A stretch of 64,000 bases of DNA from Cryomorphaceae bacterium 1068 (GTDB lineage Bacteria > Bacteroidota > Bacteroidia > Flavobacteriales_D > Cryomorphaceae): positions 496,001-560,000 of the forward strand of contig JAPVXR010000001.1 of the NCBI GenBank assembly GCA_027214385.1. The letters run 5' to 3'. Positions 1 through 64,000 of this stretch are shown piece by piece (within the stretch, counting starts at the first letter, position 1; every line of letters starts with the position of its first letter). Made by a program: the position numbers and the translations under genes. The notes below the pieces were generated by a model that had not been told where the DNA came from, did not search any database, and was given only the letters and a program-made list of their open reading frames with translations.

Positions 1-2
1 TA

Positions 3-1748
3 GAAGTGATCACTTCCTGTCCGAACTACCACGCAGATGCTTATTATTACGCTGGAATCATTGCATATGCAAACCAAGACTACGAGAATGCTCAGAAGTA
101 TTTTGAAGGCTTTTTGACTTTCGATAAGGAGGCTGGGAAAACGTCGCGTGATCACGAAGCAAAAGAAGGGGATATTGCATCTGTATTGCCCGAAGTACGT
201 TTCTACAATGAATTTTATTCCAATCCGGTGGACTACGATCCGAGAAGGCTGGCAAATGTGAATACAGCAGCAGGAGAGTACTTGCCTATGTTATCGCCCG
301 ATAACCAGCTGATATTTTTCACTCGGAAATCTAAGGAAAAAGCAAAAGGCGACTTGTACGCGACAGAGGTGGAGCGATTCATGATGGCTGAACAAATCGA
401 TGGTGCCAGTGAATACGACAATGCTGAATCTCTTCCTGCTCCTTTCAATGTCGGAGATAATTATGGAGGAGTGACCCTCTCTCTGGACAATCGCGAGATG
501 TTCATTACAGTGTGCAAGCCTGTTTCTTCCAGCTATAAAAACTGCGATCTCTATGTTTCGAGATATGAACGAGAAACGAATGATGCGGGTAAGGTCCTTT
601 ACAATTGGACCGGGCTGGAAAATTTAGGTGAGAATGTGAATACTTCAGATGGCTGGGAGGCGCAGCCCACCTTGTCGGCAGATGGAAATACGCTTTATTT
701 CGCCACCATAAGAGAGACGACCACGCCTGATAAAGACGGAAATCCAACTATTGATATTTTCTACACGGAGCGTTCTGCGACTGGCGAGTGGTCTCTTGCC
801 AAACCTATTGGCGATGACATCAATACTGATGGAAACGACAAGAGCCCTGTTCTCCATGCTGATAGCCGAACGATGTACTTTGCCAGCAATGGTCACCTCG
901 GAGCAGGCGGCTACGATATATTTTACAGCAAGCAAGAAGATGATGGCGGTTGGACGAGGCCAAAGAACATTGGTTACCCCGTAAACTCTCCCCAAGATGA
1001 GCACGGCTTGGTTGTGAGCACCGACGGAAAAATTGCGCTTTTTGCATCGTCGAATGTCGCTTCAGCTAAAGGACTGGATATATATGCATTTGACGTTCCG
1101 AAGGAAGCCAGACCTGAGAAGGTGCTGATTTTAAAAGGTGATGTAAAGAATGAACAAGGTGAGTTGGTGACCGATGCGAAGATTGAAATCAAATATGCCG
1201 AGACCAAAGAAGTGAAGGAGGTTAAAGTTGACGATATAGACGGGACTTACGCCGCAGTTGTCAATCTTAGAAAAGACGAAGATGTCGTAGTGAGCGTAAA
1301 AAGCGATACAGAAGATCTAGCCTTTAATACCCGCGTATTCACTTTAGCCGATACGGCGGAAACGGTGCGTGATTTGGAAATGAAGGTCGAGAAGCTGGTT
1401 TCAGGAAAGACATATCGAATGAACGATATCCGCTTCGCAACGGGTTCTTCTGAAATCGATGAGGCATCAAAATCTGTACTCAGTGAATTTGCCGATTACT
1501 TAAACGATAATCCAACTTATCAAGTTGATATATTCGGACATACCGATGATGTAGGAGATGCAGAAGCCAATCTAGCTCTTAGTGCTGATCGGGCGTTTGA
1601 AGTGTTTGGATACTTGCAAGAATCAGGTGTGAACCCCGACAAGATGAATTTTAAAGGGTTTGGTGAATCAAAGCCATTGGTTCCGAATAATTCTGATGCA
1701 GACCGTGCTATAAATCGACGGACCGAGTTCAAGATTGTAAAGCGTTAA
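3..1748 (+). CDS. PorE-like OmpA-family protein (TPR, PD40 propeller, OmpA), 5' partial
   Basis: The reading frame is open to the left edge, so the true start and any signal peptide lie outside the window. The visible order is a TPR-like helical piece (about residues 1-35), PD40/WD40-like propeller blades (about 90-370, with repeated SxDGxxxYFAS-type blades), a carboxypeptidase-regulatory-like beta domain (about 375-460), and a C-terminal OmpA peptidoglycan-binding domain (about 475-580) with FGHTDD and INRRTEF. This is the architecture of PorE of the type IX secretion system, an outer-membrane-associated periplasmic protein that anchors the T9SS to peptidoglycan. Many Bacteroidota carry several paralogues, so a role in T9SS is inferred; two T9SS-sorted proteins occur in this window. 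The family call is firm, the PorE equivalence moderate. Confidence 0.88.
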   Translation, partial: EVITSCPNYHADAYYYAGIIAYANQDYENAQKYFEGFLTFDKEAGKTSRDHEAKEGDIASVLPEVRFYNEFYSNPVDYDPRRLANVNTAAGEYLPMLSPDNQLIFFTRKSKEKAKGDLYATEVERFMMAEQIDGASEYDNAESLPAPFNVGDNYGGVTLSLDNREMFITVCKPVSSSYKNCDLYVSRYERETNDAGKVLYNWTGLENLGENVNTSDGWEAQPTLSADGNTLYFATIRETTTPDKDGNPTIDIFYTERSATGEWSLAKPIGDDINTDGNDKSPVLHADSRTMYFASNGHLGAGGYDIFYSKQEDDGGWTRPKNIGYPVNSPQDEHGLVVSTDGKIALFASSNVASAKGLDIYAFDVPKEARPEKVLILKGDVKNEQGELVTDAKIEIKYAETKEVKEVKVDDIDGTYAAVVNLRKDEDVVVSVKSDTEDLAFNTRVFTLADTAETVRDLEMKVEKLVSGKTYRMNDIRFATGSSEIDEASKSVLSEFADYLNDNPTYQVDIFGHTDDVGDAEANLALSADRAFEVFGYLQESGVNPDKMNFKGFGESKPLVPNNSDADRAINRRTEFKIVKR

Positions 1749-1749
1749 C

Positions 1750-1757
1750 TATCTTTG
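1750..1757 (+). promoter_or_regulatory. Bacteroidota -7 element (TATCTTTG)
   Basis: Exact match to TAnnTTTG, 17 bases before the ATG of the DUF4920 lipoprotein gene. No well-spaced -33 TTTG is visible; a TTG at 1735-1737 is too close. Confidence 0.5.
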
Positions 1758-1774
1758 CGGCAAAATATTAAACC

Positions 1775-2281
1775 ATGAAAAGACTACTTTTAGCATTAGC
1801 ACTACTCGGATTTTACGCTTGTAGCGAAACAGTTGAGAACACAGAAGCTAAAACTCCAGAAGTTGAAACGGTTGCACAGACCATTTCTATGAATTATTAC
1901 GGTGATACCATCGAAACGTCTGGAGCCTTGACACCTGAAGCTTTTTTAACAGCAATGGAAGGTAAGGATTCACTTTACACGACTCTTCAAGCTACCATCA
2001 ATGAGACTTGTAAAGTGAAGGGATGCTGGATGACAGTGGATATGGGGAATGGTGAAGAGATGCGAGTGAGATTTAAGGATTACGGATTCTTCGTTCCTAA
2101 AGAAGGTGTAGGAGGAATGAATGTAATTATGGAAGGAGTAGCATTTACGGATACCCTGGATGTTGACTATTTAAAGCACTTAGCCGAAGATGCTGAAAAA
2201 TCGCCTGAAGAGATTGCAGCAATTACAGAGCCTGAGATCAGCATGAATTTTGAAGCAGTAGGTGTCGTAATCACTGAATAG
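1775..2281 (+). CDS. DUF4920 domain lipoprotein
   Basis: A 168-residue protein that begins with a lipoprotein signal (MKRLLLALALLGFYACSE), with Cys16 as the probable lipidation site. The mature part matches the DUF4920 family: a predicted beta-rich domain with the conserved segment CKVKGCWM (two cysteines three residues apart, followed by Trp), then a VRFKDYGFFVP motif. The Cys pair could bind metal or form a disulfide, but no function is established for the family. It is transcribed alone, between its own -7 element and a strong intrinsic terminator, so it appears to be monocistronic. It should sit in the periplasm, attached to the inner or outer membrane. Confidence 0.85.
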   Translation: MKRLLLALALLGFYACSETVENTEAKTPEVETVAQTISMNYYGDTIETSGALTPEAFLTAMEGKDSLYTTLQATINETCKVKGCWMTVDMGNGEEMRVRFKDYGFFVPKEGVGGMNVIMEGVAFTDTLDVDYLKHLAEDAEKSPEEIAAITEPEISMNFEAVGVVITE

Positions 2282-2304
2282 TACTCATTTTGAAATTGAA
2301 TCTG

Positions 2305-2331
2305 AAGCCCGCAGAAATGCGGGCTTTTTTG
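2305..2331 (+). terminator. Rho-independent terminator
   Basis: A 9-bp perfect stem (2305-2313 with 2318-2326), GAAA loop and a T run, located 24 bases after the stop of the DUF4920 gene. Confidence 0.9.
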
Positions 2332-2435
2332 TTTCTCATAATTTTCACGAATTTCAAAGGGGTATTTTGAATCTTATTTTGCAAAGCCCTCGTATGCAGA
2401 CGAAGTACTCTTTAACCCTTAAACTCAATTCCAAA

Positions 2436-5384
2436 ATGAAAAATTTATTATTGATGATCATGATTACCTTTTTTGGCTCATGGTCTATTGACTCATATGG
2501 TCAGGGAAATGACTGTTCGAGTGCCCAATCCCTCACTGTAAATGTTGGGAGTTGCGTGTTTAGCGCGGCTTCAAATACAGGATTGACCAACTCTGGTCAA
2601 GTACCTGTAGGTGCTGATTGTGATTTTTACTCGGGCGGAGATGGATGGTATTCAATAGTCATTCCTGCTTCAGGAATTGTAACGGTTTCTACTACATTGA
2701 TCCCGGGCACGACACCACCTGCATTAAACATTAATGCTGCAGCTTATTCAGGAACTTGCGGTAGCTTAACGCTAATAGGTTGCGATGCCAATAGTGGTCC
2801 GGGATTTTTTCCTGAACTCGAACTGACAGGTACAGCAGGCGAAACCGTATTCATACAACTTTGGGAAACAAACAATAATGTTCAAGGTGATTACAGTATT
2901 TGTGCCAATGGAGCAACGACTTGTACACCACCTACGGTTGCTTTTTCAGAATCATGTATCGGAGGCAATGAATATGAGGTAGACGTTTTTATTTCTTCAT
3001 TGGGAGATGCCACTTCATTGAACATAACCAATGACGGAGGCGCTGCTTCCATTACGAATATTACTTCTCCAGGAATTCAAACCGTTGGCCCGTTTCCTTT
3101 AGGAACTTCAGCTACCATTAACGTAGTTCATAATGACGATAATACATGTAATGTTAGCCAACTCGTAACAGATGTAGGCTTGGCTTGCGACAACGTATTG
3201 ACTTGTGGTAATACCCTCGATCAATCTTATTGCTATCAAAACAACGATAACACTTCATTTTTATATAGTTCGCCTGATGGTTCTCCCATCACGTTGACAT
3301 TCCTTTCGGGAGAGCTGGAAGACGTTCTTGATCAAATCACTATCAGAGACGGTAGCGATGGGGCAGGAACAATTCTCTTTCAAGGAAGCAATGGAGGTGA
3401 TTTAACAGGAGTTAGTGAAACTGCCACAAGTGGAAGCTTGTCTATGACAGCTACATCTGATGTAAGCGGAAGCTGTGAAGACGGTAGTTTCAATTTTGAA
3501 TTGGGATGGGCTTGGCAAGTTTCCTGTGAGGGTTGTACTGCTCCGACAGTAGATTTTACTGTTGTTGATAATTGTGGAGCGGGAACGTTTACAGTTGATG
3601 TAGATATCACATCTCTCGGAAACAGCGCATCTGTTTCTATTTCTAACGATGCAGGTGTTACCGCTACTACAGGAGTTAGTGCTACCGGTGTTCAAAATGT
3701 TGGACCATTCAATATTGGTTCACCCGTTGAAATCACCGTGTCGAGTGAAAGTATCTCCGGTTGTGAATTGGTTCAAGGTGGCCTTGATTTCACTTGCCCT
3801 ACAGGTGATAATTGTTTGAATGCTTCAACAGTAATATCTCAAACCACATTCGCTGACTCAGAAATAGGTGGTGATGTTTCATCTGTCACTTATTCTTTGG
3901 AACCTCAATGCAACGGACCCGGAAATAATCCCGATCCATATTTCTCTTTCACGGCGGTAGGAAGTACCAGCTATTTCAGAGTGGAAACTTCAGGTGATTT
4001 TGATCCTGCTGTAGAAGTATTTGATGGCTGTGATGGAACGCAACTCGCTTGTGTAAACGAAGCAGGTGCAGGACTCCGTGAACTGTTTTGGGTAAACGAT
4101 TTGACACCTGGACAGGAATATGTATACCGTGTTTATCATGCAGGTGGATCAGCTCCGGCAACCACGTCATTCACTACGGGTGTAGCGCACATTCCTTTCG
4201 TTAGACTGCGTCCCGCCGATTGTGGAGCTTCAGAACTCACCGCCAATAGTTTGATTCGAGCGACTCTACCAAATCCGAATTTCCTTTTAGACGGTTTCAT
4301 ATTTGAATTTACTGAGCTAGAATCGCCGTTCGAAACGTATGAAGTAGAATCACCAAACGGAACCAATCCTAACTTTTACATCGGATGGTTTGAAAACTTT
4401 GAATACGGTCGTTCGTACGATGTGAGGGTGAGAGCACGCATGTATCAAGGTCCTAATCTTGGAGACTATGGTGTTTCGTGTACCATCTCGATGGCTGATG
4501 GTCCTACCACGTTCTTGCTTGACAATTTTGCAGATGGATTTTATAACATGTGTGATTTTGTGAAAGCCAGAAGAATTTTTGGAGCGACGAATTACCGATG
4601 GGTATTTGATGATGGTTCGGATCAATTGGAATACAACTCTGGAACAACAAGTCCGATTTGTCCACTTCAATTGGTTGATGGATTGGAATTAGGAACGACT
4701 TATTCGGTAACGGTTTTTGCCACTGACGCTCAGGGAAATGAAAGCACAATCAGTCTGGCTAAGGAAATTAATATGAACAATTTTGTTCCAAATACGGAAG
4801 TGAATCCAATGCTTTTCACTTGCGGTGTAACCGTTTCTTTAAGCCAGGTTCTTACTGCGGTTGAGGTTTGCTCTGCTGAGCAATATACCTTCAGATTTGA
4901 TAATGTTTCCCAGCCTGGTGAAAACCCGATTGAGATCGTGAGACCAAATCGAAATGTGCTTTTGTCATTTGTTACAGGTCTCATTTCTGGAGATACCTAT
5001 AACGTGACCGTTAAGGCTAACTCAGGAGGACTTCAAGGAGACTATTCCAACGGATGTGAAATCACCGTGGAAGGTTTAAGTGGTCTGGTTGTTCTTCCGA
5101 ATACCGACTATTCCATGGAACAAGATGATCAGTTGTCAATAATGATTTTCCCAAATCCATCGGATGGATCTGAAATTCAAATATCCATTGAAACTGCTTT
5201 GGAAAAAGACCAAATCTCTCTCGAAATTTATGACCTGCAAGGAAAGAAACTCATTTCTGAATTGATTCCAAATTCATCAGGAATTCAGCGATTGAATCTG
5301 AATGGATTGAGCAAGGGAATTTACCTCCTCCAAGCGAGAGCTGGAAATGAACTGATTACGACGGAAAAACTTATTGTAGACTAA
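2436..5384 (+). CDS. T9SS-sorted secreted protein with CUB domain
   Basis: A secreted protein of 982 residues. I chose the ATG at 2436 over the upstream ATG at 2367 because it starts directly with a signal peptide (MKNLLLMIMITFFGSW, ending near SYGQ). Order of regions: an Asp/Cys-rich N-terminal beta domain; two related beta domains sharing a SISNDAG or NITNDGG core near residues 175-260 and 370-450; between them a CUB-like domain with CGNTLDQSYCY and ITIRDGSDGAGT; fibronectin-like repeats to about residue 890; and a C-terminal type A T9SS sorting domain with IFPNPSDG and GIYLLQA. It should be exported by Sec, passed through the T9SS, and attached to or released from the cell surface. Substrate unknown; adhesion or polymer binding is only a guess. 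Confidence 0.85.
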   Translation: MKNLLLMIMITFFGSWSIDSYGQGNDCSSAQSLTVNVGSCVFSAASNTGLTNSGQVPVGADCDFYSGGDGWYSIVIPASGIVTVSTTLIPGTTPPALNINAAAYSGTCGSLTLIGCDANSGPGFFPELELTGTAGETVFIQLWETNNNVQGDYSICANGATTCTPPTVAFSESCIGGNEYEVDVFISSLGDATSLNITNDGGAASITNITSPGIQTVGPFPLGTSATINVVHNDDNTCNVSQLVTDVGLACDNVLTCGNTLDQSYCYQNNDNTSFLYSSPDGSPITLTFLSGELEDVLDQITIRDGSDGAGTILFQGSNGGDLTGVSETATSGSLSMTATSDVSGSCEDGSFNFELGWAWQVSCEGCTAPTVDFTVVDNCGAGTFTVDVDITSLGNSASVSISNDAGVTATTGVSATGVQNVGPFNIGSPVEITVSSESISGCELVQGGLDFTCPTGDNCLNASTVISQTTFADSEIGGDVSSVTYSLEPQCNGPGNNPDPYFSFTAVGSTSYFRVETSGDFDPAVEVFDGCDGTQLACVNEAGAGLRELFWVNDLTPGQEYVYRVYHAGGSAPATTSFTTGVAHIPFVRLRPADCGASELTANSLIRATLPNPNFLLDGFIFEFTELESPFETYEVESPNGTNPNFYIGWFENFEYGRSYDVRVRARMYQGPNLGDYGVSCTISMADGPTTFLLDNFADGFYNMCDFVKARRIFGATNYRWVFDDGSDQLEYNSGTTSPICPLQLVDGLELGTTYSVTVFATDAQGNESTISLAKEINMNNFVPNTEVNPMLFTCGVTVSLSQVLTAVEVCSAEQYTFRFDNVSQPGENPIEIVRPNRNVLLSFVTGLISGDTYNVTVKANSGGLQGDYSNGCEITVEGLSGLVVLPNTDYSMEQDDQLSIMIFPNPSDGSEIQISIETALEKDQISLEIYDLQGKKLISELIPNSSGIQRLNLNGLSKGIYLLQARAGNELITTEKLIVD

Positions 5385-5406
5385 TACCGACTACAGCTAA
5401 AAAAGG

Positions 5407-5434
5407 GCCCGCTCTGAATGGAGTGGGCTTTTTT
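5407..5434 (+). terminator. Rho-independent terminator
   Basis: An 8-bp stem (5407-5414 with 5421-5428, one G-T pair), 6-base loop and six T, downstream of the T9SS-sorted protein. Confidence 0.85.
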
Positions 5435-5438
5435 GCGT

Positions 5439-5467
5439 TTTGTCAAATTCAAATTTGTCTACCTTTG
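5439..5467 (+). promoter_or_regulatory. Bacteroidota promoter of the E1 dehydrogenase gene
   Basis: TTTG at 5439-5442, a 17-base spacer and TACCTTTG at 5460-5467, a full consensus match. It ends 16 bases before the ATG at 5484. Because it overlaps the region where an upstream ATG (5418) would start translation, it rules that longer start out. Confidence 0.75.
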
Positions 5468-5483
5468 GTTAAACAATTTACCT

Positions 5484-7481
5484 ATGATCACTGCCGAGGA
5501 CAGGCAAACCACCTTCGATCGAAAAGACTTATCCGACCAGCAACTTCTAGCCATCTACCGCAACATTCTCAAGCCGAGATTGATTGAGGAGAAAATGCTC
5601 AGCTTGCTCCGTCAGGGAAAAATTTCCAAATGGTTTTCGGGCATTGGCCAAGAGGCGATAAGCATCGGAGCTACGATGGCCTTAAACGATGAAGAGTACA
5701 TTCTTCCAATGCACCGAAATTTGGGGGTGTTTACCACCAGGAAGTTGCCACTGAATCGTTTGTTCAGTCAGTTCCAAGGCAAGGCCAATGGTTACACCAA
5801 TGGTCGAGATCGCTCTTTTCACTTCGGTGTGAAGGAGGCCAAAATTGTGGGGATGATTTCCCACCTCGGGCCTCAACTGGGAGTGGCTGACGGAATAGCG
5901 CTGGCACACAAATTGAAAAGCGAAAAAGCCGTGACGGCAGTTTTTTCAGGAGATGGCGGAACGAGTGAGGGCGATTTCCACGAAAGTATAAACGTGGCCG
6001 CCGTTTGGGATCTCCCCGTGATGTTCATCATTGAAAACAACGGTTACGGATTATCAACTCCTTCTTCAGAGCAATTTCGCTGCAAGCAATTCATCGATAA
6101 GGGAATCGGCTACGGAATGGAATCCCTCCAATTGGCTGGTAACAACGTTTTGGAAGTCTATACCGCATTAAGAGATTTAGCGGAAGATATTCGTCAAAAC
6201 CCTCGTCCCGTATTGGTAGAATGCCTCACCTTCAGAATGCGCGGACACGAGGAAGCTTCGGGAACGAAGTATGTTCCCGACGAGCTGATGGCAGAGTGGG
6301 GGAGAAAGAATCCAATTTCCAATTATGAAGACTTTCTTAAAGAAATCAACGTACTGAAAGCGGAGGAGATAGAAAGAGAACGAGAAAGGATCAAAGCTGA
6401 AATAGCACAAGGACTCAAGGAGGCTTACGCCGAAGAAGACATTAAAGCCTCGATCGAAAAGGAGCTTGGAGATGTTTATGCTCCATATGACTTCAAAGAG
6501 ATTCTACCCACCGGAGAAAAAAAAGAAATGCGTCTGATCGATGCTGTTTCAGATGGGCTGCGTGAAGCTATGCGTATGCACCCCGACTTGGTTTTGATGG
6601 GACAAGACATTGCCGACTATGGTGGTGTTTTCAAGATCACCGAAGGCTTCGTCGAGGAATTTGGAAAAGAACGTGTTCGCAATACCCCGCTTTGCGAAGC
6701 TGCTATTCTAGGAACGGGCTTAGGCCTTTCCATCAAGGGAATGAAGGCCATGGTTGAAATGCAGTTTGCCGATTTTGTGACCGAAGGCTTTAATCAGATC
6801 GTGAACAATTTGGCCAAGATTCACTACCGCTGGGGGCAGAATGCCGACGTGGTAGTGCGTATGCCGACAGGAGCAGGAGTCCAAGCGGGGCCATTTCACT
6901 CGCAGAGCAATGAAGCTTGGTTTACGCATATCCCGGGCTTGAAAGTGGTTTATCCCGCTTTTCCGGAAGATGCCAAAGGTCTCTTGATCACAGCATTTGA
7001 AGATCCGAATCCGGTGATGTTTTTTGAGCACAAAGCACTTTACCGAAGTTTGAAATCAGAGGTGCCCGAGGGCTATTACAATCTGCCTTTCGGCAAAGCC
7101 AATACTGTTAGAGAAGGAACCGACCTCACCATTGTGACTTACGGCATGAGCGTGCATTGGGCATTGGCGGAAGCCGATAACCATGACGCTTCCATCGAAG
7201 TAATCGACCTGCGCACCTTAGTACCACTTGACACGGAAACTGTTTTCACATCAGCGCGCAAAACGGGTCGGGTACTCGTATTGCACGAGGACACCCTTTT
7301 TGGTGGATTCGGCGGCGAGTTGGCCGCTTTGATCAATGAGAACTGCTTCGATGCGCTGGATGCACCGGTGATGCGCTGTGCCAGTATGGATACGGCGGTG
7401 CCGTTTGTGGGTAGTTTGGAAAAACAGTTTTTGGCGAGTGCCTTACTTTCTGAAAAGGTGAAATCTCTATTGGGTTACTAG
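5484..7481 (+). CDS. 2-oxoacid dehydrogenase E1, fused alpha and beta subunits
   Basis: A 665-residue thiamine-diphosphate enzyme in which the alpha and beta subunits of a branched-chain or pyruvate-type 2-oxoacid dehydrogenase E1 are joined. The alpha half (about 1-330) carries the ThDP/Mg motif starting SGDGGTSEGDFHE and closing at ENNGYG. The beta half (about 350-665) carries MGQDIADYGG, PLCEAAILGTG and HEDTLFGGFGGE. It should decarboxylate a 2-oxoacid and transfer the acyl group to the lipoyl E2 subunit in the cytoplasm. The fused form is common in Bacteroidota and usually assigned to 2-oxoisovalerate. E2 and E3 genes are not in the window, so substrate is uncertain. The start at 5484 is set by the promoter just upstream. 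The last codons overlap the convergent methyltransferase gene by 4 bases. Confidence 0.92.
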   Translation: MITAEDRQTTFDRKDLSDQQLLAIYRNILKPRLIEEKMLSLLRQGKISKWFSGIGQEAISIGATMALNDEEYILPMHRNLGVFTTRKLPLNRLFSQFQGKANGYTNGRDRSFHFGVKEAKIVGMISHLGPQLGVADGIALAHKLKSEKAVTAVFSGDGGTSEGDFHESINVAAVWDLPVMFIIENNGYGLSTPSSEQFRCKQFIDKGIGYGMESLQLAGNNVLEVYTALRDLAEDIRQNPRPVLVECLTFRMRGHEEASGTKYVPDELMAEWGRKNPISNYEDFLKEINVLKAEEIERERERIKAEIAQGLKEAYAEEDIKASIEKELGDVYAPYDFKEILPTGEKKEMRLIDAVSDGLREAMRMHPDLVLMGQDIADYGGVFKITEGFVEEFGKERVRNTPLCEAAILGTGLGLSIKGMKAMVEMQFADFVTEGFNQIVNNLAKIHYRWGQNADVVVRMPTGAGVQAGPFHSQSNEAWFTHIPGLKVVYPAFPEDAKGLLITAFEDPNPVMFFEHKALYRSLKSEVPEGYYNLPFGKANTVREGTDLTIVTYGMSVHWALAEADNHDASIEVIDLRTLVPLDTETVFTSARKTGRVLVLHEDTLFGGFGGELAALINENCFDALDAPVMRCASMDTAVPFVGSLEKQFLASALLSEKVKSLLGY

Positions 7482-8653
7482 TTTTTCGATCCACTATATA
7501 TCCGATACCCCGAATACCGACAAGGAATTTTTCCATTGATCAAGTGGTGCGTATCAAAAGTGCGCAGACCGACGCTTTTCATCGCATCCTCATGACCTGA
7601 CAGTATCCATGCTTGGTAGCCAGGGTAAGCCTTCTTGAATTTATCACCGATTTCACTGTACATCAGCTCGATGTTATTCATTTCTATCCGTTGGCCGTAA
7701 GGAGGGTTCATCACTAAAATGCCTGGTGCTTCGGGTGGGTCTTCGTCAAAAAAGTCGGTGATCCTGTAGTTGATTGACTCCTCAACACCAGCTGCCTGCG
7801 CTGCTTTCCTTGCCAGTTTTACTGCCGACATACTCTCGTCGTAACCCATGATTTCATGGGTGCTCTCCTTGATTCTGTTCACAGTGGCGTTGTGAATGAT
7901 CTCATATAGCTCAGGATCGAAATCCTTCCAATGCATAAAAGCAAAATCTTCGCGAAGGAGGCCCGGAGCAATCTTATTAGCGATCAATGCGGCCTCAATG
8001 CATAAGGTTCCGCTACCGCACATGCCGTCCACGAAATTTCGCTTTCCTTCGTAGCCCGCTATCAGGAGCATACCTGCGGCGAGACACTCATTTAGCGGAG
8101 CGGCTGCATCAGCTTGGCGATACCCTCTTTTGTTGAGCGGTATTCCAGAGCTGTCCAACGAAACAGTCACTTGATCTCGGTGAATTCTCACGTGAAAAAC
8201 CAAGTCTGGTTCGCGTGTTTCGATATCGGGTCGCTCGTTGAACTTTTCCCGAAATTGATCGACGATGGCGTCCTTGCACTTCAATGCTGCAAAGTGGCTG
8301 TGGGTGAAAAATTTCCCACTGACGGCGGTCTTGATCGCAAATGATTTATTGACATCAAAAATCTCCGTCCAGTCGATGGAGGCGATGCCGTCATAAAGGT
8401 CTTCTTCGTTCACGGCCCTGAAAAGCTTTATCGGTTTGAGAATGCGCAGGGCAGTTCTCAGCCGCAGATTCGCTTTGTAAAGCAAATCCATGTCAGCAGA
8501 AAAGTAGACTGCGCGCTTCCCCGTGCGCACGTCATTTCCACCGATCATCATCAGTTCCTTAGCCAAGACATTTTCAAGCCCTTCCAAGGTGGTGGCCACC
8601 ATTTGGAATCGTTTATTGTCCGATGGATTACCCACCTGCTTTCTTTGCGCCAT
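7478..8653 (-). CDS. THUMP-domain class I RNA methyltransferase (RlmL N-terminal-like)
   Basis: A 391-residue SAM-dependent methyltransferase. The N-terminal third holds a THUMP-type RNA-binding domain. The Rossmann-like catalytic domain follows, with FVDGMCGSGTLCIEAA (SAM-binding loop) and NPPYGQR near residue 315, the NPPY signature of N2-guanine or N6-adenine methyltransferases. This matches the first half of RlmL, which makes m2G in 23S rRNA, and the stand-alone YpsC/RlmL-like proteins of Gram-positive and Bacteroidota species. The target base is inferred. It starts inside the end of the upstream SUI1-like gene (26-base overlap), so translational coupling with that gene is likely. Confidence 0.9.
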   Translation of the reverse strand: MAQRKQVGNPSDNKRFQMVATTLEGLENVLAKELMMIGGNDVRTGKRAVYFSADMDLLYKANLRLRTALRILKPIKLFRAVNEEDLYDGIASIDWTEIFDVNKSFAIKTAVSGKFFTHSHFAALKCKDAIVDQFREKFNERPDIETREPDLVFHVRIHRDQVTVSLDSSGIPLNKRGYRQADAAAPLNECLAAGMLLIAGYEGKRNFVDGMCGSGTLCIEAALIANKIAPGLLREDFAFMHWKDFDPELYEIIHNATVNRIKESTHEIMGYDESMSAVKLARKAAQAAGVEESINYRITDFFDEDPPEAPGILVMNPPYGQRIEMNNIELMYSEIGDKFKKAYPGYQAWILSGHEDAMKSVGLRTFDTHHLINGKIPCRYSGYRIYSGSKN

Positions 8654-8963
8654 AGCCTTCTTTCTTGAGGTAATCCATTATTTTATCGCGGTGATCTCCT
8701 TGAATCAAAATCTCGCCGTTCTTTGCTGTTCCGCCAACTCCACAGAGGCTTTTGAGCTCTTTGGCCAAAATCTTCATATCCTCATCCGTTCCCACAAAAT
8801 CTTTAATAATCGAGGCCACTTTTCCGCCTTTTTTGCGATCAATCCAAACGCGTAGATCCTGCTCATTGGGAGGCAAAGTCTTTACCCCAACATGATCGCT
8901 GTAGGAATAATTGAAATCGGGACTAGTGCTGTATACAATCCTCTTTTTATTCTTCTTCGCCAT
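8628..8963 (-). CDS. SUI1/eIF1-like translation factor (YciH type)
   Basis: A 111-residue protein with the SUI1 fold: a basic tail (MAKKNKKR), then RVWIDRKKGGKVASIIKDF and a C-terminal half with GVGGTAKNGEILIQGDHRDK, the conserved loop of eIF1/SUI1 proteins. Bacterial YciH relatives act in the cytoplasm and can influence start-codon selection or translation under stress; the role here is inferred. I chose the ATG at 8963 because the upstream 15 codons have no family similarity and overlap the DinB gene. Its end overlaps the methyltransferase start by 26 bases, and its start lies one base from the DinB stop, so the four genes from 10660 to 7478 probably form one transcript. Confidence 0.9.
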   Translation of the reverse strand: MAKKNKKRIVYSTSPDFNYSYSDHVGVKTLPPNEQDLRVWIDRKKGGKVASIIKDFVGTDEDMKILAKELKSLCGVGGTAKNGEILIQGDHRDKIMDYLKKEGYGAKKAGG

Positions 8964-8964
8964 A

Positions 8965-9492
8965 CTACTGTTTTGTTCTTGCTTTGACTTGGTCAAAGTG
9001 CCGGTCAAAGTGATCTTTTAAAAATCCGAGAGTCTGACCAATGGTTAATCTTCCTGCTCTTGGATGGTTGAAATATTCTTTCGACGATCCTTTTGAATCA
9101 ATGTCCGACAAGATTTCTCTCATTTCTTTTCGGATGTCAAGGTAGCTCTGCTTCAACTCAAGGTAGTTGGGCGTTTCAGGAATTTCACCCAAAACCTTCG
9201 GCGCCGTAAATTGGTTTTTTCTACTTCTCAGTGCTCGCCTCAGGAGCATTGATCGAATGGCAGCAGCAATTCCTCCTGATGGAACTTCGCCGGGAGGGGC
9301 CTGCAATTTCTTTTGGAGGTATCCCGTAGTTCCTTTTTCAGAATCGTGAAGATGTTGAAAGACTTGAGCGCCACTCCACTTTCCGTTTGACTTATGATGC
9401 AATTGATCAGAGTCCAATTGGTCCAAAAAAGCAATCATCTCAGCCAAGGACTCATCCATACTATTCAACTTCTTCTCAAACTTGGGGAGCAT
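8965..9492 (-). CDS. DinB-family protein
   Basis: A 175-residue four-helix DinB/YfiT-type protein. Candidate metal-binding histidines lie in QHLHDSEKG near residue 50 and in LKDHFDRHFDQ near the C-terminus, the usual places for the three His of this superfamily. Members include thiol S-transferases (such as bacillithiol-dependent enzymes) and proteins of unknown activity, so the reaction cannot be named. The first 11 residues precede a second possible start (MDESLAEM). The start overlaps the end of the DUF4105 gene by 17 bases and its stop touches the SUI1-like start, consistent with a coupled operon. Confidence 0.85.
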   Translation of the reverse strand: MLPKFEKKLNSMDESLAEMIAFLDQLDSDQLHHKSNGKWSGAQVFQHLHDSEKGTTGYLQKKLQAPPGEVPSGGIAAAIRSMLLRRALRSRKNQFTAPKVLGEIPETPNYLELKQSYLDIRKEMREILSDIDSKGSSKEYFNHPRAGRLTIGQTLGFLKDHFDRHFDQVKARTKQ

Positions 9493-10660
9493 CGGCCGCT
9501 TTTTTGATGATGAATCTTCTTTTTTGCCATGACCAGCTTCTGGCTGCTAAAGCCAAAACAATCGGAATGACCGCCTGATGGAACGACTGAGGAATGACAA
9601 TCCAGAATACCACTATGGTAAAGGTAATAATGGCGTGAACCTTGAAAAATTTACTGCTTGGTTTATTGCGTACTAAGAGAATCGCCCCCCAAATCCAAGA
9701 GGGTGCCGCCCACAGCAAATTAAGGTTCCATTTGGTGGCGCTATGTTCAGTTGCAAACCAAAGCAAAGCGATCACGATGCCTAGAATTCCAATTAGGATG
9801 AAAAAGAAAATGTCAAACCATTTCAGTTTTTTGGGATGAATGAAGATGCCCGTGATGAAACAGAAAATCATCAAGACCCAAAAAATCCATAAGATGGAAG
9901 ACGCATCGGATTTGGTGAGATTGGGATTTTCTGCCAAAACAAGTCCTTCCTTTTTTACCAGTGGCATTAGTTCCCCGTCTCGGAGCACTTTGGCCTTTCC
10001 TAAATTAGCCATCAGGTAATCCGGTAGGAACATCTTCTCTCGAAAGTCGGCCTCCTCATCGCAAGGCATACCCAGTGCTAAATCAATACCCAAGTCGCTC
10101 CAAGGCAGATCGATCAGATAGAGGTCAATCATTTGCCGAAAGGTCGCAGTGGTGTCTGTGCTCACATCAGGATAAACTAAGGATTCTCCCAATAGCCTTT
10201 CCATAACGTCTCGCAGCCGAGTGCTACAATTGTCGTAGAAGAAGTCGTATTTGTAAAACTTGTTTTGCGGCGAGGCATTGTTTTCGAGAAAAGCAAAAAT
10301 CTCCGCCTTTTGATTGGTAGTAAGATTCAACTCTTGACGGTACACCCATCTCCCCTCATATTGGTAAGTCCCTACGAATCGGTTGAAGTCGGTGACGTTT
10401 AGAAAATAGTTGAGCTGACCTCGGCAAAACTTGACGTAAAAATTCGGTGTGTCGAAATCAAAGGTGCCATAGTTGTACACTCGATCGAGCCCTGTGGTGG
10501 GGTCGTATATGTGGAGTGCGCTGTGACCGAATGTTGAGTACAGTTCGTTTCCCGATCCGCAGGTGATTAGCGATACACTCGTTTTCTCACCTATGTTCTG
10601 AGCGGTGAGATTATTGAGGAGAAGTAGAAATAAGATGGTCAACCATCGACGAATTCCCAT
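9476..10660 (-). CDS. DUF4105 membrane protein
   Basis: A 394-residue protein beginning with a signal peptide (MGIRRWLTILFLLLLNNLTAQ). The DUF4105 domain (about 25-230) is recognised by CGSGNELYSTFGHSALHIYD and DNCSTRLRD; the conserved Cys, His and the later Cys resemble a papain/NlpC-like or Lnb-type catalytic arrangement. The Lnb family (lipoprotein N-acylation) shares this periplasmic domain, but function in Bacteroidota is not established. The C-terminal third has four to five hydrophobic helices, so the N-terminal domain should face the periplasm. It heads the overlapping gene set down to 7478. A -7-like TAACTTCG lies 6 bases before the start (10667-10674, minus). Confidence 0.85.
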   Translation of the reverse strand: MGIRRWLTILFLLLLNNLTAQNIGEKTSVSLITCGSGNELYSTFGHSALHIYDPTTGLDRVYNYGTFDFDTPNFYVKFCRGQLNYFLNVTDFNRFVGTYQYEGRWVYRQELNLTTNQKAEIFAFLENNASPQNKFYKYDFFYDNCSTRLRDVMERLLGESLVYPDVSTDTTATFRQMIDLYLIDLPWSDLGIDLALGMPCDEEADFREKMFLPDYLMANLGKAKVLRDGELMPLVKKEGLVLAENPNLTKSDASSILWIFWVLMIFCFITGIFIHPKKLKWFDIFFFILIGILGIVIALLWFATEHSATKWNLNLLWAAPSWIWGAILLVRNKPSSKFFKVHAIITFTIVVFWIVIPQSFHQAVIPIVLALAARSWSWQKRRFIIKKAADAPQV

Positions 10661-10666
10661 GGCGGC

Positions 10667-10674
10667 CGAAGTTA
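10667..10674 (-). promoter_or_regulatory. -7-like element TAACTTCG
   Basis: One mismatch to TAnnTTTG, 6 bases before the ATG of the DUF4105 gene. No -33 element is visible, so support is weak. Confidence 0.25.
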
Positions 10675-10691
10675 ACTAAAAACAGTCGAGC

Positions 10692-12956
10692 TTAATGAAG
10701 CAGTGTCTTAAGTTTCACTAACGACTCCTCATTATGCGGACGGTAGATTGCTTCGTTGATCATTTTCTTTTCCAGAGCGGTGAGGTGCCAGCTCAATGGA
10801 ATTTCTTCATCTAACTCATAGCGCAACTCCAAAGGAATTTTATAAATGGGTACCTCATATGACGATTGCAAGATTTCAAGGAGTTGATCCATATTGTAAT
10901 CTTGGTCATTGAAGTAATTTCCATAGAACGATCCGATCGGATTTGTTAAGCGATCGAGAATGGAGACATTGCCTTCTTTGGGTTCGGTAAATTTCTCTGT
11001 GTCTCGAATCTGAAGTATGATAATACCGCTGGTGTTTTCTTCAATCCAATCCTGAAATACCTTAAGGTACTGGGCCGTGATTTTGGTACCTAGGTTATCC
11101 CTGAGCCCTGCGTCCATCACTTCTATTTTCGGCTCTGTGGGCAGATTGGCATAGGGCATGATGTAGGGGAAAGTGGCGTTCATCCGAAGCGCTGACGTAA
11201 AGCGCAAATCATTGGCATCGTGCTGCGAAAAGATTCTGCCGAATTCGATGTTTTCACTGCCAATATTGAGCTGATCTCTTAAGTCGGGATATTCATAACT
11301 CAGAAAAGAAATGGGCTGGGATGATATGAGTAATCGCCTACCGTCATTTGTAATAGAAGGTGCCATCACAATCATGGGAATCAATCCACCCGAAACCGGT
11401 TTATAATAGTCATGAAGTTTTTTGTTCATGACGTTGTCCGTATTGCGATTAAGCTGGTTTTCGAATGTCTTTCCTCTGTCGAGGATGTAAGATTTCCCAT
11501 CAACCTGTGTCCTTCTGAAGCGAATAAAAATATCGTTTGTCGCGAAAGTGAACAGGACACGATTGAGAATATCACTTGAAGATTTATCTCGGTATGTCTG
11601 GCCGTATATGCTCTCGCCTAAAGAATCTTTTCTCAGTACCAGTTCTCTGAAAAAGGAAGCCCCGATTATTCCCCCTGACGAGCCAGTCATCAATACGGAA
11701 TGTTGCATCAGTTTACCTAGTGTTATGCTGTCTGCGTATTGCAGGGTGCGCATTGTCCAAAGTGTCGACCTAAGGCCACCCCCCGTCGCATTTACAATTA
11801 CCAGTTTTGGCTTTTCAGACTTGTCTCTTCCACCGATCTGAATCACTTTTGATTTCAAGATTCGCTCATGGTGCTCCCTGTCGATATTTACTCGAACCAG
11901 ATCGTTGTTCAAGCTATCAATGGTGGCAAGATTGTAGGCCACCGGCTCCTTGTCATAGTTGAGGCCGTAAGCGTAATTGGCTTGATTCAAAATGTCCCAA
12001 TTCGAAGAAGCCCAGTTTACCAAAAGAAAGAGAATCACGAAGAAAGTCAGCGTCCACCCTTTAAGTCGGGACATGACAATGCTGATGGCCATCAATACTA
12101 CCGTAAATACCAAGCATACACTAGCGGCAGCTGGTATCACAAAAAAATCGTTGTGTTGAAAGATTCCGATCACAAAGAAGACTAGTACGATAATGGCTTC
12201 AAAAAGAGAAGCGTTCACGTGGTTTTGGTAGAAGACTTTTTTCAGTGTTTCAGTATCGTAGTGTTGCGATTCGCGAGCCAGATTCACCCGAAACGGATTT
12301 ACCAGATACGTATCAACTCTCCAGCGTGAGCCCTCGGTGACGCTCGGAATTCTATACCCCCTTTTTTTATTGCGGGCTATACTCTTCTCTAGTTTCGCTT
12401 CAAACTCAGCTTCCGAAAGCCCTGTAATTTTGAAGATGTTTTTATTGGTAGGGAAAAAGTAAATAAATGCCAAGCCGATGAACAGGGCGTTTCCAAAAAG
12501 GAAAGCCGACATGTCTAGGAAAATCTCAAAACTGGTCTTTAGTTCGATCGCTCCCAAGAAAGCTGAAGAACTCCAGATATAGGTAATAATAAATGCAACA
12601 GGTATAATGAAGTTGTTGATGCAAAACTTAAAGAATGGTCTTGAGAGTGTTCCTAGGAAAGGGAAACGATGTGCATGGTTAATGTAGGTGTATATGTTGA
12701 ATGCCATAATAAAGGCACCCAAGGCAAAACCAAGAATCATGAATGAAGTGATCCCCACAACGCCTTGATATTCCGGGGAAAGAAATTGAGAAGGAATTCC
12801 CAGTTTGTTGGCGAAAGCCTGGGTTGTAAATGCGAATAGAACGATCCAAAATAATAACAAGAAGTGGTTTCGCTTCAAATGGAGCAATGCCAATTGAAAC
12901 GGAAAAAAGTACCAAAATCGATTTTGCTTCTGCCTATTTGTGGGCTTAGCTACCAT
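10692..12956 (-). CDS. Patatin-like phospholipase with N-terminal membrane domain
   Basis: A 754-residue protein in two halves. Residues 1 to about 345 hold roughly seven hydrophobic helices broken by a soluble loop (about 185-245). The C-terminal half is a patatin-like acyl hydrolase with an oxyanion loop (TGGGLRS, near 387), the nucleophile elbow TGSSGG (near 423; the patatin consensus is GxSxG) and the catalytic Asp in DAGLRDNLG (near 613). It should cleave acyl esters of phospholipids or related lipids at the inner membrane, using the Ser-Asp dyad. Patatins are usually soluble or fused to a beta-barrel (PlpD, T5d); a multi-helix membrane fusion is less common. It is separated by 31 bases from the DUF4105 gene downstream and by 54 bases from ftcD upstream, all on the minus strand. 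Confidence 0.85.
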   Translation of the reverse strand: MVAKPTNRQKQNRFWYFFPFQLALLHLKRNHFLLLFWIVLFAFTTQAFANKLGIPSQFLSPEYQGVVGITSFMILGFALGAFIMAFNIYTYINHAHRFPFLGTLSRPFFKFCINNFIIPVAFIITYIWSSSAFLGAIELKTSFEIFLDMSAFLFGNALFIGLAFIYFFPTNKNIFKITGLSEAEFEAKLEKSIARNKKRGYRIPSVTEGSRWRVDTYLVNPFRVNLARESQHYDTETLKKVFYQNHVNASLFEAIIVLVFFVIGIFQHNDFFVIPAAASVCLVFTVVLMAISIVMSRLKGWTLTFFVILFLLVNWASSNWDILNQANYAYGLNYDKEPVAYNLATIDSLNNDLVRVNIDREHHERILKSKVIQIGGRDKSEKPKLVIVNATGGGLRSTLWTMRTLQYADSITLGKLMQHSVLMTGSSGGIIGASFFRELVLRKDSLGESIYGQTYRDKSSSDILNRVLFTFATNDIFIRFRRTQVDGKSYILDRGKTFENQLNRNTDNVMNKKLHDYYKPVSGGLIPMIVMAPSITNDGRRLLISSQPISFLSYEYPDLRDQLNIGSENIEFGRIFSQHDANDLRFTSALRMNATFPYIMPYANLPTEPKIEVMDAGLRDNLGTKITAQYLKVFQDWIEENTSGIIILQIRDTEKFTEPKEGNVSILDRLTNPIGSFYGNYFNDQDYNMDQLLEILQSSYEVPIYKIPLELRYELDEEIPLSWHLTALEKKMINEAIYRPHNEESLVKLKTLLH

Positions 12957-13010
12957 AAGGGGTGTTCTTCTTGTTACTTACGCAAAACCATCTACTTCGG
13001 TTATCCTGCT

Positions 13011-14702
13011 TTATGCGATTGCCTTCATCACTTTTTTATTGATTTCTTTTTCGTGCTCATCTGCTGCCTTTTCTAACTTTTCAACTTCCGAAATAGCCTG
13101 ACTTACAAAGTCTAAATCATTGAATCCTTTTAGGTTGATTCGCACATTCATGGCAGCTCCTTTTACAGCTGCCCGAGCGCATAGAGCTCCGACCCCCGCA
13201 TCAGTAATGGAATTCGGATTACCAATTTCTACCATGGCTTTGATCACTCCAAAAGATTCGTTTGCCAGGCGAGCCACTTTCAAAGGAACTTCTGCCGCAT
13301 ATTTTGTGGCATCTGAAATCGCCTTTTTTCTGGCTTGAATTTCTTCGGGCTTGTCTTTTGGCATTCCGAAGGCCTTCATGATTTCGTTGAAGGCCGCCGT
13401 ATCTTCATCAACGGCTGCAATGAGTTTTTCTTTCAATTCCTGACCTTTCTCGGCCCATTGGGAGAATTCTGACCATCGGTCATCCCATCCGCGCTTGTGC
13501 GAAGAAAGATTAGCCACCATAGTTGCGAGCGAAATTCCCAAACTACCGATGTAAGCCGAAACACTTCCACCTCCCGGGGCGGGAGATTCTGAAGCAGTTT
13601 CATCCGCAAAAGCTGTCAAACTCATATCGACCAATTTCTTAGTCGAATCATCTTTGATCATGTACTCGATCACTTTTTTGTATGGATCGAAAGGGGTCAG
13701 GTCATCTAATCCGAGACTCTTTACGGCAATTTTTACTTTCTCAGATTCCGAGATGCCCAATGAGCGCTCTTGCTTTTTCAGAAAGTAATCTGCCGCATCG
13801 AGCAGTGATTGAAGCGGAACCAAACCTACAATTTCTGAACCCGTGACGCGGATTCCGCGATCTCTTGCCTTCTCGCAAGCTTCGTCAAACGCCTTGTGCA
13901 CTGGGGTGATTTTGATATTTGTGAGATTCAGCGAAAGCTGGGCAATGCCATATTCCTCAATGTACCACCCAATTCCTTTTACCGCTTTCAGCGTCCCCGG
14001 TATTCTGACTGGCTCTCCGTTTTCGTCGGTGACTACTTTGCCGGTAAGGCCATCTCCATCTTTCTTCACTCTTCCTGCCTCGCGTATATCAAAGGCGATG
14101 GCATTAGCTCTTCGAGCCGAAGTTGTATTCAAATTGACGTTGTAGGCTACCAAGAAGTCTCGCGCCGAAATTGCTGTCGCTCCTGTTCCTTTCACCGAGT
14201 CGTTAAATTCAGCAGGGCCGAAATCGGGCTTCCATTCGGGCTTACTCAGTTTGTCCAAGCCTTCGTATTCACCCGATCGGCAGTAGGCCAGGTTTTTACG
14301 TTTTGGCTCTTTGGCTGCATTCTCGTAGAAATAGCCTGGAATTCCCAACTCTCTTCCTACTCGTTCGCCGAGTTTGTGAGCGTATTTGGCAACTTCTTCC
14401 ATCTCAATTCCTGAGATAGGCACCAGCGGACAAACATCGGTAGCGCCCATTCGTGGATGCTCTCCTTTCTGCTTGCGCATGTCAATCAGTTCACTCGCCT
14501 TTTTGATCAATCGAAAAGCCGCTTCAATAACGGGTTCGGGAGCACCGACAAAGGTGATCACCGTGCGGTTAGTGCTCTTACCCGGATCTACGTCCAAGAG
14601 CTTTACACCCTCGACGGTTTCTACGACTGAGGCGATTTCTTTAATGATCTTAGGGTCTCGTCCCTCGCTAATGTTGGGGACGCATTCGATGAGTGCTGAC
14701 AT
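13011..14702 (-). CDS. ftcD: Bifunctional glutamate formimidoyltransferase / formimidoyltetrahydrofolate cyclodeaminase
   Basis: A 563-residue enzyme, close to the 541 residues of mammalian FTCD. The N-terminal formiminotransferase part (about 1-325) begins LIECVPNISEGRD and contains HPRMGATDVCPLVPI. The C-terminal cyclodeaminase (about 359-563) begins with LTAFADETASESPAPGGGS, the diagnostic PAPGGGS motif. It transfers the formimino group from N-formimino-L-glutamate to tetrahydrofolate and releases ammonia to give 5,10-methenyl-THF, the last step of one histidine degradation route, in the cytoplasm. I chose the ATG at 14702: the longer frame from 14771 adds 23 residues not found in the family. 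No hut genes are adjacent. It is divergent from surE with about 120 bases between starts. Confidence 0.95.
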   Translation of the reverse strand: MSALIECVPNISEGRDPKIIKEIASVVETVEGVKLLDVDPGKSTNRTVITFVGAPEPVIEAAFRLIKKASELIDMRKQKGEHPRMGATDVCPLVPISGIEMEEVAKYAHKLGERVGRELGIPGYFYENAAKEPKRKNLAYCRSGEYEGLDKLSKPEWKPDFGPAEFNDSVKGTGATAISARDFLVAYNVNLNTTSARRANAIAFDIREAGRVKKDGDGLTGKVVTDENGEPVRIPGTLKAVKGIGWYIEEYGIAQLSLNLTNIKITPVHKAFDEACEKARDRGIRVTGSEIVGLVPLQSLLDAADYFLKKQERSLGISESEKVKIAVKSLGLDDLTPFDPYKKVIEYMIKDDSTKKLVDMSLTAFADETASESPAPGGGSVSAYIGSLGISLATMVANLSSHKRGWDDRWSEFSQWAEKGQELKEKLIAAVDEDTAAFNEIMKAFGMPKDKPEEIQARKKAISDATKYAAEVPLKVARLANESFGVIKAMVEIGNPNSITDAGVGALCARAAVKGAAMNVRINLKGFNDLDFVSQAISEVEKLEKAADEHEKEINKKVMKAIA

Positions 14703-14807
14703 GTTGATTTTATTCAGGTGGTTCGGGGGTCGAATATATGAATTCGCTATGGGTATGATGAAGAGATTCAAGTCTTTTTCAAAGCGATTTTTCGGTTTCT
14801 TTTTCTT

Positions 14808-14815
14808 TAGTTTTG
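14808..14815 (+). promoter_or_regulatory. Bacteroidota -7 element (TAGTTTTG) of surE
   Basis: Exact TAnnTTTG ending 6 bases before the ATG at 14822, so the transcript should begin at or within about 2 bases of the start codon. No clear -33 element. Confidence 0.5.
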
Positions 14816-14821
14816 TCCAAC

Positions 14822-15604
14822 ATGAGCGAAAAAAAAGAAAGGCCTCTCATCCTCGTTACTAATGACGATGGAATTACGGCAGGCGGTATTAGAAGCCTCA
14901 TCGAGGTTGCGCAAGAATTTGGTGATGTTTGGGTAGTAGCTCCCGATAGCCCTCAAAGTGGAATGGGACATGCTATCACGGTGCACGATATTCTTCGATT
15001 AGAAGAAGTCAGTGATGTGGAAGGAGTAACGGAATTCAGCTGCACGGGCACTCCGGTAGATTGCGTTAAGCTTGCCATTTACCGCGTTCTCAAGAGGAAG
15101 CCTGATTTGCTTCTATCTGGAATTAATCACGGAGCAAATTACAGCATCAATGTCATTTACTCCGGTACCATGTCGGCCGCGGTAGAAGGAGCAGTGGAGG
15201 GTATTCCATCTATTGGATTCTCCTTGCTCGATCACAGTGCCGAAGCTGATTTTACAGCCAGTAAAGAAGTGGTAAGAAAAGTGGTAAAGAACGCCTTAGA
15301 GAAGGGTGTCCCCAAGAATACTTGCTTGAATGTAAATATTCCCAATGTCTCGATCGAAGAGATCAAAGGTATTCGGGTTTGCCGTCAGGCGAAAGCTTCT
15401 TGGGAAGATGATTTTGAGCCGCGAAAAGATCCTTCGGGAAAAATCTATTATTGGATAACCGGAAAGTTTGTAAATCCCGACAAAGGGGACGATACCGATG
15501 TTTGGGCATTGGATCACAATTATGTGTCCGTCGTTCCCGTTCAATTTGACCTCACAGCTCACCACGCTATGGCCGAGCTAAACGAATGGGATTATGATGC
15601 CTAA
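14822..15604 (+). CDS. surE: 5'/3'-nucleotidase SurE
   Basis: A 260-residue SurE-family nucleotidase. The N-terminal ILVTNDDGI puts the metal-binding Asp pair at residues 15-16; PQSGMGHAIT supplies the conserved Ser, and SGINHGANY the conserved Asn. The enzyme removes phosphate from nucleoside monophosphates in the cytoplasm and is linked to stationary-phase survival in other bacteria. I start at the ATG at 14822 rather than a TTG at 14813, which lies inside the -7 element. The gene overlaps the following small membrane protein gene, and the order surE, small gene, lpxB suggests one transcript. Confidence 0.95.
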   Translation: MSEKKERPLILVTNDDGITAGGIRSLIEVAQEFGDVWVVAPDSPQSGMGHAITVHDILRLEEVSDVEGVTEFSCTGTPVDCVKLAIYRVLKRKPDLLLSGINHGANYSINVIYSGTMSAAVEGAVEGIPSIGFSLLDHSAEADFTASKEVVRKVVKNALEKGVPKNTCLNVNIPNVSIEEIKGIRVCRQAKASWEDDFEPRKDPSGKIYYWITGKFVNPDKGDDTDVWALDHNYVSVVPVQFDLTAHHAMAELNEWDYDA

Positions 15605-15902
15605 GAAAAAGTATGACAGTATGCCCCTGGGCTTGGCTGCGGGATTGATAAGCCCATTGATCGGTTTTGCCATCTACGGATTGCTGTGGTCCATCTACTT
15701 CGAAAAACCATTCGATTATTTTATTAATACCATATTCATCGGAGTTCAGGCTTTTCAATCTTCCATTGTGGCCCTCAGCTTGATTTTCAATCTGGTTCCT
15801 TTTTTCGTTTTTCTTCGTTCTGATCGATACCGAAGCGGAAGAGGAGTTCTGCTGGCTCTGTTTATCTACGTTCCTTTGGTTCTTTACCTTCGCTTCTGGT
15901 AA
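15594..15902 (+). CDS. Small hypothetical membrane protein
   Basis: A 102-residue protein with three predicted hydrophobic segments (about 13-35, 48-72 and 82-100) separated by short basic loops (RSDRYRSGRG). I do not recognise a named family. It overlaps surE by 11 bases and shares one base with lpxB (TAATG), so it is translationally coupled on both sides, and the overlap with two housekeeping genes argues that it is real. A second ATG lies immediately after the first (15597). A role at the inner membrane next to lipid A synthesis is plausible from position only. Confidence 0.75.
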   Translation: MMPKKKYDSMPLGLAAGLISPLIGFAIYGLLWSIYFEKPFDYFINTIFIGVQAFQSSIVALSLIFNLVPFFVFLRSDRYRSGRGVLLALFIYVPLVLYLRFW

Positions 15903-17023
15903 TGAAGTATTATATCATATCAGGCGAAGCTTCGGGCGACTTGCACGGAAGCAATTTGGTTAAGGAAATCATTAAGAAGGATTCGGATGCAGAAATTCGC
16001 GCTTGGGGTGGTGACTTGATGAGCGAAGCGGGGGCCGATGTGGTCAAGCACTATCGCGATTTGGCCTTTATGGGTTTTGCTGAAGTTATTGCCAATATTG
16101 GCACTATTCTGAAAAACTTCAAGCTCTGCAAAGCCGATATTCTCAGCTTTTCTCCCGATGTCTTGATCTTAATTGACTATCCAGGGTTCAACCTTCGGAT
16201 GGCGGAGTTTGCCCACAAAGAAGGAATTAAAGTCTTTTATTACATCTCTCCGCAAATCTGGGCTTGGAAACAAAATCGGGTAAAGAAGATCAAGGCCTAC
16301 GTAGACGAGATGTATGTCATTCTCCCCTTTGAAAAAGACTTTTACGCCAAGTTTGACGTGGATGTGCATTTTGTTGGCCACCCACTGATTGATGCCGTTG
16401 ATCAGTTTAAAGAAACCCTTCCCGATCAGGAACTGTTTTTTAAAGAGCACGGAATGTCAGACAGACCGCTTGTCTTGCTCATGCCGGGCAGTCGTAAGCA
16501 AGAGATTAGTAAGAAGCTTCCGCTAATGCTGCAAGTAGCCGAGAAGCACCCTGAATATCATTTTGTGGTTGCGGGAGCTCCGGGGCAGAACGCGGAATAC
16601 TACCATGAATTTATAGGTAAGTCAAAGGTGCAGCTGATCTCCGGAAAGACTTACCAGCTCCTTTCTTATGCTCGCGCTGCTCTTGTGGCATCGGGCACGG
16701 CAACACTTGAGACAGCCATTTTTAGAGTGCCACAAGTCGTTTGTTACAGAGGAGGGTTTATCTCATATGTGATTGCCAAAAATCTGGTGAAGATCAAGTA
16801 TATCTCCCTGGTCAATTTGATCATGGATCGAGAAGTAGTGAAGGAATTGATCCAAACCGAATTCAATTTCAAGAATCTCGATTCGGAGTTTTCCAAAATT
16901 GCAAAGGACGGGGAACCCCGCGCCAAGCAGCTACGAGAGTACGACGAGCTCTATGACAAACTCGGCGGAAAGGGTGCTTCTGCGCTTACCGCAGAACTCA
17001 TGTTGAAAAGTCTGAATGATTGA
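15902..17023 (+). CDS. lpxB: Lipid-A-disaccharide synthase
   Basis: A 373-residue GT19 glycosyltransferase of lipid A synthesis. It begins MKYYIISGEASGDLHGSNL, the family signature, and has YISPQIWAWK, FVGHPLID and LMPGSRKQEI, the donor-binding region, followed by VASGTATLE. It joins UDP-2,3-diacylglucosamine with lipid X to give the tetra-acyl disaccharide 1-phosphate at the cytoplasmic face of the inner membrane. Length is normal for the family. It overlaps the upstream membrane protein gene by one base, so it depends on translation coupled from surE. A SpoIID-like gene follows after 36 bases. Confidence 0.96.
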   Translation: MKYYIISGEASGDLHGSNLVKEIIKKDSDAEIRAWGGDLMSEAGADVVKHYRDLAFMGFAEVIANIGTILKNFKLCKADILSFSPDVLILIDYPGFNLRMAEFAHKEGIKVFYYISPQIWAWKQNRVKKIKAYVDEMYVILPFEKDFYAKFDVDVHFVGHPLIDAVDQFKETLPDQELFFKEHGMSDRPLVLLMPGSRKQEISKKLPLMLQVAEKHPEYHFVVAGAPGQNAEYYHEFIGKSKVQLISGKTYQLLSYARAALVASGTATLETAIFRVPQVVCYRGGFISYVIAKNLVKIKYISLVNLIMDREVVKELIQTEFNFKNLDSEFSKIAKDGEPRAKQLREYDELYDKLGGKGASALTAELMLKSLND

Positions 17024-17047
17024 TAGGAGATGCCATCACCAGCATGC

Positions 17048-17055
17048 TAATTTCG
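17048..17055 (+). promoter_or_regulatory. -7-like element TAATTTCG
   Basis: One mismatch to TAnnTTTG, ending 4 bases before the ATG of the SpoIID-like gene. No -33 match; it could be chance. Confidence 0.25.
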
Positions 17056-17059
17056 TTTT

Positions 17060-18229
17060 ATGAGAGGAGCCTTTCTCGCATTTTTTCTTTTGGTCTCATA
17101 TTTCTCAAATGCAGCTACTGATTTTGAGTTGATTGACATTGGAATCCTTGATCCGATAAACCCGTCAGCTGTGCAGGTTATTCCTGAAATAGGATCATTT
17201 GCGGTCATTGCTGATGGTCACAATGAGGCTACAATAAGGGCAGGTGAAAGAGTTAGTCTTTCTTTATCCAACGGGCGGGTGAAGGTGAGTTTCCCCGGAA
17301 GGACACTAGGTCTTTTCAAAGAGGTTCGACTCATGAGTCTGACTGATGAGGGCTTTTTCAGAATCTATGTCTTGTCACCCAAAAAGGACGAAAGGGTATA
17401 TGACGATCACCTGATCATAAAACCACTCAAAAATGAACTTCGATTAATCAATCGGGTGAATTTGGAAAAGTACGTTGCGGGTGTCGTTGAAGCAGAGTCG
17501 GGTAAAGAAAAGGAGCTGGAGTTCTATAAAGTACAAGCCATTATTTCCAGGACTTATGCCTTGAGTAATCGGCGCAAGTTTTTAGCGAAAGGCTTTAACC
17601 TGAATGACCTCGTCGATAGTCAGGTATACCACGGTAAGTGCCGCTGGGAGCCAAGTATTCTTGAAGCGGTGCGCCAAACCGAAGGGAAAGTTTTGGTGGA
17701 TAGTGAAATGAATCTTGTTACCGCTGCATTTCATTCAAACAGCGGTGGTGAGACGGTGAGTAGCGATGATGTTTGGTCCAAGCAGCTGCCCTATTTAAGC
17801 CCGCGATCAGACGAGTTTTCCCGAACAGGGGAGCACTACACATGGGAGCAAAAGGTCCACAGGAATAAATGGCTGGAGTACCTTTATCAGAAATACGACC
17901 TTTCTAATCAGGATGAGCAAATCTCCGAGATGGCTACCAATTACAAACAGCCAAATCGTCAAGTATTTTTTATTGATCCGGCTTACAAGATCCCGCTCAA
18001 AGACATCCGAATGGATTGGAAATTGAAGTCAACCTTTTTTGACATCACGTCGGATGGAGACTCCTTAGTCATTTCCGGAAAAGGCTTCGGACATGGCATT
18101 GGTTTGAGTCAAGAAGGAGCCATGCGGATGGCCGAATTGGGTTTTGGCTATGTCGACATACTGCACTTCTACTATGATGATGTGCACGTGATCGATCTAC
18201 GTGCACTGGATTTCTTTAGAGAGGAATAG
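17060..18229 (+). CDS. SpoIID/LytB domain protein
   Basis: A 389-residue protein with a signal peptide (MRGAFLAFFLLVSYFSNAA). The SpoIID domain begins near residue 130 (INRVNLEKYVAGVVEAESG) and ends with GKGFGHGIGLSQEGAMRMA near 340, the conserved GHGxGxSQxGA block. SpoIID of Bacillus is a lytic transglycosylase that cuts denuded glycan strands; Gram-negative relatives are probably periplasmic cell-wall enzymes. Glu within VEAESG is the candidate catalytic acid. A -7-like TAATTTCG ends 4 bases before the ATG (17048-17055). Its end lies 5 bases from the convergent TerB-like gene. Confidence 0.88.
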   Translation: MRGAFLAFFLLVSYFSNAATDFELIDIGILDPINPSAVQVIPEIGSFAVIADGHNEATIRAGERVSLSLSNGRVKVSFPGRTLGLFKEVRLMSLTDEGFFRIYVLSPKKDERVYDDHLIIKPLKNELRLINRVNLEKYVAGVVEAESGKEKELEFYKVQAIISRTYALSNRRKFLAKGFNLNDLVDSQVYHGKCRWEPSILEAVRQTEGKVLVDSEMNLVTAAFHSNSGGETVSSDDVWSKQLPYLSPRSDEFSRTGEHYTWEQKVHRNKWLEYLYQKYDLSNQDEQISEMATNYKQPNRQVFFIDPAYKIPLKDIRMDWKLKSTFFDITSDGDSLVISGKGFGHGIGLSQEGAMRMAELGFGYVDILHFYYDDVHVIDLRALDFFREE

Positions 18230-18236
18230 CCTCTCT
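18218..18236. terminator. Palindrome between convergent genes, possible weak terminator
   Basis: AGAGAGG and CCTCTCT form a 7-bp stem around a 5-base loop exactly over the two convergent stop codons. There is no T run on either side, so termination activity is uncertain. Confidence 0.3.
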
Positions 18237-18612
18237 AGAGGTTGTTATAGAGTTCCGTATAGTCCTGGGGTAGCTTGTTTTCAGAAAGGTACTTTTCAAG
18301 TTTTGTGACTTTCTCTTTCGGGATATGCATTCTTTCTCCGATCTCCTCAAGTAGCCTTTTTTCTTCATCACTTCCCATAAAGTCCACCTGAGTCAAAACG
18401 ATGAGTTCACAGAAATGTCTTACTCTCGTTTCATCGTTGGTGGGAACCATTTTTGATGCGATCTCAGGACTTCGGGCTATTCGTGTGAAGGCCACATTAT
18501 CTATTCCCATTCGGGCTGCAACTCCTTGAATAAAAAGGGATTCCATCGGATGCATAATTCCATCGGCTTTTGCCAATGTAATAAGGTTGGCTAAGTGAGA
18601 TTCTTTTTCCAT
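18235..18612 (-). CDS. TerB-like helical protein
   Basis: A 125-residue all-helical acidic protein resembling the TerB (tellurite resistance B) fold: an opening helix LANLITLAKADGIMHPMES, the typical first-helix pattern in which acidic and His residues line a metal site, and a later FMGSDEEKRLLEEIGE helix. TerB proteins are thought to bind metal and act in envelope or phage stress systems. Its ATG shares one base with the stop of the giant ATPase gene (TAATG), so it is the last gene of the six-gene minus-strand operon starting at 27550. The family call is moderate because the protein is small and only the pattern is visible. Confidence 0.65.
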   Translation of the reverse strand: MEKESHLANLITLAKADGIMHPMESLFIQGVAARMGIDNVAFTRIARSPEIASKMVPTNDETRVRHFCELIVLTQVDFMGSDEEKRLLEEIGERMHIPKEKVTKLEKYLSENKLPQDYTELYNNL

Positions 18613-21600
18613 TATTTTTCGTTTTGTCTTGTGTCTATTGCTTTGCTGATACTGAATAATCCTTTAGAGATAAGTTCTACTTGCTCCATCAATTGAGCAT
18701 CCTTATTTGATCCATATCCCTTAAGTTTTTGATTGCGCATAAAGGTTTCACGAATGGATGCAAGGCGCTCCTCCTCTTCTTTTGAGGTAAGCTTGTTTAG
18801 TTCTTTAAAGCGAAGAAAGTTGAATTCTGCTCCTTGAGTGAGTGTTTGTGCTTCGTTTTCGTAGTGCGATAGTACCGTAATCTCCAACTCTTTCTCGTTC
18901 ATTATCGGGCTTAGTTTCTCTACCAGCTTATTCATGTTTCGATAGGAACCCTGTAGCCGAAATGGTGGTTCAATACGGTATTCATCTGCTTGTGATGCAG
19001 ACCTGATATACTCTTTGTTCACGCGCAAAACGATGTCACGCACACGTAGCATCAAAGTGAATACTTTTCTGTAGTCGTCTATTTCCTCACTGCTATGTTT
19101 CGATTCCAGCTCAACTCCTTCTGTTTCGCCTGATTCCGCCATTCGAATGATCGCGTGAAGGTCGGATCTGCTTTTCTTGTTTAGTGGCGCCACCACTTCA
19201 TTGGAAGAAATACTGTTTTCCAAGTAGCTCAAGGCAAATGCCCTCTCTTGACCACCAATGATGTCACCTAAATTATAGGTGTCTGCCCTGTTGGCTAACA
19301 TATCCGGTATTCGAAATCGTTCACCGCTCTCTGTGTATGGGTTACCTGCCATGACCACAGCAACTTTCTTCCCTCTGAAATCATAAGTTTTGCTCTTTCC
19401 TTTATAGACTCCTTCTACCTTTCGTTGAGCATCACAAAGGGAAATGAATTTTTGCAAAAACTCAGGATTACAATGCTGGATGTCATCGATATATATCATG
19501 ACATTGTCACCCATCTCAAAAGCTAAGTTGAGTTTCTCCAACTCTTCTCGCGCCCCTGAATTAGTGGCTACTTCGGGGTCAAGGCTTTTTACATCATGTC
19601 CAAGCGATGGCCCGTTTATCTTCATAAATATCAAACCGAGTCGGTCTGCTATGTATTCCATTAGGGTAGTCTTCCCATACCCCGGAGGTGATATCAAGAG
19701 AAGCAAACCCATTAGATCGGTTCGTTTGCTATCGCCTGCTGCGCCAATTTGTTTGGCTAAGTTTTCGCCAATCATAGGCAGATAAACTTCGTCCAATAAT
19801 TTGTTCCGAACAAACGAACTCAGCACTCTTGGCTTGAATTCTGATAACCTGATTTCTTCTCTTTTCTCTTCCAAAAGCCTTTTCCGCAAATGAGTAAACT
19901 TCTTGAATTGAGCCGTGGAATGAAGGTCGAAATCGTGTAAGCGGTGTTGAAACTTATTGTAATGTAAAACATACTTTTCGTTCCCGTTTAGGCTGGGATG
20001 ATCACCTCTGAGCTCATCCAACTCTACAGAAAGTGAATGGCGATGCTCTTTTGCTATGGAGTTTTCCGACAGCAACCCGAGATACGCTGCTTCGCCGATC
20101 AGGCTTTTATCTGCTTCTAATTTATTTTGTTCAGCGAAGGATTCGATCCATCTGGTCGCTAGGATAAATTGTTTTTCGATAGCACCTTTAGAATTGGTCA
20201 GAGAATCGTTAAACTTCATCAAGGCCTTGCTATTCTTTAAGTAAGTTCTAAATTCTTGGAAAAGCCTGTATGCTTCTTCGCTTGATTGAAAAGGCAGATT
20301 TAATGTTTCTTTATCAAAAATAAATAGGGCTGCTTCCTTTGAATCGGCTTCATCCCAATATGTGCTCTTGAGAGCTTCGTTCAACGCTACCTTCAATGCA
20401 CCTATCAATGGCCCGAATGATGAGGTAGAGGGAAAAACCTTTCTTACTCTGGTTGCATTGGCAATTTGTGAAATCCAAAATTCTCGGCTATCTCCTGACA
20501 GAATAACGCGCCAGCCTATTAACCCTTTCATTCGGCATAAACCTGAAAACTTCAGCAGACCCAGACTTTGATTCAGAGCAGCCATTCTCATGAGAAGTTT
20601 TGCTGCATCATGATCATGTACTCCTTTTACGTATCCTTCCTCATACCGAGTTGCCATTTCTTGCTTTACAAATTCGGTAACCTCCTTTTCAGTCAATTCA
20701 TTAAACTCTGACAAAGTAGGAGACTCGTTGACTTGGTTTTCAGCTTGCTTGAATAATTTAAAGGCCAGATATTCGGCTCGATAGACCGAATGATTTTCAC
20801 TTATAATTTCTTGGTTCCAAACTGCTTTCAGAGAAGCGAAATTGGCTTGGTCAATTTTTTCAAAAAAATTGGTCGCTGTGATATGGAAGAAGAAATCTTC
20901 TTGCCTCTTTACGAGTGATAAGTCAACAGTTTGGTTGTTGGTATTGAATAAGTGCCTGCCAAGTTTGATTGTATCTTTTCCATCTACGAATAGTTCGGTT
21001 TTGTCCCTAAGCTGTCTTAGCGAGTCTTCAAATGCTGACTTTAAAGATGATTGCAGCGTATCAGCTTTTACTGAGTCGCCCATTTCCAGTAGGTCACTAA
21101 TAAGACTTCGCACTTTTTCGACCATAATGTCAGAAGCGAAATAGGCGTTGATCTCACTTTCAGTGGACATGCTTAGCAATCGCTTGCGTATACCGGTAGT
21201 TATTCTATTTCCCGATTCTTGAAGGGAAAGTGATCTTCTGTTTCGCTGATCAACAAGTGCTATTTTTTTGCTTTCGAAGGCTGAGTATATTTCTTCTCTT
21301 CTTTCGGAAAGCTTTGAAATGAATGCCTCAAAATCGATAAATTTCCCTTCAAGGTCTTCCACTTGAACCATGAGCTTGTTCATATTCTGCTCACATGCTT
21401 CGGGACTATCAGAAATGTCTAAATAATTTACGAGGCTTTGGTTTATCAGCTTTAATTGGGAATTGAATTCCGACTCCCCTTCATTCAGTGCTAATTCTTT
21501 ACGTTTTTTAGAAAGGACTGCTTTAATCTGATTGAATCGAGAGTAAATGGTTGAAATGCTGTCGATAATCTGAGTCGTTTTTGTGGAATCGTCAATTTTA

Positions 21601-23525
21601 AGATTTCCTACAATTTCTATCAGCATTTCTAATTCTTGAGCTATTCGCTCAATTTCCTTATTCAGCTCAACGGCATCGGCTGCTTTAGTTATCTCGGCAA
21701 CTGTCTGGTTGAGTTTTTCAACCTTAGTCTGATAAGGTGTCAGAGCTTCCTTTCTCAATAAAAATTGAAGGCATGACGTAGATAAGCTATTGCTGACCGC
21801 GGTGAGCTTCTCTTCTAATTCATTTACTTTTTGTTCGTCGATGTAGCGCTGATCTCTAAGTCCTATGACTTTTCCTCGCATCTCGCGAAGTTTGGAGAGG
21901 TGTTCGACGTATTGATTGATACTCCTGTGGCTTCCTTGCGATTTATTGATTGCGCTTGAAGCTTTAGCTTCAATTTCCGAAAGTTCTTCAGCTGCATTTT
22001 TTCTGAGCTCGGTAACTTTCTCAAACTCTGATATGGCGGAATCTGCTGCATCGCGGACGCCTTTAAGAACCTCATTAATACTACCCGCTTCCTTATGATC
22101 CAACCAGTGATACGAGTCGAGCAGATCTGTAGCCATCCGGGTAATATCAGTGTAGAGGTTGCCATAAGAATCTTCTTTATTCAGAAGTTTTAGTAGCTCG
22201 TTTGCCTCTGCCATAGCTCGCACCACCTCTTTGTTTCCGATTTTGTATAGATAGGCTTTGTTTTCCGAGTCAATTACAAGGTTGGGAGAGTGAAAAGGGG
22301 TTTGCCAAATTTGAATGGCGTGGTGCTTTGTTTGGTCCGCTTCGGCTTTGAAAAGTATCATTTCTCCACTTTCAAACAGGCTGAAACCATTGCAAATTGT
22401 TGGAGTTTTTACTTCTTGTACGATGATGTTGTAGGAGAGAAGAACGTATATTCCTTGCTCTTTTTCATAGAAGATATAAAGAAAATCTTCACCGTTTGGT
22501 GCTTGTATTTTCTTTTCGAAGAGCATGTTTTTTAAGTCGTTTTGAAACAACTTGAACTCACCTGTTTGAACATAATACCCTTCAGCGAAAATCAATCCCT
22601 GATCATCAGGTAAAAGAACGCAGGCAGAAGCCATGGCATCAACCCTTAAAGCCTGTTTGATTTTCTCATTATAAATGAAATGCCTGAAATGGTCCTCTTT
22701 ATACGGTCTTATTTTAAGCGCCATCAGATTTCCCAGAGGAGCATAATATATCTCAGCATCGTCAAGGGTCTGATCTTTTTCGTCTACGGGTTCCTCCAAA
22801 ATCCCCTTTCCTGACTTGGTGTTGTCTTCAATTTTTATGGTTAGATTTCCTCCTACGGTTTCTACAAAAACCTTGTCTTCAATTGATACATGGGGGTGAA
22901 CACCATGCCTTTGCATATCCCTTGTCGCTTTTATCCAGCTGAACTCTTGTTGATTGGGAAAGGTAAATTCGTGATCGCTTCGATTGTCAACATAGGTAGC
23001 CTGACCATTTCCCACCAGCCATTTAAAGGTCTTTATGTCTTCAGTGGTTTTACCGACTTGAAATACCATAAACAGGTGTGGGCCACGCTCGGCAAATTTG
23101 ATAAACCTCGTATCACGGTAGTATTTATAGAGGTTTTTAAAGTCTTCTAAAAACTGCTCGTTCTGCAGAAATTCGGCCTCGGTGGCTTTGAAAGAATTGT
23201 CCTTCTCATGGTAAATGAAAGATGAGAATACTTCTGAGATTTTTGTCTCAGATCTCAATCCCATAAATACATTGTAGCCAAAGAGGAATTTGTTTTGACC
23301 CAGGGAAACAATGTCTCTGGCGAGACAATTGTTATCTGTGGTCACTCTTTCGGTTGCTTTTAGTACCGTAGATATGGACCCAAAAACTTCTTTTCGCTGT
23401 GTATTTAAAGCTTCAAGCCTGCTTCGTAAGTCATCTCGTTGGTTCTGAAGCCTATTACGAATAATATCGTAAGAGCCCTTCGCTATTTTTCCTTTCTGCT
23501 CGGTCTCCTGATTATTTTCTACCAT
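18612..23525 (-). CDS. Giant AAA ATPase with DUF3686-type N-terminus (DNA repair ATPase family)
   Basis: A 1637-residue ATPase. The N-terminal half looks like the DUF3686 region of proteins annotated as ATPase involved in DNA repair: an opening coiled coil, then a beta-rich domain (about 80-430). A long coiled-coil middle follows (about 480-760), then a helical region. The AAA domain is near the C-terminus: Walker A PPGYGKTT near residue 1280, Walker B MIYIDDIQH near 1340, sensor AGNPYTESGERF near 1398. The DNA-repair name is historical and unproven. Position in an operon with PspA, flotillin and TerB-like genes suggests it remodels the membrane-associated complex rather than DNA. The gap to the flotillin gene is 43 bases. 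It overlaps the TerB-like gene by one base. Length is typical of the family. Confidence 0.85.
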   Translation of the reverse strand: MVENNQETEQKGKIAKGSYDIIRNRLQNQRDDLRSRLEALNTQRKEVFGSISTVLKATERVTTDNNCLARDIVSLGQNKFLFGYNVFMGLRSETKISEVFSSFIYHEKDNSFKATEAEFLQNEQFLEDFKNLYKYYRDTRFIKFAERGPHLFMVFQVGKTTEDIKTFKWLVGNGQATYVDNRSDHEFTFPNQQEFSWIKATRDMQRHGVHPHVSIEDKVFVETVGGNLTIKIEDNTKSGKGILEEPVDEKDQTLDDAEIYYAPLGNLMALKIRPYKEDHFRHFIYNEKIKQALRVDAMASACVLLPDDQGLIFAEGYYVQTGEFKLFQNDLKNMLFEKKIQAPNGEDFLYIFYEKEQGIYVLLSYNIIVQEVKTPTICNGFSLFESGEMILFKAEADQTKHHAIQIWQTPFHSPNLVIDSENKAYLYKIGNKEVVRAMAEANELLKLLNKEDSYGNLYTDITRMATDLLDSYHWLDHKEAGSINEVLKGVRDAADSAISEFEKVTELRKNAAEELSEIEAKASSAINKSQGSHRSINQYVEHLSKLREMRGKVIGLRDQRYIDEQKVNELEEKLTAVSNSLSTSCLQFLLRKEALTPYQTKVEKLNQTVAEITKAADAVELNKEIERIAQELEMLIEIVGNLKIDDSTKTTQIIDSISTIYSRFNQIKAVLSKKRKELALNEGESEFNSQLKLINQSLVNYLDISDSPEACEQNMNKLMVQVEDLEGKFIDFEAFISKLSERREEIYSAFESKKIALVDQRNRRSLSLQESGNRITTGIRKRLLSMSTESEINAYFASDIMVEKVRSLISDLLEMGDSVKADTLQSSLKSAFEDSLRQLRDKTELFVDGKDTIKLGRHLFNTNNQTVDLSLVKRQEDFFFHITATNFFEKIDQANFASLKAVWNQEIISENHSVYRAEYLAFKLFKQAENQVNESPTLSEFNELTEKEVTEFVKQEMATRYEEGYVKGVHDHDAAKLLMRMAALNQSLGLLKFSGLCRMKGLIGWRVILSGDSREFWISQIANATRVRKVFPSTSSFGPLIGALKVALNEALKSTYWDEADSKEAALFIFDKETLNLPFQSSEEAYRLFQEFRTYLKNSKALMKFNDSLTNSKGAIEKQFILATRWIESFAEQNKLEADKSLIGEAAYLGLLSENSIAKEHRHSLSVELDELRGDHPSLNGNEKYVLHYNKFQHRLHDFDLHSTAQFKKFTHLRKRLLEEKREEIRLSEFKPRVLSSFVRNKLLDEVYLPMIGENLAKQIGAAGDSKRTDLMGLLLLISPPGYGKTTLMEYIADRLGLIFMKINGPSLGHDVKSLDPEVATNSGAREELEKLNLAFEMGDNVMIYIDDIQHCNPEFLQKFISLCDAQRKVEGVYKGKSKTYDFRGKKVAVVMAGNPYTESGERFRIPDMLANRADTYNLGDIIGGQERAFALSYLENSISSNEVVAPLNKKSRSDLHAIIRMAESGETEGVELESKHSSEEIDDYRKVFTLMLRVRDIVLRVNKEYIRSASQADEYRIEPPFRLQGSYRNMNKLVEKLSPIMNEKELEITVLSHYENEAQTLTQGAEFNFLRFKELNKLTSKEEEERLASIRETFMRNQKLKGYGSNKDAQLMEQVELISKGLFSISKAIDTRQNEK

Positions 23526-23568
23526 GAATCGTCAAAAGTTTGGCGTGTTTCGTTTTAAACGAACCCCC

Positions 23569-25752
23569 TTAATCAATTAGCCCGAGGTTTTTCGGGGTTT
23601 GATTCTCCACACCTGCCTTCTTAGCCAGATCCAGTATTTTACTCAATGTGCTTCGTTGATCAAGGTCGTTGGAGTTGACCATCAGTTTAGTGATCAGAGC
23701 AACAATCGAAAGGTTTTTCAAATCTTCCGAGTCAATGTCGGATGTGCCGATAATGGTTTTCAAGTTATCCATCAGCGATTTTCCTTCACCATTTTCATCG
23801 AGAAGACGTCCTTTAAGATTAGATAGAACTCCGCTGTTTTCGACTGCTCGATCAATTGCTTTCCCATTAGAAATGGCACCAACAATTTTGTCGAAAAAGA
23901 CATTTTCTCCTCCGACGATATCGATTTTAGCACTTCTTAGTGCAGTTGAAAGGACTTCAGCTTGTGCGTCGGCAATATCTTTATTGATATGAATCCCTGC
24001 CAGCTCTACTTCTTTGTCTTTGTTTAATCTCAGTTTAAACTCCTCGTGATCTTTTCCGACCCCATCCAGTTCCTTCATTGCGGCTGCTTTTCTACTTAAG
24101 CCTTGCGCTTCTGCGTTGAATTTCTCCTCGCTTACAGCAGCCTCTGCCAAGCCTTTCTCTTTTTCGGCACCTGCTTTTTCTCTTATCACATCAGCCTCCG
24201 AAAGTCCTGTTTCTTTCAATACATCAGCGGCAGCCTTACCAAGCTTCAAATCGGCTTCAGATTGAGCATTCGCTTTAGCCTCTATTCCTTTTGCTTCTGC
24301 AATGGCTCTTGACTCCAGTACAGCTGCTTCTGCATCTCCTTGTTTCTCCCTTGCTTCGGCTTTTGCTTCCATCACTCTTGCCTCTGCAAGTCCTGTCGCT
24401 GCAAATTTTGCCGCTTCCGCGTCGGCGAGAATTTTTATAGCTTCTGCTCTCTGAACGCTTGATTGCTGCTCCGCCTCAGCATCTATAACTACTTGTTTGG
24501 CCTTAAATTCGCTTGCTTGTTTTGCTGCTTCTGCTCGTTTAATTTCCAAAACCAGTTGCTGCTCCGCTTCCTCCTCGGCTTTGGTAATAGTCACTTTCTT
24601 TAAACGCTCCGCTTCCGCAAATGCTCGGGTATCCTTGATAAGTTCTTCCTCATCTACCACCGTTTTTTCAATAGCAATTCTTTCTCTAATGACCTCTTGA
24701 ATAGATTTCTTCTGCTGTTCAATTGATTTCTCTTTTTCAATATCAGCCAAGGTCACGATTCTTTCTCGCTCAGTAACTTCAAGTAGTCGATCCTTCTCTA
24801 CTCTTTCGTTTTCGACTGCTTCGGTTCTCTCTTTATTTTTTGCAGCAACGATAACCTGTCTCAGTTTGTTTTCTTCTGCAATGTGAACCTCTTCGTCGGT
24901 TGCAATTCTGGCTTTTTCTGATTTTAAGCGTTCTTCATGTTGAACGCGCTCTATTTCAGCTTTTTCTCGAGATTTGATGTTCTCTACTTCTCTGTGTTGC
25001 TTCTCCTCACTTTCAGAAAGTTGCCTTTCCAATACCAGAATAGCTTCACGAGCCTCCACGTCTTGCTGTTTTAATGTTTTCTCCTTATCGCGCTGAATAT
25101 AGTTTGCCTTCACGGCTTCCCTGGCGGTGATTTCAGTAATCTTTTTGATACCCTCAGCATCGAGTATGTTACTAGGATCTAGTGATGCCAAGGGGGTTTG
25201 CTCCAAAAAGTCGATGGCTGCATCATCTAATATGTAACCGTTCAGGTCAGTTCCTATCGAATTCAGAATTTCTTTTCTAAACTCATCTCGCTGGTTGTAC
25301 AAGTCAACAAATTCGAATTTTTTACCAACTGTTTTGAGCGCTTCAGAGAATTTGGCATCGAATAATAGTCTTAGAGCTTCTTTTGAGGAAGCCCTGCTGC
25401 AACCAATCGCTTGAGCCACCTTTTTAACGTCCTCTGCACGTTCGTTAACTCTCACGAAAAAAGCCACTTTAATGTCCGCTCTCAAGTTGTCTTTGCAAAC
25501 AAGACCATCCTTCCCATTTCGTTCAATGGTGATGGTGCTTAGGGAAATATCCATTACTTCCAACTTGTGAAGAACGGGAATGACCAACATTCCATTAAAG
25601 GATATTTGTATACCTCCAACTCCGGTTCTTACCAAGGCTTGCCCTTGTGAGGTTTTGTGGTAAAATCGCGAAAACAATGCGATGATTCCAAACAGAATGA
25701 TCACCCCGACTACGATTGAGACCAAAAGTGAATTTTCAAATATCGATTCCAT
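23569..25752 (-). CDS. Flotillin-family protein (YqiK-like)
   Basis: A 727-residue SPFH/band-7 protein. It has an N-terminal membrane segment (about 8-28), the SPFH domain (about 40-200; TGVGGIQISFNGMLVIPVL onward), then a very long Ala/Glu-rich coiled coil (about 215-560) typical of flotillins, longer than in average members, and a globular C-terminal tail. Flotillins oligomerise into rings at the inner membrane and organise membrane microdomains. The pairing with the OB-fold membrane protein just upstream (14-base gap) is the YqiJ-YqiK arrangement of E. coli and other bacteria. Here it is embedded with a PspA protein and a giant AAA ATPase, which suggests a membrane-protection role. Confidence 0.92.
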   Translation of the reverse strand: MESIFENSLLVSIVVGVIILFGIIALFSRFYHKTSQGQALVRTGVGGIQISFNGMLVIPVLHKLEVMDISLSTITIERNGKDGLVCKDNLRADIKVAFFVRVNERAEDVKKVAQAIGCSRASSKEALRLLFDAKFSEALKTVGKKFEFVDLYNQRDEFRKEILNSIGTDLNGYILDDAAIDFLEQTPLASLDPSNILDAEGIKKITEITAREAVKANYIQRDKEKTLKQQDVEAREAILVLERQLSESEEKQHREVENIKSREKAEIERVQHEERLKSEKARIATDEEVHIAEENKLRQVIVAAKNKERTEAVENERVEKDRLLEVTERERIVTLADIEKEKSIEQQKKSIQEVIRERIAIEKTVVDEEELIKDTRAFAEAERLKKVTITKAEEEAEQQLVLEIKRAEAAKQASEFKAKQVVIDAEAEQQSSVQRAEAIKILADAEAAKFAATGLAEARVMEAKAEAREKQGDAEAAVLESRAIAEAKGIEAKANAQSEADLKLGKAAADVLKETGLSEADVIREKAGAEKEKGLAEAAVSEEKFNAEAQGLSRKAAAMKELDGVGKDHEEFKLRLNKDKEVELAGIHINKDIADAQAEVLSTALRSAKIDIVGGENVFFDKIVGAISNGKAIDRAVENSGVLSNLKGRLLDENGEGKSLMDNLKTIIGTSDIDSEDLKNLSIVALITKLMVNSNDLDQRSTLSKILDLAKKAGVENQTPKNLGLID

Positions 25753-25766
25753 AGGTTTTTGTTTTG

Positions 25767-26420
25767 TTAATCCATTTCAGCGTAAGGTTCTACCAAGTAA
25801 ACTCCTCTGTCGCCGAATGGCTGGACGAATAGTACTTTTTGCCCCTTGGTTACTTTTATATGTTTTGAAGTACGAATGCTCATCCTTAGAAAGGATCCTC
25901 CGTGGTTTATTTCAGCTTGACCATTGCTAATGTCATCAGCGGGGATAGTAACAATCCCAATTCTCCCCAAAACTTCTTTTTCCTTTGTTTCCTCATCGAT
26001 TTTTTGAAAAAATCGGGCAAAGGGCCATGTGATGAACTTTGCAATAAAAAGACTGATAAGTAGAGCGGGAAAGAAGATGATAAGACCTGAGAAGAAGCCG
26101 CTGAAGCCTAGGAGACTATTGACATTGATGCATATCAGCCATAAAGGAAATACGAGGAAACTAAGCCAAATCATAACTGGCATCTTCCCCAGATTGAAAA
26201 ACACTAAGATGTGATTTATCCAAGAAATATCTGCCGAGGCCGTATCAATATCCATATCGGTGTCAACATCTATATCGCTTTCCACGTCAATGTCAAAGTC
26301 CAAAAAGTCAGTGCCTAAAAATCCGGTAATCACGATCAACCAATAAAACAACACAAATACCATTAGCCCGGTAGGGATCGCATTTGCAGCATTAAATATT
26401 GTATTTATAAAATCGATCAT
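25767..26420 (-). CDS. OB-fold membrane protein (YqiJ/NfeD-like partner of flotillin)
   Basis: A 217-residue protein with membrane segments near 17-37, 78-98 and 105-130 and a C-terminal OB-fold-like beta domain (about 145-217; LGRIGIVTIP, KGQKVLFVQPF). This is the arrangement of YqiJ/DUF1449 and NfeD-type proteins, which accompany flotillins and may stabilise them or seal membranes. Between the first two membrane segments is an unusual Asp repeat (residues about 40-58, alternating DIDV/DTDM). The genes on both sides are 12-14 bases away in the same orientation, so co-expression is near certain. Partnership with the downstream flotillin gene is inferred from the known gene pair. Confidence 0.85.
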   Translation of the reverse strand: MIDFINTIFNAANAIPTGLMVFVLFYWLIVITGFLGTDFLDFDIDVESDIDVDTDMDIDTASADISWINHILVFFNLGKMPVMIWLSFLVFPLWLICINVNSLLGFSGFFSGLIIFFPALLISLFIAKFITWPFARFFQKIDEETKEKEVLGRIGIVTIPADDISNGQAEINHGGSFLRMSIRTSKHIKVTKGQKVLFVQPFGDRGVYLVEPYAEMD

Positions 26421-26432
26421 TTTTCGTTCTAT

Positions 26433-27143
26433 CTACTTTTTATTCATCCCAAGTTTTTTCTTGAGATCTTTTAATTCTTCTCCTGCTTTGGCATTTTCTG
26501 CTCCGGCCACTGCTCGATCCAGTTCTTCATCTACTGATCGACTTTCCTTGGCTATTTCACCATAACTTTCGGCAAGTGCTTCTTCCTGAGCGACTTTTTC
26601 TTTCATTCTTTCCAACATAGAAACAGTACCTGATGAATCGAGTTGAGCCATTTGCTTGTTAATGTTTTTTGTGGCGCTACTCACCTTCACCCTTGCTTTC
26701 AGTGTCTTCAATTCGTTTTCGTAATGGCTGATTTGTTGCTTCAGCCTTTTTATATTGCCGTCCATGTCAGAAATGCTTTGGTCGAACTTTTCTTTTTCTC
26801 GTTTGCTCCTTTCAGAGTGTTTATTGTTCTCTTCTTTTTTTACCAAAGCTTCACTTGCCAGTCTGTCTGCCTCTGCCACATCCAATTCACCTTTTTGGGC
26901 TCTCTGCAATATTAAGATGGCTTTCTGTTCATAGTCCTTTGCTTTTTCTTTATGAGACTCTACGTCATTGCGCGATCTAATGCTCAAAGCTTTTACTTCG
27001 GCCAGAGCGTGAAGTGCTTTGTCTAAATCTTGCTTCAAGTTGCGAATTCCTTGCTCTGTCATTTTTATCGGGTCTTCCAACTTGTCGACAGCAGAGTTCG
27101 CTTCAGCTTTGCCGATGGAAAACAATCTCCTTAATAAATTCAT
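26433..27143 (-). CDS. PspA/IM30 (ESCRT-III-like) protein
   Basis: A 236-residue, almost fully helical protein of the PspA/Vipp1 superfamily. It starts LLRRLFSIGKAEANSAVDKLEDPIKM, with the amphipathic N-terminal helix and the conserved DP-lle turn that opens helix alpha-1, followed by the long alpha-helical hairpin with heavy Lys/Glu content. PspA proteins form rods or rings on the inner surface of the membrane, limit proton leakage and are bacterial ESCRT-III relatives. Canonical psp genes (pspB, pspC, pspF) are absent; instead it lies between a YbjN-like gene (11 bases) and the OB-fold membrane protein gene (12 bases), similar to the yjfJ neighbourhood in enterics. Confidence 0.92.
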   Translation of the reverse strand: MNLLRRLFSIGKAEANSAVDKLEDPIKMTEQGIRNLKQDLDKALHALAEVKALSIRSRNDVESHKEKAKDYEQKAILILQRAQKGELDVAEADRLASEALVKKEENNKHSERSKREKEKFDQSISDMDGNIKRLKQQISHYENELKTLKARVKVSSATKNINKQMAQLDSSGTVSMLERMKEKVAQEEALAESYGEIAKESRSVDEELDRAVAGAENAKAGEELKDLKKKLGMNKK

Positions 27144-27154
27144 GCCTTTTTTTT

Positions 27155-27550
27155 TTAGTTTTTTGAGAATTGAATCAATTCATCAGAATACTCACTCAGC
27201 AATAAACTGAGAGAATTGATTGATCCTTCTAATTCGTTTAAATCAAGATTCTCTAATTGCAAGGTGTCTCTGAATATGACTTTTTTCCCTGTTTCGTCAA
27301 GGGCAAATGCTCCATGAACGATATCTCGGTTTTTCTTTAGTAGATCTCTGAACAGAGTTAGTGAGTCTGTATTGATCTCGAAAAGAAACTGTTCAATAAT
27401 TAAAATAGGATCGGCCATTGCCAATACAAGGTTTTTAATTCCCGCATTTTCTTGCGCGACAACCAAAACACATTCCTCTTGATTAGTGAAGCTGTGCTCG
27501 CAGCCAAGCTCCAATGTGTATTCTTTTATTTTTTCGAAGTACTCACTCAT
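27155..27550 (-). CDS. YbjN/DUF2170-like protein, first gene of the PspA operon
   Basis: A 131-residue acidic protein with a secretion-chaperone-like pattern: a helix, beta strands (CVLVVAQ, LVLAMADPILIIEQFLF), a helix FRDLLKKNRDIVHGAFALD, a strand KVIFRDTLQL and a final long helix. The order LLKxN...GAFALDE...LPLxxLD is seen in YbjN-type and YjfI/DUF2170 proteins, and the latter precedes a PspA gene (yjfJ) in E. coli. I favour that relation, but sequence alone does not prove it. It is the first gene of the minus-strand operon running to 18235 and its start faces the divergent XRE regulator across 187 bases. Confidence 0.65.
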   Translation of the reverse strand: MSEYFEKIKEYTLELGCEHSFTNQEECVLVVAQENAGIKNLVLAMADPILIIEQFLFEINTDSLTLFRDLLKKNRDIVHGAFALDETGKKVIFRDTLQLENLDLNELEGSINSLSLLLSEYSDELIQFSKN

Positions 27551-27662
27551 TTCCGATTGGTAGTTTTAAATGTTATTGGATATGAAAACCGGTAAGCAAT
27601 ATAGGCTTTTTTTAGGGCGGTTGACTATCCCGTTGATTAATAAAATGTACATTCATGATAAT

Positions 27663-27688
27663 TATATTAGCTTTACACGGCTAATATA
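27663..27688. promoter_or_regulatory. Inverted repeat, candidate operator
   Basis: TATATTAGC and GCTAATATA form a perfect 9-bp inverted repeat around an 8-base spacer, in the divergent region between the PspA operon and the XRE regulator gene. A -7-like TAGCTTTA (27668-27675) lies inside it, so a bound repressor would block that promoter. Confidence 0.5.
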
Positions 27689-27705
27689 CTAATAAAAATG
27701 GAATA

Positions 27706-27720
27706 GCCAATAAAATTGGC
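27706..27720. promoter_or_regulatory. Second inverted repeat upstream of the XRE regulator
   Basis: GCCAAT and ATTGGC separated by AAA, a perfect 6-bp inverted repeat 17 bases before the ATG at 27738. Shorter than the other repeat and unlike it in sequence, so it may bind another factor or be chance. Confidence 0.3.
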
Positions 27721-27737
27721 GATAAATAGTCACGGAT

Positions 27738-28520
27738 ATGACACTAATTGGAAAGAATATTCGAAAAATAAGAGGTGTTAAAAATATGAGCCAGAGTGCA
27801 TTCGCTCAATTATTTAAATTGAAGCGTGCAAGTATCGGTGCTTATGAAGAAGGTAGGGCAGAGCCAAAGATTAGCACTATTGTAGAAATAGCCAATTATT
27901 TTGGCATTAGTGTAGATGATTTACTGTTAAAGGACTTGAGTGTGAATACATTGTTTCGATTGGATATTTTTAAGGATGATTTTAATGGAGACGCTCCGAA
28001 TAATTTGACACCTAAGAATAAAGTCGCTGGAATTATTGAGGTTCCTTACATGGAGATAGAATCTGAGAAGGATTATTTTAAGTATGAACGACCTTTAGAT
28101 GAACTACCTGTGTTGTCTTTACCATTGGAGAAGGGGCGTCGATACTTGGCGTATGAAATTGGGCTGGAAGGAATTCTGTTGAAAGACTCCATGTTGTCAA
28201 GAGGAGATGTAGCAATTTGTCGACTTTCTGATAGGCAGAAACCAGAAGCATTAGAGGTTAGTCGCGTTTACCTGTTTGAGTTCAAAGAAACGTTTCTCGT
28301 GAGTAGAGTCTTGGCTAGAAGTTTAAGCAAATTAAAATTAGGTGATGAATCTGAATTTTCTTATCCCAAGGAATATGATACCAGGGATTTGATGCGAATT
28401 TGGGAAATCAGAGCCGTAATAGCTAATAGCGTTAGCGAAAAAAGCTTTTTTGAAAAACGACTTTCGGCCTTGGAAGAGGAGCTACAGATCATAAAAAATA
28501 GACTTAAGACAGATGAGTGA
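27738..28520 (+). CDS. XRE-family regulator with S24-like C-terminal domain
   Basis: A 260-residue regulator. Residues 5-62 form a Cro/cI-type helix-turn-helix (MSQSAFAQLFKLKRASIGAY as the core). Residues about 95-225 resemble the S24 (LexA/cI peptidase) fold. Ser151-Met152 (LKDSML) sits where LexA has the catalytic Ser, but the second conserved block reads LVSR (Ser189), where active proteins have VKR with the general-base Lys, so self-cleavage is doubtful. It probably works as a phage-repressor-like sensor. It is divergent from the PspA/flotillin operon and overlaps the phospholipase D-like gene by 8 bases, which makes it the likely regulator of one or both. The C-terminal 25 residues are a coiled coil. 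Confidence 0.85.
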   Translation: MTLIGKNIRKIRGVKNMSQSAFAQLFKLKRASIGAYEEGRAEPKISTIVEIANYFGISVDDLLLKDLSVNTLFRLDIFKDDFNGDAPNNLTPKNKVAGIIEVPYMEIESEKDYFKYERPLDELPVLSLPLEKGRRYLAYEIGLEGILLKDSMLSRGDVAICRLSDRQKPEALEVSRVYLFEFKETFLVSRVLARSLSKLKLGDESEFSYPKEYDTRDLMRIWEIRAVIANSVSEKSFFEKRLSALEEELQIIKNRLKTDE

Positions 28521-29196
28521 TAGTATTGATTCTTTAATAGATATACTAAGAGATTCGCTGATGGATGTTTCAATGACTCGCGCAGAGAAACGGAGCTTAA
28601 GAGAAGCTTTGAGTAGTGCGAGCCTGAATACCAACGATAGAATCAAGTTGATGAGTGAAGTTAAAGGTTTGGCTCATGGGCAAACGGATAGCGCAGAGGT
28701 TAAAAATTTGATTTCGTGGATGTACGGAGCCTTTCAAACTATTGCTAAAGACAATGAAAGAAAAGTATGGAATAGTGCTTTTTTCAGTCCTGGAGAGGAG
28801 TGTAGAGATAAGATAGTCAATAGCTTAAAATCTGCTACTCACAATATTGATATCTGTGTTTTTACAATTAGTGATGACCGCATATCAGAAACGATCATGG
28901 AAAGGCATAATCTAAGAGTACCGGTTCGAATCATCAGTGACAATGATAAGGCCTTTGATCGTGGCTCGGATTTATTTGAGTTAAGAGAAAAGGGAATTGA
29001 AATTCGTTTTGATCCTGGTCCTGTCCATATGCATCATAAATTTGCTTTGATGGATGATGTTCTTATCACGGGAAGTTACAATTGGACGCGATCAGCAGCG
29101 CATAAGAATTATGAGAACATAGTGGTGAGCAACGAATCAGGACTCGTCAAAGAATTCGCTAAGGAATTTGATCGATTGTGGTTGAAGTTTCGATAA
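28513..29196 (+). CDS. Phospholipase D-like protein with a single HKD motif
   Basis: A 227-residue protein. Residues about 85-227 form a PLD-like domain with one HKD motif (H174, K176, D181 in HMHHKFALMD) followed by GSYNWTRSA and NYENIVV. The single-motif form matches dimeric Nuc/PLD6-type endonucleases and mitochondrial PLD, so it could cut nucleic acid or phospholipid. The N-terminal 75 residues are helical, with a pattern (LIDILRDSLMD then MTRAEKRSLREAL) that resembles a TerB-type helical domain. Translation is coupled to the XRE gene. Its proximity to the PspA/flotillin/AAA operon suggests it is an effector or partner of that system; this is inference. Confidence 0.85.
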   Translation: MSDSIDSLIDILRDSLMDVSMTRAEKRSLREALSSASLNTNDRIKLMSEVKGLAHGQTDSAEVKNLISWMYGAFQTIAKDNERKVWNSAFFSPGEECRDKIVNSLKSATHNIDICVFTISDDRISETIMERHNLRVPVRIISDNDKAFDRGSDLFELREKGIEIRFDPGPVHMHHKFALMDDVLITGSYNWTRSAAHKNYENIVVSNESGLVKEFAKEFDRLWLKFR

Positions 29197-29224
29197 AAAA
29201 ACCGCCGCAATTGAATGCGGCGGT
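29195..29224 (-). terminator. Rho-independent terminator of rplS (possibly bidirectional)
   Basis: A 9-bp GC-rich stem (29201-29209 with 29216-29224) followed on the minus strand by seven T. It lies between the convergent PLD-like and rplS genes. Confidence 0.85.
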
Positions 29225-29251
29225 CTGAATCTCTGAATTTCTTCTAAAAGC

Positions 29252-29617
29252 TTACTTTGCCTTCTTAGAAACGTATCTTTTCTCTTTAATACGAGCCGCT
29301 TTTCCTTTAAGGTCACGTAGGTAGAAGATTCTTGCTCTACGAACTTTACCTTGCTTGTTCACATCAACTTTATCAATAAAAGGAGAAGCAGCAGGAAAGA
29401 TTCTTTCTACACCAATACCTCCTGAAATTTTTCGAACGGTAAAAGTCGCTGTAGTACCTGAACCTCTGCGTTGGATTACAACACCTTGAAATTGCTGGAT
29501 ACGCTCCTTATTTCCTTCCTTAATTTTATAGTGAACTGTAACGGTATCTCCTGCAGCAAAATCGGGTAGTGCTGCTTGTTCGTTAAGTTTTGCGCTTATT
29601 TCTTTTACAAAGTCCAT
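29252..29617 (-). CDS. rplS: 50S ribosomal protein L19
   Basis: A 121-residue ribosomal protein L19. It starts [20 protein letters not shown] and contains [13 protein letters not shown] and [18 protein letters not shown], the conserved L19 core; the C-terminus is basic. L19 lies at the interface between the 30S and 50S subunits. It follows trmD after 94 bases on the same strand, the usual rpsP-rimM-trmD-rplS order shortened to the last two. Its length is slightly above E. coli L19 (115). A terminator lies 28 bases after the stop. Confidence 0.97.
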
Positions 29618-29711
29618 AGTCGTTGGCTCTTGGATTACCCATTCGAATTTCGGGGTGCAATATTACGAAGAAGTTTTGAGTTATGCAGCAATTCCAAAAA
29701 CAAATTCAAGA

Positions 29712-30404
29712 CTACTCATTTCCATTGAATTTTTCCCATAAATCAGGTCTTCTGGACTTGGTTCGTTCTAGTGCTTTTTCTTCACGCCAGACTTCGATTG
29801 CGCCTTCATTTCCGGAAAGAAGAATTTCAGGAACCTTCCAACCTCTGAAATCGGCGGGTCTTGTATAGACGGGTGGGGCCAGTAAGTCATCTTGAAAGGA
29901 GTCGGTTAAAGCCGAAGTTTCATCGTTTAGCACTCCTGGCACCAATCTTACAATTGCATCCGTTAATACCGCTGCAGCCAGTTCTCCACCGCTCAAAACA
30001 TAGTCTCCTATGGAGATTTCTTTGGTGATGTATTGCTCTCTGATTCGTTCGTCAACGCCTTTGTAGTGGCCACAAAGAATTGCAATATTCTTTTTCGTTG
30101 ATAGCGAATTAGCCTTTGATTGAGTTAGGGTCGCCCCGTCAGGAGTCATGTAGATGAGGTCATCGTATTCTCTTTCGGCCATTATTTGATCGAAGCACCG
30201 TGCTATAGGTTCGGCTGACATGACCATCCCTGCACCACCGCCGTAAGCATAGTCATCAATGCTTCGCTGATTCTGCAGACTGAAGCCCCGAAGATCATGG
30301 ACTACAATTTCCACGATTCCCTTGCTCTGTGATCGCTTGACGATACTATCGTTAAGCGGACTTTGCAACAGGTTTGGCAAACCGGTCAAAATATCTATCC
30401 TCAT
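29712..30404 (-). CDS. trmD: tRNA (guanine37-N1)-methyltransferase
   Basis: A 230-residue SPOUT methyltransferase that makes m1G37 in tRNAs, preventing frameshifts. Signatures: [17 protein letters not shown] at the start, [20 protein letters not shown] (SAM-binding trefoil knot loop), [11 protein letters not shown], and the C-terminal [17 protein letters not shown] region needed for tRNA binding. I chose the ATG at 30404; an upstream ATG at 30425 overlaps a consensus -7 element, which supports the shorter form. rplS follows after 94 bases. Confidence 0.96.
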
Positions 30405-30424
30405 GTTTGGCCTTTTATTTGCCA

Positions 30425-30432
30425 CAAAAGTA
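30425..30432 (-). promoter_or_regulatory. Bacteroidota -7 element (TACTTTTG) of trmD-rplS
   Basis: Exact TAnnTTTG on the minus strand, 20 bases before the ATG at 30404. No clear -33 element at the expected spacing. Confidence 0.5.
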
Positions 30433-30471
30433 ATTCGATTTCAGCTATGAGCCGATAATCGGGATTATTGC

Positions 30472-30500
30472 TTGAAAAAAGCGCTGACTTCCTATTTTTG
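30472..30500 (+). promoter_or_regulatory. Promoter of the WG-repeat gene
   Basis: TTG at 30472-30474, an 18-base spacer and TATTTTTG at 30493-30500. Only 4 bases separate it from the GTG at 30505, so the mRNA is probably leaderless. The TTG that could be read as a longer start is itself the -33 element. Confidence 0.6.
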
Positions 30501-30504
30501 CACC

Positions 30505-32637
30505 GTGAAAAATCATTTGATTTCATTCTCGATACTTTGCTTTGGTTTTCTTCTGCTGAGTGCCGGGCTCCCGGGGCGGCTTCAAAAAGCCTACAATGCT
30601 CTGGCTATTTACGACTATTTTCAAGCGAAGGAGTTGTTTTACAAAAGCCTCAAGAATGACCCCGTGGCGGCGAGTTATGGCTTAAGTATCATCTACGGTA
30701 GAAACGACAACCCATTTACTCATATTGATTCGGCTCATAAGTACATTAATATTTCTGAGCAAAATTGGGCAAGTGTTGATGCTAAATCCAGAATCGACTA
30801 TTCTGTAGTTGGGGTTGATAGCTTGTCCATTTTGGGGCAGGCTTATACAGTAGATAGTCTGGCTTTTCTGAGAGCTAAAGCAGTAAACGAAATCTCCGAT
30901 TGGAATGAATTTATAGATAATTTTGACAATGCTGAGTTCCAAGCATTGGCCATTGAGAAAAGAAATGAAATATTATTTCAGTCGGCCAAAGCCGAAAACA
31001 CTTCGGAAGCTTATGCGACTTTTTTAACAAATTTCCCCAATGCGGAGCAAAAAGAAGAAGCTGAGAAACTATATGACGAGAGGAATTTTGAGGAGCGAAC
31101 AGCCGACAATACTCTTGAGAGCTATCAAAGTTTTATTGATTCCTTTCCATTGAGTCCGTATGTGCCTGATGCCGAGGAGAGGATTTTTAATCTGGCTACT
31201 GCCGGTGGTAAGGCTCAAGACTATTTGTCTTTTGTTGAGTTATTCATTTCTAATCCTTACACCGATATCGCTTGGAAAAGAATTTATGCGCTTGAAGTAA
31301 AAGAGATCACCGCCCAGAGCATTGCAGAGTTTACGTTGAACTACCCCAACTATCCATTTATGCCAGAGCTGAAACAGCAATTTGAGTTGGCCGTCACTCG
31401 TTTTTATCCCATCACCGATGGAGATTATTGGGGTTTCATCAATGATAAGGGAGAAGTGGCCATTGCACCGAAATACGAATGGGTAGAAAATTTTTCTGAC
31501 GGAATTGCTATGGTAGGCATCGGTGATGAAGTAACGTATATCGATAAAGAAGAGAAAGAGATTTCCAAGAAACGTTTTTCTGACGGCTTTGCCTTCAATA
31601 GAGGTCTTGCCGTAGTTGAAAAAGACGATGGTTACGGAATAATTAATCGAATAGGTGAATTCGTCGTTGAACCCATTTATGATGATATTGGCGAAAACTC
31701 AGAAGGCTTTTTCTATGTTGAAAAGGATGGTTTTTTCGGTTATGTAAATGAAGCAGGGGAAAATGTCATACCCTTTATTTATGCCGATGCACAGGATTTT
31801 CATCAAGGAGTAGCTGTAGTTTCGGATTCATCAGGGGCGAAAGGACTTATCAATAAAGTAGGAAATCAGATAACTCCTTTTAATTATGATTGGATCGAGT
31901 CTTTCACTTCAATAGAGCTCCCCGTTCGGTATAGACAAAATGGATCATTCGGATTATTGAACCGCGGTGGACTCAATTTGACTGACAGCTTGTACCAGGC
32001 TCTAGGTGAATTTAGTGATGGGCTTATTTTGGCTTCCTCTGATGATTTGTATGGATTTCTAAATACCAAGGGAGATACCGTTATTGATTTCTTGTATTCA
32101 TACTCGCCCGCTGCATTGACAAACTCAAAGTTTGAAAATGGTTATGCTAAGGTTTATCAAAAAGACAAAGTTGGAGTGATTGACTCGACTGGTTTTAAAG
32201 TATTTCCTGCCATTTTTGAAGACATCGGTACCTTTACAGGCAATCTGATTCCGGTGAAAAAACGAGGTAAATGGGGATATTCCGATCTTGACGTGAATCT
32301 CGCTCTTGGATATCAGTATGACTATGTCTCTAACTTTTCAGATTCACTGGCCATTGTATCTGAGGATGGTTTATTTGGAGTAATTGATACTTTGGGGAAG
32401 ACCAAAACTCCATTGGTATTTCGTTCCGTGGAGTGGATTGATACACTTTTATTGGTGCAGGATACCGCCTTTGGTATTATAAGTTTGACTCAAGATACTC
32501 TTGTGCCCTTACAATACGATAAAATTAGTCGAATAGACAAGAAAGTAGTTCAGCTAAAGAGGTTTAACGGAACTTATGATTATTACGACCTTAGCAAGAA
32601 GGGGTTCTTGAGAAAGGAAGAAACGTTGGCTGAATGA
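30505..32637 (+). CDS. WG-repeat protein with N-terminal TPR-like region
   Basis: A 710-residue exported or membrane-anchored protein. I place the start at the GTG at 30505 because the promoter covers the upstream TTG start; it then begins MKNHLISFSILCFGFLLLS, a good signal peptide. Residues about 22-290 are helical and TPR/tol-pal-like (AKELFYKSLKNDP; SFIDSFPLSPY; FTLNYPNYPFMPE). From about residue 300 to the end there are ten or more WG repeats (YWGFINDKGEVAIAPKYEW; YGIINRIGEFVVEPIYDDI; FFGYVNEAGENVIPFIY and others), beta units of about 45 residues found in many Bacteroidota surface proteins, probably for binding. Function unknown. It overlaps the PLP decarboxylase gene by four bases (ATGA). 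Confidence 0.88.
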   Translation: MKNHLISFSILCFGFLLLSAGLPGRLQKAYNALAIYDYFQAKELFYKSLKNDPVAASYGLSIIYGRNDNPFTHIDSAHKYINISEQNWASVDAKSRIDYSVVGVDSLSILGQAYTVDSLAFLRAKAVNEISDWNEFIDNFDNAEFQALAIEKRNEILFQSAKAENTSEAYATFLTNFPNAEQKEEAEKLYDERNFEERTADNTLESYQSFIDSFPLSPYVPDAEERIFNLATAGGKAQDYLSFVELFISNPYTDIAWKRIYALEVKEITAQSIAEFTLNYPNYPFMPELKQQFELAVTRFYPITDGDYWGFINDKGEVAIAPKYEWVENFSDGIAMVGIGDEVTYIDKEEKEISKKRFSDGFAFNRGLAVVEKDDGYGIINRIGEFVVEPIYDDIGENSEGFFYVEKDGFFGYVNEAGENVIPFIYADAQDFHQGVAVVSDSSGAKGLINKVGNQITPFNYDWIESFTSIELPVRYRQNGSFGLLNRGGLNLTDSLYQALGEFSDGLILASSDDLYGFLNTKGDTVIDFLYSYSPAALTNSKFENGYAKVYQKDKVGVIDSTGFKVFPAIFEDIGTFTGNLIPVKKRGKWGYSDLDVNLALGYQYDYVSNFSDSLAIVSEDGLFGVIDTLGKTKTPLVFRSVEWIDTLLLVQDTAFGIISLTQDTLVPLQYDKISRIDKKVVQLKRFNGTYDYYDLSKKGFLRKEETLAE

Positions 32638-32652
32638 ATAATCTTAATTTTG
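32626..32652 (+). promoter_or_regulatory. Promoter inside the 5' end of the PLP decarboxylase frame
   Basis: TTG at 32626-32628, a 16-base spacer and TAATTTTG at 32645-32652. It ends 23 bases before an in-frame ATG at 32676, the distance seen at other genes here, so a transcript could start at that shorter form. Confidence 0.45.
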
Positions 32653-34100
32653 CCGATCCCATTGAGGAGGATAGCATGAAAAAGCAGCCTGCTGAAGAAG
32701 CGACCTTAAGAGAAATTTTTGACTTGATGCAGAATTGGATTGAAGAGAGTCGCAATCCTGAAACATCAGTCATTAATTACTTAGCCCCTCAAGAATTGAG
32801 TGAAAAGCTCGATTTTGGCCTTCGCCGTGAAGGTGGAGGAAATGAGATGATGATTGAAGAGGTGAAGCAATACCTTACTTACGCGGTTAGGACCGCCAAT
32901 CCGGCATACCTCAATCAACTATTCGGAGGATTTGGATTCCCTGGTTTTGTGGGAGAGCTGATTACAGCACTCACCAATACTTCAATGTATACGTATGAAG
33001 TAGCCCCGGTTGCCACTTTAATGGAAAAAGCACTCATCGAGAAAATGCTCACTTTCACCGGTTGGAGACAAGGTGAAGGAATTTTCACATCGGGTGGTTC
33101 GCAGTCGAATCTTTACGCCATGTTGTTGGCGCGAAATGCCACCTTTTCTGAAGTTAAGACCCAAGGAATAACAGCTCTTCCGAAATTGGCCGTTCTCGTC
33201 TCTGAGCGGAGTCATTTTTCACTCCTGAAAGCAGCAAATACTATAGGTATTGGTCATAATGGTGTAGTGAAGGTTAAGACAGATGAAAGAGGTAAAATGC
33301 GAGGAGCCGCTGTGGCTCAGGCACTGGAAGAAACCATAAAGAAAGGAATGGTTCCGTTCATGATCTGCTCTACGGCTGGAACTACTGAAACGGGATCATT
33401 CGATTCTATCGATGAAATCACCGAGCTTGCTGAAAATCATGGGCTTTGGCACCATGTGGATGGTTCTTGGGGTGGAAGCTTAATTCTAAGTGATAAGTAC
33501 CAGCCTTTTTTCAAAGGACTCGAAAGAGCTGACAGCTTTACGTGGAATCCGCATAAGTTGATGAGTATCCCTCTTACTTGCTCGGCCTTCATGGCTAAGG
33601 AAAAAGGTATAATGAGAAAGGAGATACAATCCAATAACGCAGATTATATCTACCACGATTACGACAATTCAGAGTTTGATACAGGACCCTCAAGTTTGTC
33701 TTGTGGCAGGCGAGTAGACTCGCTCAAGCTATGGCTCTCATGGAACTATTGGGGAGAAGAGGGGTATCGAGAAAGAGTAGAGAAATGTATGCAACTCGCG
33801 GATTATGCCACTGAAAAAGTGAAGGAATCTGCGGAACTGGAGCTCATGTTTTCGACTGAAAGTTTAAATGTTAATTTTCGGTTTGTCGTTCCGGAAGGTG
33901 AAAATGCGGATGAGTTCAATAAGAGGTTACGCTACGAACTGGTTCAAAAAGGCCTCGCTATGGTGAATTATTGCACACTTGAGGCAGGGCTATCCATTCG
34001 ACTCGTTTTGCTCAATCCCGATTTAAATCCTGAAGATATCGATCGCTTTTTCGATCGCTTTATCGCTACAGGTCGCTTATTGCTTCAAAAGACCCTCTGA
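32634..34100 (+). CDS. PLP-dependent group II amino acid decarboxylase
   Basis: A 488-residue PLP enzyme of the glutamate / diaminobutyrate / cysteine-sulfinate decarboxylase group. Motifs: TSGGSQSNLYAM (phosphate-binding region), CSTAGTTETGSFD, HHVDGSWGG (Asp contacting the pyridine nitrogen), and SFTWNPHKLMSIP with the Schiff-base Lys in NPHK. The sequence does not show which amino acid is decarboxylated. The start at 32634 overlaps the WG-repeat stop as ATGA, the usual sign of coupling, but a consensus promoter lies inside the first codons and the ATG at 32676 (MKKQPAEE) would follow it at normal distance; both forms may be made. No transporter or polyamine genes are adjacent. Confidence 0.88.
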   Translation: MNNLNFADPIEEDSMKKQPAEEATLREIFDLMQNWIEESRNPETSVINYLAPQELSEKLDFGLRREGGGNEMMIEEVKQYLTYAVRTANPAYLNQLFGGFGFPGFVGELITALTNTSMYTYEVAPVATLMEKALIEKMLTFTGWRQGEGIFTSGGSQSNLYAMLLARNATFSEVKTQGITALPKLAVLVSERSHFSLLKAANTIGIGHNGVVKVKTDERGKMRGAAVAQALEETIKKGMVPFMICSTAGTTETGSFDSIDEITELAENHGLWHHVDGSWGGSLILSDKYQPFFKGLERADSFTWNPHKLMSIPLTCSAFMAKEKGIMRKEIQSNNADYIYHDYDNSEFDTGPSSLSCGRRVDSLKLWLSWNYWGEEGYRERVEKCMQLADYATEKVKESAELELMFSTESLNVNFRFVVPEGENADEFNKRLRYELVQKGLAMVNYCTLEAGLSIRLVLLNPDLNPEDIDRFFDRFIATGRLLLQKTL

Positions 34101-34145
34101 TTAACCTAACATAATTAAATACTCTTACGCTATAGGCTATGACGA

Positions 34146-34175
34146 TTGCTTTGAGGCATGTGCTTTGTAACTTTG
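34146..34175 (+). promoter_or_regulatory. Promoter of dps
   Basis: TTG at 34146-34148, a 19-base spacer and TAACTTTG at 34168-34175, 23 bases before the ATG. The -33 region lies within a 13-base sequence (34139-34151) repeated upstream of feoA. Confidence 0.65.
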
Positions 34176-34198
34176 TATTGGATTAAAACAAAATAATT

Positions 34199-34696
34199 AT
34201 GGAAACTAAAGCAAAAGAAAAGTCATTTATCAAATTGGGTTTTGATAAAGATGAAGCATATGAAGTAGTAGAAACCCTTAACGCCCTCTTGGCAAATTAT
34301 GCGGTTCTATATCAAAAGATCAGAAATTTTCATTGGAATGTTACGGGTGGGGATTTCTTTGATATCCACGAAAAATTGGAGGAAGAATATACTGCAGCTG
34401 CGGAATACATCGATTCAGTAGCGGAGAGAATTCGAATTCTTGGATTCAAGCCATTGAGTACACTTTCTGCCTACATTGAAAAATCAGACATCGAGGAGAC
34501 TGAAGAAGACCTCAGCGGAGCCCAAATGATGGAAATAATCGTAGAAGATTACGAAACGCTACTCTCGTTTATGGTCGATGCAGCTGATGCAGCAATTGAG
34601 CATGGAGACATAGGAACAGAAACATTGATGAGAGAAATTCTGTCTCGCACAGAAGAGAAGCATTGGATGTTTACTGCTTTTATTAAAAAGGGGTAG
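34199..34696 (+). CDS. dps: Dps ferritin-like DNA-protection protein
   Basis: A 165-residue Dps. The ferroxidase-site residues fall at E. coli positions minus six: H45 (NFHW), H57 (DIHE), E61, D72 and E76 (YIDSVAERI). Dps forms a 12-subunit shell that oxidises Fe(II) with hydrogen peroxide and stores it, protecting DNA; in some species it also coats DNA through a basic N-terminus, and here the tail METKAKEKSFIK is mildly basic. It stands alone, with its own promoter, 652 bases before the next protein gene, a coiled-coil lipoprotein on the opposite strand. Three structured elements follow it. Iron or peroxide control is likely from the family, and a sequence shared with the feoAB upstream region is consistent. 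Confidence 0.96.
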   Translation: METKAKEKSFIKLGFDKDEAYEVVETLNALLANYAVLYQKIRNFHWNVTGGDFFDIHEKLEEEYTAAAEYIDSVAERIRILGFKPLSTLSAYIEKSDIEETEEDLSGAQMMEIIVEDYETLLSFMVDAADAAIEHGDIGTETLMREILSRTEEKHWMFTAFIKKG

Positions 34697-34815
34697 TCGA
34701 AAAAAATATGACTGTAAATGATTGAATTTCAAATATAAATCATATTATTATCACAGTTAACGTAAAATACCGGCTCGCAATGTAGTCCGGCACGTAAATT
34801 GACGTGAAAAACATT

Positions 34816-34908
34816 GTAAGCATCTTACTTCATCAGAATTGGTTATTCTGATTGGTTAAAATGATTGGTTAAACAAGAAACCCGCCTAACGAGGCGGGTT
34901 TCTTGTTT
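34816..34908 (+). ncRNA. Tandem structured RNA element, copy 1
   Basis: About 93 bases in the order: hairpin GTAAG-cat-CTTAC; hairpin ATCAGAA-ttggtta-TTCTGAT; single-stranded TGATTGGTTAAA repeated twice; then a 16-bp perfect terminator stem (34871-34886 with 34893-34908) with loop TAACGA. The spacing and layout are repeated in two more copies. A conserved TTGnCGT lies about 17 bases upstream, but no consensus -7 element. It could be a small RNA or a 3' UTR element of dps. No coding capacity is seen in this stretch. Confidence 0.55.
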
Positions 34909-35025
34909 ATGGTGTTTTTTCCCTATCTCAATGCAGACAGTTGTTTGCGAAGCATTTCAAAAGCTGAAGATGAGAAAATCTGTTAATGATGTAACCTTAT
35001 GGAATAAACTGCGTTTTAATAACCA

Positions 35026-35119
35026 GTAAGCATCTTATTTTTATCAGAGCTGGTTACTCTGATTGGTTAAAATGATTGGTTAAATAAAAAACCCGCCTAA
35101 CGAGGCGGGTTTTTTATTT
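35026..35119 (+). ncRNA. Tandem structured RNA element, copy 2
   Basis: Starts 210 bases after copy 1. The second hairpin is ATCAGAG-ctggtta-CTCTGAT: the closing pair changes from A-T (copy 1) to G-C with both strands changed, which supports a real RNA stem. The first hairpin ends CTTAT (one G-U pair). Terminator stem 35082-35097 with 35104-35119, ending TTTTTTATTT. Confidence 0.55.
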
Positions 35120-35237
35120 TATCGTTGTATAAACATTAGCGAGTTCTTGATCTACTTCATATTTGGTTTAGTCGAAAGATGATTCAAAAAATCTGTTAAC
35201 GACAAAACCTTTTTAAAATATTGTCGTTTATCTAAGA

Positions 35238-35328
35238 GTAAGCATCTTACTTCATCAGAATTGGTTACTCTGATTGGTTAAAATGATTGGTTAAATAAAA
35301 AACCCGCCAAACGAGGCGGGTTTTTTAT
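35238..35328 (+). ncRNA. Tandem structured RNA element, copy 3
   Basis: Starts 212 bases after copy 2. GTAAG/CTTAC hairpin is intact; the second hairpin is ATCAGAA/CTCTGAT, with the closing pair mismatched (half of the change seen between copies 1 and 2). Terminator stem 35295-35308 with 35315-35328. Its 3' end lies about 20 bases from the stop of the convergent lipoprotein gene and could terminate transcription from both sides. Confidence 0.55.
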
Positions 35329-35348
35329 GTCTTAAACCTTTTTGATTT

Positions 35349-36206
35349 CTAATCAGTAATGATAACCAAGTATTTCGTCGCTTCCCAAAACCGCATAGGT
35401 TCCAATATTTTAAGTGTTTTTTCCTTTTCACCTTCTATGGAATAAGTTTCAGGAGGATGCGTAGTCACTATATTTACTTTTTCCGAATTCACAGGTATGG
35501 ACCTTGTTCTGGTTAAATCTATCTGTGCAAAAAAATCTTTGTTGAAGTCGCTTTTCAATTGCTTTGAACCTGCAATTCCAATTATGCCTCCTTGCTTCTC
35601 AACTACTCCTGCTTCTTCTAAATCTTTAAAACTTCCGATTGCATAGTAGACTGTATTCATCTCATCGCTCTGCATTTGGATAAGATCTGCTTGAATTTCG
35701 TTTCGGAATTCAGCGGAATCGAGCATTTCATTCAGTATCTCGATAGTGAAGTTCGCGGCAGTCAGGTTTTCCTTCAAATAGGATACTTGCTCTTCTTTGG
35801 TTTCGATATCCTCATTAAGCTGTGAAATCAGTTTTTTGAACCCTGTAACTTCACTGCCATAGGCGGAAAGCTTATTGTTCAATCGGTTGATCGTCTGTTT
35901 GTTTTCTTCAAGTAGATTATTGATGGCCTGAATATCTCGAGTTATTTCTTCCCGTGTATCCTCGCCTTCTCTCAGCTCACCTGCGTTGAGAGAAATAGAT
36001 TCTTCTCTTTCTCCAATCAAAGAAAGGTTTTGTTGAATAGCTGTGAAGCTTTCTTCAAATAGTCGCATGGTAGAATCTTTCATTACCAATTGATTTTCTA
36101 AAGAGTCATTTTTCATTCGCAGTGACTCCAGTTCAGTTTCAGCCTCCGGGCTAACGCACGAGCTCAAAGCCGTAAAAATTAAAAGGATAAATGCTACATT
36201 TTTCAT
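35349..36206 (-). CDS. Coiled-coil lipoprotein of unknown function
   Basis: A 285-residue lipoprotein. MKNVAFILLIFTALSSCVS gives a clear lipobox with Cys17. Residues about 22-185 are a near-continuous coiled coil (SLRMKNDSLENQL, NKLSAYGSEVTGFKKLI, and further Leu/Glu/Lys heptads), broken by two short turns. The C-terminal 90 residues form a beta-rich domain opening NTVYYAIGSFKDLEEAG and ending in ATKYLVIITD. The pattern is common in Bacteroidota lipoproteins of unknown role; I do not assign a function. It is the only gene on its strand between dps and feoA. Upstream, it is divergent from feoAB across 242 bases. Confidence 0.8.
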   Translation of the reverse strand: MKNVAFILLIFTALSSCVSPEAETELESLRMKNDSLENQLVMKDSTMRLFEESFTAIQQNLSLIGEREESISLNAGELREGEDTREEITRDIQAINNLLEENKQTINRLNNKLSAYGSEVTGFKKLISQLNEDIETKEEQVSYLKENLTAANFTIEILNEMLDSAEFRNEIQADLIQMQSDEMNTVYYAIGSFKDLEEAGVVEKQGGIIGIAGSKQLKSDFNKDFFAQIDLTRTRSIPVNSEKVNIVTTHPPETYSIEGEKEKTLKILEPMRFWEATKYLVIITD

Positions 36207-36353
36207 GTTAAGTCAGTTCTCTTGATTTTAAAACCAAATATGTAAATTATAAACGGACTTTGGGCAGCCTTATTAGATTCATGCTGTCTCAAGGAGGTAA
36301 GGTTCAATGACGATTGCTTCGAAATGGTGAATTAGTAGAAGCTTGAATGATCG

Positions 36354-36371
36354 ATACCTTGTTTAAGGTAT
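36354..36371. promoter_or_regulatory. Inverted repeat upstream of feoAB, candidate metal-regulator site
   Basis: ATACCTT and AAGGTAT, a perfect 7-bp inverted repeat with a 4-base spacer, 77 bases before the feoA ATG. This position and type fit a DtxR/MntR- or Fur-family operator, but the consensus for this lineage is not known to me. Confidence 0.4.
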
Positions 36372-36448
36372 TTTAGACTTGAGGCTTTGCCCAAATGGTT
36401 TTCAGTTGTATTATTGTCACTGTTTAGACTCATTTTAAATAGCGTAGA

Positions 36449-36685
36449 ATGAATTCGGTCACCGCAGATACCATAAGAACCAATCAGACAGTTGAAATTG
36501 TTGATCTCGACAGCAATGAAACCGGACAGCGTTTGGGGGAAATGGGATTCTGGCCCGGTAAGAGTATTACACTCGTTTTGTCAGCTCCTTTCGGAGACCC
36601 GATGGCGTTTGAAGTAGATAATACGGTAATAGCTTTGCGCAAGAATGAGGCTAGATTGATCAAAGTCAAGACTTCCGCCGCGTAG
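36449..36685 (+). CDS. feoA: FeoA-domain protein
   Basis: A 78-residue SH3-like FeoA protein: GQRLGEMGFWPGKSITLV and FGDPMAFEVDNTVIALRKNEA match the conserved core (RLxxMGxxPG and the DPxxxxxxG-like segment). FeoA binds the cytoplasmic face of FeoB and stimulates iron uptake. The stop is 3 bases before the feoB ATG, so the two are one operon. The first 12 residues are poorly conserved in the family, but no better in-frame start exists. Iron-repressed control is expected, and an inverted repeat and a dps-shared 13-base sequence occur upstream. Confidence 0.93.
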   Translation: MNSVTADTIRTNQTVEIVDLDSNETGQRLGEMGFWPGKSITLVLSAPFGDPMAFEVDNTVIALRKNEARLIKVKTSAA

Positions 36686-36688
36686 TAT

Positions 36689-38803
36689 ATGGCCAAGTCT
36701 AAAAGCTCACCTCTTATTGCCCTCACTGGAGTTCCTAATGTAGGCAAGACCACAATTTTTAATAAGCTTACAGGACTGAACCAAAAGGTCGGGAATTACC
36801 CTGGGGTTACAGTCGATAAGGTCATCGGTCGCATGAAAACATCGACCGGTACTGTTGACATTCTTGATCTCCCCGGAACATACAATCTTTATCCCAGGTC
36901 TGAAGATGAAAGAGTCGTATTTAGGGTTCTTTCAGGTTTGGAGCCTGATATAGAGGTTGCCGCTGTTATAACGATTGCCGATATGAGCAATCCGGAGAGG
37001 AGCCTCTTTCTGGTAACACAGTTGGTGGATATGGGCTACCCCACAGCGCTCGTTCTGAATATGGAGGACCAGGCTAAAAAAGAAGGTCTGGAAATAAATA
37101 AGATTCTACTGCAGCGGTTACTGGGAATTCCTGTTTTTACAGCCTCTGCCGATAAAGGAATTGGCATAGATCAAATTAAAAAAGCGATTGAAGAAAATGG
37201 CTTTTCAGAAGGTCGAAAAGTAGTTGACCCTGCTGAATTTTGTGATGAGTCACTTCTTCTCAAGGTTTCCGGTATTACAAAACAGAGCAACCCATATCAA
37301 GCTCTTCAGGTTTTGAAATTTAAAGACGAAGAGAAGCAAATCCCGAAAGAGATTCGCGAGCGGCTTTCTGAATTGGTTGAAGAGTACAGTTTCAATCCTG
37401 CTCAAGTGCAAAGGGAAGAGACCAAGATTCGTTATGATCACGTTCGAGAAATCTTGTCCAAATGCCTGAAGTCTCCTCAGAAGAAAAGGGCAGGACTTAC
37501 GAGAAAGTTAGATAGTATTTTTTTACATCCCGTATTCGGGTTTGGAATCTTTCTGGCCATACTTTTCATGGTTTTCCAAGCTATTTTTTCATGGGCTGAA
37601 GGCCCTATGGATTTCATTGATACCTCCTTTGCATTCATAGCACAATGGGTCAGCGAAGCCTTGCCTTCAGGAGCACTTACTGATTTACTAACGGAAGGAA
37701 TTATCCCTGGACTTGGTGGGATTGTCATCTTTGTACCTCAAATAGCACTTCTTTTCGCCTTTTTGTCTCTTCTGGAAGGGTCTGGCTATATGGCGCGTGC
37801 AGTTTTTATTACTGATCGTGTTATGAGGCCTTTCGGTCTCAATGGTCGTAGTGTAGTGCCTTTGATTTCAGGCTTTGCCTGCGCCATACCTGGAATCATG
37901 GCTGCTCGCACCATTTCAAACCGTCGCGACAGACTCATTACCATTTTTGTGACACCTTTTATGAGCTGTTCAGCTCGGTTACCCGTCTACATTGTATTGG
38001 TGGGATTGCTATTTCCTGACGGTGAGTCTACCTTCTTTAATTCAAAAGGTACTGCTTTCTTTGGGTTGTATCTGTTGGGTATATTAGCTGCTCTGGTATC
38101 TGCAGCAGGAATGAAGGCCATAATGAAAACGGAAAGATCAGGTACTTTGGTGCTAGAGCTTCCGAGATACCGAGTGCCTCAGCTTCAAACTGTTGTTACT
38201 ACTATGTATGAAAAGTCAAAGACTTTCGTACTGGAGGCGGGAAAAATTATTCTTGCCATCAGCATAGTTCTTTGGGTACTGGCCTCATATGGTCCCGGCG
38301 ATTCCATGGAGCAAGCTGCTTCTTCCGTCGCTTTGCCAAAAGTAGAAACGGCCGAAGCCATGCATGAGTATCACACCGAAGTTTCGTCTAAAAAAATACA
38401 AGCTTCTTACGCCGGGATAGTTGGAAAATGGGTTGAACCGGTTATCAGACCGCTGGGATATGATTGGAAAATCGGAATAGCCTTGATATGTAGCTTTGCA
38501 GCCAGAGAAGTATTTGTAAGTACGATGGCTACAATTTACAGCATCGGAGCAGATAGCGAAGATATCCAAACACTACAGCAGCTGCTGAGTACTGAAAAAA
38601 GAGATGATACCGGTGAGCCAACTTTTACTTCAGCTACAGTTTGGTCGTTGCTCGTTTTCTATGCATTTGCCATGCAATGTATGAGTACTATAGCTATAGT
38701 AAAAAGGGAAACTAATGGCTGGAAGTGGCCCATCATCCAAACTGTCTATATGACGGCCTTGGCATATGTTTCAGCCTTATTTGTTTATCAGTTGCTTTCT
38801 TAA
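36689..38803 (+). CDS. feoB: Ferrous iron transporter FeoB
   Basis: A 704-residue Fe(II) transporter. The N-terminal G domain has G1 GVPNVGKT (14-21), the switch region, DLPGTYNL (G3) and NMED (G4); a GDI helical domain follows. From about residue 270 there are eleven or so membrane helices, including the Gate motifs with conserved cysteines (FACAIPGIM; MSCSARLPV). GTP binding and hydrolysis drive or gate Fe(II) entry. It follows feoA by 3 bases and is followed by a 40-residue FeoB-associated peptide, a frequent arrangement in Bacteroidota. Length is slightly short relative to E. coli FeoB (773) but complete. Confidence 0.96.
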   Translation: MAKSKSSPLIALTGVPNVGKTTIFNKLTGLNQKVGNYPGVTVDKVIGRMKTSTGTVDILDLPGTYNLYPRSEDERVVFRVLSGLEPDIEVAAVITIADMSNPERSLFLVTQLVDMGYPTALVLNMEDQAKKEGLEINKILLQRLLGIPVFTASADKGIGIDQIKKAIEENGFSEGRKVVDPAEFCDESLLLKVSGITKQSNPYQALQVLKFKDEEKQIPKEIRERLSELVEEYSFNPAQVQREETKIRYDHVREILSKCLKSPQKKRAGLTRKLDSIFLHPVFGFGIFLAILFMVFQAIFSWAEGPMDFIDTSFAFIAQWVSEALPSGALTDLLTEGIIPGLGGIVIFVPQIALLFAFLSLLEGSGYMARAVFITDRVMRPFGLNGRSVVPLISGFACAIPGIMAARTISNRRDRLITIFVTPFMSCSARLPVYIVLVGLLFPDGESTFFNSKGTAFFGLYLLGILAALVSAAGMKAIMKTERSGTLVLELPRYRVPQLQTVVTTMYEKSKTFVLEAGKIILAISIVLWVLASYGPGDSMEQAASSVALPKVETAEAMHEYHTEVSSKKIQASYAGIVGKWVEPVIRPLGYDWKIGIALICSFAAREVFVSTMATIYSIGADSEDIQTLQQLLSTEKRDDTGEPTFTSATVWSLLVFYAFAMQCMSTIAIVKRETNGWKWPIIQTVYMTALAYVSALFVYQLLS

Positions 38804-38808
38804 CTTTG
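38780..38808 (+). promoter_or_regulatory. Consensus promoter inside the feoB 3' end
   Basis: TTTG at 38780-38783, 17 bases, then TAACTTTG at 38801-38808, exact to consensus, ending 4 bases before the ATG at 38813. It could give a separate leaderless mRNA for the small peptide. Confidence 0.5.
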
Positions 38809-38812
38809 CAGC

Positions 38813-38935
38813 ATGCAAGAGGCCATCGTATTCATTCTTTTTTTTGGTGTAATTGCCTTTTTCGTCTATCGTAAATTTTTTAGAAGAAATTCGACGGATT
38901 GTTCTTCCTGCGAATTTAATGAGGAGACGAATTAA
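38813..38935 (+). CDS. FeoB-associated Cys-rich membrane peptide
   Basis: A 40-residue peptide starting MQEAIVFILFFGVIAFFVY, a single membrane segment, followed by a basic stretch (RKFFRR) and a C-terminal CSSC pair. This matches the FeoB-associated Cys-rich membrane protein family (PF12669), short proteins encoded directly after feoB that may help iron loading or sense redox through the CxxC. The start is 9 bases after the feoB stop. It is below normal ORF length cut-offs but has the right size, hydrophobicity, position and Cys motif. Confidence 0.85.
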   Translation: MQEAIVFILFFGVIAFFVYRKFFRRNSTDCSSCEFNEETN

Positions 38936-39011
38936 TTTTCGCGCTTCTCGAGGTTTGGTTTGACACACCTTCCTATCTATCTCTTGTTCTATTTTTTAAA
39001 ACCCCAAAATT

Positions 39012-39863
39012 ATGATCAAACAATTCTATTTTTTGTTCCTCACAGCTACTGTTTTTTTCTTCTCGTCATGCGGCTCCGAGCCCAACGTCAAAGAGAGTAT
39101 AGATGAAGAGTCATTAATCACCGAGATGAGTATAGTAGGAGAAGAGGTGAGTTATACCTCCGACTCAGTTACCATGAAGGGATACATTGCCTATGATGAA
39201 ACCGATACTACCCAAAGACCAGGAATCATAGTTGTGCACGAATGGTGGGGGCATACCGACTATGTTCGTGAGAGAGCAGAAATGCTTGCAGAACTCGGCT
39301 ATGTGGCACTGGCGGTAGATATGTACGGTGACGGAAAAAAAGCTGAGCACCCCGATAATGCTATGAAGTTTTCAGGTATGGTGATGCAGAATATGGACGG
39401 CGCTGAATCGCGTTTTACAGAGGCTATTAAAGTTTTGAAGAACCACCCGCAAACGGCTGATGAGAACATCTCTGCTATAGGCTATTGTTTTGGGGGATCT
39501 TTGATTCTGGCTATGGCAAATAAAGGAGTAGATCTCGATGGAGTCGCTGCATTTCACAGTGGAGTGCAATTGCCTGTTGGGCCAAGTGAAAATTTGCACG
39601 CTATGGTCCTTGTACAAAACGGAGCTGACGATCCATTCGTGAGTCCTGAAAGTGTTGCAAATTTCAAAGCAGCCATGGACTCGTTGCAGAAGCCATACGT
39701 GTACGAAAGTTATCCCGGGGCTGTGCATGCCTATACGAACAAAAATGCAGACAGCCTGGGTGAAAAATTCAATTTGCCTTTGGCTTATAATGCTGAAGCG
39801 GATACGAAATCTTGGGAGCGTATGAAGGAGTTTTTCAATGAATTATATCCCAGACAGGACTAA
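39012..39863 (+). CDS. Dienelactone hydrolase-family lipoprotein
   Basis: A 283-residue alpha/beta hydrolase with a lipoprotein signal (MIKQFYFLFLTATVFFFSSCGS), so it acts outside the cytoplasm. GYCFGGS (near residue 158) is the DLH nucleophile elbow with Cys as nucleophile; Asp in NGADDPF and His in PGAVHAYTN complete a Cys-Asp-His triad. VVHEWWGHTDYVRE is the typical DLH N-terminal block. True dienelactone hydrolases are cytoplasmic and act in chlorocatechol breakdown; for exported relatives the substrate is unknown. It is monocistronic, with a terminator 24 bases after the stop. Confidence 0.9.
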   Translation: MIKQFYFLFLTATVFFFSSCGSEPNVKESIDEESLITEMSIVGEEVSYTSDSVTMKGYIAYDETDTTQRPGIIVVHEWWGHTDYVRERAEMLAELGYVALAVDMYGDGKKAEHPDNAMKFSGMVMQNMDGAESRFTEAIKVLKNHPQTADENISAIGYCFGGSLILAMANKGVDLDGVAAFHSGVQLPVGPSENLHAMVLVQNGADDPFVSPESVANFKAAMDSLQKPYVYESYPGAVHAYTNKNADSLGEKFNLPLAYNAEADTKSWERMKEFFNELYPRQD

Positions 39864-39886
39864 TGAATTAGAAACATAAGAATCAA

Positions 39887-39911
39887 GGCGGCTGAAAAGT
39901 CGCCTTTTTTT
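39887..39911 (+). terminator. Rho-independent terminator
   Basis: A 7-bp stem (39887-39893 with 39898-39904, one G-T pair), GAAA loop and seven T. Confidence 0.88.
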
Positions 39912-39972
39912 GTTTCTCTTAACTCCTTTTAGATCATGTATTGGTTTGCAAATTTCTCTCAATACATTTTCC

Positions 39973-39980
39973 TATCATTG
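39973..39980 (+). promoter_or_regulatory. -7-like element TATCATTG
   Basis: One mismatch to TAnnTTTG, 21 bases before the ATG at 40002 of the TonB-dependent receptor gene; used as support for that start. Confidence 0.3.
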
Positions 39981-40001
39981 CCACCTTTTTATCAATTGTG
40001 T

Positions 40002-41987
40002 ATGTCTCGATTCAGATTCTTTTCCGTTGTTTTTCTTGTCGGAATTTCTAAGGTAGTTAGCGCTCAGAACGAAGTAGATCTTCAGGAATTACAGGTAAGT
40101 GCTACGCGGTCTTCAGTTGAGTTTTCTGAAGCATCTCGAACCGTCAGGATCATTACTAAAAAGGAAATTGAGGAAGCTCCCGTTAATACGATCAATGAAC
40201 TTTTGGAATACGCTACTAATGTCGATGTGCGGCAAAGAGGCGCTCAAGGAGTACAAGCTGATATAAGTATCCGCGGTTCGGGTTTTGAACAGGTTTTAAT
40301 TCTCTTGAATGGAGTGAAAATGACCGACCCACAGACAGGGCATCACAATATGAATATTCCTGTCGAATTGATGGATATTGAGCGAATAGAAGTCCTCAAC
40401 GGCGGTGCTTCGAGAATCTTTGGCCCCGGAGCTTTTGCCGGAGCGATTAATATTATCACCAAAAATCCAGCAGAATCAGGTGTGCGGATTTCAGCAGAAG
40501 CCGGTGATTTTGGCTACAGCCAATTAGGCGCCAGGGCCAATATCGCTGCAGATAAACACAATCATTCCCTGAGTATCTTGCAAAGACAAGGAGACGGGTA
40601 TATTCGAAATACCGACTTTGACTTGCTCAATATCTTTTGGCAGTCAGAATTTCATACCGAAAAGTCGGATTGGTTTTTGAATCTAGGTCAAAATGAAAAG
40701 AGCTTCGGAGCCCTGAATTTTTATTCAGCTAGGTTTCCTGATCAATTTGAGTCAACAAAATCACAGTTTGTTTCTCTGGGTGGCGAAATGAGATTTGATC
40801 AATTAACCATTAGCCCAAAGGCATATTACCGCCGCCACAATGATCGGTTTGAGCTATTTCGCGAAAGCGAAGGGTTCTACCGCAGAATTCCTGACGACGG
40901 CGGTTTCACGAGCAATCAAGGAGATACCATACCCTGGTATACAGGTCACAACTATCACCAAACTGATGTGTATGGTGCGGAGGTTAATGGGGCTTATAAA
41001 TGGAAGTTTGGGACGAGCTCGGTCGGTTATGAGTTTAGATCAGAAGAGGTCTTGAGCAATGTGTTGGGAGAGCCTTTGGACAATCCCCTAGAAGTGCCAG
41101 GAGAGTTTCCGGGAGCATTCTACAGAAATGGCGCCGACCGTCAGAATCATAGCATATACATAGAGCATACCTATTCAAAAGGAGACTTCTTTATATCCGC
41201 GGGGGTGATGTACAATCACAATACGGACTTTGGTGATGAATTTTTCCCAGGAGCAGATGTGAGTTATCAGGTTACTGATCATATTCGTCCTTATGCGTCT
41301 GTAAATCGTTCATTCAGATTGCCCAGCTACACCGATTTATATTACAATCTAGGTGGCGCAGTAGGAAGTATAGATCTTGAGCCCGAGTCTTCAATCAATT
41401 ATGAGTTAGGTGCTAAGTTTGATTATGCTGTTGGAAGGGGAGATGTGGCGGTCTTTACAAGAGATGGTTCCAATTTGATCGATTGGATTCGCTTTAGCGG
41501 AAGTGATATGACTACAGCTGCCAACATTACGGAAGTTCGTATCAGTGGAGTAGAGGCAAACTTCACATGGGACATGTTAAACGTACTAGGGGGGAAGAGC
41601 CCCTTAAAATCGATACAAACCGGATATTCCTACATGTTTTCTGATTCGCTCAGCAATGACTTCGAATCACTTTATGTACTCGATTTCCTTGAGCAAAAAG
41701 CAGATTTAGGGTTCTACTTTCAGTTCGGAAAAAACTTTCATGTAAACTGGTTTTTTAGCTACCAAGATCGATTGGGATCATTTGTGGATGCCGACGGAAT
41801 GGAATCGAACTACCAGCCGGTAGTTTTGTCAGACTTGAGGGTGAGTCCACAGTTTGGGAAGTTGAAGCTCTTCGTTCAAGTTTCAAATCTCTTCGACGAA
41901 ACATACAATGATATAGGTAGCGTAATCCAACCAGGTCGATGGTTTCGCTTAGGCATGAATTACGAGTTTTCGATCATGAAGCGCTAG
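40002..41987 (+). CDS. TonB-dependent outer-membrane receptor
   Basis: A 661-residue receptor. I chose the ATG at 40002 because it opens a signal peptide (MSRFRFFSVVFLVGISKVVSAQ); the ATG at 39936 adds a hydrophobic stretch unlike a signal. A plug domain spans about 25-150 (DLQELQVSATR at its start, close to a TonB box, then IERIEVLNGGASRIFGPGAFAGAINIITK). The beta-barrel follows to the C-terminus, ending VQVSNLFDETYNDIG and RWFRLGMNYEF. It is the BtuB/FecA type without the SusC N-terminal extension, and no SusD gene is adjacent, so a small ligand such as a cofactor or chelate is likelier than a polysaccharide. Substrate not visible. Confidence 0.93.
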   Translation: MSRFRFFSVVFLVGISKVVSAQNEVDLQELQVSATRSSVEFSEASRTVRIITKKEIEEAPVNTINELLEYATNVDVRQRGAQGVQADISIRGSGFEQVLILLNGVKMTDPQTGHHNMNIPVELMDIERIEVLNGGASRIFGPGAFAGAINIITKNPAESGVRISAEAGDFGYSQLGARANIAADKHNHSLSILQRQGDGYIRNTDFDLLNIFWQSEFHTEKSDWFLNLGQNEKSFGALNFYSARFPDQFESTKSQFVSLGGEMRFDQLTISPKAYYRRHNDRFELFRESEGFYRRIPDDGGFTSNQGDTIPWYTGHNYHQTDVYGAEVNGAYKWKFGTSSVGYEFRSEEVLSNVLGEPLDNPLEVPGEFPGAFYRNGADRQNHSIYIEHTYSKGDFFISAGVMYNHNTDFGDEFFPGADVSYQVTDHIRPYASVNRSFRLPSYTDLYYNLGGAVGSIDLEPESSINYELGAKFDYAVGRGDVAVFTRDGSNLIDWIRFSGSDMTTAANITEVRISGVEANFTWDMLNVLGGKSPLKSIQTGYSYMFSDSLSNDFESLYVLDFLEQKADLGFYFQFGKNFHVNWFFSYQDRLGSFVDADGMESNYQPVVLSDLRVSPQFGKLKLFVQVSNLFDETYNDIGSVIQPGRWFRLGMNYEFSIMKR

Positions 41988-42043
41988 GAAGGTGTTGAAT
42001 TGTCAAAACTTTAGTTTCTTTAGCTGACAATCTAACAAATCAC

Positions 42044-43885
42044 ATGTCTACCACTAGTCAAGATCCGTTAATCATAGAATGCGCTTGGGAAGTTTGCAAC
42101 CAAGTGGGAGGAATCTACACGGTTATCCGTTCCAAAGTTCCCGCTGCCGTTGCGCGCAGAGGAGAAAACTATTGTCTTCTTGGTCCGCTCGAGAATGAAA
42201 ACATTTCTGCTGAGTTTGATCCGATCAATAATTTGAGTGATCCTATTGGGCGCACCGTTGAAAAAATGCGGAACATGGGATACGAGGTTTGGTACGGCAC
42301 CTGGCTCGTAACGGGCAGGCCGAAGGTGGTTCTGTTAAATCCCCAAAACGTATTCAATCGATTAGACACTCTTCATCGGCATTTGAAGGCCGATCATGGT
42401 ATCACCACCAATACAGGTGATGAACTCTTGGAGAAGATGGTACTTTGGGCGGACCTCAACCGCACCTTCTTTACTATTCTAAGCAAAGAAGTACTAAAAG
42501 GAAAGCGCGAAGTCGTTGCACACTTCCACGAGTGGATGGCAGCTTTGCCTATTCTTGATATCGCCAAACATGGTTTGCCCATCTCTACGGTCTTTACGAC
42601 ACATGCCACTATGCTAGGTCGCTACTTAGCGGGAAACGACACCGATTTTTACAAGAATCTCAGCAAGTACAACTGGGAACTTGAGGCCAAACGTTATGGG
42701 ATATTGGCTCAAACCCAAATCGAGAGAGAGTGCGCAATGGCCGCAAATACTTTTACCACGGTGAGTGAAGTAACGGGAATGGAGTGTGAACATTTATTGG
42801 GTAAAAAACCGGATGTGATTACTCCTAACGGACTTAACATCAATAAGTATGTGGCTTATCACGAAGTGCACAATCGGCACGAGAAGTACAAGGACAAGAT
42901 TCATGAATTTATCATAGGTCATTTCTTTAACTCCTATGACTTTGACTTAGATAATACGATTTACTTCTTCACTTCCGGCAGATATGAGTATCGGAATAAA
43001 GGCTTTGATGTCACACTGAAAGCACTAAAACTGCTCAACCAGATGATGGTGCACGAGGGGATTGATAAAACGGTGGTGATGTTTTTCATCACAAAGCGTC
43101 CCACCTGGTCTATAAACCCGGAAGTCTTGGAGTCTCGTGGAGTAATGCAAGAGATTAAAAGGAATTGCGAGTCGATTGAAAAGCAGTTGGGTGAAAGGCT
43201 ATTTCACGCTGCTGCCTCTTCTAAGGATGAACACAAGCTTCCTGATTTGAACGCTTTGATAGATGATTACTGGAAGTTGCGCTACCGCAGAACCATTCAG
43301 AGCTGGAAAACCAACCAATGGCCAATTATTGTAACACATAATCTCGTTGATGACATTGATGATGAGCTTCTGAATTATCTTCGAAATGAGCAGATGGTCA
43401 ATTCACCTTTAGATCGAGTGAAAATGGTTTACCATCCTGATTTTATAGATTCTACTAATCCCCTTTTTGGAATGGACTATGGACAGTTTGTGAGAGGATG
43501 CCACCTTGGTATTTTCCCAAGTTATTACGAGCCATGGGGATACACCCCTTTAGAGTGTGTAGCTCGCGGTGTGCCTACGGTTACCTCCGATCTTTCCGGT
43601 TTTGGGAAGTACGTTGAAAATATGGATACCGAGCACGAAGATAAAGGTGTTTACGTCATGCAACGGAGCAAGGAAACAGAGAAGAAGTCAGTTGAGAATT
43701 TGGCAAAGTATCTTTTACACTTTGTGAAATCAAATCGACGATACCGAATGTTCCAAAGAAACAAGTTGGAAGATTTTTCTGAAGATTTTGATTGGAAGGT
43801 GCTTATGTCGGCTTATGATGAGTCTTATATCCACGCTCTAAAAGCAGTTTTCGGTAAGAAATCTTCAGCAAAGTCTAAAGCCTAG
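42044..43885 (+). CDS. Glycogen synthase, eukaryotic (GT3) type
   Basis: A 613-residue glycogen synthase of glycosyltransferase family 3. Start IIECAWEVCNQVGGIYTVIRSK is the GT3 signature, with HFHEWMA, FTTHATMLGRYLAG, TVSEVTGMECEHLL, and the donor/acid region GIFPSYYEPWGYTPLECVARG. It extends alpha-1,4-glucan from UDP-glucose, unlike the ADP-glucose GT5 enzymes of most bacteria; residues normally used for phosphorylation and G6P control in animals are mostly lacking. Slightly shorter than animal GYS (about 700). No branching enzyme or phosphorylase gene is nearby. Its stop overlaps a small convergent ORF by 4 bases. Confidence 0.92.
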   Translation: MSTTSQDPLIIECAWEVCNQVGGIYTVIRSKVPAAVARRGENYCLLGPLENENISAEFDPINNLSDPIGRTVEKMRNMGYEVWYGTWLVTGRPKVVLLNPQNVFNRLDTLHRHLKADHGITTNTGDELLEKMVLWADLNRTFFTILSKEVLKGKREVVAHFHEWMAALPILDIAKHGLPISTVFTTHATMLGRYLAGNDTDFYKNLSKYNWELEAKRYGILAQTQIERECAMAANTFTTVSEVTGMECEHLLGKKPDVITPNGLNINKYVAYHEVHNRHEKYKDKIHEFIIGHFFNSYDFDLDNTIYFFTSGRYEYRNKGFDVTLKALKLLNQMMVHEGIDKTVVMFFITKRPTWSINPEVLESRGVMQEIKRNCESIEKQLGERLFHAAASSKDEHKLPDLNALIDDYWKLRYRRTIQSWKTNQWPIIVTHNLVDDIDDELLNYLRNEQMVNSPLDRVKMVYHPDFIDSTNPLFGMDYGQFVRGCHLGIFPSYYEPWGYTPLECVARGVPTVTSDLSGFGKYVENMDTEHEDKGVYVMQRSKETEKKSVENLAKYLLHFVKSNRRYRMFQRNKLEDFSEDFDWKVLMSAYDESYIHALKAVFGKKSSAKSKA

Positions 43886-44169
43886 TCTTCAACTGATGTT
43901 GAGATGTACTGCTCGATAGCATCTGCGATATAGGCCTTCACGACTTCATACTTTTCAGGAAATTTTTCCCAAGTGAAGTCTTCAATAGTTGTGGGGAGAT
44001 CGCAGAGTTGAATAATTTCAATTTTGTGGTCATTCAGCTTTCCTGACCAAGTCACGGGTTTCCATTTCTTCTTACCCACTTTTAACTTCTTACGGTCAGA
44101 AGTAAGTCGAAAACTACCTTTGAGCCTTCGGCCACCTTTAAAATTGAACTTTCCTTCTACACCTTGCAT
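43882..44169 (-). CDS. Small hypothetical protein
   Basis: A 95-residue protein with a basic, beta-rich N-terminal half (MQGVEGKFNFKGGRRLKG, repeated aromatic and charged residues) and an acidic helical C-terminus (YIADAIEQYISTS). It has no signal peptide or membrane segment. I recognise no family. It is convergent with, and overlaps by 4 bases, the glycogen synthase gene. A -7-like TAATTTCG lies 30 bases upstream (44200-44207, minus). Balanced composition and normal codon use favour a real gene, but support is modest. Confidence 0.5.
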   Translation of the reverse strand: MQGVEGKFNFKGGRRLKGSFRLTSDRKKLKVGKKKWKPVTWSGKLNDHKIEIIQLCDLPTTIEDFTWEKFPEKYEVVKAYIADAIEQYISTSVED

Positions 44170-44475
44170 TGTAGGAATTTCCGAATTATTTCGGGAGGTC
44201 GAAATTAGGAAAGCAAGAGCAGATTAACAATGGTAGGAGATCATTGCTTTCATTTTTTGTTATCGATGGATTAATTAATTGTTAAATCTTTCGAGCGAAG
44301 TTCTCGCCATAATCGCATCATTACTGCTATTCGCAAAGGATTACCTACAAGAATGATCTAATTGGCATTCAACTAGAAATATATTGAAGCTAAAGTCTTA
44401 ATAATACGTACTTTTGCGCCGCATTTTGAGCGCTTAGTGTCATTTTAACAATCGCTCATTCAATATGATTAAATT
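44170..44475. other. Intergenic region before the amidoligase cluster
   Basis: No ORF of note. It holds one exact -7 element (44409-44416) and AT-rich sequence. A 5-bp GAGCG...CGCTC pair near 44430-44457 is too weak to call. Confidence 0.6.
44409..44416 (+). promoter_or_regulatory. Bacteroidota -7 element (TACTTTTG) of the amidoligase cluster
   Basis: Exact TAnnTTTG, 59 bases before the GTG start at 44476. The nearest TTG is 22 bases upstream, longer than the usual spacing. Confidence 0.45.
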
Positions 44476-45180
44476 GTGAAAGAAGAGTACAAAAAGTGGT
44501 ATTCGCCCACACTGGGAAAAGATATGGAGATGCTCGTCTACGGGCACTATGGAACTCCCTTGATTATTTTTCCAACTACCTTGGGTCGTTTCTACGAAAG
44601 TAGAGACTTCAAACTGATTGAGTCTGCCCGGCATTTGGTAAACGAAGGAAAGGTTAAGATTTACTGTCCTGATACCATCAATGATTTGAGTTGGTACAAT
44701 AAGGGTATTCACCCGGCTGATAGGGTCAAAAACCATATTGTTTTCGAGCAGTTTATCAAGGACGAAGTAGTTGACGCCATTCGACATGAATACGGTATCG
44801 ATAAAGTAGCTGTTGGCGGTGCAAGCTTCGGTGGCTATTCAGCTGCCAACTTTGCTTTTAAAAACCCGCACTTGGTAAGTCACTTGATCAGCATGAGCGG
44901 ATCATTTGATATTCGTTCATTTATGGACGGACACTACGATGACAATGTGTACTTTAACAACCCTGTGGATTATTTGCACAATAGTGATAATCCCGAGCTT
45001 TGGAATCTTAAGATTACCTTGGGCTATGGAGAGTGGGATATATGCAAGGATGCAAACCTTGCCCTTTCGAATATACTGAGCTCAAAAAATATTCCCCATT
45101 GGCTGGATGAGCGTCGATGGGCAGAACATGATTGGCCACTTTGGCGCATGATGTTCCCTGATTACATTTCTAAACTTTAA
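44476..45180 (+). CDS. Alpha/beta hydrolase, esterase-D-like
   Basis: A 234-residue putative esterase. It has no signal peptide and begins with KEEYKKWYSPTLGKDMEML. GGASFGGYSA (near residue 116) is the nucleophile elbow with Ser; a later Asp, and His in AEHDWPLW (near 217), complete the triad. It belongs to the D-type or enterochelin esterase-like alpha/beta hydrolases. The frame starts at a GTG; no ATG is available. It opens a set of five plus-strand genes (ATP-grasp, GCS2 ligase, amidotransferase, ATP-grasp-like) with gaps of 23, 13, 1 and 3 bases, so it probably removes an ester or amide from the product or substrate of that pathway. A second esterase lies in the convergent arm. Confidence 0.85.
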   Translation: MKEEYKKWYSPTLGKDMEMLVYGHYGTPLIIFPTTLGRFYESRDFKLIESARHLVNEGKVKIYCPDTINDLSWYNKGIHPADRVKNHIVFEQFIKDEVVDAIRHEYGIDKVAVGGASFGGYSAANFAFKNPHLVSHLISMSGSFDIRSFMDGHYDDNVYFNNPVDYLHNSDNPELWNLKITLGYGEWDICKDANLALSNILSSKNIPHWLDERRWAEHDWPLWRMMFPDYISKL

Positions 45181-45203
45181 CAAGATCTCTTAAAATACAT
45201 ACC

Positions 45204-46691
45204 ATGAAAAAGATTGGAATCCTTTTCGGACAAGAAAACACCTTCCCACAAGCTTTCATAGACCGAGTGAACAGCAAGAATGTGGACGGAATAGTAGCCG
45301 AAGCCGTGAATATTGAACAAGTACGTCAAGGCAAAGCCACTGACTACGCCGTTATCATAGACCGTATATCTCAGGATGTACCATTTTACCGTGCCTACTT
45401 GAAAAATGCTGCAATCGGTGGAACTGCCGTGATCAACAATCCATTTTGGTGGAGTGCAGACGAGAAATTTTTCAATAACGCTCTTGCCCTAAGTGTAGAC
45501 GTAGCAGTTCCAAATACGGTATTGCTTCCCTCGCACGAGCGACCAACAGATACAGACGAGAACTCTTTCCGTAACTTGGAATTTCCATTTAACTGGGACT
45601 CTATTTTCCAGTACATCGGATTTCCTGCCTACATGAAGCCTCACTCAGGTGGAGGATGGAAAAGCGTATACCGCGTTGAGAATCCGGATGACCTTTTTGC
45701 CAAGCATTCTGAAACAGGTCAATTGGTAATGATGCTTCAGGAAGAGATTCAGTTTACTGAGTACTTCCGTTGCTATTACTTAGGTGGAGACCGCGTTCAC
45801 ATCATGCAATACGAACCGCGTAATCCTCATCACTTGCGCTACGTTCGCGATGGAGCGTCCATTGACAAGAAAATTTTGGATAAAGTTCACGAAGGAGTGA
45901 TCAAATTGAACCATGCCCTCGGATACGACTTCAATACGGTAGAATTTGCTATCAGAGATGGAATTCCTTATGCAATTGATTTTTGCAATCCTGCTCCCGA
46001 TGCTGATATTCATTCAGTAGGTGAGGACAATTTTGAATGGATCGTAGAGAATGCAGCAAATATGGCTATCGAAAGAGCGAAGGCTCATAAAGATGGTCAG
46101 ATGAACTTGACTTGGGGTAATTTTGTGAAAGACCAAATGGCAGCTCCAATGAAGGCTCCTGCCAAAAGAGTTGCGAAGAAAGTAGCACCTAAGAAAGCTA
46201 CAGCAAAGGCTGCTCCAGCCAAAGTTACTCCGACAAAAAAAGCGACTCCCGCTAAGGCTTCAGTTACTAAGAAAGCCGCTCCTGCTAAAAAAGCTACTTC
46301 TAAGAAATCAACACCTGCGAAGAAAGCAGTAGCTGCAAAAGCTCCCGTTGCTAAGAAGGCACCTGTTGCTAAGAAGGCACCTGTAGCAAAGAAAGCACCT
46401 GTTGCAAAGAAAACACCTGTTGCAAAGAAAGCACCTGTTGTAAAGAAGTCAGTTACTGCTAAAAAAGTGACTACTTCAAAAGCACCTGTTGCGAAAAAAG
46501 CTCCCGCTAAAAAAGCAACACCGGCTAAGAAGACTACGTCAGCCGCTAAAAAGCCGACAACAGCACCAAAGGCTAAGAGAGTAACTGCAACTAAAACGAC
46601 TGCTCCTAAATCAACGAAGCCGAAGGCTGTGGCAAAGAAGGTGAGTGCAACTAGGGCGAAAGTAAGCCCAAAAAAGCCTTCTAAGTCCTAA
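45204..46691 (+). CDS. ATP-grasp ligase with histone H1-like Lys/Ala/Pro tail
   Basis: A 495-residue fusion. Residues 1 to about 312 form a RimK/glutathione-synthetase-like ATP-grasp domain (FPAYMKPHSGGGWKSVYRV, then AIDFCNPAPDADIHS as the Mg-binding end). From about residue 313 to the stop there is a highly basic low-complexity tail of Lys, Ala, Pro and Thr with KKA/AKK units and six APVAKK-type repeats (46341-46448), like eukaryotic histone H1 or bacterial H1-like DNA-binding tails. The tail should bind nucleic acid or another polyanion. The enzyme part would join an amine to a carboxylate with ATP. The next gene, a GCS2 ligase, follows after 13 bases. The frame is unbroken through the repeat, so this is not an obvious assembly join. 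Confidence 0.85.
   Translation: MKKIGILFGQENTFPQAFIDRVNSKNVDGIVAEAVNIEQVRQGKATDYAVIIDRISQDVPFYRAYLKNAAIGGTAVINNPFWWSADEKFFNNALALSVDVAVPNTVLLPSHERPTDTDENSFRNLEFPFNWDSIFQYIGFPAYMKPHSGGGWKSVYRVENPDDLFAKHSETGQLVMMLQEEIQFTEYFRCYYLGGDRVHIMQYEPRNPHHLRYVRDGASIDKKILDKVHEGVIKLNHALGYDFNTVEFAIRDGIPYAIDFCNPAPDADIHSVGEDNFEWIVENAANMAIERAKAHKDGQMNLTWGNFVKDQMAAPMKAPAKRVAKKVAPKKATAKAAPAKVTPTKKATPAKASVTKKAAPAKKATSKKSTPAKKAVAAKAPVAKKAPVAKKAPVAKKAPVAKKTPVAKKAPVVKKSVTAKKVTTSKAPVAKKAPAKKATPAKKTTSAAKKPTTAPKAKRVTATKTTAPKSTKPKAVAKKVSATRAKVSPKKPSKS
46341..46448 (+). repeat. Six in-frame 18-base repeats encoding APVAKK
   Basis: Six consecutive units (APVAKK four times, TPVAKK, APVVKK) inside the basic tail of the ATP-grasp protein. 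The units differ by silent or conservative changes, so they are not a perfect simple repeat. Confidence 0.9.
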
Positions 46692-46704
46692 ATTGGACAG
46701 GTAG

Positions 46705-47799
46705 ATGAATTTCACTCTTGGTATAGAAGAGGAGTATCAAGTCATTGATCCAACGACTAGAGAACTGGTTTCGCACAAGCAAGAGCTGGTGAGGCTGGGG
46801 GAAGAGTTATTGCCCGATCAAATCAAGGCTGAGCTTCACGAGTCTCAAGTAGAGGGTGGAACGAGCATTTGCCGAGACATTCTCGAGGCTGAAGACCAGG
46901 TTAAGCTACTACGCAATACCATCATCGAGACCGCCGAAGGGTTAGGCTTGGCAATTGGCGCTGCAGGAACTCATCCTTTTTCGAGTTGGCAGAACCAGAC
47001 TATCACATCGAATCCAAGATACGATGAGATCATTCTGGAATTGCAAGATGCCGCGCGGAGCAACCTCATTTTCGGTATGCACGTGCACGTAGGAATTCCG
47101 AATAGATCATTGGCTCTTCAAATGGCCAATGGCATGCGGTACTTCTTGCCACACTTGTACGCCCTGTCGGCAAATTCTCCTTTTTGGGAAGGCCGAAATA
47201 CAGGCTTTAAGTCCTTTCGGTCGAAGGTATTTGACAAGTTTCCCCGAACGGGAATACCTGAACACTTCACCAGTTTAGCCGAATACGACAGGTTTCTTGA
47301 GCTTTTGGTAAAGACCAAATGTATTGACAGTGCAAAAAAGATTTGGTGGGATATTCGGGTTCATCCTGTCTACCCAACCATTGAAGTGCGTGTCTGTGAC
47401 GTGACGCTTAGAGCCGAAGAGACTATTGCTATTGCAGCCATGGTACAAGGGTTAGTGGCTAAATTGTACAAGATGCACGAAATGAATTCGAGCTTTAATA
47501 ACTATAGCCGCACCTTGATCAATGAGAATAAGTGGCGTGCAGGTCGATACGGGATTGACGGAAAGCTGATTGATTTTGGGACAGAAGAAGAGAAACCATG
47601 CAAGGATTTGGTTTATGAAATGCTGAACTTTGTGGATGATGTTGCGGGCGACTTAGGTTCAAAAAAGAACTTGAGCTACATTGAGAAAATCCTCGCAGTC
47701 GGAACAGGTGCCGACAGGCAGTTGGATGTTTTCTCTAAGAATCAAGATTTAAAGAAAGTCGTCGATTTTATAATAACTGAAACAAAAGACTTCAACTAA
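46705..47799 (+). CDS. Carboxylate-amine ligase, GCS2 (YbdK) family
   Basis: A 364-residue member of the GCS2 glutamate-cysteine ligase family, YbdK type. It starts FTLGIEEEYQVIDP, with the metal-binding GIEEE, and contains ELHESQVEGGT, SNLIFGMHVHVGI and WWDIRVHPVYPTIEVRVCD. These enzymes couple an amine to a glutamate-like gamma-carboxylate with ATP; YbdK has only weak glutamate-cysteine ligase activity, so the true substrates here are unknown. Members are often found beside ATP-grasp, amidotransferase and peptidase genes. It has no partner gshB in the window except the ATP-grasp genes. Gap to the next gene is one base. Confidence 0.92.
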   Translation: MNFTLGIEEEYQVIDPTTRELVSHKQELVRLGEELLPDQIKAELHESQVEGGTSICRDILEAEDQVKLLRNTIIETAEGLGLAIGAAGTHPFSSWQNQTITSNPRYDEIILELQDAARSNLIFGMHVHVGIPNRSLALQMANGMRYFLPHLYALSANSPFWEGRNTGFKSFRSKVFDKFPRTGIPEHFTSLAEYDRFLELLVKTKCIDSAKKIWWDIRVHPVYPTIEVRVCDVTLRAEETIAIAAMVQGLVAKLYKMHEMNSSFNNYSRTLINENKWRAGRYGIDGKLIDFGTEEEKPCKDLVYEMLNFVDDVAGDLGSKKNLSYIEKILAVGTGADRQLDVFSKNQDLKKVVDFIITETKDFN

Positions 47800-47800
47800 T

Positions 47801-48625
47801 ATGAAGGCGAAACTCGCATTACTCGATATGTATGAAGGGCATCCCAATCAAGGGATGCGTTCCATTACTGCGATGCTAGATCAATATGCTGATCGCATAG
47901 ATTACCAGGTTTTTGATGTAAGAGCCAAGCACGAAATTGCCGACCTCAATTACGATATGTTTATTTCGACAGGTGGTCCTGGAAGTCCGTTGGAAGGAGA
48001 CGGGAAATGGGATGTAGCTTGGAAAGGACTCATTGATGATATCAAGAACCACAATCTTTCCACCGAAAATCCTGCTGATCGGAAGTATATGTTCTTTATC
48101 TGTCATTCATTTCAAATGGCTTGTCACCACTTCGAGTTGGGCGAGTTGACGCGAAGAAAGGTCTCTTCCTTCGGGGTTTATCCTTGTCACAAGACCAAAG
48201 AGGGTAGGGAAGATCGGCTTTTGAGAGATCTTGCAGATCCGTATTGGGTAGTGGATATTCGCGACTGGCAACTTATTCAGCCAAGAAGAAAGGTTTTTCG
48301 AGACCACGGTGCTGAGATTTTGTCTTTGGAAAAAATCAGAACTCATGTGGAATATGAGCGTGCTATTATGTCGGTGAGATTTTCGGATGAAATGGCTGGT
48401 ACCCAATACCATCCCGAGGCAGACCCTTATGGCATGAAGATTCATTTTGCCAAAGAGGAGAACAAACAAAAAGTTTTGACCAATTACAGTATCCGCAAGT
48501 ACAACAGCATGATGAAGCACTTGGAGGATCCTGATAAAATAAAATATACTCACAATACGGTCATTCCTGCTTTTATCGATAATGCTTTGGATAAATTGCA
48601 AATAGAAACCGTGACAACGGCATAA
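47801..48625 (+). CDS. Class I glutamine amidotransferase-like protein
   Basis: A 274-residue GATase-1 protein. The nucleophile Cys is in FFICHSFQMACHH (near residue 101) and YHPEAD (near 203) holds the His-Glu of the triad; STGGPGSPLEG is the oxyanion loop. It is not the usual GMPS, CarA or TrpG form: the elbow reads ICHS in place of GICLG. It may release ammonia from glutamine for the cluster's amide-forming reactions, or hydrolyse a gamma-glutamyl amide, as related PuuD-like enzymes do. It begins one base after the GCS2 gene and ends 3 bases before the next. Confidence 0.88.
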   Translation: MKAKLALLDMYEGHPNQGMRSITAMLDQYADRIDYQVFDVRAKHEIADLNYDMFISTGGPGSPLEGDGKWDVAWKGLIDDIKNHNLSTENPADRKYMFFICHSFQMACHHFELGELTRRKVSSFGVYPCHKTKEGREDRLLRDLADPYWVVDIRDWQLIQPRRKVFRDHGAEILSLEKIRTHVEYERAIMSVRFSDEMAGTQYHPEADPYGMKIHFAKEENKQKVLTNYSIRKYNSMMKHLEDPDKIKYTHNTVIPAFIDNALDKLQIETVTTA

Positions 48626-48628
48626 TAG

Positions 48629-49825
48629 ATGGACAAGGACATGAGGAGTTGGTATAATGCCAATTATACGGACGCTAAGTACGATTTATTCAAAAAAAGT
48701 ATCTCAAAGGCTTTCAATCACACTCCCGCTTTTCGATTGGCTGAAACTCCGGTGTTTTTTGACAGTGACTTGAAGGAGAAAGTCCTCCAAGCCTGTGAGG
48801 ATATTAATAAAACGATACTTCAACCCAATTTCAAAGAGCTTACCAAAGGGGCAATCAAACACCCCGATCTTGTGGTGCCAAACGAAGATTACCATACGCG
48901 GTTTCTTCAAATGGATTTCGGTATTTGCCGGAACGATGATGGCGAGATTGTTCCTCAGCTTATCGAGGTTCAGGGCTTTCCTTCTCTTTACTTTTTTCAA
49001 GACCTTCTTTACAAGGCATACATCGAGAATTTCGATATCCCTGATGAGTTCACTGTTCATTTTGATGGATTGGATTCCGTTCGGTATATGGAACTTCTCC
49101 GAAAGGAAATTGTGGGAGATTTTGACCCTAAAAGTGTAGTACTACTGGAAGTTGAGCCTGAGAAGCAGGCCACTTATATTGATTTTCTTGGAGCGGAAGC
49201 TCATCTGGGTATCAAGGTGCTTTGTCTGACGGGCCTGAAGAAAAGAGGCAAGCAATTGTTTTACAAGGATCAAAACGGTGATGACGTACTTATCCAAAGG
49301 ATTTATAATCGTGTCATTTTTGACGAATTGAAACAACGCCCGGACCTAAAAAGAGAGTACTTTTTTCACGATGAAGTAGACGTGGAGTGGGTAGGGCATC
49401 CGAACTGGTTCTTCCGCATCAGCAAATACACAATGCCCCTTTTCAATAGTCCTTACGTGCCCGAGTGCTATTACCTTGATCAACTGTCTGAATATCCTGA
49501 GGATCTTCATAATTACGTCCTCAAGCCATTGTATTCATTCGCAGGAAGCGGAGTAATGCTAAGTATTTCAGCAAAAGATCTTGACGCAATTGAGGAGAAG
49601 GAAAACTACATTCTCCAAAGAAAAGTCAATTATGCTCCTTTGATCGAAACGCCATCAGGTCCTGCCAAGTGCGAGCTACGAGTGATGATGATTTGGGAGA
49701 AGGAAGAGGCTAAGATCAAATTGGTGAATAACCTCGTGAGAGTCTCAAAAGGCGAAATGGTAGGCGTTCGCTACAACAAAGACAAAGACTGGGTAGGTGC
49801 CAGCGTTGGATTCTTTCCGAGGTAA
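48629..49825 (+). CDS. ATP-grasp-like ligase, circularly permuted type suspected
   Basis: A 398-residue protein. The core has PQLIEVQGFPSLYFFQ, YVLKPLYSFAGSGVMLSIS (a typical ATP-grasp lysine strand and Gly-rich loop) and GPAKCELRVMMIW (the C-terminal Mg/phosphate region). The glutamate/asparagine signature of classical ATP-grasps seems to lie upstream of the Lys loop, which suggests a circularly permuted ATP-grasp; this assignment needs a profile search. It closes the plus-strand set of five genes. A 92-base gap separates it from the convergent minus-strand ATP-grasp gene. Confidence 0.7.
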   Translation: MDKDMRSWYNANYTDAKYDLFKKSISKAFNHTPAFRLAETPVFFDSDLKEKVLQACEDINKTILQPNFKELTKGAIKHPDLVVPNEDYHTRFLQMDFGICRNDDGEIVPQLIEVQGFPSLYFFQDLLYKAYIENFDIPDEFTVHFDGLDSVRYMELLRKEIVGDFDPKSVVLLEVEPEKQATYIDFLGAEAHLGIKVLCLTGLKKRGKQLFYKDQNGDDVLIQRIYNRVIFDELKQRPDLKREYFFHDEVDVEWVGHPNWFFRISKYTMPLFNSPYVPECYYLDQLSEYPEDLHNYVLKPLYSFAGSGVMLSISAKDLDAIEEKENYILQRKVNYAPLIETPSGPAKCELRVMMIWEKEEAKIKLVNNLVRVSKGEMVGVRYNKDKDWVGASVGFFPR

Positions 49826-49917
49826 TTTTTAATTCTCAGGAGTGCCAGCTTTGTCAAGCTACTAAAATGTAAGGGCATTGAGCACAGCCGAAATGACCGC
49901 TTAGCAAACTGAAACTC

Positions 49918-51129
49918 TTACAGCGACCTTGCAGGAGCGGGTGCGCTTGCGTGAAAGTCTCTTCCAATTCTTGTCGTGTATTCATCGAGTTTTGTCCTCA
50001 CAGTTTTATGAGAATTGGAAAGCACGATCATGCCAACATGCCATGGCTTGTTGATTTTCCAAACCACTTCAGGATCGTTGAATACGCTCATGTCGGGATG
50101 CTCAAAACGGCTTAAAGAAACGACGATCCCCGCATGCTTTTTCTTGTCTTTGGGAGCGGTGTACATTTGGTTTTTGGCAACGGCATTTTCCAGATTGGCC
50201 CATTCTCTCCATAGATTGACGCCACTCGCCGCTTCAACCATCTCGGCCAAATGGGCTCCGCCAACGCGTGATGATGTTTCTAAGAAGAAGTATTCACCTG
50301 TTTCGTTGGACTTGATAAATTCGGTGTGTGAAGCGCTGTATTGCATTCCGAATGCCGTCAACACTTTTTTATTTAAAGCGATTAAAGCTTTGTTGTCAGG
50401 GTCGCTAGGTGCCAATGTTTGCGAGCGAAAAATTCCACCTCCGTGAGCTACTTCAAAGGGTGTATCCAAGTATCCGCTCACTCTTGAGAAAACAACTTTG
50501 CCTTCATACGTCAACGCATCTGCGTGAAACACTTGTCCAGGCGAAAATTTTTCGAGTAGGTATTTGTGCCGATCATCTCCTAGGTCGTCAAGGATTCGCC
50601 AGAGCGTTTCTTTGTTATCGATTTTCTTGATCCCAACAGCTGATGCTTCCGATCTTGGTTTGATCATCCAAGGTGGAGATATGGTATCGGCGTATTGGTT
50701 GATTTGATCATTATTGAAGAGTGCAGTAAATGCGGGTACCGGAATACTTTCTAATCTGGCTTTTACACGCATGGCCAACTTATCACGAAAGTAGCGACTG
50801 GTTGTATCTCCCATTCCGGGAATCCGAAACTGCTCTCTCAATCGAGATACTTTTTCTACGTCAAAATCATCTAAAGCTACAAACCGATCAAAACGAATTT
50901 CCCTCATTTGATAAGCTACAGCTTGAATGAGGTGATCCATATTCCAAGTCCCATCCTCCTCTTCTTCCATGAAGAAAACATCGTCGATATGATCCCAAGG
51001 CCAATTCTCATCTTTCAGTTTATGAGAAGTGATCAAGTAAACTCTGTTACCCGCTTCTTTGCAGCCTATTAAAAAGTCTTCGCCCTTAAAGTATGAGCAG
51101 ATGCAGAGGAAAGTGTATTGGTCATTCAT
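49918..51129 (-). CDS. ATP-grasp ligase, carbamoyl-phosphate-synthase-like
   Basis: A 403-residue ATP-grasp ligase. It has a pre-ATP-grasp Rossmann-like N-terminus (TFLCICSYFKGEDFLIG; DRFVALDDFDVEKVSRL), the central PPWMIKPRSEASAVGIKKI strand-loop and the C-terminal YFFLETSSRVGGAHLAE, where Glu and the downstream residues bind Mg-ATP. It resembles the amino-acid ligases used in peptide and dipeptide synthesis, and substrate recognition is not visible. It is the last gene of the convergent arm, 10 bases after the M17 aminopeptidase gene. The ATP-grasp, aminopeptidase and esterase are transcribed from the right, as a mirror of the plus arm. Confidence 0.85.
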   Translation of the reverse strand: MNDQYTFLCICSYFKGEDFLIGCKEAGNRVYLITSHKLKDENWPWDHIDDVFFMEEEEDGTWNMDHLIQAVAYQMREIRFDRFVALDDFDVEKVSRLREQFRIPGMGDTTSRYFRDKLAMRVKARLESIPVPAFTALFNNDQINQYADTISPPWMIKPRSEASAVGIKKIDNKETLWRILDDLGDDRHKYLLEKFSPGQVFHADALTYEGKVVFSRVSGYLDTPFEVAHGGGIFRSQTLAPSDPDNKALIALNKKVLTAFGMQYSASHTEFIKSNETGEYFFLETSSRVGGAHLAEMVEAASGVNLWREWANLENAVAKNQMYTAPKDKKKHAGIVVSLSRFEHPDMSVFNDPEVVWKINKPWHVGMIVLSNSHKTVRTKLDEYTTRIGRDFHASAPAPARSL

Positions 51130-51139
51130 AGCGAGTAGG

Positions 51140-52510
51140 TTATTCTTTGATTAAATGGAGCATAAAGTTACGGAAGAGGGCAATGCCGTAACCGGTGGCA
51201 CTCTTGTTTTTTACAAATGGATTGCTTTGAAAGGACACACCGGGCATATCTATATGCGCCCACCGAGGATGCTCGTCGGTAAATGCTTCCAAAAACTTAG
51301 CTGCTGCAATAGAACCTGCCACGGGTTTGGAGGGAAAATTGGCAAGATCAGCTACATCACTTTGAACGTAGGATTCGTAATCTTTCCAGAGCGGCATAGG
51401 CCAGCATTTATCTCCCGAGTCAAGTCCTGACTTAAAGAGGTCATTGCTCAAGTCTTGACTCGAAGAATAGAGTGCGGCAGCTTCATACCCCAAAGCTCTT
51501 ACTGAACTTCCTGTTAAGGTAGCCATATCCACCAGAGTTTTTGGCTTGAGATTTCTCACGGTCCACGACAAGGCATCGGCCAGTATCAATCGACCTTCTG
51601 CGTCGGTGTCAATCACCTCAACGGTTTTCCCCGAGTAGGTATTGATCACCTCTCCGGGCAGAACGCTGTTGGCATCTACGCTGTTTTCGGCGGCCGGAAC
51701 GATGGCTGCCAAATTGATGGGAAGCTTTAATCTGGCTGCCAGTTCAATTGCTCCCAAAACCGCTGCACCACCTGCCATATCGCATTTCATGAAATGCATA
51801 TTAGTGGAGGGCTTGATGGAAATTCCTCCCGTATCGAAGGTGACTCCTTTACCCACTAGGGCAAGGTCAATGCCTTCTTCTTTTTTGCCAAAGTATTGTG
51901 AAACGATAAAAACAGGTTCATTTATACTCCCTTTTCCCACGGCATGAAGAGCAAACAGTTTCGCCGAAATCACGTGATCTTTGTTCCAAACTTCGCAGTC
52001 GTAGTTGTATTTTTTGGCAGAAGCCTTTGCCCAATGGCCAAGATATTCCGGCGTTTTTTTGTTTGGCGGCAGATCTACTAATTCCATGATTCGCATCTGA
52101 ACTTCTGCTTCAATTTCGGCATCATTCAGCATTTTTGCATCTGTATGCTTTGCGATGATGTAGAGTGAACGTTCCGTTTTCTTTTTCTGACCGGTAGTCT
52201 TAAGTTGGTCAATTTTATAATTACTCAGCGCAAGACCTTTTATTGCGGCAGTCTCACTGGCTTCAAATGTTGAGAAATCCAAAACCGGAACACTTCCCCA
52301 GCGGTGTTTGGTCCGGTGCGCTAACAACCTGAATTGATGGCAAATCTCTTTGTCTTCAGAATCGGGTTTGATGAAGAAATGGATCTCAGGAGTTTCGTTA
52401 GCTCTTACCCAATCCCATTCTCCATGTTTCAGACCATCGTCACTAGTGGTTGTTGGGTATATCTTTGCAGAGACAAGGTCGGGACAAGTATCCGCTAGTC
52501 GAAAGTTCAT
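51140..52510 (-). CDS. M17-family leucyl aminopeptidase
   Basis: A 456-residue cytosolic aminopeptidase of family M17. The conserved metal and catalytic region is present: GKGVTFDTGGISIKPS (Lys and Asp near residue 221), MKCDMAGGAAVLGA, and VIDTDAEGRLILADAL (near 300), with Asp, Asp and Glu as zinc ligands. The signature is the NTDAEGRL box with Asp for Asn. It removes N-terminal amino acids. PepA in E. coli also binds DNA, but nothing here indicates that. In this cluster it may process or recycle the peptide-like product of the ligases. It lies 2 bases from the esterase gene. Confidence 0.92.
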   Translation of the reverse strand: MNFRLADTCPDLVSAKIYPTTTSDDGLKHGEWDWVRANETPEIHFFIKPDSEDKEICHQFRLLAHRTKHRWGSVPVLDFSTFEASETAAIKGLALSNYKIDQLKTTGQKKKTERSLYIIAKHTDAKMLNDAEIEAEVQMRIMELVDLPPNKKTPEYLGHWAKASAKKYNYDCEVWNKDHVISAKLFALHAVGKGSINEPVFIVSQYFGKKEEGIDLALVGKGVTFDTGGISIKPSTNMHFMKCDMAGGAAVLGAIELAARLKLPINLAAIVPAAENSVDANSVLPGEVINTYSGKTVEVIDTDAEGRLILADALSWTVRNLKPKTLVDMATLTGSSVRALGYEAAALYSSSQDLSNDLFKSGLDSGDKCWPMPLWKDYESYVQSDVADLANFPSKPVAGSIAAAKFLEAFTDEHPRWAHIDMPGVSFQSNPFVKNKSATGYGIALFRNFMLHLIKE

Positions 52511-52512
52511 AA

Positions 52513-53307
52513 TTATTGGTTTTCTCTAAAATACAACCATTCAATGGCTTTGGGAAATTCATCTCGCCAAAAAGATTCACCATGCGTTCCTTCGGGATTC
52601 AAAGACAAATGCAGTCGAATTTGATTGAAGATTGATTTGCCTTCGAGTAGTCGTTTTTTAAATCGAAGTACATTGGGCATGTGATTTTGACTTTCCTTAC
52701 CGCCCGCGTAGATGTACAACTCCGTAGGTAATTCAGGGTGAAAATGCTCAGCCTGCCGAAATATTTTCGGAGCAATCCAAAGGCTCGGAGAAAATACCAT
52801 GAGCTTGCCAAAATTATTTTGATGGTTGAGTCCGGCAAAAAGACTAATCAGGCCTCCCATAGAGCTACCTCCTATACCTGTATGTTCTCTTTCTGTAAGT
52901 ACACGGTATTTTTTGTTCACATAGGGAATCAGAGTATCTTCTAAAAACCGAACGTAAAGCTCACCTTGTCCTTTTCCAAATCGAGGATTGAAGTAGGGCA
53001 TATATTCGGTAATCCGATCCTCACCTCCATGATCAATAGCGATAACGATTACATCGTCCAAACCTTTGGAGGCTAGATATTCCAATGACTTATCTATGGC
53101 CCAGTTGCCAAATGGTGCAAACTCATCAAACAAATTTTGACCATCATTCAAATAGAGAACGCGATGCAACTTGTCGGTTTCATGATAGTTGTAGGGAAGG
53201 AGTGCAGAGATCCTTCGCTTTCTACCGAGTTGAGGGATCTCATATTCTCCTTCAATTATTTCGATGATGGGTGCATACTTTGATGCTACTTCCACTTGTG
53301 TATTCAT
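52513..53307 (-). CDS. Enterochelin esterase-like alpha/beta hydrolase
   Basis: A 264-residue cytoplasmic esterase of the Fes/IroE type. GGSSMGGLISLFAG (Ser near residue 148) is the elbow, Asp is in the following strand region (YIYAGGKE) and His in NPEGTHGESFW is the triad His. Family members hydrolyse trilactone siderophores, but also other esters; no siderophore genes are seen. It starts the minus-strand arm of the cluster, with the aminopeptidase 2 bases downstream. A -7-like TATTTTCG lies 6 bases before the start (53314-53321). The paired esterases, one at each arm, suggest a shared ester or amide substrate. Confidence 0.88.
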   Translation of the reverse strand: MNTQVEVASKYAPIIEIIEGEYEIPQLGRKRRISALLPYNYHETDKLHRVLYLNDGQNLFDEFAPFGNWAIDKSLEYLASKGLDDVIVIAIDHGGEDRITEYMPYFNPRFGKGQGELYVRFLEDTLIPYVNKKYRVLTEREHTGIGGSSMGGLISLFAGLNHQNNFGKLMVFSPSLWIAPKIFRQAEHFHPELPTELYIYAGGKESQNHMPNVLRFKKRLLEGKSIFNQIRLHLSLNPEGTHGESFWRDEFPKAIEWLYFRENQ

Positions 53308-53313
53308 TTAGAA

Positions 53314-53321
53314 CGAAAATA
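53314..53321 (-). promoter_or_regulatory. -7-like element TATTTTCG
   Basis: One mismatch to TAnnTTTG, ending 6 bases before the ATG at 53307; a TTG-like -33 lies 20 bases upstream (53342-53344 on the plus strand as CAA). Confidence 0.3.
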
Positions 53322-53474
53322 AATCTTAGTTCGTTCAGAGACAATTCAACTTATGAACCAATAATTGATAAAATGGTGGAAAAAGAAATGCCCGTTTTGT
53401 CAAAGCTAGTATTTTGTTAATCCGTTACTCCAGTCTTATCTTTAAGTGTCTGCCTATTCGATTTTAAGAGTCCA

Positions 53475-56057
53475 TTAATTTCGCGATGCATTTTTCTCTT
53501 CGGGCACATAGATTCCCACTTCTTCTGATGCATCTACTATTTCTTTAATCACCTCATCGAGTTCGGCTGAAGCAGTTTTCAGGTAACTAAGAAATTCCTC
53601 TATGGAAATATCTTTAAAGCCATCTTGCTCTACCATAGTGGTCAACCCCATTATGCGCGTCAATGGACCACGAAGTTCGTGAGACTGAGTCCAAGCGATT
53701 CTTTTGAGCTTTTCGTTTTGGGCCTCTATGGCATTGAGAAACTCTGTGTGCGCGCTAACGTCTCGCATTGCACCTACCATTCTTATTGCGATACCATTAT
53801 GGTCTCTGACTATAAATCCTCGGTCATGCACATGAGCATATTCGCCATCACCCTTTTTGAATCGGTATCGCTCTTCCCACTTGTTTTGACTGGACTTGAT
53901 AAAATTCTCAAGACCAAGCACTACACGTTCGTAATCATCCGGATGAACCAATTTGGCCCAATCGTCGAGGTGATCTTTGTCCAAATCAATTTCATGTCCG
54001 AAGAGTTCATTAAATGAGGCGTTCCATTTCAGGATATTGGTTTTTATGTCTAAGTCCCAAATAGCATCTTGGGTGGCTTTGGATGCCAAGGCATATCGGT
54101 TGTTACTCTCCTTGATTTTCTCTTGTGCTCTCACCAGATGAGTTACATCCCAATTGAGTCCTACTAGAAATACAACTTCTCCATTTTTATCTAAGATTGC
54201 ATTTGCCGAGGCTCTAATATGTCTTATTTCATTGTTGTCTTTTCTTAAGATTCTAAACTGAAACTCAAGGTCAGTTCCCGTGTTTACTGTGTCGGTTAGC
54301 GCGTTAATAGATTTTGCTTTGTCATCGGGATGTAGACTATCGACCCACTCTTGACGTTTGCCTGAGAATTTTTTGGGATCAACCCCAAAGATTTCAAACA
54401 TTTGATCATCCCATTCGAGTGTATCTTTTATAGGATCGTACTTCCAAAGGCCTAAATGTGCAGCCTTGGCCGCTAGCCGGAATTCCCTTCTAGCTTCGGT
54501 GAGTTCAGTTGTAATGTCTATTAATTGAGTAATCTCAGTTGTAACGGTGTCGAAAATAATACTCCCATCCTTTTGTTGATTAGGGGTTCCTGATCCTTGA
54601 ATCCACTTTAATTCGCCGTTTCGATTTATGATACGCCACGTCTGTTGCCACTTTGTCAAAGTCTTCAATGAATGCTCCACTGAATTGGTTATGGCTTGTC
54701 GATCTTCTTCATTGATCTGATCCCAAACCAATTCATTATTATCCATTATTTCGCTAACCGAAATTCCACTTAACCTTTCATATCCTTTGCTGATGAATGC
54801 CAATTCGGATTTTCCATCAGGATAGATTTTATGACGTTGTACGAATCCATCAATATTGGAAATGATGTTTTGAAGCATGAGCTGCTGATCATTGGATTCA
54901 TCCTCAATATTTTTTAAGGCAGTGACGTCAGTGGTGATGGAGTCCCATTCGATGGTTCCATCTTCAAATCTTTTTGGAATAGCAATTACGTGGAGGTGCT
55001 TTTCATTTCCTTCGCTGTCGGTAAAGGAATAAACATGATCTAATTTTTTGTTCTCACAGATGGCACTGCGAAATTCAGATGCGAGGAGATTATATTGAGA
55101 TTCATCTAGAAGATTCCATACACTACGGGGATTTGAAATGACCTCTTCAGCCTTCAATCCCCACATTTCTTTCGCTCCTGAACTGAGGTATAAGTTTTCT
55201 ATTACCCCATCAGGACGGAGTCTGTATCGAGCCAAAACCCCGTTGATTCCGTCAGCAATATTTTCAATTCTATTTTGGGTATTTGCCAGGTCCAGCTCAG
55301 CACGCTTTCTCAGATCGATGTTTTTCACGGAGCCCAGAATATGCATGACTTCCCCATTGCCGTCTTTAATTCCATTACACTCCGCACGGACCCAGATGTA
55401 ATTTCCGTCGTTTTTTATAACTGGAAATTCAGATTCATACGGTAGTCCTCGATCTAAATGATCGCTCATCTCTTTCCGAATTTTTTGTCGATGGTCAGGA
55501 TGGGCCAATTCAGAGATCATTGCCGGAGGTATACCAGCATTCGGGGCATATCCCAATATTTGATATAAGCTATCACTCCATGTGATTTCGCTTTTTTCTT
55601 TGTCATATTCCCAAACTCCGTTTGAGATGGTTTCAACCAGTGTGCGGTACTTTTTCTCGGTAAGTAGAAGATTGCTCTTACCATATTCACCGGTTTGCTC
55701 GAACTCATTATGCGCCTCAATGAAACGTCCGGTGAGTATGAGACTTTTGGAAATTGAAAACTCATTGAGATCAGGCAATTGGATGTAATCTGCCGCACCA
55801 TTCTCTATGGCCTTGATTCCATTTTGGTGGTTTTGACATATTGCGATAAAGTAAATGTTCCCCGTTTCGCGAATGATAGTCTTAACATCAATGATGTCTG
55901 CGTTGTAATATACAATCGAAAACGACTTATCGTTTAGCTTATTAGGATCATCAGTACTTTCAGGGCCAGGTTTTTTCAGGTCGTGAAAAACGTCTCTGAT
56001 TATGGCGGAAACATCAGACTCTAGTCTAAAACAATAATATGTCGCAATCGGCTTCAT
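53475..56057 (-). CDS. Multi-PAS protein with HisKA-like helix but no kinase ATPase domain
   Basis: An 860-residue protein. I chose the ATG at 56057 (MKPIATYYCFRL). Residues about 1-120 resemble a receiver-type domain lacking the conserved acidic triad and ending GAADYIQLPDL. Five PAS domains follow (about 135-255, 260-380, 385-505, 510-630 and 640-770), recognised by opening motifs such as LGLWKYDPIKDTLEWDDQMF. Near 785 a HisKA-like helix begins (WTQSHELRGPLTRIMGL) with candidate His in SHELRGP. The frame ends about 70 residues later, with no HATPase_c domain; the downstream gap (168 bases) cannot hold one. It may be a decoy or dimerisation partner, or a truncated kinase. A receiver-less phosphotransfer role is speculative. 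Confidence 0.85.
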   Translation of the reverse strand: MKPIATYYCFRLESDVSAIIRDVFHDLKKPGPESTDDPNKLNDKSFSIVYYNADIIDVKTIIRETGNIYFIAICQNHQNGIKAIENGAADYIQLPDLNEFSISKSLILTGRFIEAHNEFEQTGEYGKSNLLLTEKKYRTLVETISNGVWEYDKEKSEITWSDSLYQILGYAPNAGIPPAMISELAHPDHRQKIRKEMSDHLDRGLPYESEFPVIKNDGNYIWVRAECNGIKDGNGEVMHILGSVKNIDLRKRAELDLANTQNRIENIADGINGVLARYRLRPDGVIENLYLSSGAKEMWGLKAEEVISNPRSVWNLLDESQYNLLASEFRSAICENKKLDHVYSFTDSEGNEKHLHVIAIPKRFEDGTIEWDSITTDVTALKNIEDESNDQQLMLQNIISNIDGFVQRHKIYPDGKSELAFISKGYERLSGISVSEIMDNNELVWDQINEEDRQAITNSVEHSLKTLTKWQQTWRIINRNGELKWIQGSGTPNQQKDGSIIFDTVTTEITQLIDITTELTEARREFRLAAKAAHLGLWKYDPIKDTLEWDDQMFEIFGVDPKKFSGKRQEWVDSLHPDDKAKSINALTDTVNTGTDLEFQFRILRKDNNEIRHIRASANAILDKNGEVVFLVGLNWDVTHLVRAQEKIKESNNRYALASKATQDAIWDLDIKTNILKWNASFNELFGHEIDLDKDHLDDWAKLVHPDDYERVVLGLENFIKSSQNKWEERYRFKKGDGEYAHVHDRGFIVRDHNGIAIRMVGAMRDVSAHTEFLNAIEAQNEKLKRIAWTQSHELRGPLTRIMGLTTMVEQDGFKDISIEEFLSYLKTASAELDEVIKEIVDASEEVGIYVPEEKNASRN

Positions 56058-56156
56058 TGAAGAGAAATAAAGCTTAGCACTATACAACCAAGAAAAGTTA
56101 AGATACAAGTTAATTCAACAAACTCAAGAATTGGATGAATTGTTTTTGGTGATTTC

Positions 56157-57149
56157 CTAGTCTATCTTTTCCTGTAACATACCCATATTCTTTTCCAAAA
56201 AGCTGATGGTGGCTTGTATTACCTCGGCTGTCGCGCCCGATTGCGGTCCATAGGCGATCACGTGACCACCGGCATTTGGAAACTCTACAAGTTGTTTTTT
56301 GTCTACAGGAGTTCCTAATTCCTCATGCATTCGTCGGATGGCATCAACCCTAACCGTATTGTCTTGATGGTCCTCATCTTTGTAGTACGCACCGTTAAAG
56401 ACAGGGCAGGTTACCTTTTCAAACGTTTCTCTTGTGGCGGCTGTTTCTACCAGTTCTTGTAGCTCCACGACCGACTCCAGTCGATACTTGTCATACCAGT
56501 ATTTTCGATAATTGTCGTCTGAGGGCACCGTGCGGTACTCACTTCCGAAATTGATTCGGGCTATCCGCAATCCCCAAGGGTCATTGAGCAAAAAAGCAGC
56601 GGGATCATTTATTTCAATGTTTGGAGAGTAATTTATCAGTCCTTTTATCTCGGGATAGGTGGCGGCTAGCTTCAATGCCAATGTTCCGCCTGTACTCGTG
56701 CTCATGATTATGACTTCTTTTCCAAGAGTCTTTCCAATAGCGTATGCCTCTTTGGCGCTTTGCCAAATTCCTTCTGCCGTGAAGTTGAATAAAGGCTCTT
56801 CTGAATTCAGTCCGTGCTCAGACAGTCGAGCTAAGTAGAGATTGCAACCAAACCGTTTTGCAACCTCGCGGTGTGTAGGTGCACCTTCCTCTTGACTTGC
56901 GGTAAAGCCGTGCAGGTAAACAATGGCCACGTTAGTTGGACCCTTTTCCACTGAATCCCACCACACTATTTCTGCACCGTTGCCGGGTTTAATGTCATAC
57001 ATCGCTTCTTCGGCCTTAACGAAGCTTTCAATTTCATTAATTGAAGGTACTTCAGGCAGATTGGCATTATAATCAGGGGTATCGGGAGTGGGCCCAATGA
57101 AATAAAAAATTAGAACCCCAAAGAAGATTAAGGCGATGGTCTTTTTCAT
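56157..57149 (-). CDS. Alpha/beta hydrolase, lysophospholipase-like
   Basis: A 330-residue hydrolase with an N-terminal membrane anchor (MKKTIALIFFGVLIFYFIGP). The elbow is MSTSTGGTLAL (Ser near residue 147), an S-T-S-T-G variant of GxSxG; His near VIAYGPQ or NAGGHVIAY and an Asp in YYKDEDHQD complete the likely triad. VYLHGFTASQEEGAP is the oxyanion strand. Carboxylesterase or monoacylglycerol lipase activity is inferred. It lies 11 bases after the TIGR02757 gene start region on the minus strand, as one of the three genes of this short operon (ABC, TIGR02757, hydrolase). Confidence 0.85.
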   Translation of the reverse strand: MKKTIALIFFGVLIFYFIGPTPDTPDYNANLPEVPSINEIESFVKAEEAMYDIKPGNGAEIVWWDSVEKGPTNVAIVYLHGFTASQEEGAPTHREVAKRFGCNLYLARLSEHGLNSEEPLFNFTAEGIWQSAKEAYAIGKTLGKEVIIMSTSTGGTLALKLAATYPEIKGLINYSPNIEINDPAAFLLNDPWGLRIARINFGSEYRTVPSDDNYRKYWYDKYRLESVVELQELVETAATRETFEKVTCPVFNGAYYKDEDHQDNTVRVDAIRRMHEELGTPVDKKQLVEFPNAGGHVIAYGPQSGATAEVIQATISFLEKNMGMLQEKID

Positions 57150-57160
57150 AATGGTTAAAA

Positions 57161-57931
57161 TTAAAATTTTTCGAAGGCACCCAAACCGAAAAGTCCAAAA
57201 TCAAAGCGAACGGGATCTTCCGAGTCAAACTGCTTCAGTTTTTCGTTTAGTTCTAAGACGGCTTTCCAGTCGTCTTGCTTTCGTTTGAGTAGTTTGAGTT
57301 TTCGCGCCACACGTCCCGTGTGGACATCAAGTGGCAGGTAGAGCTGGCTCGGGTTCATTTGATCCCAAATACCGAAATCTACCCCCGCGTCGTCTTTGCG
57401 AATCATCCACCTCAGGTACATATTCATCCGTTTGGCGGCCGAACCTTTGGCAGGGTCGGGGAGGTGCTTCTCGGAGCGCTTGAGATGTGGTACTTCAAAA
57501 AAGGTGGATTTAAACCGGGTCCAACCAGAACCCGGAGAAGCTTGGTCGTTTTTGAATGATCGAGCCATAACGCTTTCCAATCCACCCAGGTCGAGGTAGA
57601 ATCTTTTGAGCGCGGCAATAAAAGTGAGACAATCATCTCCATTGAAGGTTCGGTGAACGAAATTTTCAAAGGGAATCAAGTCTTTATCCTGGTGATTGAC
57701 GATGAAGTCATGCGGAGAATTGTCCATCATTTGCATGAGTCGGGTGGCATTGTTGATGATGGTCACTCGCTGCCCCCAAGCGATAACGGCTGTCAAGAAA
57801 CCACTAATCTCGATGTCTTCCTTCTTTTCAAACCGATGTGGGATTTGAATGGGATCGGTAGCTATAAAATCCGAATGATTGTAAAGAGAAGTCTTTTCAC
57901 GAAGGAGCTTTTCTACTTCTTGTTTGTTCAA
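57161..57931 (-). CDS. TIGR02757/DUF2400 family protein
   Basis: A 256-residue protein matching the TIGR02757 family of unknown function, found mainly in Bacteroidota and Proteobacteria. Conserved features include [59 protein letters not shown], and [14 protein letters not shown] near the C-terminus, which has DVHxGR, a possible nucleic-acid or phosphate-binding segment reminiscent of HhH-GPD DNA glycosylase folds. The first four bases of this gene overlap the end of the ABC ATPase gene (ATGA), so translation is coupled. Confidence 0.88.
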
Positions 57932-58596
57932 ACCAAGGTTTGTTTTTCTTCAAATTTTCCGTCGACCATCGTCAGCATTCTGTCGGCCATTTTGGCTAGC
58001 TCAAGGTTGTGAGTTACGATCACAAATGTTTGTCCGAGCTCATCTCTCAATTCAAAGAAGAGTTCATGAAGCGCTTTGGCATTTTTAGAATCCAGATTGC
58101 CCGAAGGTTCATCGGCAAAGATCACCGAAGGATTGTTCATCATGGCGCGTGCCACGGCTACTCTTTGTTGCTCGCCTCCCGAGAGTTCATTAGGCTTGTG
58201 GTCGGCTCGGGGTTTTAGACCTAGGCGCTCCAGCAAATGCAGACCTCTTTCCTCCGCAGATGCTTTGCTCATCCCTGCTATATATCCGGCTATGCAGATG
58301 TTCTCCAACGCAGTGAACTCAGGTAAGAGGTGGTGAAACTGGAAAATAAAGCCGATGTGCTCGTTTCGAAAAGCAGCCAATTTCTTTCCTGAAAGGCCTG
58401 TAGTCTTTTGTCCGTTTATTTCCACTTCACCATTGTCGGCTTGATCGAGTGTTCCCAAGATTTGAAGTAAGGTGGTCTTGCCTGCTCCTGAATCTCCAAC
58501 AATGGATACTACTTCCCCTTTTTTAATCTCAAGATTTACTCCTTTGAGAACTTGGAGTTCACCGTAGGATTTTTGCACTTCTTTTGCCGAAATCAT
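57928..58596 (-). CDS. LolD-like ABC transporter ATP-binding protein
   Basis: A 222-residue ABC ATPase of the LolD/MacB/FtsE group. Walker [14 protein letters not shown]-loop [12 protein letters not shown], signature [12 protein letters not shown], Walker [14 protein letters not shown], and a His switch in VTHNLELA are all present. It should power a membrane partner in lipoprotein release or similar efflux. No permease gene is adjacent; its partner, probably a LolE-like protein, lies elsewhere. I chose the ATG at 58596: the longer frame from 58653 begins inside the promoter. That promoter gives a near-leaderless mRNA. The stop overlaps the TIGR02757 start by 4 bases. Confidence 0.9.
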
Positions 58597-58601
58597 GTAG
58601 T

Positions 58602-58630
58602 CAAAAGTAGACAAATCCATTCTCTTCAAA
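58602..58630 (-). promoter_or_regulatory. Consensus promoter of the ABC ATPase operon
   Basis: On the minus strand: TTTG (58627-58630), 17 bases, TACTTTTG (58602-58609), exact to consensus. It ends 5 bases before the ATG at 58596. Confidence 0.65.
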
Positions 58631-58633
58631 ACA

Positions 58634-58665
58634 AAATAAAAAAGCACCGCCACTGTGGCGGTGCT
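58634..58665 (-). terminator. Rho-independent terminator of the metalloprotease gene
   Basis: A 10-bp stem (58643-58652 with 58656-58665), 3-base loop, followed on the minus strand by a T-rich run. It lies 24 bases after the stop of the T9SS metalloprotease and overlaps the ABC promoter region. Confidence 0.85.
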
Positions 58666-58689
58666 CTTTCTGATTATGATTGATTAGGT

Positions 58690-60534
58690 TTAATTACCCT
58701 TGATGATTCTTTTTACCATCACATCATCTCCTGCTCTAAGGGTGATAAGGTAAATACCTGTAGGCAGATCTGAGGTTTGAATCTCAATTCTGTGTTGTCC
58801 TTCGGCAAATTCTACTGCATTGGCTATCTGCATCATTTCTCTTCCTAGAATATCCATTAGCGTAATGCTCACCCGTTTATCTCCGTGAAAGTTGAACTGT
58901 ACGGTAGTGCTTTCGATGAAGGGATTCGGGAAAACGGTCAGGTCGTGGAAGAATTTAGAGCCTTCTGCAGGTGCGTCAGAAATCGGACTGACCGATTCTT
59001 CTGTAGGCTCGTATCCAGGATCAACTATTGCCAATGCGGCAGCGTCAGGAGAAATGTCGGTACACGACTCCAGGTAGGCAGTGAAGGTAGACCCACTGCG
59101 CGCCCAGAAACCTTCACCAAGTGTTACCTCATCGCTGGCACGGAAGCTACCTTCTGAACCGCTGAACATTTCCCAATTGTTGACCGCAGAACTGTAACCC
59201 ACAGTCTCTTCAGCCACAAAATTAATGGCTTCTTGATTGAACCAGTTGTAATCAGCGCCGTAGGTAGCATTGGCCAGCACAGTGGTATGGTTGTTCGTGG
59301 CGTTCTTAGATAGTACAAGTCTATCTCGGTTTCTATTATTCGGGCCTCCTTTTGCGTATGCGGTGCCACCGCAAGTGTAGGTCCCTACAGAACGTGAGAA
59401 AACATTTACTCTGCCGCATGCTCCTGTTCCACAAGCCGGTTGATAAGCCATAATGGTCCTGAAGCAACCAACTGTTGGTTCTCCATAACCGGCATATGGT
59501 GCAGTACCAGGCTGGGTGGGATTTACAAGATCGTGCGTGCAAAGCATATTATGCCCTAGCTCATGATGAAAAGTAAATACCCCGAAATTACCAGTTCCTG
59601 TCACGGAAAAGGTGTCTTCATAGTCAAGCGATAAATAGGCAATTCCACCGCCATCATTGACAATTAAAGCGCACATGTCTGCATCAAACAGGGTCCGATT
59701 GCTATGAACATCATCCATAAATCCATCTGATGTGGCCCGCCACCTTGATAGGTCAGTTCCTAAATCACCCGATTCGGTGTATCCCACATTGTAGGCCATT
59801 GCGAGTTCTATATTGAATCCGACCTGTGCATTGTCATAAGCTGCATTTGCCAAATTCACTTGATTCGCTAATTCGGCCAAAATACTGGTGTACTGACCCT
59901 GAGCAGAAGTGGTGAAGCCAACGAGTACACGGATTTTACATTCTCCGGTAGCTTTCGGTAACCCTATATCCTCCCAAAGCATATCCTCGTTTTGAGGAAT
60001 ACCTTCTTTGTCGGGTACATAGTCATAATCCAGCTCTGTATCGCCGTGTTCACAGTCTTCTTTGGGCATCATACTCGAGTCTACCTCATAGAATACATGT
60101 AGGCCTTTTCCAAGCGGAGTAAGTGCAAAAATTCGTGTTCCCAGAGTAAAGTGCGCAACAAGCTCATCTCCATTGATGACCATGTTTACATCACCAAACT
60201 CCTGTTCGGTATTAATCGACCCGCACCAAGATACAAGGCTTGCATAATTCTCTCCGCGTTCATTCTTGATCACGGTATAGCTTTCGTGTTTGTTCGGTTG
60301 GAACGTAAACGAATTTCCTTTCAATGCTTCCAAGTTCACTTCGACGAATTCGAGTGAATGGTTCATTGCATTGTCTGTAACGGTTTTCAGAAAGTGCCCT
60401 TGTTCTCTGTCTAATCCTGGATCCCCCACATTCGTTAGTAGGCTTTGCGCCTGAATGGAGGAAAATCCCATTATGGAAAGACATAGAATGCCAACCCACC
60501 TGAAAACCGCCTTGTTGTAGTTTGCGTTTTTCAT
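58690..60534 (-). CDS. T9SS-sorted zinc metalloprotease (reprolysin-like)
   Basis: A 614-residue secreted protease. I chose the ATG at 60534 (MKNANYNKAVFRW... then a hydrophobic core ending IQAQ) as the signal peptide; the frame from 60561 adds 9 residues. The catalytic helix is HHELGHNMLCTHD (near 320-332), an extended HExxHxxxxxH zinc site typical of M12/reprolysin-like and adamalysin-type metzincins. A Cys-rich segment (CGTGACGRVNVF) follows. The C-terminus is a T9SS type A sorting domain (FPNPFIESTTVQFNF; GIYLITLRAG). It should be exported through the T9SS and act on extracellular protein. It follows the tail-fibre-like gene after 7 bases, as its downstream partner. Confidence 0.92.
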   Translation of the reverse strand: MKNANYNKAVFRWVGILCLSIMGFSSIQAQSLLTNVGDPGLDREQGHFLKTVTDNAMNHSLEFVEVNLEALKGNSFTFQPNKHESYTVIKNERGENYASLVSWCGSINTEQEFGDVNMVINGDELVAHFTLGTRIFALTPLGKGLHVFYEVDSSMMPKEDCEHGDTELDYDYVPDKEGIPQNEDMLWEDIGLPKATGECKIRVLVGFTTSAQGQYTSILAELANQVNLANAAYDNAQVGFNIELAMAYNVGYTESGDLGTDLSRWRATSDGFMDDVHSNRTLFDADMCALIVNDGGGIAYLSLDYEDTFSVTGTGNFGVFTFHHELGHNMLCTHDLVNPTQPGTAPYAGYGEPTVGCFRTIMAYQPACGTGACGRVNVFSRSVGTYTCGGTAYAKGGPNNRNRDRLVLSKNATNNHTTVLANATYGADYNWFNQEAINFVAEETVGYSSAVNNWEMFSGSEGSFRASDEVTLGEGFWARSGSTFTAYLESCTDISPDAAALAIVDPGYEPTEESVSPISDAPAEGSKFFHDLTVFPNPFIESTTVQFNFHGDKRVSITLMDILGREMMQIANAVEFAEGQHRIEIQTSDLPTGIYLITLRAGDDVMVKRIIKGN

Positions 60535-60541
60535 GATTGGT

Positions 60542-62290
60542 TTAGTTTTCAAGTGCTTCAATTCTTTCTTTTAACTGATCGTTTTCTTTCTTGAGCTCAA
60601 GAATGTAGAGTGTTAATTCCTCCAGCTTTTCAACGGTTACACGTTGCATTTCTCCCAACATGATTCCGTCGGCTTCTTCTACTTCTGAAGCTGATGGAAC
60701 GCCTGGAAGATGATTCTCCGTTTTGATGTACTCTTCGAGTTCATTCAAATTCATCATAGAGTAGTCATCTGCGAAAACGTAGTCAGGCCAGTCTTGGCTT
60801 AATTGAACTTTGAGCTCCTCGCAAATCATTTTTCCATCTACGGCTACTTTAAAACCTGTTGCTCCATTTATAGCGCCGAACCCAACTCTCAGATCACCTG
60901 ATACATAGTGATTTCCTGCGGAATACATGGCCCAGTTAGTAGTTCCACCTGATGCAGAACCATAAACACCTATGCGCGTACCTGCCGAACCTGAAGCCGT
61001 TCCATAGACACCGGTAGTCGTTCCCGTGTAAGTGGTTCCATTTCCAAAACCATAGACACCTCGGTATCCACCTGAAGCGTCTACTCCGTATCCATAGCCG
61101 GGGGCTATCACGGCATCAGCGTTTACTGCTCGTACATCTGAATTTCCTAAATTGTAATTCCCCGTAGCATTGATCACTGCTTCTGTATTGTCCGTTTCTC
61201 CCTGAACATCCAGCTTCGCAGTAGGCGTGGATGTGTTTAAGCCGAGTCGTGCATCAGCTCTATCCAGCCACATGGTATTATTGGCAAAGTTGATGTCTCC
61301 ACCCCAAAAGTTTAAGTAAAGTAAACCTTGGGATCCGCCTGTATAAGCTTGAATCTCATTATTATCAAGTGCAGTATAAGTAGTTGCACTACCTACGGTA
61401 AATGCAGATGAAGAAGTGGATCCGTTAAATCCTCCTCCAACGCGCAAGCTGTTGTTAAAAACAGAGTTTCCCGCTACTGTAATTCCTGATCCGGCATCCG
61501 TTACCGAACCTGAAATTAGTGAAGATCCGTTCCATCTGGGTATGCGGTTATTTGCTATGACACCTACCTGTGGATCTACCTCTGATGAGATGTAACCAGC
61601 TGCAGCATGATCACCCCAGTTAAATGCAGATGTCCACTGTGCAGAGTTACCTCCGCTCGCTGTGATGCTAGAAGTTGAAACCATTTGTCCGGTGTTGGCA
61701 TTGATGTTCAGTACCGAGGTCCCTGCAGAATTGCGAAATTCATAATCGGATGGCCCAAAGTAAAGCCCGATATTCGCATTAGCGGCAGAACGTAGAGCAT
61801 AGTTATTTGGAGCAACGATGTAAGACGCCGATGGCGAGAATTGAAGATCAGTTGTCATTTTACCGTCAAGTGCACTAAAACCAAAAATGGGATTGGCTCC
61901 ACCATTCAAGAACTCATAACGTGAGTCGGTATCGTTAAAGTAGAGTCCGAAATTCGGTTGATTTATATACCGAAAGGCATATCTATCAGGGCCTACTAGA
62001 AAATCACTACCTGATGAAAAGGATAGATTACTTCTCAAATCACCATTGGCAGCACCTATCGCGAAGATTGGTGATGCCGCACCATTTCTGAATTCGTACT
62101 GAGAATTGGTAGAATTAAAGAACAATCCGAAATTGGGATTTCCAGTAAACTGAAAGGCATACTGATTCGGACCAATATTAATTGTTTGCGCGTTGGCCAA
62201 ATTGTACAGGCCCGAGAATAAAAGAAGTGCCACGGCAAAGATGCCGTTTTTGATGTGGTGCCTGTGACCACGGAGTAGATTGGTTTTCAT
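60542..62290 (-). CDS. Tail-fibre-like surface protein with tandem beta repeats
   Basis: A 582-residue protein. A signal peptide ends near residue 35 (NLANAQ). Three tandem units of about 50 residues follow (about 40-190), each with the pattern NYAFxF...NFGLFFN...YEFRNG...IFxxxAxxGdl: YAFQFTGNPNFGLFFN, YAFRYINQPNFGLYFN and YALRSAANANIGLYFG. The middle is Gly/Ser/Thr-rich. The last 100 residues (KMICEELKVQL, YIKTENHLPGVPSASEV, EADGIMLGEMQ, then a leucine-rich coiled coil) match the C-terminal domain of Bacteroidota tail-fibre or trimeric adhesin-like proteins, probably trimerising. No phage genes are near, so it is likely a surface appendage or adhesin. It heads the operon with the metalloprotease. 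Confidence 0.82.
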   Translation of the reverse strand: MKTNLLRGHRHHIKNGIFAVALLLFSGLYNLANAQTINIGPNQYAFQFTGNPNFGLFFNSTNSQYEFRNGAASPIFAIGAANGDLRSNLSFSSGSDFLVGPDRYAFRYINQPNFGLYFNDTDSRYEFLNGGANPIFGFSALDGKMTTDLQFSPSASYIVAPNNYALRSAANANIGLYFGPSDYEFRNSAGTSVLNINANTGQMVSTSSITASGGNSAQWTSAFNWGDHAAAGYISSEVDPQVGVIANNRIPRWNGSSLISGSVTDAGSGITVAGNSVFNNSLRVGGGFNGSTSSSAFTVGSATTYTALDNNEIQAYTGGSQGLLYLNFWGGDINFANNTMWLDRADARLGLNTSTPTAKLDVQGETDNTEAVINATGNYNLGNSDVRAVNADAVIAPGYGYGVDASGGYRGVYGFGNGTTYTGTTTGVYGTASGSAGTRIGVYGSASGGTTNWAMYSAGNHYVSGDLRVGFGAINGATGFKVAVDGKMICEELKVQLSQDWPDYVFADDYSMMNLNELEEYIKTENHLPGVPSASEVEEADGIMLGEMQRVTVEKLEELTLYILELKKENDQLKERIEALEN

Positions 62291-62827
62291 TGTGATTGGT
62301 ATTTGGGTTATAAATTGATTTCAATTTGTATCCAAACACAAAGCAGCAAGAGACTAGATAGCAATAGCAGAGCTAGATTGTCGGTTGGTTGGTTGCTTTG
62401 ATTGGTTGACTAAAAGTAGTTAAATTATTGACAGTTGGTTCTTGGGAATCCAAAATATCACTAGTATTTGCGAGGAGAAATGATCGATGTAATCAGAATT
62501 AGAGCTCAAAGTGTCATAAAGACAATGGGTTGTGAGTCCGTCTGTTTTAGCATGCTTCAATGAATATTCAAATGTGTTTTAGTAGGAATACTATAGTGTC
62601 TGTAAATAGAATTGACAATCATTTATAAAAAGCTAAAAGAATACAGATTGACCTGAATTTCGCCAAAATAGGATCAAATCAGACTTGAAAGAGAGATCGA
62701 GTAAATCATCTTCAGCATACTCAAAGGCAATTGAATTCGATAGATAAGAGCAAAAATTACAAGCGATTCATTTCAATCTAGTGGATTATTGAAACTCTTG
62801 AAAAAGATGAAAAAATTCTAGGTGCGT
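62291..62827. other. Intergenic region with no recognised feature
   Basis: AT-rich, 537 bases, no ORF above about 40 codons. A GGTT run occurs at 62383-62394 and a TATTTTGG-like minus-strand sequence near 62665, but neither is a convincing element. The promoter of the 62290 gene probably lies here. Confidence 0.6.
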
Positions 62828-64000
62828 TTAATCGACGCTAAAAAGATTGGATGTAATCCCCACTTGAACGCGGAAATCCTCATACTTTCCATCTACGAAG
62901 GCTCCCGTTACATCGATACGGAAGAGCCTGAATATATTCGACAGACTATAGCTCACTTCCGTATAATTATCTACAGAGGGAGTGATGAGGTGATTCACAT
63001 TGATATTCTCAGTGAGGCCTGCCAATCTCAAAGTCGGAAATTGACTGAATACAAAACGGCGCAATTCCAGGTTTACGTAGGTGCTTAAATACTGATCATT
63101 GGTAGAGTAGAGGTGGTATGGTGCAATGGCATATCCCTTCAATTGATCGAAGCGTGTGAAGATGGTTTGGTTTCCCATAAAATGGGCGTAGTCCATAAAA
63201 TCCATCCGCTTATTGGTGAAAAATGTACCTCCTTCGGTTCGCAGATTTAAGTCACCGAGCAGTCCCAGTGTCATGCTGTATTTTACCTCTAGTGAGAGTC
63301 GGTCATAATCCATAGTGGCATCGGCAATACCGGGAATGGCCTTCTCGTATCTCAACGTGAAAGTGGGTTGTTTATCTACTCGGTAATACTTGTCGTCGCG
63401 CTTATAGGCGTAAGCAAATGGAAGCCAAGTGGTGGATAGATTGACTTTAAATGCATCGCTTACGCCAAAAGCCGTAGATTCCAACTCAATGTTTTCAGGG
63501 CGGTTGGGAGTGTAATCCTTGTTTTCAGCGGGAAACCAAACCTGACCTGTTGTATTATATGTCTCCTTTCTGCTGGAGTAGTCCACCGATGCGGTTACCT
63601 TCCATTTGGTGGAGACGTTCTGCCTCCAATTTACTTCAACGAAATCCCTATCGTATACCTTCATGAAGTTGTTTTGAGCAAGCAGGCTTGTGAAGGTATT
63701 CGTAAAGGGTAGAATGGCTTCTTGAGAATTGAATTGCGAATAGTACGCCCCTCCGCTAAGGCTTACCTTTCCCTGTTTCAAGCCTTGGCCATAAGTATAG
63801 CCTGTGCTCACTTTTCCAAAACCCTTACCGCGTGAAACGGCATATCGAAAGACAGGCAATATCTCCAGCCGGTTCTTGTTTTCAAAACGCTTATAGTATT
63901 TCAGACCGTACTCACCGTTCCATCCGTCCACTGTATTGTAGCGAATGGACAGAAGCGGATTTTTAATATTTAAGTAGTGGTCGTTTCCCAGGTCATATCC
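62828..64000 (-). CDS. DUF5686-type outer-membrane protein, 5' partial
   Basis: The frame is open to the right window edge; the GTG at 63931 is only the first start codon in the window, and upstream in-frame codons (ending LLSIRYNTVDGWNGEY) continue to 64000. The visible 390 residues form the beta-barrel end of a DUF5686 protein: NTVDGWNGEYGLKYYKRF, repeated aromatic-ended strands, and the C-terminus RVQVGITSNLF. Full-length relatives carry an N-terminal carboxypeptidase-regulatory-like domain followed by an outer-membrane barrel; that part lies outside the window. Function is unknown. Confidence 0.82.
   Translation of the reverse strand, partial: GYDLGNDHYLNIKNPLLSIRYNTVDGWNGEYGLKYYKRFENKNRLEILPVFRYAVSRGKGFGKVSTGYTYGQGLKQGKVSLSGGAYYSQFNSQEAILPFTNTFTSLLAQNNFMKVYDRDFVEVNWRQNVSTKWKVTASVDYSSRKETYNTTGQVWFPAENKDYTPNRPENIELESTAFGVSDAFKVNLSTTWLPFAYAYKRDDKYYRVDKQPTFTLRYEKAIPGIADATMDYDRLSLEVKYSMTLGLLGDLNLRTEGGTFFTNKRMDFMDYAHFMGNQTIFTRFDQLKGYAIAPYHLYSTNDQYLSTYVNLELRRFVFSQFPTLRLAGLTENINVNHLITPSVDNYTEVSYSLSNIFRLFRIDVTGAFVDGKYEDFRVQVGITSNLFSVD

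Follow-up and report, generated by a model that had tools for sequence, protein, structure and literature searches.

A multicopy family of candidate small RNAs with predicted ECF-type promoters in Flavobacteriales

In enterobacteria, the small RNAs (sRNAs) RybB and MicA are driven by sigma-E, depend on Hfq, and are not arranged in tandem. RybB uses its conserved 5' end as a seed against envelope mRNAs. CsrB and RsmZ act differently, carrying GGA motifs that titrate CsrA. RNA-based control in Flavobacteriales is little studied. Among the Bacteroidota, the FopS/GibS family of Bacteroides thetaiotaomicron consists of multicopy sRNAs in which a conserved, single-stranded seed precedes the terminator, and FopS, which has canonical sigma-ABfr promoters, represses translation of the mRNA of an exported transporter (PMC11697453). 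In Flavobacterium psychrophilum, the conserved flavobacterial sRNA Rfp18 affects secreted proteases, and promoters of an ECF-type class named SM6, whose -10 box is CGT, drive the putative sRNA Rfp11 as well as T9SS genes and an ECF/anti-sigma pair (PMC9723704).

The window analyzed here, a stretch of 64,000 nucleotides from Cryomorphaceae bacterium 1068, has three tandem copies of an ~89-nt element downstream of dps (Table 1). Repeat analysis of the window confirmed the copies reported in a first-pass annotation, with their starts and their spacing of 210 and 212 nt, and found no other direct repeat of at least 25 nt. Zero chance matches are expected for the 25-nt linker within the unit (TGATTGGTTAAAATGATTGGTTAAA). 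The layout described earlier as common to the copies is present in all three: a GTAAG..CTTAC/T hairpin, a second hairpin, the linker, and a terminator. The terminator of copy 1 is followed by a read-through tail (CTTGTTTA). The array had been described as free of ORFs, and none of at least 80 amino acids occurs in the interval. The linker holds a three-codon ATGATTGGTTAA (Met-Ile-Gly-stop) at 34860-34874, 35071-35085, and 35282-35296. This minimal ORF occurs in most copies from the same GTDB family (f1) and in family f2, has a TGA stop in one relative, is absent from three copies, and differs in family f9; it is probably a by-product of the linker motif. The statement that no named RNA family has this form also held, with no Rfam 15 match at the gathering threshold in the window and far sub-threshold matches only for the RNAs themselves. 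FopS was not among the Rfam results for either the window or the RNAs.

Table 1. Features of the tandem array and its flanking genes, in window coordinates.
Feature	Position	Strand	Remarks
dps (ferritin-like, PF00210)	34199..34696	+	Upstream neighbor in 7/7 family genomes having the RNA
Degenerate promoter counterpart, copy 1	34781..34806	+	TGTAGT-N16-CGTG
Candidate sRNA copy 1	34816..34904	+	GTAAG to terminator; repeat family D1; R1 121.9 bits; homologues in 6 other genomes
Hairpin 2, copy 1	34832..34852	+	UUGGUUA in loop; stem varies between genera, pairing kept
Linker, copy 1	34849..34873	+	Two UUGGUUA motifs
Terminator stem-loop, copy 1	34870..34909	+	Counterparts at 35082-35119 (copy 2) and about 35293-35327 (copy 3)
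Predicted ECF-type promoter, copy 2	34990..35015	+	TGTAAC-N16-CGTT
Candidate sRNA copy 2	35026..35115	+	Repeat; R1 114.9 bits
Linker, copy 2	35060..35084	+	Two UUGGUUA motifs
Predicted ECF-type promoter, copy 3	35203..35228	+	CAAAAC-N16-CGTT
Candidate sRNA copy 3	35238..35326	+	Repeat; R1 119.2 bits
Linker, copy 3	35271..35295	+	Two UUGGUUA motifs
Lipoprotein, predicted coiled coil, no Pfam match above cut-off	35349..36206	-	Convergent neighbor in four f1 genera and in family f2

An exact scan for the linker pattern in one genome per species identified it in two other Flavobacteriales MAGs. Each has two tandem occurrences, which follow dps and face the same lipoprotein gene in convergent orientation. 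A covariance model (R1) was constructed from these seven copies (window and two MAGs). The search with R1, a check proposed at first pass, revealed two to six copies in seven of eight f1 genomes, representing five genera; the eighth, with no R1 match, is 81% complete. The proposal of a repeated, terminator-ending RNA element is borne out by these homologues, which have the same make-up in relatives. A strain-specific duplication of a terminator is excluded by the homologues across five genera, each with an array at dps. Judging from the sequence, the RNA very likely represents a selected sRNA gene family. The arrays are co-oriented with dps and downstream of it in all seven genomes, and one genome (G005) has a second array elsewhere. 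The array had been placed between dps and feoAB. It does adjoin dps, but the convergent lipoprotein gene intervenes before feoAB, and feoAB does not follow the lipoprotein gene in a same-genus relative (L006), so that this adjacency is not conserved. The lipoprotein gene itself is absent beside the array in genus g5.

Folding of the whole window copies scored 4.8 to 7.0 standard deviations above shuffles, chiefly owing to the terminator. With the terminator removed, copies 1 and 3 fold like shuffled sequences and copy 2 folds moderately better (z = -2.75). The terminator has a G+C-rich stem with compensatory changes and a T-run, as in rho-independent terminators. Among the first seven copies, both-sided changes were found at four base pairs, of which the terminator accounts for three. 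Hairpin 1 hardly varies, and covariation is therefore of little use for or against it. The paired change reported for hairpin 2 was recovered (A-T in copy 1, G-C in copy 2, and an A.C mismatch in copy 3). Since MAFFT misaligns hairpin 2 of G5 relative to the others, covariation was judged on single folds, and in these the stems of f1 copies differ yet pair (CAGA/UCUG, CGGAG/CUUCG, CGGGG/CCCCG, and GUGUC/GACAC). The 5'-end AAGCATCTTA is invariant in 21 of 21 f1 copies. UUGGUUA occurs in the hairpin 2 loop of most copies and twice in the linker; copies G2c-e keep the 5' end and have lost the UUGGUUA motifs.

Upstream of each copy, the first-pass annotation had rightly noticed TTGnCGT before GTAAG, although it was not recognized there as belonging to a promoter, in which it forms the -10 part and is preceded, at a distance of 16 nt, by a -35 part (TGTAAC). 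TTGnCGT was described as constant; it is exact in copies 1 and 3, but copy 2 has ACTGCGTT, and the constant part is CGT, 13-14 nt before GTAAG. AAC and CGT elements at such spacing are the typical layout of an ECF-sigma promoter. AAC-N16/17-CGT was found 12-14 nt before GTAAG in 15 of 21 f1 copies, and in 17 of 21 when G2f and G5d, where the same elements lie one base nearer to GTAAG, are included. The control with shifted offsets gave 14 in 3,360 (0.4%). Across the families with this RNA, an AAC -35 and a CGT -10 element are 16-17 nt apart in 15-17 of 21 copies from f1, 13 of 13 from f9, and the one copy from f2. Upstream regions in f1 have diverged apart from these promoter-like elements, and A-tracts often precede the -35 part. 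The promoter is likely of the ECF type. A position weight matrix scored at least 16.4 at only four sites in 924 kb of the source genome, two of them at copies 2 and 3; since these RNAs were the training set of the matrix, the result bears on specificity without being independent proof. Sigma-70 region-4 genes are numerous in the source genome, and no ECF gene among those examined has this promoter.

The full pair of elements is missing from four copies (w1, G2a, G1a, and G5c), all of which are the first copies of arrays. The same-genus orthologue of copy 1 has an intact TGTAAC-N16-CGTT, and G1a and G2a have a sigma-A-like box (TATACTTG and TTACCTTG) ending 4 nt before the same start. First copies with no ECF-type promoter, two of them with a sigma-A-like box, suggest different inputs to the same RNA. 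A near-perfect ECF-type promoter also occurs within a PorP/SprF-type ORF in the source genome (C1:203726, L008) and in G001 (C1:50429), at the same place in two genera and some 210 nt upstream of an OmpA-like lipoprotein gene.

A sample of the order was searched beyond f1 using R1 together with a core covariance model (R2), and convincing matches to either model in this sample were confined to f1, f2, and f9. In f9, dispersed RNAs were found by R1 and R2, with up to six matches per genome in genus g40. At all 13 anchored f9 loci, AAC-N16/17-CGT precedes a conserved GATTTGTTTTTTTGG...GGATTTGGTTAAG by 14-15 nt, and a terminator follows; these RNAs have a double UUGGUUAA and the same promoter type as f1. 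Two loci in genus g51 combine GCAAC-N16-CGTT and a hairpin with a single TTGGTTAAGG and a terminator. The alignment of f9 5' ends with GTAAG by R1 is an artefact, and the f9 GTAACC is the -35 box. The f2 RNA (G008) has three UUGGUUA motifs behind GGAAC-N16-CGTA and is convergent with a gene whose product shares 40% identity with the window lipoprotein (E = 2e-59); over the 3 kb read, the RNA adjoins neither dps nor feoAB. Its position at the same lipoprotein locus makes common descent with f1 likely. Descent of the f9 and f2 RNAs from a single ancestor is likely but unproven, because a promoter and a short motif could recur. Comparison of the three families points to a common core in which the promoter type and a terminator accompany one to three UUGGUUA motifs, with scaffold and copy number varying.

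Several candidates were rejected. Those R2 matches outside Flavobacteriales that were read appear to be ordinary mRNA terminators or chance, a second G008 match and a G019 match are plain terminators, and the weak R2 matches read in f3 and f8 contain no recognizable element. At one f9 locus, a Flavo-1 RNA (RF01705, 47 bits; L200 1568-1643, minus strand) is convergent to a UUGGUUA sRNA-like element. In the source genome, the 3'UTR of an AhpD-like peroxidase gene (C16:19090-19179; L030 1501-1590) has TGATTGGTTAATATTGGTTAGG and a terminator, oriented like the sRNA, and is perhaps a 3'UTR-derived relative.

This distribution bears on three other accounts of the array. The elements could be cis-acting parts of transcripts that extend beyond dps, either in the 3'UTR or as attenuators, rather than separate genes, and the co-orientation with dps in every f1 genome having the array fits such a role. 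Each copy, however, has its own promoter-like element and terminator, and dps lies upstream of neither the second G005 array nor the copies in f2 and f9, which leaves this account improbable. Tandem iron-responsive sRNAs of the PrrF type, the comparison offered at first pass, would agree with the tandem layout and with dps and feoAB nearby in the source genome. That analogy is unsupported: feoAB is not conserved nearby, the f2 copy is away from dps, and the promoter appears to be of the ECF type. No E. coli-type Fur box within 3 mismatches was found in the window, using a box model that is not Bacteroidota-specific, and we consider a PrrF-type array highly improbable. A mobile or selfish short repeat with an incidental terminator would account for the multiple copies and their dispersal in f9. 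We give it the least credence, as the position at dps is kept across five genera despite diverged flanks, the hairpin is compensated, the promoter spacing is fixed, and no target-site or terminal features were seen.

Possible targets were surveyed in about 1.26 Mb of the source genome, 0.38 Mb of G001, and 0.40 Mb of G002. On contig C11 (C11:1-3620; L048, L049, L265), a pair of paralogous genes for exported proteins, next to each other, carries UUAACCAAAUUAUUAACCAA in the 5'UTR together with AAGAUGC at the start codon. These sites, found by looking for such sites, are complementary to the linker and the RNA 5' end, with a duplex of -32 kcal/mol and ranks of 4 and 6 among 1,033 genes. Within the 5'UTR that the pair has in common, UUAACCAA occurs twice as a complement of the linker; the pair counts as one event because of the tandem duplication. 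When the linker was compared with the 5' regions of 1,033 genes from the source genome, the tenth-best site was better than in 159 of 160 shuffles. The 50 best 5' sites include 24 genes for exported proteins (23 without C11), compared with a shuffle mean of 14.9 and one of 160 shuffles as high. Exported targets were not enriched in G001 and were enriched in G002 only among the six best sites. Sites common to orthologues were fewer than in shuffles, TTAACCAA near starts had no global enrichment (counts near ATGAA equaled the control), and no convincing conserved double target sites were found in relatives. Exported-protein mRNAs are thus only tentatively proposed as the main targets, and this is doubtful. 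A Por_Secre_tail (T9SS-substrate) gene has in its 3'UTR a ~20-21-nt perfect complement of the linker (C1:647022-647041; L047 1501-1520) directly before the terminator; it was not seen in relatives and could be a target, a sponge, or chance.

The family is marked by conserved sequence and synteny, a compensated hairpin, and fixed promoter-like elements. On balance, we incline to a new ECF-driven, multicopy family of trans-acting sRNAs. Each copy would be a separate noncoding RNA gene of about 90 nt, and most would be under their own ECF-sigma-type promoter (TGTAAC, 16 nt, CGTT), with some first copies having lost or exchanged it. Given such a promoter, levels of the RNA would be expected to increase during activity of a stress- or envelope-responsive ECF sigma factor. 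The transcript is predicted to start at or just before GTAAGCATCTTA; it would then form a small hairpin, variable in sequence, continue through a single-stranded linker that carries UGAUUGGUUAAA twice, and end at its own terminator. It would most likely act by base pairing in trans, seeded by the invariant 5' end and by the UUGGUUAA repeats, and would probably reduce target translation; exported proteins may be encoded by some of these targets. Transcription, the sigma factor, pairing, and repression are inferred.

The repeated motif also suits a different role, in which an ECF-controlled sponge titrates an RNA-binding protein or another sRNA through UUGGUUA in loop and linker, in the manner of CsrB with a new motif and in three families. 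Multiple copies would raise the capacity of such a sponge. Besides the copy in most hairpin loops, the linker has UUGGUUA twice; the f2 RNA has it three times and f9 RNAs have it twice, on other scaffolds and at different spacing, and this variation in number and spacing suits a protein-binding RNA; the multiple copies and the lack of conservation of predicted mRNA targets point the same way. Set against this, the 5' end is better conserved than UUGGUUA (copies G2c-e), as suits a pairing seed, and there is no known candidate protein. We regard a sponge as unlikely, and pairing in trans rather than protein titration as moderately likely.

The RNA is classed among the multicopy sRNAs and is absent from Rfam, and its repeated motif keeps the sponge reading alive. 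A multicopy RNA family in three Flavobacteriales families, with a predicted ECF-type promoter, a repeated motif, and, in f1, an invariant 5' end, is a concrete object of study. It poses the question of whether these bacteria link an ECF stress response to regulation of exported proteins by sRNAs, in the manner of sigma-E and RybB/MicA in enterobacteria, or instead employ a protein-binding sponge. With RybB and MicA, the window RNA shares ECF-type control, which is predicted here, and with RybB also a conserved 5' end; sequence similarity between them is not expected. It resembles CsrB and RsmZ in having a short motif repeated in loops and linkers, but the motif is UUGGUUA and not GGA. Flavo-1 (RF01705) is likewise a flavobacterial sRNA candidate but has no match in the window or on the f1 RNAs. 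The FopS/GibS family is similar as a multicopy Bacteroidota sRNA with a single-stranded seed and a terminator, whereas FopS copies are dispersed and have sigma-ABfr promoters, and the window RNA is set apart from it by description. Rfp18 is also set apart by description, as its predicted pairing region is the third stem-loop (PMC9723704). Rfp11 of F. psychrophilum is likened to the window RNA by description, as a putative flavobacterial sRNA with an SM6 ECF-type promoter and a CGT -10 box (PMC9723704).
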